From: Gavia stellata
Taxonomy: Eukaryota; Chordata; Aves; Gaviiformes; Gaviidae
Length of the DNA stretch: 64,000 bases
Direction: 5' to 3'
Assembly (NCBI RefSeq): GCF_030936135.1
Contig: NC_082595.1
Coordinates: 111,554,334-111,618,333, forward strand
In this document: positions 1 through 64,000 of the stretch, one piece after another
Position numbering within the stretch: position 1 is the stretch's first letter
How the letters are laid out: each line of letters starts with the position of its first letter
Notes under the pieces: generated by a model
Told to the model about the DNA's origin: nothing
Databases searched by the model: none
What the model saw: only the letters and a program-made list of their open reading frames with translations
Translations under genes and position numbers: made by a program

Positions 1-3000
1 GAAACATCCCACAAACCTATCGGACCACTTCCCAGGAAGCCAGTGGTGAAACACAGGCTCAGTACACTGCTCCTGGGACACAGGTCCTCATGCAGGAGCA
101 TCCTTAGGAGACCCCTCTCTCTCCGCTGCCGCTGGGATTTCAAACTCCTGCATCTTTGCAGGTATCAGGGCGGTTCTAGAAAGTATTTCCCATTAGTATG
201 GTTTCTTTCTTTAAGTAAGCCTTGATGCCTCTATTTATTTTGCTTGGGAGCCAACTCTCCCAGGTCTGCTGGGATTAGGGGAGCTGGAGGTAGCAGGGCA
301 ATGAAATCAGGGTCTTGATCCCGGCACAGAGCACAGGGGTGTCTGTGTCACTCGCTTTGGGGCTGGAACCCACATCACGGCTTAGCACAGCTTGCAAGAC
401 ATCCCTGAACCCACTTGAAAAACCTCTTAAAAATTTAAACCCCAGACTTTCTGGGACAGCTGCGAGAGGGCAGGTGGTGATGGCTTTTGGGTTTTACGTC
501 CCTGCGTTTATATCAGGACATGGTGGGACAGTGGCTTCGACCTTCCCTCTTGCCCGGCTTCCTGGGAAACCCGGCGGCTTTGCACTCCGGGCTATTCTGC
601 AAACAGCCGGTTGAATAGGGAGCAAGCAGAAGGCTGTGCCGAGCAGGAGCACTGCGAGGAGGTGTGAATAATGCCAGTAGACGGCACATTGTTTCCATTT
701 AAAAACAATTTAATCTAAATTCTCTGATCCTGCAGCTCTTTGAGAATAAAGGAAAGCTAAGTAAGCTTAAAAAAAAAGAGCAAACTGCTGTTTCCGACTT
801 CAAAAAGCCTCAGCAAAATCAATTAAGAGTGTACCAAGAATCTTGAAAGAACAACAGGGACTGACAGATTGAACCGCACGAGCTCATTACCTTTTCAAAC
901 CCTCTCTCTCTATGATGTTCCTGCGCAACGTCAGCCGTGGCACAGCCGTGGCACGTAGGTGTCTTTACATTTCGCCTGCGAGAGTACCTGGATCATGCTT
1001 TGCAAACAGAATGCAAATACAGCGTTGTTAGTGTTTTATGCGCTACAGAAACAGGCTCCTTTGACGGGGGAAGGCAGCAGCTATTCAATGGAACAAAGGA
1101 GCAAGGTGTTCAAAGTTTAGGATGAGAGAGGAGGAACAACGGACGTGAACTGAGTGCTCCAGTGCTAAAGGTTTTAATTAGGAACTAGTCCGTATCAATC
1201 TCCAATGGATTAAACTGCAGGTTTCCCTGTTTTCCTTGTTTTGCAAAGGTGTTTCTGTAGATTCTGTCAGTCCACGAGTGACGCCAGTTCGCTTCTGCAC
1301 CCACACAAGTCAATAACTTCGTTCTTACCTTTCCAGCCATGAAGAAATTAAATTCTTCCTCCGAACCCTTCACAAAGGGAAGGTTTCTAGCTGATGAATC
1401 AGGATCACAGGAGCACCGACGCTGCGGCCTGCGGCTTTCACCAAAGCCAACCGCCGCACCTCCCGTCCCTCCTCCTTCCCGAGCCTCCAGAACAGGTCGG
1501 CGAATCTGCTTTCCTTATCTCGTCCTGAGCCCCTGCTGAGATGAGACATTTAATCCAGCCGGCTCCTGTGTCCCCCCTTGGAATGATCGACACCTCCAGC
1601 CACCCCAGCTGCACGTTGGTTGCCTGCAGATAACGGCTCAGTGACAGGCGTCCGGAGCGCCTTCGTTAGTCTTTGTGATTAACAGACCTGTGAATTTATT
1701 TAGTTCAAAAAAAAAAAAAACCACAAACCCACGCTTCTCAGCAGCTGTAAGACTACCAGCTACAGTGATGTATTTAACAGACACAGGAAAAAAAGACCTT
1801 CTGCTTCTGCTGTCTGGTGAGATGTACTGGGATTTCTGACTAATGGAGGATTCTGCTAATGAATGATTTGGAGGCGATGCTTAATTTTAGAGAAAAATAG
1901 TCTAGTATTGACTGACTTGATCCTGACTGGGGACTGTAGCGCGTATTTAATTCTTCCCCAAATAAATTCAGCCCCTAGCTATCTTGCATCTCTGCGAGTT
2001 ACGTTATTTGTCCCACTGAAAAAAAAATTAACTAGTCTGAAGCACCCTTAATCCAAAGCAATCAGTTTAACTGCCAGCCTCGCTAGACAACTCCAGCATT
2101 TAGAGAGGCTACTCTAACAAACCGCTCCAATGCACTTGACGCTCATTGCAGGGGAGAGAATAAAAACGGAGAACTTGCACCTTTTTCCCCACCAAAGCAG
2201 AGCAAAGCTTCACCTTCACCGTCTGTTTGCTTGAAATACAAAGCTGAATCGCAGAGCCACGTTCCTCTCCGTTCTTTTCTCTTTTCTTCAAGAGAGATTA
2301 TGACCGTAGATAAAAAAAATAATGGAGTGGTACATCTTTAATGACCGCTGCCTGTGCTCTGACCTAGGGAAAAATCAACAGTGTCAAAGCCCCGCGAGCC
2401 GGGCGCTGAGCCGAGGCACCCGCTTGCAGCCCTGTCGCCGTTGCCAGCACTGTTTTCCTAAATGGGAAGCCACATCAGCAGCTATCACTGGCAAATACCT
2501 TCCTCCAGTCACCAAAGCGGCGGTTTTCACCAAGACCCAGCTACTTTACCATGGCAGGAGCAATGAGCAGCAATATTTGGGGTTCGGGGCTTTACGGTGA
2601 GAAAGGACAGCAGCATCGCCATCTCTTCCAGGAGCTGGAAGAAAAACTGTCCCAAGGCACCACAGAGAGATCAGCTCCATCAGCAGCTGAACAAGGGTTT
2701 CGGAACTCCCCGAACCAAAGGTTGCTCTAAACCACTGCTCAGTAACTGCTGATGGATTTACCTTCCACAAGCAGGTACGATTTAAGCCCTCTGACACCTC
2801 TGCTATCAGCAGGGGGTTTCGCAATTCAGCTACGTGCTGTGTGAAACCTGCGCGTCCCCCGGGCACCCCCGCAGTTCTCCCAGCACAAGGGGCGAGCGTC
2901 CCTTCAATAAAGAGGAGTTCATTTTCTCAGTAACATACATAATTTAACAAACTTCCCGTTCCCGAAGTGTAGCTCTTTGACAAACTTCATATTTTTCTTT

Positions 3001-6000
3001 TTTTGCTCAGCTATATTATGATGAATGAGCCGCATACAGCTTTTGAAACAGGAGAATACCGTGGATTCACGCACTCTTCCATTTTATCCCGTTCCTTTCC
3101 CGGCTGCAGACATTACATTTACCCTTTAGATCACTGTTGAATACTGAGCTTGTTTTTTCAGAGCGCTACAGGCAGCAGCTCCAGGTTTCTCCCGCCGCCC
3201 CTTTCCCTAAGAAGCAGTCACTTAAATTAGAGGCTGTCATTGCATACGCTCATTTACCAATTCACTAGGTATTACAGTAAGACTTACTAAATTGTGGTAC
3301 CTAAAGAGAAAAATAAAAGTCACGTGATTCTAAGGAGCTGCTCAGTATTACCACACTTTTTCATGCATTAGTAAAAAACCACAGCATTTTATTAACTTAT
3401 AAAATACAGAGTTTCCAGCGATTAAAGCATACGTACAGACGAGCTAAAAATATCTAGCGGCTGTGAGGATACTCGCCTAGCACGGCAAAACAAGGAAGAA
3501 AATAAGCAAACAGCCATTCTCGTGCCCCGCAATTTTCTCACGTGTTGCGAGCATGCGCAAACCTATCTGTATTCCAGAAAAATGGACTTGGTCTCAAGTA
3601 AAAACAGCCCTGGAAGACCACCAGTGTGCCCTGAGGAGAGGTGGCAGAAGGCAGACAATAGAGTAGCAGCGGCTACAGGATTAGGAAGAGAAGGATGAAG
3701 AAACCTTACTTCAGAATAGCAGCTCTGCAAAGCAGAAGAGTGTTTATAACTGAAAGGCTGCAGAAAGGGAAACCCAGCATACAGTCCTGAGTCCCCAGAA
3801 CTCCAAGACGAGTTAGAAATCAAGGCAACGACTAGGATTAGGTAAAACCGGGCTGTACTGCAGGTGTAGAGCTGCAATCAAAGCCAGACCTGGCTCCTAC
3901 CAGAGGACAGAAGTGCTCTCCAGAACAGGGCGACCATGGCTCTTAATAACTAAAGATCCAGACCCCCATTTTTGGCATGTTTCCAGTCACCATGCGGTCC
4001 ATCTGCACGGAGGTGTCAAGAGCTGAATGAGCTTCAAAGCAACCGTGTCCATCATTGCTGCACACACGTCATACGCACTAGCACTTTTGGACTAGGGATT
4101 CTCTAAATTCAAAAGTCAAGTTTAATTTAACGATTTGAATGAACTTACTTTTTGCATGTTCTCACAACAGCTCTTTTCAGGAACCACTCCTGTTGGGTAG
4201 CCCATTTGTTATCCTTTACGGGGACAGAGGTCAATTAACACTTGTTTGTGCAGGATAAACATATTTTACAACCTGGAAGAGCAGGTGAGAAAATGTAACG
4301 CTTCCCCATGGAAGGCCGGTGGAGCCTCTGGATAAAGTCATGGCAGGGAGAAAGATCCTCTCCATGAATTTAGCTTATGACACACTGCTTATAATAGAGC
4401 CTTCTATATTGCAGCCACAGTCTTAGTAGAGTAGGACGGGGGAAGAAATATCTATTTCTAACAGAAATAGATGTATTTCTGTCCTGTGTACATGTTGTCT
4501 TTCTTTTGGCAGTTTATTCCTTTCCTACAAAAGGAAGCTGTCCCTGAAGCTGTCCCCTATTTCGCTTCCGCACAACAGAAGAGCATAGGAGGAACCTTTT
4601 CCAGGAGCTCTCAGCTCCTTAAGAAAAGCGAAGATCAGCAGTAGTTTACAGATACATTACAATATTTTTTCAAACAGGGTGCAAATTAGACTCCCCATTT
4701 ACCTGCCAAGATTCCAGTTCAGTCCTTTTTATTTCCCTTGTAAGAACAGCTGGCACAAGCAGCTAACACAGCAGGAAGCATGATTCCTTAAACTACTTTA
4801 AGTGTTAGTGACGCATACGTTCTAATCAAGAGTTGGCATCTTTAACAGTCTTTGTATTTATTTTAAGAAAGCATTTTAGTTAATCTAAGCAAGAATATTC
4901 AAAAGCTACTGTGAAGAAAATACATTTTTGTTTCTGCTCAAACTTTTCAGAATAGACACTGAACACTTTGCCAGCTCATTCAGCAGACATCACTCAGTTA
5001 CGCGGCCAGGCAACACGGAGCGAAGAATTACACAAAAAACCCTTCCAATTAAGCCTCTTAAAGACAACTTCCGTGCCAAGGACAAGTGACAAGGTGTTAT
5101 CAGTGAGAAAATGGGGCTGGAAAGGCAGTCAACACGCAATGGGGCAGAGAAGCCCGTCTCCAGATGGTTTCTGCATGTTTCTTTGCCATCCTTCAAAAGG
5201 GCAGTCACGGGACGGCAAGAAAAGGATGCACAAGGGTTGTTTTAAAAAGAGCAGGTTCAGAACTCCTCTACGACTGTGCCGAGTATCGCCAGACAGTCAA
5301 GGTCACCTCAGCCAAGTTTTCACCTACGCTACTTGCTGCGCAAAAGAACGCAAATATAAAACCACCAAAGGTTTTCATAAAAATAGATTTTTTTTTTGTA
5401 GTTCTCCTCTTAAAATTACTGTACAAATAAATAAAGTTATTGTCCATTTAAATATAACCGTTGGGGGAAAACTGGAAGCCAGCAATGGTCTTCTGATCGA
5501 CCCACTCATTCCAAAGGAAGGCAGAGTTTTTCACCATCTCCGAGGCCTCCAGATCACAATGGGACACGATACCTGCAAAGGAAACGTGCCAAAGTTACAA
5601 AATAAAATACTTCTTGGCGCGAGCACTGGCCCATAAGGAAGGTCCCCTGGCCCAGTGTTCTGCCTCGGGGACATCAGTAGCACACATATGCGTAGGGAAG
5701 CCCACAGGGCAGGTACACAAGCAGGCTTTCCTCAGTAAAAATCCCAGTTCTGAGGAATGTTTAACTTAAGGCCTTCCTGAATCACAGGTTCTATCCATAT
5801 CCTTGTCTTTAAATTCATGAAAGAAAAGTCATTTAGATGTTCTTCACACTGTTCTGCGGAGATTTAGTGTTTGGCTGTTCTACAATGTGGAGTTCATTGC
5901 CCTACAATAACAAAGCATTATGAAAAAAAAGAAAAAGAGTCTCCTGTTTGATTCCAACTTGCTATCGGAGAACAACTTCTGAAGCACCTAGATTTAGCAT

Positions 6001-6689
6001 TGCGAGAAACCCTTTTCGGCTTCTGTGCTACTCCTGATTTTAGATTAGGAAAGTCGGATGTGAAACCAGTCGCTTTTCTGGGCTGAAGCATCCATGAGTT
6101 GGTGTTTAAGACAGCCCCATTTTAGAAAGGCGAGTTGGTTTTCATTTCGGTCCACACTAACGCAGCAGCTGACAGCATTTTCAACAGCGCGAGACTAGCG
6201 CCTCGTGGCGTGGAGCGCTGTGCCCCAAGTCATTGCTGCATCGACTCCCGATTACGTGCCAAGAGCAAGTATAGTAGGTATTCAGCTAGCTTCCTACCGA
6301 ACAGGAAAATAAAATAAATGAAGAGGATTGAAACAAACAGGGTTTTCAGGGATATGTCCTGGCTGTGCTGGTGTTTTTCTTCTGAACCTAGTCTGCAAAC
6401 CTATTTACCATTATGGTTTCATAATGAAAAAGGAAAGTCAAGAGTAGGAAGCCTGCCACTGTGCTCCTAGAGCCTTTTTTTCCTCTTTATCCTTGCAAAT
6501 TCCTCTATAGCAGGCTAACCACTTCAGGGCTGGCCTGCCAACTAGTGGTACTGTTGCTATTACCGTATGCCAGGCCTCCTGTTCCAGGTGGGAGTCCCCA
6601 GAACTGCCAGATCCTACCAGACTAATAGAGTAATTTTCAGCAATAAAACTGATTTTTCTAGATAAAAAGAAGCATTGGTCTTGCCCACT

Positions 6690-7300
6690 GAGCTTTCGGT
6701 AAAGCATCTGATGTAGTACCACACAAGAAAGTATCAGACAGGAGAAGACTGGGATTAGTAAAAAGGAAGATGTAAGGCAGTTAACCTGTCCCAAGGGAAA
6801 ACTGAAACGGATAATTTGGAAATGAAGAGGCTAGAGTAGAGTTTTATCAAGATTGGCACCAGCAACAGACTTGTTTAATTAACGTTTTCCCTAACAGCCT
6901 TGGCACAATTAGAAGTGTGCCGATGACACAAAGCTGGAGGTATTATGGTTATAAAAAAGGATGAGGAAATATTCAGGGTCATTCACCATTTCTTCTAACT
7001 GACAGGGGATGAAACTCGGTAATAGAAAACATAAGGTCATGCATCTGTGAACAAAAGTAACTGCTGTAACCCAGAATGTTATTGATTCCAAGCAACTCAA
7101 GTCAAAAAGGGCTTTAGGATACAAAGTAATTATGAGAGGATTAAGCTATATAGGTATGAAAAGAGAGAGATGCGATCCTGGAATACATCAGGAGGAATAT
7201 TTCTAGACTAGATAGTAAATGCTAGTGCTTTAAAAGGACCTGAAGGGACTCGTCTAGAGTAAGTGCAGAAATTATTTGTATATGGAGGAGATGGAGGAAC
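6690..7300 (+). repeat. Degraded old CR1/L3-type LINE fragment (reverse-transcriptase region)
   Basis: The plus strand carries the diagnostic CR1 ORF2 phrases in order: CCTTGGCACAATTAGAAGTG and GATGACACAAAGCTGGAGGT (the ADDTKL region, about 6898-6940), then AAGGTCATGCATCTGTGAAC (about 7033), then a GGAATACATCAGGAGGAATA stretch followed by TTTCTAGAC (about 7180-7207). No frame remains open, so it is an inactive relic. The order and spacing match CR1-like elements as I remember them. The boundaries are approximate and I see no 3' tail. Confidence 0.7.
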
Positions 7301-8074
7301 CAACCTCAATGGAACCAACCAACCAACCTGGGACAGGAAGAATGTTGCTAAGGTTACAGTTGTTCTCTCTAAAATAGTTCAGAATGGGCAAACACCCGGG
7401 AAGGAGAACAACGTTCTAAGCTAAAGGACAAGTCTGTCACAAGATCAAGACTAATAAACCGATCAGAAATGCATTTGTGTTGCAAAGGACAACATCCTTA
7501 GCTGTAAGGACAGCCAGATGCTCAGTCTCAGTGAAAGTACCAGACACAAAAACCTTTATTTCTATGATGCATTTATCAAATAAATTCTAGGATATGAAGC
7601 CCATGATAGCAGAAGACAGGACGTGAAAATCCTGGAAACTCCCTTCTGTACTTTCATTGCTCCCTTTTGTATTTTCCGTGCTGAGAGACACGGAATCTGA
7701 CAGACCGTCTTGAATTTTATGTTGAACGTTCAAACTTCCTTCAAGGCAGATACTAAAGAGGCCATCAAGAACTCATAAGGATTAGGAACACTTTTCCGCC
7801 CCCCCCCCAAACTGGACACAAAAACAACAGTCTCACTGCAGGACTCGGCAAGACCACCAGGCTTCCAGTTCAGCCTTTTCCAAGACATTCTTCAAGACCT
7901 TTACGTGTTAAACAGTTCAGGACAAGAAGCTCCTCTATCATCTGCTGCACCCAGCTCTGATACACTTTAATTAAAAAAAAAAATCTGTCTTTAATCTGAC
8001 AGTTACTATCATACCTGAATACCATATTTAAGATGCACACCTACAAATATACAATAACTTTACCCACTTCAGCT

Positions 8075-8080
8075 TTTATT
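8075..8080 (-). terminator. Candidate polyadenylation signal of the kinase gene
   Basis: TTTATT on the plus strand reads AATAAA on the minus strand, about 405 bases beyond the kinase stop codon at 8485-8487. It is a canonical hexamer at a plausible distance. Other AATAAA words exist in this AT-rich stretch, so the true 3' end is not fixed. Confidence 0.4.
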
Positions 8081-8484
8081 TAGTTAGCAGATATATTATA
8101 AAAGCAACAAACAAGCACAGGTAAATGCTGGAGTGACGGCAGAAATCTGCCCTCATTTGTGGAAATAGATGAGGTTTAGGGTAAAGGACAGGCTGGCCCA
8201 AATACAGACAGCACAGCCAGTTTCTTGAACAAACACCATTAAGGAGGAAAAAGTTTCTTTGTTAGACCTGCTTCAACCAAATTCCTTTTCCCAAATGTTT
8301 AATCGAAGCCTTTTCTTCTTCTAGTTCGACTGCATCTTTCTATCGCTCAATTTTCGGAACTACTACAAGGTCACATTTCATTTAGAGGGCTTCAGCCTGG
8401 AGGTCAGTAACAGAAAATCCCCTGTAAGCTCAGCCTAAATAGGGAGTAGCCTGGCAGAGACACTAACCTGAACGTCCTTCATCT

Positions 8485-12511
<4,027 letters not shown>

Positions 12512-14690
12512 CCCTCGCTTTGGCCTAGCGAACAGCAATTCAGAGGAAAATGTTTGAACTCATGGCAATCAGTCGTCACCTGCAGTAAAACCCTGGAAGA
12601 GAAGGGGATAAAAAGCGTAAAACTCTCCCAAACTACGCGGCTTACCAACGATCAACTGCAAATACTTCCAACCGGTATCAATTTTAACAGTATATGCATT
12701 GGTATATGATGTAGCTGCACGAGGACCGACAGCTAAGATGAGGTTTTAAAAGAAAGCCTATATCCATGGTAACTTTGAGACATTATCAAGTACAATCCTG
12801 ACTGCACAGTGGGATACAACCACCTGGGAAGTGACATTGATTTGTCCACAGCTGACAAAGTTTAGTGAGAAAGAAAAAGAACTATATAGACACGTTTCCT
12901 AAGCAGGGCAGGAAAGGGAAGACAAGACCTCCTGGGTAACAGCTGAGCTTACTGTGACCAGAATTGACTTTTAAAGAAATATAGTTAGCCAGAAGTGGCA
13001 GTTTAGCACTAAATCTTTCACCCTCACTTTCCCCCCTCGTAAACCTACTTATCCATCAATGGCTACATCATGTCCCTGCACTTCCACTACCAATGTTCTA
13101 CCAGTACATGCCCTGATACTCACCCCCTTTCTCCAGCTCACCCTCTTCCAACCCCTTCACAAGCCTTCACTTCCCCTCCACTTCAAGCTCCCTGTCCCAC
13201 TCTCAGGCACCCCACCCCAGGTCGTTCTTCACTGCATTGTCTAGTACAGGTTCCCGCTGCAATTCTCATGGTCCCTCATTCAGTTGTCCCCCCAGCCCTA
13301 TCCCCCGATAACCCTTCTCCCTTTTCAGTCTCTTATTTCACTTCTCCCTGTGCCAGTGCTCTTCAACACCATCCCAAGTTTTGCTCCCTAATAACACATC
13401 AATCATTCTCTGCTTTCATGCCCCACACATTCATTTCCCAATCCCCTTCCCCCTTCAAACCTGCCCCCTACTCCCTACCCCACCTGCTGCTGCCTTCAAA
13501 GCCCCCACTTCCCCCCAAATTATCCTCCCTTCCCAAACCCTCAGTCCAGCTCCTCCAACCTAATCCCCCTCTTCCCAGCCCACTCCAGCTTCCTTCTCAA
13601 CCCCCTCCCTCTCCACCCCCTGAGCTGTGCTCCTTTCCCAAATCTTTCATCTTTTCACCCAGCCCCGCCAACCCTCTCCCACTCTACTCCCCACTCTCCA
13701 GCCCTCAGCACCCCCCTCCTCTCCAAAGCAGCCCCCACCAGCCTAAAACCAGACCTCCCCCCAAACCCACTCCCACCAGAGCCCAGCCCTGCCCCATGGC
13801 ATAAGCACACCCGCTCCCCGGCTCCAGGCCCGCCCCCTTCTCCACCCCCCCAGCCCCTTCCCCACCTCAGCCCCTTTCCCCACCCCACTCCCCCACCTCA
13901 GCCCCTTTCCCCACCCCACTCCCCCACCTCAGCCCCTTTCCCCACCCCACTCCCCCACCTCAGCCCCTTTCCCCACCCCACTCCCCCACCTCAGCCCCTT
14001 TCCCCACCCCACTCCCCCACCTCAGCCCCTTTCCCCACCCCACTCCCCCCCAGCCCCTGCCGCCTTCCCCGCCTCCACCAGCCCCTCAGGCCCAGCTCTT
14101 CCCAGCATCTCACCCACGCTCCCTTCCCCTCCCAAGCTCCTGCCCCCTTCCCCGCCTCCTCCAGCCCCTCAGGCCCAGCTCTTCCCCACTTCTTGCCTAA
14201 GACCCCTTCCCCGCCTCGGGCCCCCTGCCCTCCTCCCCAGCCCCTGGCCCCTTCCCCGCCATCCCCTCAGGCCCACCTCTTCCCAGCATCCTAAGACCCC
14301 TCGGCCACCTCAGGCCCCTGCCCCACCTCAGCCCCTTCCCCCTCACCCCCAGCCCCAGCTCCTGCCTCACCTCAGCCCCTTCCCCACCCCCTGCCCCCTT
14401 CCACCATCTCCTCAGGCCCAGCTCTTCCCCGCTTCTTGCCTAAGACCCCTTCCCTTCCCCACCTCAGACCCTTGCCCACCTCCCCACCTCAGACCCCTTC
14501 CCCACCCCCCCAGTTCCTTCTCCCCCTCAGCCCCTTCCCCCGCCCCCAGCCCCTTCCCCGCCTCCACCATCCCCTCAGGCCCAGCTCTTCCCAGCAGCCG
14601 GCCTAAGACCCCTGCCCCACCACCCCCTTCCCCGCCAGCCCCTCAGGCTCGTTCCCGCTTCCAGTCACCTCAGCCCCTTCCCCGGCCCGC
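12512..14690. other. Probable kinase 5' intron: C/T-rich low-complexity DNA
   Basis: From about 13,020 to 14,690 the plus strand is almost pure C with T and A (G-rich on the kinase's sense strand). Long open frames here, such as 13070-13804, encode only Pro/Ser/Leu/His strings and show no codon structure or domain, so I treat them as composition artefacts. It is likely the intron between a 5' UTR exon in the CpG island and the first coding exon. Confidence 0.5.
13860..14047. repeat. 31-bp tandem repeat, about six near-identical copies
   Basis: A unit starting CACCTCAGCCCCTTTCCCCA and closing CCCCACTCCCC repeats head to tail with essentially no divergence between copies. The surrounding kilobase contains decayed variants of the same words. 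The minus strand has regularly spaced G runs, so it is potentially quadruplex-forming. Confidence 0.95.
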
Positions 14691-15180
14691 CCGCCCCCCC
14701 CACTCTCCTCACCACCGGCGCCCGCTCGCGCCCGGCCCCGCCGCCGCCGCAATTCCCGCCACCGCCACGCGGCCTCACCCACTGGCCGCAGCCGGCCAAC
14801 CACAAGGAAGGAGGCGCGGCCGAACCAATCACAAGTCAGCGAAGGGGGAAGGTGAGGCCGCCGCCGGACCAATCGGCGAACGCTTCGCCTTCCCCGGCTC
14901 AAGCAGTCCGGGCGGGGAAGTTCTGCGCCTGCGTGGTGGTGGCAACGCGGGAGAACTACAAATCCCAGCAGGCTCTGCGGCGGACGACAGGTGCCGGCTA
15001 AGGCCAAACCTCCGCAAAACGCCGCGCCCACGGGCGCTGAGCGCGGCAGCAAAGGCTGTGTCCTCCCCATGCGTCCGTCTGTCTGTCCCCGTGTCCCGGC
15101 GGCGGTTAGCGAGGCAATTGCGCAACGCGGGGAAGTGCGGCCACTTCCCTGCCTTCACCTCCTACCTCTGATTTGGCCCC
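14690..15180 (-). promoter_or_regulatory. CpG-island promoter of the kinase gene, possibly bidirectional
   Basis: The stretch is dense in CpG and contains CCAAT boxes at 14825-14829 and 14869-14873, an NRF1-like TGCGCCTGCG at about 14924-14933 and a ZNF143/Staf-like ACTACAAATCCCAGCAGGC at about 14955-14973. It lies about 2.3 kb upstream of the kinase ATG. A donor-like GGTG|GTGAGG on the minus strand near 14,705 could close a 5' UTR exon. No plus-strand gene is seen starting here, so bidirectionality is only a possibility. Confidence 0.65.
14955..14973. promoter_or_regulatory. ZNF143 (Staf/SBS)-type promoter element
   Basis: ACTACAAATCCCAGCAGGC matches the long SBS consensus (ACTACAnnTCCCAGnnnGC) at nearly every fixed position. 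It sits inside the CpG island next to the NRF1-like site, the usual setting for such sites in housekeeping promoters. Confidence 0.7.
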
Positions 15181-15199
15181 CGGGGTAATAAAAATTCGG

Positions 15200-18100
15200 T
15201 AAATACCCGATTTGGGGCACTTTTGGCAGATACCCAGCGGGCACCCAGCCCGCCCGGGACCCGCTCCCCCCGAATCGGGGTGCCGGTGCCGTCCCCCAAG
15301 ACACAGCGGCGTCAAACGCCTGGAAAAGAGCGGCAACCCCCATCCCAGAGCATCACTTGGGGGTTCACCCCGAAGTGTGGGTCACCCCCTCGTTCTCAGC
15401 CCCGGCTCGGGGTTCGGCCCATGCCGAGGAGGAGGAGGAGGAGGATGATAGCCTTCCGCCACGGGCAGGCTGAGTTCCAGCCCGTTTCCCTTCGTCCGCA
15501 GCGTCTTCAGGCGGTGGAAACGCACCTTTTCCATCCCATTTCTGATTTCCCTCCGCGTTGCGGCCGGGAGGGAAAACGGGGTGTGCGCCGGCCAGAGGGG
15601 ACGCGGGGGTTTCCCCCCCGACCTGCGGCAATTCATGAAACAAAACAATTTTAATGACCCGACGTCGCCCGAAAATCGAGCCATTTCTCAGTGTTTTAAT
15701 TTTATAGGGAGCGACTGGATTTGGTTGCTGCATATTTCTTGGCAGGGGGTTTCAGACCGTCCCACGTTTTGGTCCCACTCCCGTTAAACTCCGCCGGGCC
15801 ACGTTTCCAAACTAAAATACAATTTTACAAGGTGATTTTGGGGCCTGCAGTTGAACTGCTGGAGATACCTGTGGCCTAAATAAACCCTTCGCACTGATGG
15901 GGCCGGGAAGAAGGACCAGCAAGAGGCAGCTGGGACCATCTCCATCCCGGCAATAAGGGCTGTTGTGGTCCTCCGGCGAGAAAACATTTGGAACATCCAT
16001 CCTGGTTGCACTTGCATTAGGAATTGCAATCGAATAAAAACCCCGCGGTGATCCCATATGTCACCCTGGGATGTCCCAGAGATGAGGACCCAGGGTTGCA
16101 ACTGGGTGCCGGCCCCGAGGACCGGAGCATCCCGGTTCCCCCGGCGTTAAGCAGCAAGGCTGGGCAGGTTTCCCCCACATCCGACCTCTGCGTGGCCGTC
16201 ACACCCCCTCCATACTGGTTTTAATAACGGCCGACACTCCTGATACAACATAAAACCCACTGCATCGGTCTGATATATTTCCTTGCATCTTAAAAAGAAG
16301 GAGGCAGACCCAGGGATGCCGTATCACCCCCCCAGGGCACGTCAGCCCCAAATCCTGCCTCCACATGGTGATGCCGTGGGAAGGATGAGGCTGGTGGGAT
16401 GTTGGGTACCACTCCATTGCCTTCCCAGCCATGCCCGGCTGGCAGGGAGGGTTTTAATTGCCTCTGCTGGATTTTTATTCCGTTATTATCACGGCAGCAT
16501 CCTTCAGCCGCCGCCATGTCCCGCAGCAAGGAGCTCATGGCTCATCCCTCCTCCTCTCCCCTTCCAGCCGCCCATCTGCTCCCTGCATTTCTGGATTTTA
16601 TCCCGGAAAAAAAATAAAATCATTTTCTTATTAACTTTTCTGCCCGGGCAGGCTTTCGGAGACCTCTAGCACGTCTGTCCCGAGCTGCCTCTGTCCCCAT
16701 CCCTCGGCGGGGGACCACCCCACCCTTCCCACCCCTCGCCCAGCATCATCCAGAAACCCACTCCTGCTCTCAGGAATAATTGTTATTTTTACGTTTGGGT
16801 TTAAAAAATTATTAAGCATCAAGAGGACCGGTGGTGCAGTCAGTCTGTCCTTCCTCACCCGCGCAGCATCCGGCACCAGCTCCTCTTCGCTCCTGCAAAC
16901 GCATCATCCCACGTGTTGGGGTGTTGGGGGGGGGGAATATTTTCATGGCGCAATCTAAATAATTAAAGATAAAATAAATCAAAGCCCTGAATGTTAAGCA
17001 TCAGGCCCGCTGGGATAGTTTGGACTCTATTAAAAAGCGCTGCACATTCCTCCAGTGACTCAGAGGTTTTATGTGCTAAAGACGACAGTGATGTAGCAGT
17101 TTTTCTTTCGCAAAGCACTAAATGCTGGTGTTTGGGGGTTATTTTTTGGTGCAATGTGGCTTAGCAGGTACCAGCCCAAGCTCCGCGCCGGGAGGACGCT
17201 GGGACCCGCGCTGGGAGCGATGGGGCGAGCAGAGGGTGCGAGGCTGCGAGGCCGGGCAGTGCTGACGAGCGGCGGGAGAGATTTAGTCGCTGCTGAGCAA
17301 AGAAATCCCTTATCGTTATTTTTTTTTATTATTGATTGCTGAACCCATTTCATTAAACTTCAAGATCTTTTTCCTCGGCGTGAGCCCGGCCGGAGGCAGC
17401 GCAAGCGTTTGGGGCTGTGCAAGGATCGATGCGTGCCGGTGCTTTGGGCTCAAAGCCATCCTCCGCTCTCGGATGGGATCGTCAGCACCTCAAAATCCAA
17501 ATCCTGCCCCAAAACCACCCTCCAGGGCATCTGTGCTGGCTGGTGCTTCTGGGTTGGTATCGGCTCCATCACAGCACCTATAGACATCGCAGTGTCTATA
17601 AGCGAGGGCAATCTCCTAGGAAAGCTGATCGCTAATTATCGCCCCTCGCAGGGAAAGCCGCTCGATCGCAGCCAAATGTCACCCATCAACGGCCAGGGGA
17701 CACACACGGGGGGTCCGGGTACCGGCGGGGCCGAAGCTGCATCCTCGTCCCGCAGAGGATGGCACGGGGTGGGGATGCAAGAAAAGAGAGAAAAAGATCC
17801 AATTAGGGTGAAAACTCATTTGTCCACCCCGCGGCAGCACGGCGGGTGTCGGAGGTGGCTGCGGGGACTTTCCGACCACCTGATAGATGTTGGGGGGGGG
17901 ACGACGGACGCTTTTCTCCCCCAAAATAGCCGCCAGTGGGAAATGAGTCACCGGTTTCAATCTGGTTTCTCGCCAGCCCGTCCCCGCTGCCATCCATCAG
18001 ACGGGGCTGAGCCGAGCAGATTTTTTTCCCCAGGGAAGATTTTTTTCATGGTAAGGAGGAGACGGGGGGTGCCGTGGCCCCAAAGCAAGAAGCGAGTAGA

Positions 18101-21100
18101 TGGTTTGAACATCCTCCTTCCCATCTTTCAAGTGCTGGCCCCAGGGGTTGAACATAAATATAACAACCATGGGCTCACGGCATCGCCGCTCCCGGATGCT
18201 TTGGGGGGCAGAGAGCCTTGGCCGGCAATTTTTTGGCTGCTGTTTGGAACCCCAAATCCACATACACGTATATGGAAGTGTCCACGCTCCCCACGCCGTG
18301 GGTTGAAATCTTTCCCCTATGAAACTCTTTCTCTGCCCTGAAGTATTTTTAGGGATTTGCCTAAACTCAAGGGGTTTTCCCCCAAAAACCAGCCTATGGT
18401 GCTAAGAAGGTGATTTTCCCACCCCGCCTTGGGCTCAAGCCTGTGTCCTGCTGGATCACCCGTTCTCAGCGTGGAGGGGACATACAAGGGATGATACACC
18501 ATATGCTGAAGCATATTTGGGGGCAGATCTACCATTTCCCCTCTCCATTTGAACAAAAAACTGCTCCACAGCCTTTTTTAACAGCTCCTCCGACATCCCA
18601 TCCTCCAGCCTCCGACCATCCCCATTGCCTCCCGGTCCCGGAGGATGCTCCTGGGAGCTGAGCATCCCATGCAACGCTCTAGATGCGACTCCATGGGTGA
18701 TGAATAGGGAGGGGTAATGGCTTCAGGCACTTCTTTGGAAATTCAGATATCCTCCCGGCTTCCAGGCACCATCATCTCGACGGCCTTAATTCATCAGTGA
18801 GAGGTAATTTGTGAAAGGATGGGTGATCTTCAGCAAAGTCTTATTGCTCCCCGCTCCAGCGCTAATAAGCAGCTGCAGAAGGGTTTGAGCGACAGCTAAA
18901 TGAGCGCAATCGGGCTTTCTATAAAACTGCAATTTCTAACAAGATGACACAAATACTTGGCGGGGCCCCACCGAGCCCCCACCACTCACTGAGGCTGAGT
19001 GTTGAGTGGCAGAGCTCTTGTGTTGCCGGCAATATCTCCCGTTGGGTTTAGTTCTTGAGGAACCTGTTCATGGTTCTGCTTGGAGAAGACTGCAGAGCGT
19101 TGTCCGGCCGTTCTCTGCTTCGTGGGCTCACACCAAGGTGGGTACGTGGTTGTGGTGGTGGTGGCTAACACCCGTGTGTCCCATGGGACAACAGAGCTGA
19201 GGAGGGCAGAGCCATGGGGATGTTTGGGGATGGTGTGTCTTGGCATGGGGTAGCCAGGAGGATGGTCTGGGATACTGTCACAAAGAGCTTTTGGGGCAAA
19301 AATCGCCTTGAATGGCAAATTTGGAGATCTTTGAAGAGAAGACATCACCCATCTTTGTATAGGGTTGATGTGACAGGACTCCCAAAACCAACACCGGAGG
19401 AAGGGTGGGGGCTGCAGGACCACCTGCAAGCAAAGCGGGTGCCGGCGGAGGGTTTCTGATCCATTCAGGGCAGTTTGGTCCCACAAATCAATTCAAAACC
19501 CACCAGAATGGGTGCTCTCCATCACCTTGCTGAGGGCCAGTGATGCTCCCCAGCTACCGCCACTCTCTGAGAGCTGCCCAATCCCCACTGGGACCAGCTC
19601 AGGGATGGAGATGGAGATGGAGATGGAGATGGAGATGGAGATGGAGATGGAGATGGAGATGGAGATGGAGATGGAGATGGGTGGAGATGGCCACGTCCTG
19701 TGACTCCTGGGGTCACTCCAAGCAGGGGCGTGAAATACAGCCCCCTTGTTATTTTTAATAAAGGTCCTTCTGCTCCCATTTTGGGTCCCTGCTACTTCCC
19801 ACCCGCCCTTGCGTTAGAAAGCCCCAGGAAGGTGGGGTGGGACCTCTGGAGGGCTCTGGTCCCAGCCCTGCTCAAAGCAGGGTCAACCTCAAAGCAGGTC
19901 ATGCTGCTCAGCGCCCGTCCAGACATGGTTCCAGCATCTCCAAGGATGAAACCTTGAGGTTGTGCAGAGAGGAGCAGCCACGTCTCTTGGGCCTTGGGAG
20001 TAAAATCTCCCTTTCCCAATGCAAAATGGAGTTTCCGTGTCCAAATTGGCCCTTCCCGACAGCAGGGTAGAAGGGCACCAAGCAGAAATTATGATCTTCT
20101 CAGATGTTGCCTCCAGCTGAATTGCTCTAGTCCCTCTTCCCTTGCAGCGACATCGTCTTTCCTTCTTTCCTGCTTCATGCAAAGTGCAGGAAGGGATTGC
20201 TCTCCCCTCCCTTTCATGTTTTTTGTCTTAACATTTCTCCCAAATCCCTCAACTCATCCATCCTTGACCTCAGACTCCTCATTTCAGCCAGAACCTGCTG
20301 GACATCCAGTGGTGAAGCCATTACTGCCCACGTTATGGTGGAGAACAGGCAGAGGGTTATGTGCTGCTTTGCCCATGAAGGGATGCATCTGCACGGGAGG
20401 ATGGTTTCTGCCCCATCACATCCTCCTGCTGCCCATCAAACCCCGTCCTGAGCTCATCCAACTCGTTCAAGTGGTGGAAAACCAACCTGAGTGAAAAGCA
20501 GTTTGTTTTCCCACCCGGTGAATTGAATCAGCTCCAGCCCAGTTGCAATATTACCCGCAGCACCCATCGCCTCGACGGTGATGGAGCCGGAGGGTCCCCC
20601 CCCATGCATCTCATCCCCATGGCTTGGCAAAGAGCTGCTTTCCCCCTCCCTGCATTTAAATTTGGGGTTCACTGCCTGCCTGCACCCCTGCTCAGAGCAT
20701 CTGCCTCCTGCTCGGTGCAGGCAGGTCTCCAGGCAACCCTCATCATCCTCAGCAGGGCTCCCAGCGATCCCCACGGGTCCCCAGGCTCCTCGGTTAAGGT
20801 TTCTCAACAGCAAAGGATGCAAACGGGTTCCCCTCGTGCCCCACAAGTCCTCGCCTGCCGCCCAGCAGGTCCCGGCCGGCTGCCGTGTTCGGTGGCCGTG
20901 CAAGCCCCGGCTCGGCATGAGGACATGTCTTACCCACCCCACTCCGCTGCCTGGCCCCGAGCTGCTTGTAGGGGCACAGAAAGGGCTTGAGCCTTCATCG
21001 CGCTCATCCTCACCGCACCGGGGCAGAGCTCAAAGCCCCCCATCATTGCCGGTGGGAGTAAATCAGCAGCCGTGGTCTGTACCCCACCATTGGCATTTAT

Positions 21101-23640
21101 CAACCCCAAATTGGGGGCAACGAAGCCCTTTAAACTGCTGCTTCATCCTATTAAAGCGTCTCGCCGAGGCTGCCCGCGAGCAGGATGTGGCCCTGGCATC
21201 GAGCGCCTGGTTCTTGAAAACACGCCGGAAAATCACCTCCTGGGTGGTGGTAGCAGGGGCCAGGAGAGGAGGTGGTGCTCGGGGGGATGTTTTTCTTGAT
21301 GGAGGGGAAGGCTGCCCTATAAACGCCCGGAGTTAATGGGGAAAATAATCAGGCAGCATCCAAAAGCGAACATGGATGGGATGCAGCACACAGGCTTGGG
21401 TATGTCCTTGGCCCCTCCAGCTGCGACGACATTTAAGGGATCCACAAGACCAAAGGAACAACACAACTTCCCAGCTCCCAAGTTTTCCAGCTCCTGGGTC
21501 CTCCAGGCAGCTTTCGAATCCTCTCCATGTTTCCCTTGTGCCAGATCCCATCTGCTTTATGTCCTCTTTCTGAAAAGGATCGTTGCTTTTGGCTGCTAAT
21601 TGCCTGTCACTTTGAATCCTCCCGCCCCGCGTCGCCAGGGATGCTCTTCCCCCACCCCGAGCCACGGAGGAGAGCGCTCGGTCGGACCCAACTTTGAAAC
21701 AGAAATGCCCAAAAAACCTTAAAAAAAGATGCATCTCTATTTGCTATCCTAATTTTACAAGGGGTGAATCGTCCCCAGATCCCAAACCCATTCCCTTCCC
21801 AGTACCGCTGATGGGAGTTCAGCTGCTGGTACCCACACGGACCTGGAAAAACCTGGAAACGCTGCAAAAATGGGTATTTCTCCTGCCTAGCATGCTGGCT
21901 TTGGGCATTGCGGCTGTCAATCCCCCCCCCGCCTTCCATTAATTAGCAAGACCGTAAAAACCATCACCCCGATGTCATTTACTGCCTCCTGCTCCCTGCC
22001 AGCTCAACAGCGTCATCATCACCGGCTCAACCCAGGGTCCGTGGAGGCAACCCTCTTTGGCCAGGTTAGGGGAGAAAAGGCTCCGGCGCGTCAATAAACG
22101 CTGAGAAATGAATATTTCGGGGGGCTGTGGGGTGAACAGCAGCCCCGAGAGCTTGTAAAATTACCCCAGGAGAGGACAAAGGAAGCACGAAGCCTTCTCG
22201 CTCCGGCTCGGCGGCTGCTCAGCTTTGCCTAAGAGCCGGGGAATATGTCTTTAATGAAAAACCAAGTGGTTAAGGGAAGACTGAAGCAATAGATATATTA
22301 AAAATAAATCTAAAATTTTTTTTAAAATACAAAATATATATATATATTTAAAAAAAATCAGCTTCTCTATCTCCAGCACTTGCTTGGGAGCATGATGGGG
22401 AACCGCTTCACGCCAGGCTGCCGACAGGTCATTGCTCACCAGCCCTATTTTCCCCTAAAACACCCAAAATCCAGGCTTGCATCTTGCCCCCAGCACCGGG
22501 CAGGTCCCCTCCAACCACTCCTACGATGCCGTTTCACCACTTTTTGGCATTTTGATCAATTTCTAGATTTTTTTACCAAGCGCTGGTGCATCCGAGGTCT
22601 CGCCTGGGGGCATTAAACGCAACCGTTTAACAGCCGTAGCCGAACCGAAAAGCACGCTGAGGCGTTTCGCTCCGATCTCCAGCCCTTCCTAGGGAGTCGT
22701 TACAAGAAATTACCAAGATAGGATCACAGCGCTGCGGCGGATTTTGTTATTTAATTGCCGAGGTGGGGCAGGGAGGATGCTTGGGGGGTCTGGGCTCCAC
22801 GCCGGTGCCGGCGGGGATGAGCGTCACCGCTGCAGGTCACTTAAATGGGGAAAAAAATGGGGTGATGCTGGTTTGCAGGAGAAACTGTTGAAGGTCGAGA
22901 CCGATTTGGCCTTTCCAAACGAAAGGCAGCATCTATCCCCGATGCCGGAGCGGCCAAATCCGGCTCCCCGCTTCGCGAGGTGCCGGCACGCGGCTGCATC
23001 TGGCTCGCCGGGCGTTTCCATCAGCCGTGAAATGTAAAGTCGGAATTTTCTGCTCCCCCGCCCCAATCATCCGCCAAGCCCGAAATCAATTATTCCCACC
23101 CGCACGCTTGCCATCGATGCGCGACACGCTCGGTAGCCGCGCGGCGTTGCCGCAGCCGTGATGGAGAGGGTTGGTAACGGGGTCGGGGACCCCCCTTTCA
23201 TCTCCTCCTGGGGTCTGAGCGGGAGGGGGGGCGGGAAGAACCCCCCTGGGAAGGGCTGGGGGCTGCCCCGGGGGTGTGGGGGTGATTTTGGGGCTCACCC
23301 GGTCGCTGGTGCCTTTGGATCCTTGTAACGCCCCTGGTCTGGGCCGGGGCAGACGGGGACCACCGAGCAGCGGCTTTGCACCCCCCCGGGGCTCCATCCC
23401 AACCCCACCATTCCCGGGGATTCTGGGGGCCACCGCACCTTTGGATAAGCACGAGGCCGGCATCCTTCCCCTCTTTCGGGGCTGCCCCCCAGATTTGGGG
23501 AGGAGGAGAGGGAAGGGATGAGGGATGCGGGAGGGGGGAAGGATGCACATCCCTGGTCCCCAGCTGCCGGCTGGCGCATCCCTCCACCGGCAGCCCCCGG
23601 GGGTGGGCTCAGCGACGCACGTGTTCGGGGAGGGAGGTGT
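15200..23640. other. Intergenic region between the kinase promoter and PNOC
   Basis: No exon is recognised on either strand. The region is GC-rich with many moderately long open frames in several overlapping frames, as expected from composition alone, and none shows a domain, signal peptide or coherent splice structure. It contains a hexanucleotide repeat at 19.6 kb and an AT-rich patch near 22,283-22,360. It probably includes PNOC regulatory DNA. Confidence 0.5.
19602..19690. repeat. (GGAGAT)n hexanucleotide repeat, about 13-14 copies
   Basis: Perfect ATGGAG/GGAGAT units run from about 19602 to 19680 and then decay into GTGGAGATGG. Translated, it gives Met-Glu, Trp-Arg or Ser-Pro strings, which explains the open frames across it. 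Confidence 0.97.
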
Positions 23641-23670
23641 GGGGATGCGTGTGTACACCGTCTATATATA
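23618..23670 (+). promoter_or_regulatory. Putative PNOC core promoter: E-box and TATA box
   Basis: TCTATATATA at 23661-23670 is a good TATA box, preceded by a CACGTG E-box at 23618-23623. About 25-30 bases downstream begins a short GC-moderate stretch that ends in a strong donor, CCGCAG|GTAGGG, at 23737/23738. The arrangement fits a TATA-driven, tissue-restricted promoter for the plus-strand PNOC gene. The assignment rests on position and motif only. Confidence 0.55.
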
Positions 23671-23694
23671 CCACCGTGGCACAGGCACCGGAGG

Positions 23695-23737
23695 AGTCAC
23701 AGATCAGAGGAGCCGGCAGCCGACAGCACACCCGCAG
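23695..23737 (+). other. PNOC: Putative PNOC non-coding exon 1 (5' UTR)
   Basis: This is the inferred 5' UTR exon running from a start about 30 bases after the TATA box to the donor at 23737. It would splice to the acceptor CCCACGCCGCAG ending at 27490, 17 bases before the PNOC ATG. Mammalian PNOC also has a non-coding first exon. No transcript evidence is available. Confidence 0.5.
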
Positions 23738-26700
23738 GTAGGGAATCCGCTTTGATTTTCCATCCTGGGGGGGCTTGGCTGGTTGGGTTTTTATTTTAGC
23801 CAGAGGATGGTCCGTCCGGCTTCGATTCGCAGATAGATATTCCCCTCCCTGCTAAGGGTTAAATGAAATATCTTCCTGGAGGGAGAAATCCATCCCCTCT
23901 ATCCCAAGAGAGGAAAAGTTTCGCCTTCACCATCCAGCCCCAAAATCAAACAAAGTGGAGCCGGAGGGATGCAACAGGAGTCGGCGCGGGCCGCCTGCCC
24001 GAAGCCGGGGGGAAGCCCACGGGGTGATGGTGGGTTCCTCCGGGATGGGTAGGATTTTTTTTTAGGGGCTTTTTTTGGGGAGCCGCCACGCCACCACTTT
24101 CCCCATTTAGTATTTCTGCCCTTTTTCCTTCGAGCCAGGACTTCACCGGGGTCACTGCGGGATGCTCCGGCAGACGCTTGGCTTGCGAGCGATCCCTTTT
24201 TTTCTCTGGAAAAGCACAAAAAGGAGGAAAATGGGGGCTTTTTTGTTGCTTTGATTTTTTTTAGCCCCCCCGAAAAGCAGGAATGAATGGCTGAGATATG
24301 GGGGCGCGGAGAGAAATGTTATTCCTGAGCTTTTTTACCTCTAAACAGCCTTTCTCATTCTCTCAAGCCCACATCTGTGTTTACAGTCACACCGCGGCGT
24401 CTAATTTTGGCCAATTATGGCCAATTACCTGATTGAGGGGGTTCGACAAAAGGAAACGCTTATTCTTCTGCCGAGCGTCGGGCATCTGCGGCCAAATCTC
24501 CCCCTCCCCAAATCCCTCCGGTTTTCCCTAAAACTCCCCCCAAAAGCCGCCGGCACAAAGCCGTGCGGCATCGCCAGGGTTTGGGGGAGCCGGGGAAATG
24601 TTTTAGCCGGTGCCAGTGGGGGACACTGTTGGACAATATTGCGCTTTTTTCGGCTGGAAAAAGGTTTGACTCCTTCAATGCTGGCTGGCAGCGGGGCCAG
24701 ATCCTGCCCGGTCACATCTCTCTGCCCTCTGGATCGGGCCTTGGCTTTGGGCAGTGGGAGAATTAGCAGGGAAAAAATGAATTGGGGTTAGCTGAGCTCC
24801 GGCGTGGGAAGTGAGGAGCCCCTAAACGCGTTCCCCACGTGGCGGGACTGATCCCGACCTGGGAAAGCGAGAGCATCGCTGCGTTTAAACCCTTGCGAAG
24901 GCGTTTGGGGAAGGACAACGATCCCGCTGCCGGGATAATCCCTGCCGTTAGCATCTCCCATGGGAAGAGGGGATGGAGCATCCCTGGGGAGAGGCAGGGA
25001 GCATCTCCCCAGCGTTGCCCGCAAGCTCCCAACCCAAATCGCATCAAACCAAGCGAATAAAACCCATCTCAGCAAGCACCTGCTTCCCCTTCCACCTCTT
25101 CTCCTCGGGTGATTCACATCCCACAAGCTCCGTTCCATCCTTCCCGCTGCCCCTCAAATCAGCCCTTTTATATAGCTACATCTCCCACACCATCCCACCC
25201 GGCGCAATAAATAAAAGCCTCTTGTCCCGACGGATAATCAGACCCCGCCGTTATCTGAACCACAGGCTGGATTTCTCGAAAAACCTCCTTTTTCCCCCCG
25301 CAAACATTAATGAGGGTAATTCAACTGCATCGCAAACTCCTGAGGATGCACCCTTGGGGCAGCCCGTGGCAGCGGGGGGGGGTCCCAAAGCTGTTTTGTG
25401 GGATGGGGTGGCTGTATCCTGCCACCTCCTTGGGATGGATAGGTTCCGTTTTCGGGGAGGAAGAGGAAGGTTTGTGCCCAGGAGCAGCCCCGGTGTCCGA
25501 GAAGCCAAAGGGGTGGCTGTGGTGTGACACCGGGGCCGTCGCATCCTTTGCCGGGGTCGATAGCAGTGGGGCTGGCCCGTGCATCCCTCGGGAAATAGGG
25601 CCCAGGCTTGGTTTTCCCAGAGGATAAAAACATTAAAAAAATGGGGAAAAATGGGGGAAAATGGGAAAAAATGGGGGAAAATGGAAAAAAAGGGGGAAAA
25701 AAGGGGGAAAAATGGTGAAAAAAGGGAAAAAAGGGGAAAAATGGGAAAAAATGGGAAAAATGGGGAAAAAAAAAGGCATCACTCTTTTTCTCATGGGTCT
25801 GTGCTGCGAAACTCAGAAAGGGGCTTTGTGCCGTCACCGCCCCACAACCCTGCCACCCCCCTTGCCCCAAACACCCGAGGGCAGCAGCAAGAAAAGAATC
25901 CACCGCGCTCGGTCCTTCCCTTTTACCGGGCTGATTTAATTCGGGGGGGGGGCACCAATGCGCAAAGCGTGGGTTGTTTCCCTCTTTCCCAGCCCTGCCC
26001 CGGCCGGCGATGCTGGCAGGGTACTGCATCCCGCCCGCCCGATAGCATCTTTCAATTAACCGGGAAGAAAAGCCGAGCCGTAATCTCGGAGCCTCCTCCG
26101 CAGCCAGATGTGACCTGCTTTTCCCAGGACGTCGCTGATGTCTTCTGGGGACATGGGGACAGGGCTGGGGGGTGGGTTGCAGCCCCCTTCCTGGCTCTGC
26201 CGAACCCCATTTTGGGGCTGAGTGATTTTTCGGGGGGGTTTGGCCCCTCCCGGGAGCTTTCTGCCAAGCCTCTGACTCACGCCGCCAGCCAGTTTTAATG
26301 AGACTCGATGAAGATTAAGCCTTAATTCCGGCTCCTTATCAGCTTCCCCTCGTACCCTCCAGCGAATGACAAGCGGGAGCTGCCAGGCTCTGTGTCACCA
26401 CCCTGCTGACGGGGACGAAAGGTGACCGTGACGCCTGTCGGGGACCCCGGCGGATGCTCTGCCTCCTTTGCAAGGAGTGGGGTTGTCCCTCCACCTTGTT
26501 GGGGTGCGAAATAAGTGGGGACCCCCTCCCCAGGTGCTCGACCCCTCCAAAAGCGGCCTGAAATGCTGCTGGAGCAGCACACGGGTTGCAAAGCCACCGT
26601 CACCGGGGTCTTCCTCACCTCCGAGCATCCTGGTACAGGGGTTTCCAGATGCTGCTCCGGCACGGAGGGACCTCCGTGCCACAAAAGGTAGCACCAACCT

Positions 26701-27507
26701 TCAAGTCCCCATCCTGCTCCTCTCCGTCACCTCCATCTCGTTCCCTCACTGGCTTATAAACCTGACGCGGTGCAGTACCGGGACCCGCTCCCAAGGACCA
26801 CGGGGATGTTGGATCCCTTTTCCCGGTGGGATGAGGGCGAGGCAAGGTCAGGACGACCAAGACTCCTGTTTGCATATGGCCAGGGGGATGCTTCGGGCCA
26901 AATCTCTGGGAAGCAGGAGGGAAGTGCACGGCCTTGGTCATGTCACTTAATCGCTGCCTGTCACCGATGTCGGCAAAGCCGGACGGGACACAGGGGATTC
27001 TTTGGGAATTGGCTTTGCTGCTCCACAGCAGGTGGGCTCAGATCCCAGCAATGCCTGCTGGCAGCAGTGGCTGAACCCTCCTCAGATAGGGACAGGGACG
27101 GCAGCACCCCAAAAACGGCCAGGAGGGGAAACCGGAGCAGGACATCCTCTCCTGGCTCCGGTGATGCTCGGATAAGAGCGTCCTGCTCAGGGGACAGCCG
27201 GGGACGTGCTGCCCCGCCACGTCCACCTGCTAAAATAAGCCCCGGCTGGGACATGTGCCATGAGATAGCCTGGAAAAAATTAAGCTGGGACACGCCGGAT
27301 CTGTTTTGGGGATGAGGATGCAGCTGGGCTCCTTTCCCGAAAGGATAATTTGGGCAGGGAGACTGGGACATGCGTGTCTCGGGGAGTGAGGGAGGACAGG
27401 CTGAGAACAGGCACATTTCGGTGCAGGTGGAGGGCTCAGCGGTGCCGGTGCCATCCCGGCTTGACGGGTTTTCTCTCTCCCACGCCGCAGCCGCTGCCGG
27501 TGCCGCC

Positions 27508-27627
27508 ATGAGGGCTGTGCTCTGGGACCTGCTGCTGCTCTGCCTCTTCGCCCGGGTGCGGGGCGACTGCCGGGGGGACTGTCTGCATTGCGACCGCCAA
27601 CTCTACCGGGACAGCTTCGACGTCCTC
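27508..27627 (+). CDS. PNOC: PNOC coding exon 1 (signal peptide and first three Cys)
   Basis: The ATG has a strong Kozak context (GCCGCCATGA). The exon encodes the hydrophobic signal sequence followed by [20 protein letters not shown] and ends in phase 0. The exon itself probably begins at 27491 after a pyrimidine-rich acceptor, leaving 17 bases of 5' UTR. Confidence 0.96.
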
Positions 27628-30600
27628 GTAAGTCCCTCTGCCTGCTGGCTTGTCCCCCGCCATGGGCAGCACCCATGGGGGTAGCACCCATGGGTGCTGT
27701 GCCAGCTGCATCCCCCCGCACTGGGTGGGCACCCTCCTCCCTGTGCCGGTGTTGGGGTTTGGGGTCTGGGGGGGGCTTTGGCTGCCGGTCGCTCCCAAAC
27801 CTCGAGGGGAAGGTGCCACCTGCTGTCACTGTCCCTCCTCCTTGGGCACCCCCCAGGGACACCATCGGACAAGATGGTCCCGAGGGAGGATGCAGACCCC
27901 AAATCGGCTGCCAGCCTGATGGGGTCAAGGCTGCGACAGCCCAAGGAGGGTCCCAAGAGGGTCCCAAGACCCCGAGCATCACCAGCTTTCCTGCTCCCAT
28001 GGCTTGTGGCATCACTTTCCCCACCTACGCCAACCCTGGACCCCTCCCAGACCCCCACCCTATCTCCCAGGAGCCACCAAAATCCCCCGCTGAGCCCCAT
28101 CAGGATGGGATCAGCTTTGGAGATGGCCAACAAGCCACGGTGTTTCGGGGGATCAGGCATCAGGCACCCCACAGCCCCTCTCAGCCTCTTATTTGCTTCC
28201 AACACTGGATGGAAAGAGCCAATAAATAGCATTGTTGGGGTTTTTTTCCAGCCCCTAATCCTTTCTTTTCCCCTCCGCCGAGCCGTGGCCGGGCTCTGGC
28301 TGGCAGCATTTCTTTCCCTCCCGTTCCCCCTCTGCCGCAGGGGGATTATCCATCACCTCTCCCCCGCCTGCTCGCCTATTTATTAGCGATGATAAATCAC
28401 AGCGGGTTGAGACGTCCACCCGAAAGGAACCAGCAGCTCGGGAAGCCCTCAGGGCTGGGAAATGTCGCCCCAAAACCAGGGGAGACCAGAGACTTCCAGG
28501 GCTCCGCGGAGAGGCTGGAGCAACCCCAGTGCCACCCCCTTGCTGGTAAAGCCTTCTGCAATCACACATCGTTGGCACCAAGTTTTGGAGCACAATCTCC
28601 CCGGTTTTGCCCCGAAATGCTGTTTTGCAGTCTGAAGGCACCAGCGTCTCTGCAGGGACCCCCCCTTTCAGCTCGGTCCTGCTTCTGGAGCTGCATTTTG
28701 CTCTGTCTTCCCTGGCCAGCAACATGGAGAGGAGGTGGGATGGTTGGTGGCTCGTGGGTCCCGTGCAAGGTTGTATCTCAAAGCAAGAGTGGTTTGAACC
28801 AGGAGCAGAGGAACCCGGGGGCTTTTGAGGCTCAGTTTCAGCTAGAAGAAGCGTCGTGGTGGGATTTGATACAACCCTCCACCATTTCCAAAGCAACGGT
28901 CAAGGAAGTCCCATCAGCGACGTGGCTGATCCGCCCTTCAGAGGTAGAAATAGGAGATGCCCCTGAAGTTACAGGCGTGCCTGCACCAACATCGCAGGTG
29001 CCAGGGCAGCACGGGGACCAGCTGATGGAGCTGGTCCTCAAGATGTGGACGAATCACCTACATCCTGGTCCCCAGAGTCATCTAGGGATGGTGCAAACCC
29101 ACGGTGGCACCGTTAGTGCCGACCAAAGATGGGAAGGAGCCTCCCCCCGGTAGTTTCGGCACTGGACGTGGAGGAGCATTGGCTGGCGTTTGCCGAGGAC
29201 TCCCAAAACACTGTGAGCAGAAGCCATTTCCATGTGAATTAAGAGCACAGCACGATGGCCGAGGACCTGGGATGTTCCTGGGGCTGTTTTGTGGATGAGT
29301 GATAGGACCACTGACGGTCCTCAGCCTGACGCCGGGGGTGATTCCTCTTGGACGCTATTAGCTGGTGCTCAGCAGAGCTGTTACCTGCACGTGATCCACC
29401 AACGCAGGGCACTGTCAGGACACCGTCCATCAGCCATAGACCCTGCCAAAGCCTTGGAGATCCCAGGACAGGATCTTGGCTCAGCACTAGATGCCCTCGG
29501 TGCCTCCACAGGGACCCTTGTAGGTGTCCCAGCCGACAAGACCCTCATCACCACCTCACTTTGGGACAACTATTGTTCTTTTGTCTTTTTATCTGAAGAG
29601 CCTGGCTGCCCTCGGGGATGGAAATAGCCAATTGCTGCAGAGCCACGTGCTTGAGCTGCAGCCCTGAGACACCACGTTGGGACTTGTAGCACCTCTCACC
29701 TGGCGAAGTTAAGGAACCCATGGTGGAGAAGGTCTTTGCAAGGGTTTTGGTCTTGCAGATGGCCTTTAGCAATGAGACACGCCAACGTGCTTCAACATGG
29801 GGTCCCCTGGCTGGTGTTAAGCGTTTAAAAGAGCCCACCATGAAGATAATGTTGGGATGGAGACACTCCAAGGTGAGGGACAGCAACCCTTCCCTTCTGG
29901 GCCCTCCAGCCCTGGTTTCTTCGGGTGTTTATTCAGTTTGGTTCTTCTACGATATTCTCCTGGACGATTTCCCCTGGGTGCTGGTTTTGGTGGTACCAGC
30001 TTCCTTGGGGCTATCACCCCACAGCGGTGCTGGGTCTGTGTCCTGCCTTGGTGGACGAAGCCTCCTGGAAAGGGATGAGACCCAAACATGGCGGGATGCA
30101 CCCATAGGTGCTGAGGAAGCCCGATGGCACCTCTTGATGAGGCTGCTCTTCATGGCCTTTGAAGGGACATGGCGACTGGGGCGGGTTCCTGGGGGCTGGG
30201 AGGAGGCAGTCGTCACACCTGGCTTCAAGGAAGGCGTGAAGGAGGATCTGGGAATCATGGAATCACTATGGTTGGAAAAGACCTGTAAGATCATCAAGTC
30301 CAACCATCAACCCAACACCACCATGCCCACTAAACCATGTCCCGCAGTGCCACGTCCACACGTTCCTTGAACACCTCCAGTGATGGTGACTCCACCACCT
30401 CCCTGGGCAGCCTCTTCCAATGCTTCACCACTCTCTCAGTAAAGAATTTTTTCCTAATATCCAGTCTGAACTTCCCCTGGTGCAATTTGAGGCCGTTTCC
30501 TCTTGTCCTGTCAAAGGAAGCTATGGGCTGGTCAGCCTCACCCCATCCCTCGGGGAGGTGGTGGAGCACATCATCCTGCAAAGCATTTCCAAACGTATGA

Positions 30601-31971
30601 AGGACAAGAAGGTCATCAGGAGCAGCCAGCATGGATTTATGAAGGGGAAATTGTGCTTGACCAACCTGATAGGTTTCTGCAGTGAGACAACCAGCTTGTC
30701 CTGACTTTCATCAGGCTTTGACATTGTCTCCCATGACATCCTCGTAGACAAGCTGCTGAAGCACAGGACAGATAAATGGGCAGTGAGGTGGACTGAAACC
30801 CGGAGGACCTTGACATCTTCATTAATGACCAGGATGATGTGGCAGAGGCACCCTCAGCAATTAGCAGGTGATGCAGGAGTGGAGGGTAGACCGCAGGGTC
30901 GTGCTGCCATCCAGAGGAACCTTGCCAGGCTGGAGACATGGGCTGGTAGGAACCCCATGAAGTACAAGAGCAAAGTCCTGCCCCTGGGGACGAACAACCC
31001 CAGGCACCAGGACATGCCATGGGCACGCAGCAGAGGCCCCTTCCCACCTCCGCCGTCCCGTGACTCGGTGATTTTTTGGGCTCATGCCTGGCTGAAGGAC
31101 CCAGCAGTGCGGAGCATGGGGTGGTGGGATGGGAGCAATGGGGAAGTGTGGAGTATGTCCAGCGCGGAGCAGAGCCTGGCTAGGGAGGGTCGGGAGAGGG
31201 ATGTTGAGCAGCTGCCATGGCTCCCCAGCATCTCCACCACCACCACCACCACCTCTGGGATCCCAGGAACGGGTTTTGGGAGGGGACACCTCACCGAATG
31301 AGGCCAGGCAAGGGCTGATGAGCTACTGGCACCTTTCCATGGGTGTCTTCCAACGCGTTGCATCGCTGGACGAGTTGGAAGTGGGGGGATGCCCAAGCAC
31401 CTGGCATTTGGGGTACACTGCCTGGCACTGCCCGGTGTCCCTCAGTCCCAGGGGGACCAACACCCACCTGATGCCCATCCCTGTGTCTCCCACGCAGGTC
31501 TGCATCCTGGAGTGCGAAGGCGAAGCCGTGCCGCGGGCCACCTGGGAGATGTGTGCCGCCGCCAGCCGAGCTGCCCCACGGCCCCGTGACCTCCAGGACG
31601 CCGGCGATCCCTGGCACGTGGCGGCGGTGCCGGCGGTGCCGGTGAGCCCGCTGCAGGTAAGCGAGCTGCTGCGGCGACGGGAAGCCGAAGACGAAGGCGT
31701 CGAACCGGCGCCGGGCGCCTTCCCGCAGCCACCTGAGGACATTTCCCGACGACTCGGCGGTTTCCCGCGGGGGACGCGTGGCTCGTGGCCGGCGCCAACG
31801 GCCAGGGGGGTGCAGAAGCGATACGGGGGCTTCATCGGGGTCCGCAAGTCAGCGAGGAAGTGGAACAACCAGAAGAGGTTTAGCGAGTTCCTGAAGCAGT
31901 ACCTGGGCATGTCGCCCCGCTCCAGTGAGTACGACATTGCCGGCGGCATCAGCGAGCACAACGAGATCTAA
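27508..31971 (+). CDS. PNOC: PNOC, prepronociceptin (opioid-family neuropeptide precursor), 197 residues
   Basis: Coding exons are 27508-27627 (40 codons, donor CTC|GTAAGT) and 31498-31971 (acceptor CCCACGCAG, ends TAA). The precursor has a signal peptide (about 1-19, [19 protein letters not shown]), six cysteines at 21, 25, 28, 42, 46 and 59 in the opioid-precursor pattern, and an acidic spacer. The peptide [17 protein letters not shown] (149-165) is flanked by Lys-Arg at 147-148 and 166-167, so prohormone convertases can release it. A 30-residue tail starting [13 protein letters not shown] follows. Nociceptin acts on the NOP receptor (OPRL1) after secretion by the regulated pathway. Tyr1, where mammals have Phe1, is usual for non-mammals. 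An extra LGGF after Arg-Arg (126-129) lies upstream. Intron 2 is 3.87 kb and contains a rearranged CR1. Confidence 0.97.
30250..31020. mobile_element. CR1 LINE, 5'-truncated, with its 5' part inverted (PNOC intron 2)
   Basis: From about 30,250 to 30,515 the minus strand is the 3' end of an avian CR1: C-terminal ORF2 ([27 protein letters not shown]) and the 3' UTR ending in ATTCC/ATGATTCC-type words. From about 30,517 to 31,020 the plus strand carries an upstream part of the same ORF2 ([67 protein letters not shown]), in opposite orientation and with an internal deletion. Frames are broken, so it is inactive. Confidence 0.85.
31498..31971 (+). CDS. PNOC: PNOC coding exon 2 (spacer, nociceptin and C-terminal peptide)
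   Basis: This single open exon of 157 codons holds Cys42, Cys46 and Cys59, the processing sites and nociceptin. The last codons read [14 protein letters not shown] donor-like CCA|GTGAGT at 31922-31930 lies in the codons for Pro-Arg-Ser-Ser-Glu, close to where mammalian precursors change to a different C-terminal sequence, so alternative splicing to another last exon is possible here. Confidence 0.95.
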   Translation, partial: VCILECEGEAVPRATWEMCAAASRAAPRPRDLQDAGDPWHVAAVPAVPVSPLQVSELLRRREAEDEGVEPAPGAFPQPPEDISRRLGGFPRGTRGSWPAPTARGVQKRYGGFIGVRKSARKWNNQKRFSEFLKQYLGMSPRSSEYDIAGGISEHNEI

Positions 31972-32291
31972 CGGAGACCCGCGCCGCCCGGCTAGGTCCG
32001 CCATGGCCAAAAAAGTCAACCCTCTACCCCTCTACACCACATGTCCATAGGTGCAAATTAAAAAGGGGGGCAAAAAAAATTGGAAACGGCTTGAAAAATG
32101 CCGAATTGGAGACTGGGGAGGGATGCTGCGGGCGGCCGTCGGCATCTCGGCATCTGGAGGTTGCTCGGGGAAAGGCCCTTTGCCGTCAGCCCCCCGCCCA
32201 GGGAGGATGGGCAAAAGGGTTTTGTCCTCGACACCAAAGAGGTCTGAAGGATGGTCCAGACCCCCCCCAAAAAGCAGGAAAAAAAAATCAG

Positions 32292-32297
32292 AATAAA
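32292..32297 (+). terminator. Candidate PNOC polyadenylation signal
   Basis: AATAAA lies about 320 bases beyond the PNOC stop, at the entry to an AT-rich stretch (about 32,280-32,440) that contains several further AATAAA-like words, so the precise site is uncertain. Confidence 0.45.
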
Positions 32298-32674
32298 TTA
32301 AGAAAAATTTTAAAATAAAAAAATTAAAATTTAAAAATTTTAATTTTTTAAATTTTAAATAAAAATTTATATTAAATTAAAATAAATAAAATAAATTAAA
32401 ATAAACTAAAATAAATTTTAAAATTAAAATCAAGCAGAACCTTTTTCTTTTGGAACTGAAAGAATTCCTCCCCAAACCCTCCAGCTTCACATTGCCAAAC
32501 TGAGGAGCGGGTTAACCCCGCGCTGCCGCTCCCCGGGGACCAGCGTCCCCCCCGCCCGCCGCCAGCCCCACCCCGGGACGCTGGGAGCCCCCAGCCCCTC
32601 TACGCTGCAGCTGCCGAGGCCGCCCAGCCCCACCCCAACACCCCCCCCAAATCTACAATTTGGGAGCATTTTAA

Positions 32675-32945
32675 ATTTTTTCCCCTTTATTTTTTTATTC
32701 TTTTTCCTTTTTTTGTTTCCCCGGGTGGCATCTCCCTAAATTAGGGGATGCACCCCCGGCCCCGCAGCCCCCGGGAGAGAGCCCCCCGCTCCCTCCGCTC
32801 TCGGCTCAGCTGCCTTTTTTTTTCCTTCTTTTTTTTATTCTTCTTCTATTTTCTTCTTTTGTTTTTTTTTTTTCTCTTTCTTTTCTTTTTCTTCTTTTTT
32901 TCCTTTCTTTTCTCTATTTTTTTTTTTATTTTTATTTTTTTATAG
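32675..32945. repeat. Polypyrimidine (T/C) low-complexity tract
   Basis: The tract consists of T runs with scattered C, densest at 32,815-32,942 (TTCTTTTTT-type words). It gives a Phe/Leu-rich open frame on the plus strand that is not a gene. It may represent unstable sequence between PNOC and ZNF395. Confidence 0.9.
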
Positions 32946-35900
32946 CGTTCCGGCACCGCATCCCAGCACCTTCCGCCAGGCACAGGCAAAATTAACCCTG
33001 CTCCTGTCCGCCCCGGCAGCCTCCATCCTCTCTCTGACGGACCCCAAAGCGCTTCAGACTCGCACGCGTTCAGAAATCACTTTGCTCTTCACTCACTAAG
33101 CCCGATTTAAACCAGGACCCGACGAATTTCGGCCTCCGCCGGCGACGGGAGCGAGATGCCACGGGGAGTGGGGGGAGAGGACCGCGAGGAAGCGGGCGGA
33201 AATTTAAAATAAGGGGAAAAAAAAAGGGGAGTTTTGCCAAAAAAATTGGATTTGGGGTTATTTTTCTTTCTTTTTTTGGGTCGGCCGCTGTGAAAAAGCC
33301 ACCTTGGATCCAGCGGAAAATCAGCCCCCACCCCGCATTCCCAGTGCCTTCCCCGGCAGCGCTTGGCATCCACCGGCCGGGGCTTTCGGCTTCCCATGGG
33401 ATTTACTTCCAGCTTTTCGGATGGGGGATGCCGCGGGGGTCACGTCCCATCGTGGCCCCGTCCCCACGGGCATGACCCAACGGCCACAGCGCCGGGGACC
33501 AGCTCCCACCCCAGCGCCCAGAAACCACCTGGAAATGTTTATTTTTCAAATTTCTTTTCCTTTTTTTTTAAATTTTTTTCTTTTTCCCCTTTTTTGAAGC
33601 GTTTTCCTTAAAGTTTTGGAAAGCCTCCGGGGTTGACTTCTTTGCTCAGCAATACAAACCGCGCGCGTGTTTTCGTTGCGTGTGTCCCGTGTCCCTCCCC
33701 ACCCTCGCCCCTCCGGCATGCATCGCGTCCCAGTCCCCGCGCCGGGATGCGGTTTTTTTCCGTGTCGCTCCCAGGAGGATAATCGGAGCCGGTTGATTCT
33801 CCTGCCTAATTTGCTACCCAAAAAAAGCAGACCCCGGGAGCGACTTCTTCGCCCGGGTCTCACCCGCAGCGCTGCCCTTCACTGTTTGTAAAAAAAAAAA
33901 ATAAAAAAAATAATATAATAACCCCTACGGAAAAAAAATAGAAAAAAAAAAAATAATTCCGAGATCTTGTTCTTTTTAATTGTTTCATACAAAGATTTCT
34001 CCATTAAACTTGTACATAGCAAAAGGATTAATAAATTAGTTTACTGTTTCTACGATATTATTGCGACTGGCGACCGTCACTTGGGTCAACGCTTGCAGAG
34101 CAGGTCCCTGCTGCCCCCCCTGCCATGGGGGGGATCGAATTGCCCCGCTCACCTGGGGAATAGCTTGGGTTTAGGGGAAAAAAGGGAGATTTTTGTAAAT
34201 TTGCATTATTTCCAGAGCGGGGGCTTTTGGGAGGGTGGAAATCCCACCTTGCGTGGGCCACCACAGAGCTGGGGGGGGTCCTGCTGCACGCGCGCCCCGC
34301 AGCCAAAAATGGGATGGACCAGGGGGGTTATTTGGGGGGAAAAAAGGGATTTTCGGGTTTAAGAGAGAAGGGGAATTTCTGCCCGGCTCTGTCGCACCCA
34401 GAACCCTTTTCCCCAGGGATAACAAAGGCTCCAGCGCCCACAGCCCCCCAACATCTGCGACTCCACTGGAAAATTCAGGGGTTCACCTCCCTCACCCCCG
34501 CTCCCGGATTTGGGGAGAGGAGCGGCATGGCCGGCCAAGTGCCTGGGCGCTATTTTTAGCATTGCCATAGAAACGGTGCGGAGGGATGCGCGATGGCCAT
34601 GCCGCCGGCTGGCCCCAGCGTCCCCAGTTGGGTCCCAGTATGCAAACTGGGTTAACGCTGGGTGACAGACCAGCCCCGGGCAGCGAGGCGACGGCTGCTG
34701 CTGCTTTTTTTGGCTAACGAGAAAGAAAGGGGCCTTGGCAATTAAAAAATTAATTGGGGAAAGACTTTGGCTGGCAGGTTTGCTTTGGGGCCCGGGGGTC
34801 CCCGAGCGTCCCTGCGGGGCGGGGGGGCTCAGGTCCGGGCGCAGCCGTTGCCCTGCAGAAATCGGAGGAATTGTGTTAATTTGGTGCCTGTCGGATGCAA
34901 TTTTTAATAGCGTATTTTTTTTTCCCCTCCTCCCCTTTCCCATGCAGGGGAGGCACCGCTCCCCTCCGTCCCTTTCCCCTTTTTTCCCTTTTCCAGCTCC
35001 TCTTTCACCTCAACACGCCTAAAAAAAAAAAATACATATGACATTATCCAGGGTTTGGCTGGGGTTTTTTTTTTGCATCAAAAGGCAACTTTTCGGCTCA
35101 ACGTTCGACCCGCAGCAAGTGAGCGCTCCGGGACACCAGACTTTGCAGGGTCCCCCGCAGCAGGACACCGATTAAAAACCCACCGGGTTTAGCACATATT
35201 AACCCCTCCCTGCAGCTTCCAGGTTAAAAAGTTGATGGATTTGGGGTTTTTTTGGGGGGAGGAAAACAAGGGGAAAAAAAAGCACGCTGGTGCCGGAGGG
35301 AGCGGCACTGCCATGGCGGCTGCCAGCGCCGGGCGGACACTGCTATCTAGTGGTGCCAGAAATGGTTGTGCCAAGGGGCTCCCCGAGCTGGGGGGGAACA
35401 TCTCGGGGTGGGGGCCGAGCAGCCGCGAGCGGCGGCAGAAAGTGTCCCCACCTCCGCATCGGGGGAGACGGGGGGTCCCTGGGGGGTCCCCTGGGACGCG
35501 GGCTATAAGGACAAGGCAGAGGCAGCGAGCTCTCAGGCAACTTTTCTTTTTATTTCTTATAAAATATATTTCATATTGCTGCTGTAAAAATTACATTTCA
35601 CATTTTTAATTTTTAAAATTTTTTTTCCCCTCTTTTTTTTTTTTTTTCCCCTTACAATAAAAATAATACTTGGAAGACAGCTGAGAAAAGCTCCAACAAG
35701 ACAGAAAATTCACTGACACGGCATCGTCCCCAGGCGGCCGGTGGCCCCACGGGGGCACAGCGCCGGTGACGTGCGTCCCCAACCCCGTCCCCGCTCCCCG
35801 CGACGCCTCCACCAAGCCTCCCGCCGATGGCAAGGGGGCACCAAGTGACAACGTGGGGTCACCCAGCGCTAAACCGATTTTTGGGGTCCGACTACCCCCC

Positions 35901-38900
35901 CCAACCCCACCAGAGCGGGGTGGGCAGAGTGTCCCGGCTGGAGAGGGGGGAGCAGCCTCCAATTAATTAGTGCCCAGTTAAGAGGTTCCTATATACATAC
36001 ATATACATGCTCCGGGAGACAGGCAGATGGATGAGGGAAAACTCTCCAAGGTGGATTTACGGGGGGGCGGTTACCCGCGGTTGGGGCCGAAGAGGAGTTT
36101 TCTTGAGACCAGTGAGACTCAAGGGTCGGGAGGAAAAGTCCAACGGTCGGGAGGCGGCTGGAAGTGAGTTAAAAAATAATAGGAAAGGGAAATAATAGGG
36201 AAAGGAGCAAAAAAATAATTATATATCCAATGCCAACCAACCCGATAGACACGGTGGAAGCCTGCTGTCGTTTCTGCAAAAATACGAGAAGGTTTTTCTG
36301 TTTTAAAGTGTAAAAATTCCAAAATACTCCCAAACCAGAAGGAAAAACAAACCAAAAAACTAAAACCCAACCCACCCTGCACCAGTTTCTCCATTAAAAA
36401 TAAAAAGCCAAGAGAAAAGAGCCGCGAGCACAAGGACAATATTGTCCGGTTAAGTCTGTACCGCAGAAAGCCCTCGGAAAAGAAGCTGTAGGCGCCTCCC
36501 GCCCCCCCATAAAACAACGCTGACAGAAAAGACTCCGACGCGAGGTGATCCCCGCCGGCTGCCGGGCAGTAAGTGCTATGCGCTGCGGGAGGAGGAGGCA
36601 CTGCAAGGGCTGGGGGGGCAGGGTCCCCCACATTTGCTGGGGGGTGTCCCGCCAGCCCCCCGGGATGCTGCACGCCGCACGTGCCTGCTTGTTCCAAAGC
36701 CATCGAAACCTTTTTCTTCCTTTTTATATATATATATATTTTTTTTTTTTTTAAAAAAGATTTTTAAGAGAAAAGCAGAAAGATTTTAGCTTTATCTTTC
36801 AGACACCCGAGCTCCCGCCAGTGAAAAACCTGATCTCTGAGGCAGATTTGCGCTGGGAAGGGCCGGGGGTGTCTGATGCTACACCCCTGTTTTGGGGGGG
36901 CGGGATGAATCCCCCCCTCCCGGGGCCGGGGTGATGCCGCACCCCGATGCCAACCCTGGATGGCTTGTTTGACATTTCCTGAGTGATTTTGCTGGGAGCC
37001 GTGGGAGCTGAGTGGTGTCTGGCTAGCGCTGGCGCGGATCCGGCTCCGCCTGACGCTGTTTGGGGCAGAAAGGGCATAAAAAGCAAGAAGTAAAATCTCC
37101 GGTCCTGCCCGGGTCTCTCCGAGTCGTGGGGGCAAAGGCACAAGGTCTGAGGAAAGCACAAATTCACCCTTTTTTTTTCCCTTCTGTGCTCTGGGCGCTG
37201 CTTCGAGCCCCGTTTTTTAAAAAAATATTTGGAAAACGAAAATGCAGCGAGGCGCTGCGTGGGAGTTCCCAAAGCGCCGGCTCACTTCCAGAGAGGCACC
37301 AGCATCTCCGGCACCGCCGAAAACCTGCCCGCACCCCGGCATCACACGACCCTTCCCCAACAGAACAAACACGCTGAGCTCCGCGAGGCAACGCAGGACA
37401 GATAACGCCAGCTCGGCCATTCCAACGCCGGAGGTCAGACAGCAGCAAAGGCGTGGGGGCTTTTTTTGTATTAAAAAAAAAAAAACAAAACTATTTTTGA
37501 GTAGTGCAACAACCCCACCACGCAATTAATTGTTACCAGGGCTGTGGATGCAGAGCACCAACCTGCCATGCGCTTTGGAAAGTCTTTCTTGCAATAAAAC
37601 GCCCAACATGGCAACCTGCAAAGAGTCTCCGATGCTGGCGGGAGAGGAAAAGGCTTTTCCCGACATTTTGCTCCTCACCCCGCGCTCCAGCGGGGATGGG
37701 AGCCTGAGCGAGCAGCTCTCAAGGAGCAAAAGCTCTTCTCTTCGCCAGGATTTGAGCCGGACCTGCCCAGACCCACCCGGGGACATAACCCCGGCGGGGT
37801 CGCACCTGCCCGGGGAGTTTTGCTCCTGCTTTCCAGCGGCCAAATTTTTGCATCCGCCGGTTGGACACCGGAGAAAAGATCAGGTTGCGGGACGATATCC
37901 TGTTTATATGTACAAAATTACAAATGAGCAACAACAAAAAGTACCCAAACACATCGACAAGCACTAGTACTACATATCTCAACCCGCTTTGCCTGCCCAC
38001 ACAATCCCTTCAACAACGAGGCTTGCGGCAATCCGGGAGCAATATCGGACTCTCGCAGCCATTTGATTTGCTTTTATAAGGGAAGTTGAGTCTCAGCGCG
38101 GGGTCCTTACAAACACTCCGGGCTCAAGCCGCGTGCAGGGATTGCTCTCAGCTCGACGGCTGCAGGTTACGACCTATGATTATCAAAAATGCAGCAAAAA
38201 AAAAAAAAAAATAGAAATCCAAATGGCTGCCTGCCCCAGCGAGGGAGAAAGGTGAAGGGGCACTCCGGCTCCCCGGCCGCACGCACCCCAGCCTGACACC
38301 AAGCACAACACCCTGCCAACGATGCTGGTGTAGGTGGGATGGCCGCGACAGTGACAGGAAACCAGCAGCGATGCGGGTTGGGTAAATACATATTTTAAAG
38401 GATGGAAGTCAGAAAAGTGACTCCCCACCAGGCTCGATGGGATTCAAAAGGAAATAGTGAAGTGTTTTGCTGAATTGGGGCCATACGGTGATGCTAAGGG
38501 AAAGCCCGTCCCAGTCCTCCCAGCTGCCTTTACTGGTGGAATCATTAAATAAAAAAATAAAATTGCTCAGCCTAGTTTGAAAGACACAGCAAGGGCCACA
38601 ATATAGGTTTTCACAGAGCTAAGCAGACTCACGAAGCCTAAAATGAGAAGGAACACCAGGTTTTGCCTTAAAAATTCTCATAGTTTTCCTGATTAAAATG
38701 TTTTGGGTGGTTTTTTTCCCCCCTCAAATGCCTCCAAAAACGACGCGCTGGAACCGACCAGAAGCACGTGCAGGCTCAAGCTACCGGTGTGACGCGACAA
38801 GAGCAAAGACCACATCCACACAGGGAAAGAAACCTCCGACTCCTGCCCCGAGAACCGACTCGGCCTTGCTTGCGGCAACCCAACAGCATTTCTTTTTAAA

Positions 38901-39365
38901 GCTATAATAGTTACCGATCCCCTCCCTTACAGGGTACAAGGGATTTGCACTTTCTAGGTAGTCAAAGGACACGGGAAGCTGCCTCAACACCTCACCCCAG
39001 CCACGCTGCGACAGTTCGGGAGATTTTAGGGCTGATCTGGGAAATGCAGGAAGCTCTTTGGTCCCCAGATCGCCTACAATCTCCCCAAACCCCGAGGATC
39101 CGGCTTCCTTCCCTCCCAGCCCCAGCTTTTACCGTACAAAGGGAGATATTCTTCAGGTTTAAAAAAAAAGTTGGAAAAAGTTTTTTTTAAAAAAAGAGCA
39201 AACCCAGCAGATGTACAATATACAGAAGGAGGAATTTACACGCAGCTCTGGAGGTGTCTTCTGGGGTCACAGGAGGTACCTCCAAGGTCCCTGGTTGCAG
39301 CAGTGAGGGACTCCGGTGCTCCCCGGGCGGGAGCAGGGGAGGGACGCAGCACCGCGGTGCTGCGC

Positions 39366-39477
39366 TCAGTCCAGGAAGCGCTGGCAGGCTTTTTTCCACC
39401 GGCAGGCCGTGCACCACTGGTCCCGGTGCTCGATGCCGTACACCTTACGGCACTTTTTGGCTTCACCACGGACTTTC
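39366..39477 (-). CDS. ZNF395: ZNF395 last coding exon (C-clamp)
   Basis: After acceptor TTTTGTAG the exon completes an Arg codon and reads [19 protein letters not shown], then [17 protein letters not shown] and TGA. The four Cys/His-type ligands and basic residues form the C-clamp DNA-binding motif shared with SLC2A4RG, ZNF704 and some TCF isoforms. It is essentially identical to the human C-terminus as I remember it. Confidence 0.95.
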
Positions 39478-42400
39478 CTACAAAAGGGGGAAAAGAAGAA
39501 ATAACATTCATTCACTCGCTGCAGAATCTCGGTCGCGTTTCTAAGGGTAAGGCCCTGTAACCATGGCCGAGCATCGTTCTGCTGCATCTCAGCGGAGATG
39601 CTAGAGGGCACCCATTTTCTGACGGGCTCCACCCCTGCTCCCCTCCGGCCGGCGGGACCCTCACCTGGTGCCGATGGACACCCTGGGCGGCGAGGCGACG
39701 ATCAAGTGGGACTTGAGCATCGGCGTCGGTGGCTGGGTTCGCTGAAGCTGAGCGACCGGCTCCGCACCTGCGGGGAATCGGGTGTCAAAGGGGACGCGGG
39801 ACGATGCAGTCCTCCTCCCGTGCGGCCCCCGGGCACCGCGATGGGGTGACGTGGGTGCTCCCAGCCCACAAATCCGGATGTTTAAAGTGGGGAGCGAGAA
39901 AGCAGAGACAAGGTGCCCTTAGCTCCCAGCCCAACCCTGCACCCCAAAAGGATGAAGGGGAAGACATGCAGGACTCACCGGTGATAGGGACGGGAGAGTT
40001 GAAGTGGCAGTGGCCCAGCTGATGCTGGTGAAGATGTGGGGGACACTGGAATTTGGATCGAGGGCAACGCCTGTGGGGGAAAAGAGGGGTCAGCGCTAGC
40101 CCCGAGGATCCCTGTTCCCCCATGCCACCCCACAGGCATTCACCTCCCTGCAAAGACCAGCCTGGAATACCCACAAACTGGGAGCACTGGGAGTGGGATG
40201 GAAATCCCCGTGCAAGCTCTCCTCCAGCGCCGGATCCTGCTAACATGGGGCATGGCACATGTACTGTGTCACCCTTCACTGGGCCACAGCAACGTCTTCA
40301 CTCCTGCAACTGTTTTCGGTTGCAATACCGAACCACATGCACTGCCCTGGTCTGTATGTATATATTTTTGCACCTATTTACATAGGCTTTCTGCTTTCAG
40401 ATGATGTGGCATCCGTTCCCTGGGATGGGAAAAGATATACTTATGCATCTATGTAGCCTGTCCCTGCTCTAGCTTGCAGCTCCAGAACAGCGCTCAGCTC
40501 TCAGGTAGCCCCTGGGACAAGGGCCACTGGCCCAGGGTGCCCACAGGGCCACTGCTCCGGGTCCCCAGGTTTCCTTGTGCCTCAAAAGCCCGTGCCCCGG
40601 TGAGCATGCAGCGGAGACGTGCAGGATCCGGCACGGCTGCATTCCAGCTCCATGTTATCTGCCGGCAGAAGGGCGTGTTGCATACCAGCACCGGGTAATT
40701 GCAGGGGAGCGGAGCCCAGCAGCTCCCCCAGCCCGCAACGGCTGTGGCAGAAGCACAGGAGCCCCTTAACCAGGCGTTAACGAAGCCAGTCGCTCAAGGG
40801 CTGAAGGGCAACCAGGCAGGGGATGGTGCTACACATTGCTGGGGTGGTAATGAAACGTCCCTGCCGCAGCAGGGACTTGCAGAGCAAACCAGATCATGAC
40901 CTGCCCTTTGGCAAGATTTCGGGAGGTGACGCAGCCCTGGGAGATGCCGCCAGCTCACCTGGTAGGCGTGATCAGCCTGGATGTGCCAGAAGGAGCTGGG
41001 GGCAGACTGGCTCAGGGCGCTGCTGGCCAGGGTGGGCTCCAGCACCGGCTGCTCCACCAGCAGTGCCTCCGGCTTCGCCAGGGCTGGCTGGATGATGATG
41101 GGGGCGGATGCGGACGTGGGGCTGGTGGCGGCGGCTGCCTCCGGCGCCGGCTCTTCCTTCACCTGCACTTCGGTGTAGTAGAAATCCTCCTCCCGCTTCC
41201 GCTGGTCAGAGTCTGCACTGTCCCTGCCGGGGATGAAAGGGGGACAGTGGTGAAAAGGTGGCCACGTTCCCATCAAGGTGAGCAGTCCCTGACTTCGCCG
41301 GGGGAGAGCCATCTCACCCTCTCGGGCAGAGCAGCTCCGCTCCCAGGCTCCAAAGCATCACGTCAGCTGCGATCAGCAACAGCCACTGCCTCTGCAGCAG
41401 CACTTCATGCTTCCAAGAAAGATCAATGTCTCTTCCAGGGCCTTTAAAAATGCTGGCACATTGACCGGGTGCCACTGAAAATCCCCTGCTCATTTCTAAT
41501 CGAGTTCATTTAGCACAGCCATGACCAAAGCCCTGCGGTTCACCCAGCAGGAAACAGCCTCTAAAGTCTTTTTTGTTCTTTTCCCAGTGCATTTATCCAG
41601 CACTGGATGGCAGTCCAGCGCTGCCCACTGCACTGCAGCCCTTCTGTCACGTTTGCAAGGGAGGAGGAGAAAAATACATACCGGAAAACGTGGACTAAAG
41701 CATGAGAAAACTGAGGTTGGGGCGAGAAGTGCAATAGGGCCATAGGAGGAGAGCATAGCAAAGCTGATCCCCACACCCAGACCCTCACCACTTCGTATTT
41801 TGGGGGGAATTCACAGGAGATCAGGACAAAGCAAAGCAAACTACCAAAGGGACAACCGCCGCCAGGCTGGCACACAGGTGCCCATACCAGCCCCAACAGC
41901 TGAGCTGGAGCCAGCCGCTGTCGCAGCAGGCATGTCTTCCAGGCTGGCAGCCCTTGTGAAATCCAACCGGGCTGGTGCTTTTCTGCCTCTGCCCAGGAGC
42001 CCAGGGCTCACGTGTAACCTGAACTCCCCCCAGTGCAAAATGCACACAGGAGCTGGGCAGTCCCAAAGCCCAAACGGGTCTCCTGTGCCTCCCAGAACGC
42101 CCTGGGCTCCCTGAAGGCGGGGACACATACAACAGTGGCTTTGGTGACATGGACTGCTTGGCTGCAGGAATTACGAATTATGCAGCGGCAGGGCATGCGG
42201 CTTCAGTGTGGTCGTGCAGGGATTGAGGAGGTGAAACCTTCGCCTTACCCGAGGTGCTGGGTCTTGACGTGCCGCTTGATGCCGACGATGGAGCGCAGGA
42301 CCTTGCCGCAGCTCGGCCACAGGCACTTGTACATCACCTTCACCGAGTTCTGGCAGAGAGACAGTCCGTGTTACCCCCTGCCTGGCAGCCGCGTCCCTTC

Positions 42401-45058
42401 CATGGGACGCCAGCTCAGCTTGAGCCACCCCACCAGCACTGGGACCGCCCCCCCGACGGCAGCAGTACCTTTCTCTTGCGCGGAGCAGGTTCATCAAGGA
42501 GAAAGGGGTCGGAGTCAGTCTCGAAGCCATCGTCCATCTGGGGGGAGCTCAGGGCCTCGCTGGAGTACTTGGGGCTGCCTGCGGGGTGGGGGGGCGAAGG
42601 GGTGGAGATGTCGCTGCCCCCACTCCAGTGCCCACTGGTGGTGCTGCTGCCGCTGTCCGAGACGTCACCGCTCTCCTTCCAGGGATCGCACGCTGCCCGT
42701 GAGGCTGCAGGGAGGGGACACGTGCTGCCACCCTCAGCTCAGGGCCAACCAAATCCCCCCAGGGCAGAGACCAGCCCTGAGGCTGGATAACCCACAACAA
42801 CAGTTTGCCTCTATTTACTTATTTTTTAAAAAAACTTGGCAAGGTGAAGCCTTTGCACCTTTGCTCAGCACCAGCTTCCAATTATTGGTCGTTTATCCCT
42901 TTTTTTTCCCCTCCCCATCCTCCTTGGCATCAGCGCAATCCCACGGGCACAGCCGGCACACGGCGAGCTGCCAGCACCAGGGCACGCACATTTCCCACGG
43001 CTCCAGGCAGCTATTTTTATCCCTCTGGCTGCATTTGACTCCTCGGGAATGAAACTGCCTCTAAAAAAGGAGCAACCGGGCGGTGCTCCCCAGCCCGGGA
43101 CTCCTGAGCGGGGCTCCCTGGCCCCCCGGGACTCCTGTGGAGAGCAGGGCTACCCCCACCACGCTGCCAGGGGTGTCCCCGCTTGCTCAGACCCAACCGG
43201 CACCAGCACCCGTGGGCTCCACCGCGACCCCAGTGCCGCTCCCCAGCCACCTCCAGCCCAGCATGGTCCCTGTCCTGGCAGCTATTCAGCACCCAGCAAA
43301 CACCTCTGCAGGGCAAGAGCCCTGGCACTGAGAACCAAAGGGCACAGCGTATTTCTCCACATCTCCTTTTGTTTCAGATGTCGTTTTTTTAACAAATATA
43401 TATGAATATTTTAAATGCACACTCACGGGGGATGCCGCTCTCGCCAGCGGGAGGGCTCTGCACCACGGGGCTGCAGGAGAGGCTCGTCAGCACCATGGCT
43501 GCCACCATCTCGTCCATCTCCACAGCCGTGTCAGCCTTCCTGCACCGCGAGGGGAGAGATGTGAAACACGGGGAGGAAAAGGCAGAGAAAGAGCCTGTGT
43601 ACAACCCAGGGAGTCACCGTGTACCCAAAGGGCAGTACAACCTGCAGCAGCGCAGGTTCCCCCCCACCGCCTCCCTCCATAAACTCTGAGTCATTTTAAA
43701 GTCATTGGGAAAGATGTTTTATTCCCATTTGGAGGAAAAAAAAAAATTAAAAATCCCCTTGATCCTAAATTTAACCATCCTCCAGATAATCCCACGCTGG
43801 GAAGGCGGATGTATCCCCGGCATCACCGCTCTCTCCGTCGGTGTGAAAACAAGCACGAGTGCTGCCAGAGCCGCCAAGAGACCCTCTCCCGCCCGAGTGA
43901 GATACCACCAGCCAAAGGCACGAACCTCTTGGGTACATCGATATTGCTGGATACAGATCTCTGCAGCGCCTCGGCAGGGCCGGGACCGCCGGCCACGGGC
44001 AAGGCGGGGGGCTGGAGCGCGGCCGGCCGCACATCCTGCGCCTTCCAGCAAGCCTGCAAGCCCTGCTCTGGCAGCAGCACCTTCACCTTGTCGCTCAGCG
44101 GGTTGTGCTGCTCCACGAGGCCAGCGCACTCCTGCCCGTTGTAGGTGACAAGGACCTGAAAACAGCACGAGGGGCGATTTGTCAGTGCCACCTGCCAGCC
44201 CGCGGCTCCCGGGGGATGTCCTGCCGCAGCACAAGCAAGCCTTCACCCGCCGCAGGATCTCCCCTCCTCCTCCCGCAGCGGATGGGGCCACAGAGGGCTT
44301 CAGGACAAAGGCAGAGCCTGTCCTGAAGGGCTTGGACTTCAGACTGCTGTCACAGCAAACCAAAGAGGTGGCCAGGGTTCATCCCAACCCCACCAGAGAT
44401 CTGCTCTTCCTGGGCACAAGCTCCCCAACTCCAGCAATCCCAAGTTGAGGGACTTCCTGAGCCGGTATCAGCTGCCCCTTGAGCGTCATGACTTTGGGTG
44501 GACTTTTCTCCAATGAATTTGTGTCTGCTTTGGCTTTGTTCTCACGCCATCCTGCTGCAAGGACTCCCACAATTATTACACAGCCTGGCAAAGTACGTAG
44601 CTAAAAGGATTAAAAGACGGAGGAGGATGAGGGAACGGAGGTTTCCTGGGTGAAGTGATCCTCAATTCACACCTTGGCTCTGCCAGTCCCAGCTCTTTTG
44701 GGCAGGGGAAGACGTGCAAACCTCACCTCCTCCTTCACAGAGTCCCAACCTCCTTCTGATGGGCAGTCTTCCACCACTACCACCCGTGAGCCTACTTCTG
44801 TTCCTGATAAAGTAGCCGAAGAGACACANNNNNNNNNNNNNNNNNNNNNNNNNNNNNNNNNNNNNNNNNNNNNNNNNNNNNNNNNNNNNNNNNNNNNNNN
44901 NNNNNNNNNNNNNNNNNNNNNNNNNNNNNNNNNNNNNNNNNNNNNNNNNNNNNNNNNNNNNNNNNNNNNNNNNNNNNNNNNNNNNNNNNNNNNNNNNNNN
45001 NNNNNNNNNNNNNNNNNNNNNNNNNNNNTGGAAGCAGCTTGCTCCGCGGAGACATGCT
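39366..45058 (-). CDS. ZNF395: ZNF395 (HDBP2/PBF), C2H2 zinc-finger and C-clamp transcription factor; 5' coding exon interrupted by a gap, two 1-base frame breaks as printed
   Basis: Firm minus-strand coding exons are 44155-43926, 43539-43427, 42704-42469, 42349-42249, 41223-40959, 40070-39979, 39767-39665 and 39477-39366. All use GT/AG. Together they encode about 417 residues colinear with human ZNF395 (513). Features in order: [17 protein letters not shown] (HDBP-family N-domain), [20 protein letters not shown] (export-like region), PRKRK basic signal, one C2H2 finger ([14 protein letters not shown]...HVKTQH), [24 protein letters not shown], and a C-terminal C-clamp with [19 protein letters not shown]. 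The family binds GC-rich DNA (Huntington and GLUT4 gene promoter elements) and shuttles between nucleus and cytoplasm. The first coding exon (about 45058-44727) is interrupted by 200 N. Exons 40070-39979 and 39767-39665 each appear one base short in a C run. PNOC adjacency matches human 8p21. Confidence 0.95.
39665..39767 (-). CDS. ZNF395: ZNF395 coding exon with an apparent 1-base deletion
   Basis: The exon begins [11 protein letters not shown] in frame, as in human ZNF395. After a three-C run (plus-strand GGG at 39735-39737) the family sequence ([13 protein letters not shown]) continues in the next frame. The exon is 103 bases where 104 would preserve both phases. It is most likely a sequencing or consensus error in a homopolymer. 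Confidence 0.9.
39979..40070 (-). CDS. ZNF395: ZNF395 coding exon with an apparent 1-base deletion
   Basis: The exon begins [11 protein letters not shown] in frame and then slips: [11 protein letters not shown] and SLSP appear in the next frame after a five-C run (plus-strand GGGGG at 40038-40042). The exon is 92 bases, whereas 93 is expected from phase 0 at both ends. As printed the mRNA would lose the C-clamp. Confidence 0.9.
40959..41223 (-). CDS. ZNF395: ZNF395 coding exon (FYYTEVQ and Ala/Pro-rich segment)
   Basis: It completes a Gly codon after the zinc-finger exon and runs through [16 protein letters not shown], an Ala/Pro/Ser-rich spacer and [13 protein letters not shown], ending at CCAG|GTGAGC in phase 0. 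The conserved blocks at each end match human ZNF395; the spacer is divergent, as expected. Confidence 0.94.
42249..42349 (-). CDS. ZNF395: ZNF395 coding exon (C2H2 zinc finger)
   Basis: It encodes [20 protein letters not shown] followed by [14 protein letters not shown], a single classical C2H2 finger (Cys-x4-Cys, His-x4-His). The flanking exon carries the basic PRKRK. The exon ends in phase 2 at CGG|GTAAGG. Confidence 0.95.
42469..42704 (-). CDS. ZNF395: ZNF395 coding exon (Ser-rich segment to basic signal)
   Basis: It reads [20 protein letters not shown], then [20 protein letters not shown], and later [20 protein letters not shown]. Ser/Thr-Pro sites are abundant, consistent with the known phosphorylation-controlled (14-3-3) localisation of the family. 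It begins in phase 1 and ends in phase 0. Confidence 0.94.
43427..43539 (-). CDS. ZNF395: ZNF395 coding exon ([20 protein letters not shown])
   Basis: It begins after GGTGCAG, completes an Arg codon and reads [20 protein letters not shown], then [17 protein letters not shown]. The hydrophobic Met/Val/Leu spacing is that of the nuclear-export segment of the family. The donor is CCCCC|GTGAGT. Confidence 0.94.
43926..44155 (-). CDS. ZNF395: ZNF395 coding exon (HDBP N-terminal domain)
   Basis: It starts after GTTTTCAG with [20 protein letters not shown] and ends [11 protein letters not shown] at a GTTCGT donor. It aligns with the human segment starting VYVWYGGQECTGLVEQH. The middle is divergent and Ala/Pro-rich. 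Confidence 0.93.
44727..45058 (-). CDS. ZNF395: Probable ZNF395 first coding exon, mostly hidden by the gap
   Basis: Upstream of the gap, an acceptor-like CCCCGTGTTTCAG is followed by CAGC and an ATG at 45054 (MSPRSKLLP...). Downstream of the gap the minus strand stays open and reads ...[19 protein letters not shown] to a strong donor, GAG|GTGAGG. Human ZNF395 has about 75 residues before the next exon, which fits one exon spanning the gap. Similarity is too weak to be certain. Confidence 0.45.
44829..45028. other. Assembly gap (200 N)
   Basis: Exactly 200 N are present, probably a placeholder rather than a measured length. It interrupts the expected first coding exon of ZNF395, in a GC-rich area just 3' (in transcription terms) of the promoter island. 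Confidence 0.99.
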
Positions 45059-45239
45059 GCTGAAACACGGGGCTGGGAGAGCACCGCACACCCCGCCAGT
45101 GTTGGCAGAGGCCTCCCTGGGCAGCCTGTCAGCCCGGTGATGCTTGGCCCCATGCTGAGGCCTGCCACCCCTCCAGGCCTGGGGGTCAGGAAGTGGCAGG
45201 GGGGAGAGGAGCGGGGCTAGAGATGGGCAGGATCCCTCT

Positions 45240-45990
45240 CACCCCCCATGGCCACCCCTCATCTCTCCTCAAGGTGGCCCCTCACACTGCATGGCCACCC
45301 CTCATCTCCTACCATGGCAGCCTCTCATCTCCCCATGGCCACCCTTGATCTCCCCTCATGGCCACTGCCTCTCACAACTCATCTCCCCCCACAGCTGCTC
45401 CTTACAGCCCATGGCCATCATGCCTTACCCCTCATGGCCACCCTTCATCTCTCCATATGGCTGCCCCTCATGTCCCCATGGCCACCCCTCAGGGCCACCC
45501 CTCATCTCCCCTCATGATCTCCCCTCATGGCCGACCCTCATCTCCCCTCATGATCTCCCCTCATGGCCGACCCTCACATCCCACAGCCACCCCTCATCTT
45601 CCCCCATGGCCACCCCTCATCTCCCCTCACGATCTCCCCTCATGGCTGACCCTCACATCCCACGGCCACCCCTCATCTCCCCTCACGATCTCCCCTCATG
45701 GCCGACCCTCACATCCCATGGCCACCCCTCATCTCCCCTCACGATCTCCCCTCATGGCCGACCCTCACATCCCATGGCCACCCCTCATGATCTCCCCTCA
45801 TGGCCGACCCTCACATCCCATGGCCACCCCTCATCTCCCCTCATGGCCGACCCTCACATCCCATGGCCACCCCTCATCTCCCCTCATGATCGCCCCTCCC
45901 GGCTGCCCCGCCCGCCCCATGGCCGCCCCCTACCCCTCACGGCTCTCCCCCACCCCTCACGACTGTCCCTCACCCCTTATGGCCGCCTCT
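45240..45990. repeat. Composite minisatellite with a 56-bp higher-order unit (ZNF395 intron 1)
   Basis: It is built from CCACCCCTCATCTCCCCTCA, CGATCTCCCCTCATGGCCGA and CCCTCACATCCCATGG words. These combine into a roughly 56-bp unit, clearest from about 45,590 to 45,830, flanked by looser ATGGCCACCCCTCATCTCC variants. Three-frame open reading on the plus strand is a composition effect. Confidence 0.93.
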
Positions 45991-46049
45991 CCCTCTCCCC
46001 CTCCCTCTCCCTCTCCCTTTCCCCCTCCCGCCGACTGACGTCCCTGACG

Positions 46050-46900
46050 GCTCCCCCCCCCCCCGCTCCCCGGCGCTGGCGGGAACGGCGCGTGCCCTCT
46101 CAGCCCTCCCGCCCGCCACTGACTACGTGCAGTTCCCCACGTGGCGACCGCGCGCGCCCCCCGGCCAGGGAACAGCCCGCCCGGCACGTTCGCGCCCCCG
46201 TCCGCGAGCCGAGGGAAGGCGGGCGGGGGAGAGGAGGGGCTGGGCCGCCGAGGGAGCGCCGCCAATCGGCGGGCGGCAGGCCAGCCGGAAGGGACCAATG
46301 ACGGGAGGCGGCACCGCGCGGCGGCCAATACCGGGCAGGTGGCGGGGGAGGCCCCGCCTTCCCCGTGCCCCTAGCGGCGCTGCGGCCGAGCGCGGCGCCA
46401 GTTTGGAGCGGCTGCGGCGGCGCGGGCAGCGCCTCCCGTCTTCCCTCGGCCGGTGGCCCCGGCGTCCGCCCCCCCGTCCCGTGGGGGGTGTGCCAGGAGC
46501 TGGCCTGCTTCCCGGCAGCCGGTGGGGGTTGTGGCTCGGCGCCGGCGACCCTCCCTCCCTCTCTCCCTCCGCCGCCGGTCACCCAGGCCAACGCCTCAGC
46601 TTGGGGGGGGGGTGTGGCGGAGGCCCCGCTTGGGCCTCGTCGAGCCTTGTCGAGCGCCGGGCGTCAGCTCAGCCTCCCTGCCGGGGAGTGTCTCCCGTGG
46701 GGGACAGCGCGGGCGGCCTGCTTGGGCCGGCGTCCCTGAGGAGCCGCGAGGGCCCGGCGCGCCCCTCTGCCGCCTTCCCCTCTGCCTTGGAGGCGGGTGG
46801 GCTCCCTCTGAGGGAGGGGGGAGCTCTGCCTTCAGTCCCGGCGTTGCCCCAGCCCAGGCGTGGTGCGGGCTGCTCCTCAGAGGGGGACAGCCCGGGAAAT
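46050..46900 (-). promoter_or_regulatory. CpG-island promoter of ZNF395 with three CCAAT boxes
   Basis: The stretch is CpG-dense. CCAAT boxes at 46262-46266, 46295-46299 and 46325-46329 are spaced 33 and 30 bases, the spacing typical of multi-site NF-Y promoters. ZNF395's 5' UTR exon is expected here. CCAAT boxes in this orientation could also drive plus-strand transcription from about 46,380 onward, but no plus-strand gene follows that I can recognise. Confidence 0.7.
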
Positions 46901-47919
46901 GGGGGGATAAAGGTGGTGGCTCAACCTCGGGTTGGCGTGTGGGGACCACAGTTAGTTTTATTTTATTAAAAGAGGGAAAAGTTCGGTAAAAGTTTGGGGA
47001 AAATGATCCTCTGTTTTCACTTTGTTGTTTTCAGCGCAAGAAGCAAAGAGGTGGCGAGCAGCAGGCGCTCGTCTGCGTCACAAGTGAGCCCTGTCCTAGC
47101 TAGGCTGGATACCCAGCCCAGGCGCACAGTGCGGCCACAGCATTGTGCACAGACCCTTCCTGCTTCCAGAGGCATTTCTTCACCCCTGTGTTTTAAAAAA
47201 TCGTTTACAGACCACTAAAAAAATGCCATAAATGCAAAAGAGTGATTAAGTAATTGCACCGATCAGCTATCTGTCCTAAACCTAGCAAAATTCTTCCAAG
47301 ACCGTGGAAAGCTCTTACTTTAGGGTATTACTTGATCTCTGTCCTTCCCAGCTTTACTGATTCTCATTCCACTAATTTCACCTTTACTGTCACAGTTTGG
47401 GGTTGATGTAAGATTAAATCTTAGCTGAATGTAAGCTAAACGGGCTAAATCGGAGAATAAGTACTAATGGTGCCTGTATATAGTCCAGATTTAGAGACTT
47501 GGTGTGGGTGCAGTATTACATAGAGTGCTTAATAATACAGTGAAAGCAGTATGTGTGCATGATCCACTGCCTAAATATCCCAGGTACTTACCTGCTCCTG
47601 GGCAGCTCATTCCTTTATATACCAATAAAATGTAACGTGATTGATACCGGTGTGTAAAGCTCATCAATATGTCGGTGTACCTGACCCCCAAACGAGAAGG
47701 TCCATGGCTGGATTTGCAGTTGGCACCCTGTGGCATCTCTGCCAAGACTGAGCAAGTGTGGTAGCACTGGTGATGAGCACACATGTCACGGCAGTGGCCT
47801 TTGAAATCTTGCACTGAGATCGTTTCACGTAGAGTGAAAAGCTTTTCTGTGGTTAATAGTCCACTTTTAATCTAGAGAGCATCCGCCTATCATGTTTAAT
47901 AGCACTAATGCACCTCTAA

Positions 47920-48910
47920 TCTATTAATTTCTTTAGTCCCTTTTTGAACCCTTTTAATTCGCTTGGTCTCCGCCACATCCTGCCCCTGCAGCTTCACCAG
48001 GGGCCGATGCGTTACGTGAAAAAAATTCTTGCTTTTGTTTGCCTGGGAATTTCTTCGGTGTCCCCAGCTTTTGTCTTACATGTTTACTGCCTGATAATTC
48101 TTTTGTCATCCCTGCAGTATTCCCGACTCAGGAGCTTTATCAGGTTCTCCCTCCCTGCCCCACCAGTTGTGTCCTTCACAGACTTTTGGTTGTCCCTTAC
48201 GCAGAAGCTGACTTCTCCCTCTGATTAACCATGATAACCCTTCACTGTAACTTCAGTAGTTTGACATATGCTTTCGGAGATGGGGTGACTGGATCGACAT
48301 CAGTCATCAAAATGTGGTGCTTTATACACTGGCATAATGATGTTTACTATTTTGGTTTCTATTTCTTTCCTAACAGCCGCCAACATTTGATTTGACTACT
48401 GCTAAGCGTTAAGCTGATCTTCTCGGACAACTACCAACAATCACCCCCAAATCTCTTTTTTCCTGAGAGGTAATAGCTGATTTAGAGCCCGTGACTGTAT
48501 ACGTATGATTAGCATAATTTTTCCAAGATGTGTTTCTTATTGAGGTTAAATCACATCTGCCATTGTATCTCCTCATCGCACTGTGCTGTGAGATCTTTCC
48601 CTGTTTTCAGGCATGGCTGTTTGGGATAATTTTGCCTGTAAATGTTGTCACCTCACTACTCACTCCCTGGTCAGATTTTGTAATGATGTGTTGAACAACA
48701 TATCGCCTGGTCCAGATCCATGAGGGATCCCATCTGTTATCCTCTTGCCTTGGGGAATGGATACGGAACTGTTTATTCCTACCCTTGGTTTCTCAGAAAT
48801 TTTTAACCAGTTATCTACAAGAGAGGCTTCCTTCCCTATCCCACAAAAACTTGGGCTGTCAGAATTTGGCAGGGAGTGTTAGCAAAGCTCCATGAACCTG
48901 TAAGTGAAAA
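47920..48910 (-). repeat. Old CR1/L3-type LINE 3' region
   Basis: The plus strand shows the antisense of a CR1 3' end in the expected order: GGTCTCCGCCACATCCTGC, CGATGCGTTACGTGAAAAAA followed by TTCTTGCTTTTGTTTG, GTTAAATCACATCTGCCATT, TGTGTTGAACAACATATCGC followed by CTGGTCCAGATCCATGAGGG, and TTTATTCCTACCCTTGGTTT followed by TTTTTAACCAGTTATC. It is strongly diverged and frameless, so it is an ancient copy. Confidence 0.8.
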
Positions 48911-51900
48911 ATCCCAATTAAAAATATTTTGTGATGGTTTAGCCTGTTTTACATCAGTAGAACTAAGATATGCCGATTTCTGGGGTTGCTTTTTTTTGAC
49001 TCTTCGTCTTTGTGGTGTTCCCAATATTGCTATGCATGCAATGTGAGCAACACACCCCATTTTTTAATTAATTGTGCAACATTTTAAAATGGGGAAAAAA
49101 ACACAATGGAAAGAAAAATACCATACATAAAAAACCCTGTGTCCACAGGATGACCATTACTCACAGCTTTAATTTCAATTAATGTTAAATGTTAGTTTGA
49201 GTCCAGCAATGCTGAGCAGTGGAATAAGTTTGGCTTAGTTTTACCCACCCACTGCTCTGCCCAGCATTTCACTTTGGCCTCTGTCCCTCGACCTCAAGAG
49301 ATTATTAATTTCTGAATACGCGAGCTCAGGATAAACTGCTTAACTGACATTTTGAATCTATTAATATCATTAATTTTGTTTTGATAAGAGATTAATTGGA
49401 GCCAAGCCACCAATACCAAATTAACCAAATAAACTGGAGGTTTTTTACCAGACTTTCCTACATGTTGTTGCTGTTACAAAGGACTGACACGTACTGTGAT
49501 CTGAGCAACTCCAGACTGGGAAAATCCAGGTCTTAATCTTGAAGTTGCTAATTGTTACAGTCTTTGGAACATGATGCTGTTAAAATCCTCAGCTCATGAG
49601 ATCAAGACATTTGAGGAGGAAATGTAGGGAGGAGAGGAGAATATTAACTAAATTTTTATTGACTGTGCTGTTGAAGAAAAGTATGAAAATTTCCTAAAAA
49701 GCTTCCTCCGTGAGTTTGGGTGCTGCCCTTTGTGTTTCCTGAGATGCAGAAGCTCATCTTCTTGACGGCTGCAATTGCGCTGACTTACGCAAGTCAACCG
49801 ACCCATCACTGCTTGTCGCCCTCCTTCTCAAATTGAGCGTCGACAGCTGAGACCAGCAGAAGAAGAGATAAAGCCCTCCCAGACTCAAGGCACAGGCACT
49901 CATCGAAATCCCATCTCGTCAGGGCCATCTGGTTGGGAAATCAGACTTCTCCCCCCATTTCTGAAGTGTTTCATCCCGCAGGACCTCGGAGCTTGTCAGC
50001 ACTGTTAGGTTGGCCGTCAGAAGTGAGGAGCCTCTTCTGTGGGACATGGTGTCTATTGAAAATGGAGGCTACATGGTCTAAAATGATTGCCTTCAACCCC
50101 TCATTAACGTGGAACGCCTGAACGCCTGCTGTATTGGTGCACTTGCGGAGAATATTTGCTTAAAATCCTGGCTTTAACAAAAGCCAACTGGATTTGGGAG
50201 AGTTTCCCTTAATTGTCCCAATTTTGACCTCAATGGCGACAACGATATTGGTGAATTCAACAGCACTAAGGCCTTGAGGACCGCTGACAAAGTCTGGTGA
50301 CATCCCCACTACTGAAGTCTCCGAGCTCCAGGAGAAGAGTCGCTTTATCCCAGCTACCTCCAGGAAATCATCCACAGCCCATGCTAACTCTGCACCCATG
50401 CCTGCGAGTTATTTGGAGGTGTGCAAATTGACCTACAGCAAAATTGTGCCAAGAACTGTGCTAACAGCATGAGCGATTCCATTGATTTGAAGTTAATCAT
50501 CTCTCAACAGGACTTTTTGCTTGCTTCACAGACTGCGAGCAATTAATTACCTTCTTGAAGCAAGGCTTGCAAAACCACTTCTTGCAGACTAGGAGGGCTT
50601 TTGTGGCAACCGCTCAAAACGGTTCATCTCCCTGCGGAGACTTCTGGCGGGCCAAGAACTGCAAGAGGAAGCTGTGGCCGAGCATCGTCTCCTGCAAGCA
50701 GCGGATTGCTGCGATTCAGGGCACCTGCCTTGCCCATCTCTGTTTTGCACAGCATAATTTCTTCCAACATATGGGAAAAGCTTGAACCGGGCTGTCGGGA
50801 GGAGATGAAGTTCTTGCACGCCGTGGTGAGCTGGAGGTCGGTGGGCTGGAGCCTGTGCCTCTGCGCAGCCTCTGGTTGGGAGCAGATTACGTGACCTTCC
50901 CAGGCTTGACGCTCACGACCAGCTGGAGAGGGAAAAGCCTCCCAGATTTACAAGCAGCTACGAACCCTCGTCTGATCCAGACATTGTATAGTCAAGGGCT
51001 GGTCTGGGGAGAAGAGAAGTAGGTATCCACAAAGAATAATTTACGTGCTTATTGGTTCTAAGTGAAATAATACCAACTTTTTTTTTTATTATTTTCTTCA
51101 GTGAGCCGGTTATTGCAACGTGCTTGTTGCAGTCACTGACGCAAAAGCTGGTGATCTGATCCTAACGCCCTTTTAATGCAATTTTGCCAATTCTCCCGTG
51201 TGGAAGTGTACCGGATGCTGAGCAGGACATTGGGAGGTGCTTGGAAGGATTATCCCCAAAGCCACATATGGCGAAGTGAAACGTGACGTCAGGAAAGCTT
51301 TCTGCAGCGTAGTTATTCGCAGCGTCTCGCACAAGCAGGGGGACCCAGGAAAGCTCCGTGGAGGTGGTGGGATTCGTCACGTCAGCATCCACGGAGGAAG
51401 CTCTGACCTACGCATGTCCTGCAGCTCTTGGCTGCTGCTGCGTCGTTTCTAAGTTGCAAGGAAGATGGTGATACGCGGCTGTGATTCCTGGTTATGCAAT
51501 TCAGCCGTCTGCAATTTTGCTTCCTTCCAAATGCCTTCCGGGCTCTTTTCCACATTATAAACAAAACAGCCTGCAACATTTCATGTAAAAGGCAGAAACT
51601 GGTGCCCTGGACGCTCGCTCTGTGCTGCACTTCTGCATTTTTTGTTTGTAGGGAATGCTTTTCAGCGGAGCTATCTCAGATGAAACAAACTGCAAGGAGT
51701 AAGCACATTTTAAAAAGAAAGGGTGTGCTTTTTGGGGGGGTGTTGTTCAAATTAAAAGGGGAGTTTAGCTCCTTGTCCATATATAGTGCAATAAAGGGCT
51801 GCCCAGCTGTTTATGCTTCGTGGCGTGGCTGCGAGGAGCGTTCAACGGCAGCCTGGCCGCGCTCGGGATTTCCAATTGTAATACAAAAAAGGAAACAGGA

Positions 51901-53689
51901 AGGAATGATGTAAACATCAGTAATGAAGCCCGTGCTCGGGTGGGCTCCGAACAGTGCTGCCGGCACACCAGACCTGCTCCTCCTCTCCCCCTGCTTTTCA
52001 GAGGGGGCTGTGGAAGGAGGAGAGGCGGGTGCTGGCAGAGGTTTGGAGAGCCCTTGGCCGGGTTGCAAATCTCCCGATTGCCTCCACTGCTTCTCTCTTG
52101 CTTCCAGCTGTTGGCCCTCAGACCCTACTTGATGCAACAAACTCTTAAGGGGGGGAAAAAAGGGGGGAAATGATCTTTTCTTGCACGATGCATCACCTTG
52201 AGCTGAAAAATCAATGTCAGGGTGCTTTTTTCAGGCACTGTGTGACTAAGGCCCACGGAAACACCCCACTCGCATGTTAAAAAAATTGCTTTTTCTAACA
52301 CAAGTAGGAAAATGTTTGGAAATGTGATGTGAGTGTTCCCTGGTAGTCTGAAAAAACAGCATTTGACAGGCACCGAATGGGCCATGTAAAAGCAAAACCC
52401 CCAAAGCGAGCACCTGCTCTGGCCAGGGGACTCTTCTCTTGCAGGTCACCAACCAAGCCCCAGTGGTAAAAGCTCGTTTGGGGAGCAATCACCTTAAAAA
52501 TCATCCAGGGACCCCTGGGCACCCCCTTCTCTTTCCTTCCAGTTTTCTTTAACCATATAATTATTTTCTGATGTGGTAACGGGACTACTGCGCGTCGTTA
52601 TCCTTCATCCCCCCGGCACCGCGTGTTGGCTGTGCCCGCACCGGTATTGGTGTGCCTGCACTGCTGCAGCGCCTCCTTGTTCCCCAAATTACAAGCAGAC
52701 AATATATTTAGTGTATTTTATCCTGAATCTGCCGTGCGCAACCCGGGGAACTCGCCCAGCCAAACCTGGGCAAGGCTCCCCACTCCCTCGCCGCCAAGCC
52801 CACGGCAGCCAGCGCCGGCTCGTCTCAACAAGCTGCCGATGGAGCCGGGAAGGGGGAAGGGAGCAAAGCCGCTTGGCTCCCAGCTCCCAGCTCCCTCTCC
52901 AGCCGCTGCTGGGACACCCACGGGGAAGCGTGAGCCCACTCTCGCATTAAAGAGCTCGTCCCAAAACCCGCATTTCCAAATTGCGGTGTAAGAACCCCAG
53001 CCGCCTTTTGCTGGAGAAAATGGTGCTTTTAGCCACTCGCCGCAGCTCCTGGCTTTCGTGGAAATGTTCAAACCCAGCGATAGCCAGCTTTTTTGCAGTG
53101 CATACGCCTCTTAAGGGTGTTTAGGAAACACAAGGATGCATTAAAGAGCTCACAGCCCTTCTCCTTCTCTTGCCAGGGAAGAGGTTTGCTCACTGCAGGA
53201 GTCGCAGGGTCTTCTCCGGGAGACAAGCCCTGCTGCGGGAGCAGACCCGCGGGCTCCAGCCTCCCCTCTTTGCGGTCTGAGCGAGGAGAAGCCAAGAGGG
53301 GAAGGGACGCTCACGAGATTTCCTTTTCTGCTCTTTGCCTCCTTCTACTTTTTTTTTTTAACCTCTGGCCTGTTTGCCCCCCCCCCTTCCTTTGGCTTGC
53401 TCATTTTTAACTCTTTGCTTTCACTCCCAGCAGTGCTTTTGCCTTGCAGTCCACATGGTTTCAGCAATCTCCAGGTCTATACATGGTACTCAGTCAAGTG
53501 CAGCGGACACGGGCTCTGTCTTGCATCTCAGCTTGGTTTACTTTGGAAGCTGAGTGGATCCAAGCCGGTGAGATACAGAGCTCCTAGGACAAAAGCCAGG
53601 GCATTCAGGCTAAGGAGCCTGGCTCTTCGCCATGGGTCAGACCACTGGATGCAAGCTGGAGCTCCTCCACTGCACCTCAGTGGGGGAAA

Positions 53690-53960
53690 ATTGTCTTGTT
53701 TGAAGAATGTGATGAAGACAATCAGAGGTGTGGAGAAGCTCCTCTACAAGAAAAAGCTGCATCAGCTCTGATATGAGGGGAAAACAGTGATCTGCATAGA
53801 CTGTGTCACTGATGAGGAGGAAGAAGACCAAGGAGGAGTGTGACAGAGGTTTATAAGAAGGTGAGTGGCTTGGAGACAGTGACTTTTCCTTTACTAGGTG
53901 GGATAATGAGTGAAACTTGTTTGCCACAAGTTCAAAACCATGTGAAGCCTTTCATCATAG
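53690..53960 (+). repeat. Short CR1-like LINE fragment
   Basis: Plus-strand words GACAGAGGTTTATAAGAAGG and TGAGTGGCTTGGAGACAGTG (about 53,840-53,880), followed by AACTTGTTTGCCACAAGTTC, resemble the CR1 ORF2 segment between the LLERVQ and RTRG regions. It is degraded and the ends are uncertain. Confidence 0.5.
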
Positions 53961-56054
53961 TCCCCTGCGGAGCTGGGACTCCTTGACGCAGGATGCTCCA
54001 GGTGCTAAAGGTTTGCAGGGCTCCAGAAACTCCCGGGACACGTAGATGGAAGAAGAGTCCACCAAGGGCTCTTAAATACAAAGATGTCACTTCTGGCTCG
54101 CTAAGTTACCAACCTGCAGGTTGCTGAAGGCTGGAAGACCCTTCATGGGGGATGTCAGCAAAGGCTTGTCCTGTCCTGGATCTCCTCCCTTCCAAAAGGT
54201 CCCAGGGCTGGGAGCACCCTACAGAGATCTTCCATCTGAGGTAGGGCAGAGGGGTTGGAGGCCTCTGGCTGGATGCAAGCAGCATGGGCAGGATTTGTCC
54301 TCTCCTGGGGGTTGCTGACAGCAGATGAGATCTCGGCGCCTCTCCCTGAGCAGGTTTTTAGGATCATGGACATTTCTTCTTGGGCCTGCCCATGTTGATC
54401 TCAACCTGCTCTTCTTGCAGTCCTGGGCTTCTCACCCAGCCAACCCTCCTTCTTTCACTCTGCTTCATTTAAAATAGAAAATTGATAATCAACTGGCCTG
54501 TCCTTTGAGCAGCACGTAAAGAAAATCCTTAGCAACTGCCTTACGGGTTGTCTGTCGCCCTGGAGCCTGCTTGTTTTTCCAGTGAGCTGCTCTCCATGAG
54601 CAGGATGCTGGTGTTTCAAGGTGACCGCCCCAGGTCTTTCCTCCACCAGCCAGAGCCACCTCTTTTTACCACTAGCCTGTCCTACTGCAATGCATCTCTT
54701 GGCCACAATATTTGTGAAATATTGTGAATATTTCAGAAGCTGCCTCCCTTTTTGCATTTGCAGGGTCTTCCTTCTGAGCCCAGGTGTGCCGGGGGTCACC
54801 AACCCCCTGGAGCATCTCACCACCTTCTCCGACCTCCATCCTCTTATACCCATCTTGCAGCACACGTCAACATGCTCCAGCTGCTGAAGGTGGAATGGGA
54901 GGTCACTTCACCCTAGTCTGGGAATTTTGGGATACAGAACGATGATAGGAAAGGAGGTGGGAGTTGGTTGGTTTGATATATTTCTGCTTGTTTGTCACTT
55001 AATTAATGTATTACCCTTCTTTTATGAAGGATGCTTTGGCTGGCCAGAGAGAGAAGGTTGACCTTCTTTTCTAGTGCAGAAGGAAAGTCCTGAGTTACTT
55101 TCCATCCCCATTCAACTACAGACCAGGAACATCACCACCCCCCTCTCTGGAGCTTCAAGAACAATTGCAACAACAGCCAGAGAAGCAAAGATGCCTCTTT
55201 TAGATATATTAAATCTAAACCCAAATACTTCTGGCAGAACTGGATGAAGGGAATCCTCTTTCATAAAGATTTACCCTTCCGATTGATGGACGAGCTTGCA
55301 AATGCTCTAACCCCACTCCCTTATTTTTATGACACCCATAAAGATGTCGTTAGTGTTAAATCTCCATCCCAGTGCAAATCAACCGATGGGTTAATATTTA
55401 TTAAGGGACAAGGAGCATGCCAACACACCGCTCCTGAGATAGCCGGGGCAAACCAGGCTTAAAACAAGAAAATCTTCAGTCTTTTCAAATCTTCACGCGT
55501 CACCCTCCTAAAAATCTAGTATTTTCCCTTTCGCCACTGAAATTATTTGCAGCAACGCAGGTGCAAGGGGTTTGGAGTCAGACCTGACCCAACGCTGGGG
55601 CAGCAGCCAGGGGCCTTCCCGCATCCCCTTGGCCCCCCATTTTTTCTGTTTCTGCTTATTAAAATGGTGTTTCCTGCAGATTTCCATCAGCAGCACCAGA
55701 CCTCATCTCCTTTAGGGGCATTTCAAGCAATTCCAGCCCTCCCACACTCCTCACAGGTCAGCGGATTGTCACCTCTCTCCTTCCTGGCAGTGCTGGGATG
55801 CAGCTGGGGACCTCGGTCCCTCTGGCAGAGGAGCAGGACAGGTGCTGCAGGTGACAGCAAAGCTGTAAGAAGGGAAACCTGCTGTGGAAGACACTAGTTT
55901 TTCCTTTAATCTCAATTTTTCATGTTCCTATATAGGGTTGCAGACGGCGTGGAGTGGTACACGGCCGCACACCTGCCCCGCCACTTGCCCGCGGAGACGC
56001 TGCTCCAGCTTGGGGGCGATGCTGCCAACAGCACCTATGGATAGGAAGACAGAC

Positions 56055-56500
56055 TGGATAGGAAGGCCGGTGAGCATATAGGAGGGCAGGTGAGCATATA
56101 GGAAGGCAGGTGAGTGTATAGGAAGGTGGATGGGCATATAGGAAGGCAGATGAGTGTGTAGGAAGGCAGATGGGCATATAGGAAAGCAGGTGAGCATATA
56201 GGAAGCCAGGTGAGTGTATACGAAGACAGGTGAGCATATAGGAAGGCATGTGAGTGTATAGAAAGGCAGATGAGCACGTAGAAAGGCAGCTGAGCATATA
56301 GGAAGGCAGGTGAATGTATAGGAAGGTGGATGAGTAGGAAGGCAGGTGAGCATATAGGAAGTCAGGTGAGTGTATAGAAAGGCAGATGAGCATATAGAAA
56401 GGCGGTTGAGCATATGGGAAGGCAGGTGAGTGTGTAGGAAGGTGTGAGTGTATAGGAAGGGAGGTGAGCATATGGGAAGGCAGGTAAGCATATAGAACCC
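56055..56500. repeat. 20-bp minisatellite, about 22 copies
   Basis: The unit AGGTGAGCATATAGGAAGGC repeats with two main variants, GAGCATATAGG and GAGTGTATAGG, often alternating, which suggests a 40-bp higher-order unit. The minus strand is open in more than one frame across it (Tyr/Leu/Pro/Cys strings) because the unit lacks stop words; it is not coding. Confidence 0.95.
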
Positions 56501-58177
56501 ACCAGCCTTGACCACACTGGGGGTCGGTCATCTGTAACCCCGAGTGGCAGCACCTCCTCCCATCAATGACAACTGGTGCTTACAGGGAGCAGTGGGTCTG
56601 TGGGGGGGGACGAGACCCAGGCGAGCAGAAACTTCTAACTCTCCATGGCTCTGAGCCACCCAAACCTCGCCTCACCAAACGCGGCTGCGCCGGCACAGCC
56701 GTGCCGGGCCTGGCGTGCCGGGGCTGTGCCGAGATGACTCATCCCACTGCTTGCAGCAGCACACTTCCAACTAGCAACAAGTGAAAATAGAAACGTCCCC
56801 AGCTCCTGAGCCAGGAATAACGTCGCAGGCTATTTTTTTGGGTGTTTTTTTTCCCTTTAAAGTGAAATCCCTTTTTTTTAATTCTCTCTGACTCAGCCCC
56901 AATAAAGCCACCACGTAGCAGCAGAATCTCCTCCCCAGCTTCTCCGCTGTGGCCCGCGGCACGTCGGCTACCAGCGTCAGTGCCGATGGGGGCGGATGCA
57001 GGAGGGGAGAAGCAAAGCCCATTGAGGTGGGTTTGGGGGGACGATGCCACATCCCGGTGGGACATGGCTCAGTGTTTTGCCAGGATGCAGAGCTCAGGAG
57101 CAAAAAGGGGAGCAGGAGGAGTGCTTGGGGTTGTAGCCCAGGCTGCTTTGGAGGTTTATATGATAAGAGAAGGAGGGAGGAGAGGATGGATGACTGCTGG
57201 GATGGAGAGCTGGGAGATGGCAGCAGCCAGACCCTCCTGCCTCAGTGGCGGGACAGGGACGATGGGTCTCCTCAGCTCTGCCCACTTTGGGATGAGCATC
57301 CACTGGTGGCTGCCATCAAATGGCAAAGGAGAGGTGATGGAAAGTGGGGAAGAGAGGGAGATGGGGCCATGCCGGTCCCCATGGAGCTGCCTGGGGCTGG
57401 TGGGTGGTTGCAGCCATAGCGGAGGTACGGGGACATCCCGGGAGCAGTCACAACAGCATTATCTCAGTCACCCCACGTAACCGCTGCTCCTGTTACACGC
57501 TGCCCTCCAGGCCTCCCCGGGGCCCTGCCAGCCTTTTGGAGGGGAGATAAGCTGAGTCCCACCGCTCTATCAGGCCATGCCACACCTAGGATCCAGCAAA
57601 ACGAGGCCGCTGTGCCCACCCCTGCCCGAGCACCAGCTGCAGGACTCTCATCCCGCTGGCAGAGCCCATCCAAACTGCCCCGGGGATGAAGCAGGGTGTA
57701 GCACACCCATTAAAAATTATTAAAATAGCAATTAAGGACTATTTACACAGCTTCCCATCCATAAACTCCCAGTCCTGGGAAGCAAGACCACGCTACAGGT
57801 GATTTTTCCCAGGGGATCCAATCTGGATGACGTGTGGAAGTCATTTTTTTTGGAGCTTCTCCAAAAAATAATCACGCATTTTTCTTCTGCCATTTTTCTT
57901 TGGCCAACCCCACGTGGGGGTCACCCCAGTGCCCACGGGCCCGCCCAGTGACGGGGATGTCCCAGAGGGACACTCAGGGACCCTTGTGCTGGATGTCGGG
58001 GGATAACCTGGACCACCTACTCTTCATTTTAGAGTTGGGAAGGGAGCAGGCAGTTCTCCAGGGCCGCTGCCTGTGCCTGTGCCTGCCCGCGCTCCTGCCC
58101 GCAGCCGGGAAAACCCTCCATCAAACTTGCATGAACCGGCTGGGCTTGAGTCAGCTCCAAAACATCTCCGGGGCACC

Positions 58178-58701
58178 TTACGCCACATCGAAGCGCTTTT
58201 CCGGCAGCAATGGAGGTGCTTCTTCTTGGGGTTCAGGGGGGCTGGCGGCCTGCCGGGGCTGCGGCGCCCGGGATGGCTTGCACACCTGGGCGTATACAGG
58301 ACCGGGGCTCCCCTCGCTGCCTGGCTCTTCCTGGGCGATGACCTCCTTCACCAGGATGCTGGGCTCATTCCCGGAGGACAGGGATGGAGAGTCCCCTGGG
58401 GCACTGCCGGCATGCCAAGGCTTTTTCAGTGTCCTGGATTTGTACCGGATGCTTTCGTAGATGGTTCCCTCGGCATCCGGCACAGGGTCCGCCGTGGGTG
58501 TGCCAGCACCCCCAGGCAAAACCGGCAGCTGCCGGTGCCGCAGAAACTCGGGGGTCCTCAGGTCTGGTCCGGAGAGTGCGTGGGAATGAGGTGTCCAGCC
58601 TGGCACGTGCAGCCCGGGGTGCCCCACAGCAGGGTTATCCGGGTCCCCCGGCACCACGGGGCCATCTGCCTGCTGCCGGGGCTCACCGGGAGACGGGGTG
58701 C
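58178..58701 (-). CDS. Adaptor coding exon 4 (tyrosine-motif tail and stop)
   Basis: After CCCCGCAG the exon encodes residues 74-247. The Pro/Gly-rich first half is followed by DAEGTIYESIRYKSRTLKK, a spacer with SILVKEVIAQEE, GPVYAQVCKPSRAP, EEAPPLLPEKRFDVA and TAA. The three tyrosines are the only ones in the protein. Confidence 0.8.
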
Positions 58702-61700
58702 CTGCGGGGAGGGAGAAGGGGGGATGCTGAGCTGGAGAGGGTACCCCTAGCACCATCACACTGCGGGGCATCCCTGGCTAATGCAAGGGTAAGGTAGCAC
58801 CGAGTAAATGGGATTAAATGGGTCCCGCTCCCGCTTCTGTCCCCGCTCTCCGCTTTTAGCAAGAAAAATAATAAAAAGCAAAGAATAACCAGGGCGAGCA
58901 TCCTTAGGTTGCCGGCGGGGGGGCGTGCTCCCCGCCGTGGGGCCAGCGTGGTGTCGGGACCTGCCACCCGCCTTCCCACGCAGCGGCTCATGCCTTCGGT
59001 CAAATATTTATTTAAGAAGGAGGCTCTGCTCTGTGTGCAGAATCTGTCAACACGGGGAGCTGGCAGGGCAGGACACCCAGCCGGTTTGTTCGCTCCAAAG
59101 GCGACAGGCTCTGGAAAAGCCATGTAACCGGGTGTTTCTCCTTCTGCTTTAAATATGCAGGGATGTGGTGGTCCCGTGGGATTGGGGGTGCAGGACCCTG
59201 GGTGCTCCCCCCCAGCTGCAGTGCGGGGTGCGTGCCTGTGGAACGGAGGTGGAGGCACGGGCCGCTGGCTGGTGCGGGAGGTGGCAGGGTCGGATGAAGG
59301 CCAGAGCCCCCCGGGGCCAGCACAGCCTTACCACCCTCCAGCTCCGTCCTGGCAGAAAGCATCCCTGCCCCGTGAGCACCCCAATGTGAGCACCCCAACA
59401 TCAGCATCCCAGCGTGAGCACCCCAATGTGAGCACCCCCAATGTGAGTATCTCCAATATGAGCACCCCAACATGAGCACCCCAACATGAACACTGTTAGG
59501 ACCTCAACATGAGGATCCCAGCATGAGCGTCCCAATGTGAGCACCCCAGCGTGAGAATCCCAATGGGAGCACCCCCAATGTGAGCACCCCAGCATGAGCA
59601 ACCCAACGTGAGCACTCTGTTAGCATCCCGGTGTGAGCATCCCAGTGTGAGCACCTCCAATGTGGGCACCCCCAATGTAAGCACCCCAACATGGGCACCC
59701 CAACACGAACACTCTGTTAGCACCCCAACATGAGCAGCCCAACGTGAGCATCCCAGTCTGAGCACCCCAATCTGAGCACCCCAACATGAGCACCCCAGCA
59801 TGAGCATGCCAAAGCAAACATCCCGACCTCAGCACCCCAGTGTGAGCACCCCAACACAGGCATCTCAGTGTGAGCACCCCAGCCTAAGCACCCCAATGTG
59901 AGCACCCACTGTGAACACCCCATGAGCCCCCTCCATGTGAGCACCTTAGCAAAAGCACCGCGGTGCACCCCGGTATCCCGCCTGCTGCACCCCAAGGGGC
60001 TGAGTCTTTGCATTCGGGGTGTCCCTTCCCCGTCCCGCTGCAGTAAAGCAGGAGAGGGCGAGGGGTGCCTTGCTGTGGGGCGGGAAATGCAGCCGGGGGA
60101 GCCCTAGGAATGGGGTACGGGGGGCAGGCTGGTGGGGCCACCCCATAAAGTACTCAGGAGCTCCCCATTGCAGTGCAAGGAGGAGCAGGAGTTTTGCTTG
60201 AGCGTCTCGAAGCTTAGCCCCAGCGTGGCGAAAAGGGGAAATTAATACACGGGGTTTAATCAACCTTGTTATCCAGCGCTGCCGAATAAAGCGTTCCTGG
60301 TGTAAACGGGAAGAGAATCTTCTTCCCGGCTACATGGAAAAGCAAACGGGCTGAATGCGTAATCCGGTGGGAAGGTTTGGAGCATTAAACCATCTTTTTA
60401 AAGCTTTCCCCAGGCAATTCCCCTTCCACCAGCGCAGAGCAGGCCAGGGGGTGTTTTAAAACAGCTGACACGGTCCTGCTGAAGGAACTGGGACTCACAG
60501 TGGGTTTTACTGGGATATTTTGCTGTAACTGGGAATTTTAGGAGCTGCGTTCGGATGCAGCTGCCAGCCTGTGCAGCGTCTTGTGAGCCCCTTCACCACG
60601 GCCATGGGGCATCCCCATCCTCTTCTCCGTGCCAGGGAACTGAAAGTAGCTGCTTGCTGCTAACGAGCTTCACTAATTTCCCCCATTTTGGCTGCCACAG
60701 CCCTGGCTGGGGGGTGCAGGGGTGCAGCCCCGCACCTCTGGCCAAGGGCCGGCTCAAAGTCCCGCCGAGCTCCTCCAAGTTCATGGGCCAGGCAAATCAT
60801 TAACCGGGCCGGGTCGGCGTCAGGAGGCTGAGCGCCAGGGACCTTCGGACCGCGGCACCCCGCTCCGTGACACCGGTATGGCCCTTCCCCGAGCCATGAC
60901 CAGCATCCCAGTGTGGGGCAGTCCCCATCCTGCTGCACCCCGAACCTGCAGTGGGAGCCGGGGAGGGCCCACGGGCCAACCGGCACCTGGCACCCAGCAC
61001 CCGCGTCCCCGGGTGTGCGAGGGCCCCGGGAGCAGCCGCAGCAGTGGGGCTGGAGATGGCAGAGGGGCACAGCCACCGTCCCCGTCCTGTGACCTACCTC
61101 CCAGCAGTGCGGCTCCCCCGTCGCTGTCGCCCAGCCTTGTCAGCTTCACCTGCAGCCAAAACAAGCGGACACTCACGTATCAACCCCCTGGCACTCCTGC
61201 ATCCGCCCCTGGTACATGTGCATCCCGCCCGGGCACTCCGGCATCCTCCCTGGAAGTTGTGCATCCCCCCTGGATGCTCGTGCACCCCCTGCCCCAGCAC
61301 TCATGCATCCCCCCTGGGCACTTGTGCAGCCCCCCCTGTGCAGTCCTGCATCCCCCTGCCACTTGTGTAGCCCCCCCGGCACTTGTGCATTCTCCCTGGC
61401 ACTTGTGCGTACCCCCTGGACTCATGCATCCCCCCCCCAGCACTCGTGCATCCCCACCACCACTTGTGCAGCCCCCCCAGCACTTGTGAATTCACCTAGC
61501 ACTTGTGCAGCCCCCCTTCAGCACTTGTGCAGCCCCCCCCCAGCACACATCTATACCCCCCAGCACTTGTGCAGCCCCCCCAGCACTCATCTATCCCCCC
61601 CCAGCACTCGTGTATCCCCCCAGCACTTGTGCAGCCCCCCCAGCACTCGTGCATCCCCCCCAGCACTTCTGCAGCCCCCCCAGCACTTGTGCAGCCCCCC

Positions 61701-62847
61701 CAGCACTCACGCACCCCCCTGGCACTTGTGCATCGTCCCCCCAGGACCTGTGCACCCCCCGGGCACTCGAGCACCCCCCAGCCCTTGCGCCGGCACTAGG
61801 GGTGTCGGGGGGCTCAGGGGGGCCCAGGATTTGGGGGGGGGGGGGTCAGCATGGCAACACGGTGGGGGGGCGGCTGCCCTCTGCCGGCACCGACCGGCAC
61901 CAACCAGTTCCAGCTGGCCCCCACCGGCCCCGACTGGCCCCAGCTGGCCCCACAGCTCGGGGGGGGGCACCCACATCCCCTCTGCTCAACCCCTGCCAAC
62001 CCCGGGCTGGGGCACCCATGGGGTCACACCATGGCCGGGGCCACCCGCTGTCCCCGTCCCCCTGTCCCCAGCCCAATTCCCCCCCCCCCCGGCCCTGACG
62101 CTTTTTTGGGGTTGGTTTGGCCATTTGGGGTGAATTTGGGGTGAGGGGAGGGATGGGATGGTCGCCGTGCTGACGCTGGAGGGCTGTCAAAGCACGCGGG
62201 ACACGGGGGGGACAGGGGACGTGGGGGGGGCAGGCCACTGTCCCCTCAGCCCCCCCTCCCGCCACCTCGCCCCCCAGCCGGGGCGAGCAGCCATTAAATG
62301 CCACCCACGGGCGCGGTGGGGACCCCGGGGGACTCACCCCTCGGATGAGCCCGGGGTTTTCTTTCATTTCCCGGGTGGAAAACCGCCGGTTCGCCCTGCG
62401 GAAGCAGAAGGGTCAGCGGAGCCGCGGCCCATCCCCAGGGACGCTCGGGTCAGGGTGGGCTCAGAGGTGACGCGGCCCCCACCGTCCCCTCCTCTCCGTC
62501 TATTCACCCCCCACCGTGTCCCCTTCCCCAGCGCTCGTCCCCTCCCCGCTTGACCCCGCGCAGGTTGCTTGCACCCAGAGCATCCTCCGGCACGGAGCTC
62601 CCTGCTCCCCATCCCACACCGGCATGGATGGTGATCCCCCGCCATCCATGGATTTCCCCGACGCCCACGATATCCATGGCAAACCCTTGGGAAGAAGCCA
62701 ACCCCCCCCTCTTTGTCTCCCCCCCAAGCAAACGTACCTGTTGAAGAAGGAGCAGAGCAGGAGCAGCAGGAGGAGGCCGGTGGTGGCCAAGCCCCAGGCC
62801 ACCGCGGCAGCCAGGGCCACCGAGCCCTCGGCCAGCGCCGGAGCCAT
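58178..62847 (-). CDS. PAG1/LIME1-family transmembrane adaptor (CSK-binding type), 247 residues
   Basis: Minus-strand coding exons are 62847-62738, 62395-62338, 61149-61098 and 58701-58178. All junctions are GT/AG with matching phases (2, 0, 1), giving 247 residues. A very short N-terminus (about 10 residues, MAPALAEGSV) precedes one membrane helix (about 11-32, Ala/Leu-rich), then a basic stop-transfer segment, FNRANRRFSTR, and a disordered Pro-rich cytoplasmic tail. Tyrosine motifs are IYESI (Tyr155), RYKSR (Tyr160) and VYAQVCKP (Tyr210), followed by the proline-rich EEAPPLLPEK and C-terminal FDVA. PAG1 (Cbp) has SYKSR followed by YSSVNKP, its CSK SH2 site, and a YESI near its end; LIME1 has YSRVCKP and YESIR. 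The shared signatures place this in that family, which recruits CSK to Src kinases at membrane rafts. Only one juxtamembrane Cys (Cys32) is present, so raft palmitoylation may be weak. A LAT- or SIT-type adaptor is the alternative. Confidence 0.75.
59380..59945. repeat. 14-bp minisatellite, about 40 copies (adaptor intron 3)
   Basis: The unit GAGCACCCCAATGT repeats with substitutions (CCAACAT, CCCAGCGT, CATCCCAG) and occasional interruptions by ACTCTGTTAG words. The lack of stops on the minus strand produces Gly/Cys/His/Trp-rich false frames. Confidence 0.95.
61098..61149 (-). CDS. Adaptor coding exon 3 (short linker)
   Basis: After TGGCTGCAG the exon reads VKLTRLGDSDGGAALLG and ends in phase 1 at GAG|GTAGGT. 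It is the least certain exon on content, but both splice sites are strong and its phases join exons 2 and 4 exactly. Confidence 0.62.
61185..61780. repeat. About 20-bp C-run minisatellite, about 28 copies (adaptor intron 2)
   Basis: Units resembling CAGCACTTGTGCAGCCCCCC vary mainly in the C-run length and in TTGTGCAG versus TCGTGCAT. Each unit carries a run of 5-8 C, so the adaptor's sense strand has dozens of regularly spaced G runs, strongly quadruplex-prone. It begins about 35 bases from coding exon 3. Confidence 0.95.
62338..62395 (-). CDS. Adaptor coding exon 2 (basic juxtamembrane segment)
   Basis: After TTCCGCAG the exon completes an Arg codon and reads ANRRFSTREMKENPGLIRG, ending in phase 0 at a GTGAGT donor. 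It is positively charged as expected for the cytoplasmic side of a type III/single-pass protein. Confidence 0.72.
62738..62847 (-). CDS. Adaptor coding exon 1 (extracellular stub and membrane helix)
   Basis: The ATG at 62847 gives MAPALAEGSV, then a helix ending GLLLLLLLCSFFNR. The open frame extends upstream to 62970 with Pro-rich sequence and other Met codons, but a short extracellular stub is the rule in PAG/LIME proteins, so I chose this start. The donor is CAACAG|GTACGT. Confidence 0.75.
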
Positions 62848-64000
62848 CGAGCCCCCAGCGGGCAGGCGGAGCGGGGTAGAGACGAGCCCCAGGTCAGGCT
62901 GGCAGAGGGGGACTGGGGTAATAACGGGGTGCATGGGGCTGGTTAGGGGGTGCTGGAGGGGGGCTCCCATTCTCCCTTTAATATCAGGAGCAATTGTTCC
63001 AGGGATCCCTCCCTATCCCTTCATCCCGCCAGGATGCCCAGCGTCATCCCACCCCGCTCTCCCTTCCCAGGGGGCAGAGGATTTCGGGGCGATTGCGGGT
63101 GCAGGAAAGCTCCGTGTGTCGATCAAGCGCACGGCGCTGGCACCCACGGCCCCGCTCGCCGGCGGGCTCTGGGCAGTGGTGCCCCATCCCCATCCCGGCT
63201 TCTTGGAGCGGTGGCCGCTCTCCCCTCTCCGGCGAGGGGCAGTGGGGTGGCAAAACCAGCTGGGGCATGGGAGGTGATGCTGGGACATGGGGGGGTGATG
63301 CCACTGCACGGGGCATCCCCGCCGGGGTGCCCCCCAACCCGCACTGAGCACGGGGAGGCCACCCTCCCTTGAGAAAACCCTTTGCCATCCTCCACCCAAA
63401 AACCCCTGGCTCCTTCTCCCACCCAAGCCCCCCCTGCCTAAAACTTGGGGTGAGCTGAGGTCCCCTGGCAAGCCTGGTTTACCAGAGGAGAGCCTGGCAA
63501 ACCGAAACGCCGAACAGGCTGAGCCCGCTCTGCCAGCTGTGACTCAACCTTCCCGGCACGGCATCCCGGCCCCTGGAGCCACACCGGGGTTTGGGGACCC
63601 CCCCCGGCTCCAGCAGCTCCATGGTGGGGACCCCCCAGGCTGGGTGTGAAGACAGGCTACAGCCTGGCAGTGCTTTTGTCTCTAGAACAAAATTAATTCG
63701 GGATTTATTCCTAATGGATGCTCCAGCCATCTTCCTCTAGCTGATCTGCCAGCCCTGGGGCACACGCTGGGTTCGGGCACCGGTGACGTCCCGCACCGCT
63801 GAGCCCTCCAAGCCGCCGTGTCCTGTGCCAGCCCGCCCTGCCTCAGTTTCCCCGGCTGTGCCCTGAGACGAGCGAGACCGGTCTCAGCTTGAGGTGCCCG
63901 CCCATGCCCCACATCGCTTGGCACCCCAACCCGGGGTGGGGACGGGGCTGGGGGCACCCCATGGCCAGGGACCCCCCAGTTCCCACCCCCGAGGAAGCCA
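62848..64000. other. Upstream of the adaptor start: no gene recognised
   Basis: GC-rich sequence with overlapping open frames and no recognisable domain. A 5' UTR exon and promoter of the adaptor gene would be expected here or beyond the window edge. No TATA box or dense CpG island stands out. Confidence 0.4.

Follow-up and report, generated by a model that had tools for sequence, protein, structure and literature searches.

A candidate transmembrane adaptor gene beside ZNF395 in Gavia stellata, a predicted sister of PAG1 and LIME1

Gene content of the locus

The window, i.e. the whole stretch of DNA analyzed here, covers 64 kb (64,000 nt) of Gavia stellata NC_082595.1, and all coordinates are window positions. 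It carries a candidate adaptor gene with 4 exons and a 247-amino-acid product, together with ZNF395 and PNOC:

62847–62738 (110 nt), minus strand: adaptor exon 1, with start codon, short ectodomain, transmembrane helix, and juxtamembrane CSFF
62395–62338 (58 nt), minus strand: adaptor exon 2, basic juxtamembrane stretch RANRRFSTREMKENPGLIRG; splice sites at the 99.59 and 99.49 percentile
61149–61098 (52 nt), minus strand: adaptor exon 3, encoding VKLTRLGDSDGGAALLG; splice sites at the 98.18 and 99.36 percentile
58701–58178 (524 nt, stop included), minus strand: adaptor exon 4, bulk of the cytoplasmic tail; acceptor at the 99.82 percentile
39369–44158, minus strand: ZNF395 coding exons found (tblastn, human ZNF395 query)
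44158–43925, 43610–43437, 42708–42469, 42352–42248, 41222–40821, and 39479–39369, minus strand: the collinear tblastn pieces of ZNF395
39384–39452, minus strand: ZNF395 C-clamp (six-frame translation)
31096–31971, plus strand: PNOC open frame, nociceptin part (Pfam Opiods_neuropep, E = 1.8e-06)

Re-deriving the adaptor model from the DNA confirms the four-exon gene with consistent phases proposed in the initial annotation. The coding length is 744 nt (247 amino acids plus stop) without internal stop or frameshift, and all introns are GT-AG, with phases 2, 0, and 1. In a simple weight matrix with approximate frequencies, the 3 donors score at percentiles 99.52, 99.49, and 99.36 among the 3109 GT sites of the minus strand, and the 3 acceptors at percentiles 99.59, 98.18, and 99.82 among its 4338 AG sites—i.e. 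all 6 rank in the top 2% of their strand. GC content at codon positions 1, 2, and 3 (0.71, 0.56, and 0.75) is as expected for GC-rich coding DNA, and was set aside as evidence of strand because the antisense in-register frame of exon 4 mirrors the same figures. Similarly, the opposite strand of the locus holds another 247-amino-acid open frame (58007–58750), so ORF length is no proof of the gene.

Long chance ORFs abound in the window, minisatellites fill introns 2 and 3, and no canonical poly(A) signal occurs in the first 1.18 kb 3' of the stop, all of which would suit a locus with no functional gene, either a young pseudogene or splice sites and frames that arose by chance in GC-rich sequence. 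However, such a locus would also have to combine 6 highly ranked splice sites with a kept and uninterrupted frame, an exon 1 that encodes a hydrophobic helix, and motif patterns seen nowhere else in the window, and we regard it as very improbable. The gene is presumably expressed. Its start codon (62847) has a poor context, and a better-context in-frame ATG lies at 62970; a start there would lengthen the ectodomain.

ZNF395 lies downstream of the adaptor gene on the same strand. The identity of this neighbor, as originally proposed, is supported by collinear tblastn pieces that are 81% and 89% identical across the zinc-finger region and 97% identical over the last 37 residues. PNOC, which adjoins ZNF395 in human too, is a marker of the ZNF395 arm. 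Of the 3 paralogs, ZNF395 alone served as a query, and it was chosen for this high identity and for PNOC. For the same reasons we rejected SLC2A4RG as the flanking gene, in which case the adaptor would simply have been LIME1. The adaptor's neighbors are known on the ZNF395 side, and the window ends at 64000 on the other. The only N run in the window (44829–45028) is upstream of the ZNF395 exons found, between them and the adaptor gene, where a misjoin is possible.

Layout and motifs of the predicted protein

PAG1 and LIME1 are adaptors through which Csk, a brake kinase, reaches the Src-family kinases of the cell membrane. The following features of the adaptor, all on the minus strand, bear on a similar function:

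62808–62752, minus strand: transmembrane helix, residues 14–32 (Kyte-Doolittle)
62754–62752, minus strand: the single Cys32 of juxtamembrane CSFF (residues 32–35)
58514–58534, minus strand: RQLPVLP, residues 130–136, a class I type SH3 ligand and counterpart of RELPRIP in PAG1
58448–58459, minus strand: YESI (Tyr155), a putative Src-family SH2 docking site of the pY-E-x-I type
58433–58444, minus strand: YKSR (Tyr160), a word also in PAG1
58274–58294, minus strand: YAQVCKP (Tyr210), proposed Csk SH2 docking site and counterpart of PAG1 YSSVNKP and LIME1 YSRVCKP
58187–58225, minus strand: EEAPPLLPEKRFD, residues 233–245, resembling EEAPPPVPVKLLD of the PAG1 sequence used

The best 19-residue Kyte-Doolittle mean is 2.17, at residues 14–32, while windows starting past residue 40 reach at most 0.25, which indicates a single helix. 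The 20 residues after it hold 5 K/R vs 2 D/E, and the protein is probably oriented N-out in the plasma membrane. Given a start at 62847, this is the layout of the transmembrane adaptor protein (TRAP) class, described as having a short extracellular part, one helix, and a long cytoplasmic tail that bears several tyrosine motifs (PMC2803307). LAT, NTAL, LAX, SIT, and TRIM likewise combine a short ectodomain, one helix, and a tyrosine-bearing tail, and LAX, SIT, and TRIM resemble the adaptor further in having no palmitoylation motif. By contrast, LAT aligns with the adaptor tail at chance level only (1681 of 2000 shuffles as good), and for NTAL, LAX, SIT, and TRIM the comparison was the Pfam scan, which matched no family.

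The tail carries 3 tyrosines and 1 candidate Src-SH3 site. A six-frame translation of the 64 kb contains YESI, YKSR, and Y..V.KP a single time each, clustered in a 62-residue span inside the adaptor ORF, which also holds the only R.LP.[LIV]P. In 400000 shuffles of the tail, the 3 functional patterns never came together, although these patterns were picked after viewing the sequence. The PAG1 words behind the comparison, SYKSR and YSSVNKP, are both present in the Csk-bound PAG1 peptide of PDB chain 2rsy_B; the LIME1 words were found in the LIME1 sequence used, which scores 420 bits on Pfam LIME1. By pattern, YAQVCKP fits a Csk SH2 site. The PAG1 site RELPRIP is presumably residues 131–137 of that protein. 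For the binding partners, RALPPLPRY has been described as a class I peptide of Src SH3 (PMC4877006), and phosphorylated Tyr317 of PAG as recruiting Csk (PMC3167820).

The adaptor shares with PAG1 (PAG/Cbp, human 8q21.13) a single membrane pass, the RxLPxhP site (residue 131 in the PAG1 sequence used vs 130), the YKSR and Y-x-x-V-x-KP words of 2rsy_B, and the EEAPP proline stretch. PAG1 differs in its 432 amino acids and 10 tyrosines (247 and 3 in the adaptor), in having CSSC where the adaptor has CSFF, and in its motif order: YESI follows the Csk site in PAG1 and precedes it here, and the EEAPP stretch also sits on the other side. LIME1 (human 20q13.33) shares YxxVCKP, the word YESIR, and an ELP/QLP proline site ~22–25 residues ahead of the next tyrosine, but its YESI is C-terminal and it has 5 tyrosines. 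The CXXC palmitoylation motif, described as a raft anchor common to PAG and LIME (PMC2803307; PMC7655920), is CTAC (Cys28 and Cys31) in LIME1 (PMC7655920); it is not kept in CSFF, with its one cysteine. The statement that all 3 signatures meet in this protein goes too far, because the motif order is unlike that of PAG1 and CXXC is only CSFF.

Sequence comparison with PAG1 and LIME1

The PAG1, LIME1, and ZNF395 sequences used for comparison are human. A Pfam scan of the 247-amino-acid product returned no family at E <= 10, including PAG (PF15347) and LIME1 (PF15332), so the suggested membership by profile search was not borne out; the human PAG1 and LIME1 sequences gave 752 and 420 bits on their own profiles. 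The best BLASTP E values, 0.035 for LIME1 and 0.094 for PAG1, are not significant; the LIME1 alignment pairs VYAQVCKPSR with LYSRVCKPKR. The best alignment with PAG1 leaves the Csk sites unpaired.

In shuffle tests, the adaptor–PAG1 score was reached by 20 of 2000 shuffles and the adaptor–LIME1 score by 78 of 2000, a weak result given 52 of 2000 for the LAT–LIME1 control. Of 219 pieces taken from other ORFs in the window, 6 did as well as the adaptor against LIME1, and none equaled its score with PAG1 or the sum of both scores. Because the LAT–LIME1 control scored as well, we do not accept alignment significance as proof, and kinship with PAG1 and LIME1 is not proved by comparing sequences alone. 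Nor does PAG1 align with LIME1, by BLAST or by shuffling (172 of 2000 shuffles reach their score).

Other searches gave little. The full product had 4 chance matches among PDB sequences (E 0.62–0.65) and its motif region none; Rfam found no family in the window; and the exon-4 frame had 234 and 14 pattern matches in prokaryotic and viral contig collections, none confirmed, an absence expected there. No prior report of such a gene was found in the open-access literature, which does not amount to absence from print.

Position, descent, and proposed role

In the human gene lists, the order is ZBTB10, ZNF704, PAG1, FABP5 at one locus and ZGPAT, LIME1, SLC2A4RG, ZBTB46 at another—i.e. both ZNF395 paralogs have PAG1 or LIME1 as neighbors, a pattern that the initial annotation had not used. 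Gene orientations at these loci, and the placement of PAG1/ZNF704 and LIME1/SLC2A4RG on the chicken 2 and 20 arms, are our assumptions. We find that the adaptor gene adjoins ZNF395, the third paralog, on the same strand. ZNF395, SLC2A4RG, and ZNF704 have been described as 3 related C-clamp proteins with 1 fly homolog. The adaptor locus belongs to a region with a published four-fold duplication, the 2R quartet of chicken chromosomes 2, 3, 20, and 23, with PNOC on 3 (PMC2865548).

Position is stronger evidence for kinship than sequence comparison, and the gene is probably an ohnolog, the third copy of the PAG1/LIME1 line to stem from genome duplication. The original proposal of a third PAG/LIME-type Csk-recruiting adaptor therefore stands by position and motifs, and not by profile membership. 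Alternatively, the gene could encode a genuine adaptor that does not descend from the PAG/LIME line and acquired its Src SH3/SH2 and Csk SH2 motifs by convergence; it would still serve as a Csk recruiter. Short linear motifs arise easily, neither profiles nor alignments support homology, and LAT, an unrelated adaptor, scores as well against LIME1. Convergence would, however, need a chance origin exactly beside the third paralog of the zinc-finger genes flanking PAG1 and LIME1, a coincidence of ~1 in several thousand among at least ~10 thousand genes (an estimate, not computed), and we consider it unlikely. A LIME1 or PAG1 ortholog, moved or misassembled next to ZNF395, seems less likely still. 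YAQVCKP is nearer LIME1 than PAG1, the Tyr155–Tyr210 distance of 55 residues equals Tyr145–Tyr200 of the LIME1 sequence used, and the N run leaves room for a misjoin; yet the flanks are ZNF395 and PNOC on the side covered, not ZGPAT/SLC2A4RG or ZNF704/FABP5, which supports the earlier view that the gene is neither PAG1 nor LIME1.

The human gene table lists no such adaptor at the ZNF395 locus. STK35L3, a kinase gene of the same region and unrelated to the adaptor, has been described as conserved from fish through marsupials, with a loss in placental mammals (PMC2737284), and is thus a precedent for gene loss at the PNOC/ZNF395 locus.

We read the third copy as a PAG/LIME adaptor reduced to 3 tyrosines and 1 Src-SH3 site, with half of CXXC lost. 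Inserted N-out, with one helix and basic residues inside, it would dock the SH3 domain of a Src-family kinase through RQLPVLP. That kinase may then phosphorylate Tyr155, bind it with its own SH2 domain and, once docked in this way, phosphorylate Tyr210. Phosphorylated Tyr210 would recruit and activate Csk, which would in turn phosphorylate the C-terminal tail of the same kinase and so silence it. Such a brake would limit itself with a minimum of parts, namely 1 SH3 site and 3 tyrosines. Because the second CXXC cysteine is Phe, its lipid-raft hold is probably weaker than that of PAG1, and its predicted role is to keep Csk next to a Src-family kinase in a less raft-bound manner. More tentatively, the third 2R copy may have survived beside ZNF395 in this avian lineage and been lost at the human locus. 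It may be a minimal and largely raft-independent Src-kinase/Csk switch, with 1 SH3 site, 1 Src-SH2 site, and 1 Csk site, and may control a pool of Src-family kinases beyond the reach of PAG1 and LIME1.

The adaptor thus appears to be a sister of PAG1 and LIME1 that had gone unnoticed, and a signaling gene that profile-based annotation would miss. PAG1 and LIME1 are too divergent for alignment to reveal kinship. If the adaptor is the third arm, the ZNF704–PAG1, SLC2A4RG–LIME1, and ZNF395–adaptor pairs would date the family's origin to the genome duplications of vertebrates and open its history to testing. A raft-independent switch could also partly explain the mild effects of PAG and LIME loss in mammals, which could be compared with birds. 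The adaptor would further represent a natural Csk-adaptor variant whose raft anchor is incomplete. A PAG mutant kept out of rafts is described as recruiting Csk while no longer inhibiting proximal T-cell-receptor signaling (PMC7655920), and a natural raft-poor adaptor would therefore bear on the need for raft location.

Gene model and transcript ends

The initial annotation had proposed a four-exon gene for a candidate Csk-docking adaptor (hereafter the window gene), and re-derivation of the model from the DNA gives identical exons, frame, and stop, with phases 2, 0, and 1:

62847-62738, minus strand: exon 1
62395-62338, minus strand: exon 2
61149-61098, minus strand: exon 3
58701-58178, minus strand: exon 4

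The coding sequence of 744 nt yields 247 residues plus the stop. The three donors (in order, CAG/GTACGT, GGG/GTGAGT, and GAG/GTAGGT) and the three acceptors rank between the 98.2 and 99.8 percentiles of all GT/AG sites on the same strand, using a simple weight matrix. Neither ORF length nor third-position GC establishes the gene in DNA this GC-rich. With high probability, the window gene is real.

An in-frame ATG is present upstream of the assigned start, at 62970 (A at -3, G at +4), and translation from it would lengthen the ectodomain by 41 residues. As an alternative, probable acceptor-like sites at 62898 and 62912 point to a second exon as the location of the assigned start. Past the stop, AATAAA and ATTAAA are absent from the first 1.18 kb of the minus strand (57000-58178), and the closest ATTAAA is at 56882, so the 3' untranslated region is either long or uses another signal. 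Minisatellites take up much of introns 2 and 3 (61184-61787, units of 20/61 bp, and 59372-59945, units of 14/42/97 bp, respectively), and a further minisatellite with a 20-bp unit is found at 56058-56495.

Motifs and membrane anchor of the predicted protein

The predicted protein has one hydrophobic helix (residues 14-32) with a basic stretch behind it, and a tail rich in proline and glycine with tyrosines only at 155, 160, and 210; its two cysteines are at 32 and 214. Across all six reading frames of the 64 kb, each of the three signatures initially singled out (YESI, YKSR, and Y..V.KP) has a single occurrence, and the three lie within a stretch of 62 residues of the window-gene ORF. The protein also contains RQLPVLP, unnamed in the initial annotation, which fits the class I pattern of Src-family SH3 ligands (e.g. 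RALPPLPRY for Src; PMC4877006) and is the single occurrence of R.LP.[LIV]P in the window. At residue 130, it sits in the same place as RELPRIP of PAG1 (residue 131), a Csk-recruiting membrane adaptor whose N-terminal proline-rich region is described as a Fyn SH3 site (PMC3167820). In shuffled tails, Y[AST].V.KP, YESI, YKSR, and RxLPx[LIV]P arise at 0.02%, 0.04%, 0.06%, and 0.4%, respectively, and the looser [EQ]LP..P and PP..P.K at 4% and 5%, figures that overstate the case because the patterns were picked after the sequence had been seen.

In human PAG, phospho-Tyr317 is described as recruiting Csk, which leads to inhibition of Src-family kinases in rafts (PMC3167820), and PAG binding reportedly also switches Csk on (PMC10016382). 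Judged by pattern, the window protein would carry the parts needed: an SH3 site, a pYESI-type Src SH2 site, and a Csk-type site. A CXXC motif is given as common to PAG, LIME, LAT, and NTAL (PMC2803307), with Cys28 and Cys31 in LIME (PMC7655920), whereas the window protein has CSFF, with Cys32 alone. PAG lacking its palmitoylation motif is reported to reach the membrane and recruit Csk, with proximal TCR signalling no longer inhibited (PMC7655920). We infer a Csk adaptor whose raft residence would be weaker or would depend on a single palmitate. From its sequence, the window protein is predicted to work like a Csk-recruiting transmembrane adaptor and would be a variant of that class.

Comparison with PAG1 and LIME1

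The proposed membership in the PAG/LIME family did not hold at the profile level, as the window protein matches no Pfam family at E <= 10. Because of this, and because CXXC is lacking, we do not place it in the Pfam PAG or LIME1 family. The human PAG1 and LIME1 queries score 752 bits (PAG) and 420 bits (LIME1) in Pfam, and PAG1 residues 291-324 agree with PDB 2rsy_B except for the first residue. BLASTP of the window protein against these sequences gives E = 0.094 (PAG1) and E = 0.035 (LIME1), and PAG1 against LIME1 gives E = 0.13.

Smith-Waterman alignment of the tails (2000 shuffles per pair) scores 58 for window-PAG1 (equalled by 20/2000 shuffles), 55 for window-LIME1 (78/2000), and 47 for PAG1-LIME1 (172/2000). 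LAT, a transmembrane adaptor used as control, scores 37 with the window protein (1681/2000), 46 with PAG1 (722/2000), and 56 with LIME1 (52/2000), and because of this last pair tail alignment scores cannot decide kinship. Among 219 pieces made from open frames elsewhere in the window, the PAG1 score was reached by none, the LIME1 score by 6, and their sum by none. In the window-LIME1 alignment, the proline site, one tyrosine, and the VCKP site are paired collinearly; the alignment with PAG1 sets EEAPPLLPEKRFD opposite EEAPPPVPVKLLD and leaves the Csk sites unpaired.

Genomic position and probable paralogy

The following genes lie beyond the window gene:

44158-39369, minus strand: ZNF395, the downstream same-strand neighbour (collinear tblastn pieces, human query)
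31096-31971, plus strand: PNOC, beyond ZNF395 (Pfam E 1.8e-06)
10673-12559, minus strand: gene for a protein kinase, near PNOC, split into two or more pieces (Pfam Pkinase E 6.8e-26 and 6.1e-13)

The last 37 residues of ZNF395 are 97% identical to the query, and a run of 200 N (44829-45028) lies just upstream of its detected exons. The nociceptin core of PNOC has Tyr where mammals are described with FGGF. By their coordinates in a human gene table, PNOC and ZNF395 are also neighbours (PMC9169259). The initial annotation took the source to be a bird, and nothing in the PNOC and ZNF395 context speaks against it.

ZNF395, SLC2A4RG, and ZNF704 are described as related C-clamp proteins, a set of three that has a single homolog in the fly (PMC5339479, PMC4999783, PMC3896468). 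Published human lists give HEY1, MRPS28, TPD52, ZBTB10, ZNF704, PAG1, and FABP5 at 8q21.13 (PMC2966422), and RTEL1, TNFRSF6B, ARFRP1, ZGPAT, LIME1, SLC2A4RG, and ZBTB46 at 20q13.3 (PMC4736014). Two of the three C-clamp paralogs are thus listed with PAG1 or LIME1 adjoining, and the third, ZNF395, adjoins the window gene. In both human pairs, PAG1-ZNF704 and LIME1-SLC2A4RG, we take both genes to share a strand, with the adaptor upstream of its zinc-finger partner, as in the window; human 8q21 is presumably the counterpart of chicken chromosome 2. Chicken chromosomes 2, 3, 20, and 23 are described as a four-fold paralogous region produced by the genome duplications; PENK maps to chromosome 2, PNOC to 3, and the arm of the orphanin receptor to 20 (PMC2865548). 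The window gene is likely to be a third PAG/LIME ohnolog, a reading based on its position combined with its motif set and not on alignment. No prior account linking the three zinc-finger/adaptor pairs was found in the open-access literature searched.

The initial annotation knew of no mammalian counterpart beside ZNF395. This agrees for human with PMC9169259, where the gene table (said there to cover 65 protein-coding genes) has only ZNF395 and FBXO16 as entries between PNOC and FZD3, and the gene may have been lost at the human locus. Judged by its position, the kinase gene at 10673-12559 is probably STK35L3, which also belongs to the PNOC region and is described as lost in placental mammals but retained in chicken and in lineages from fish to opossum (PMC2737284).
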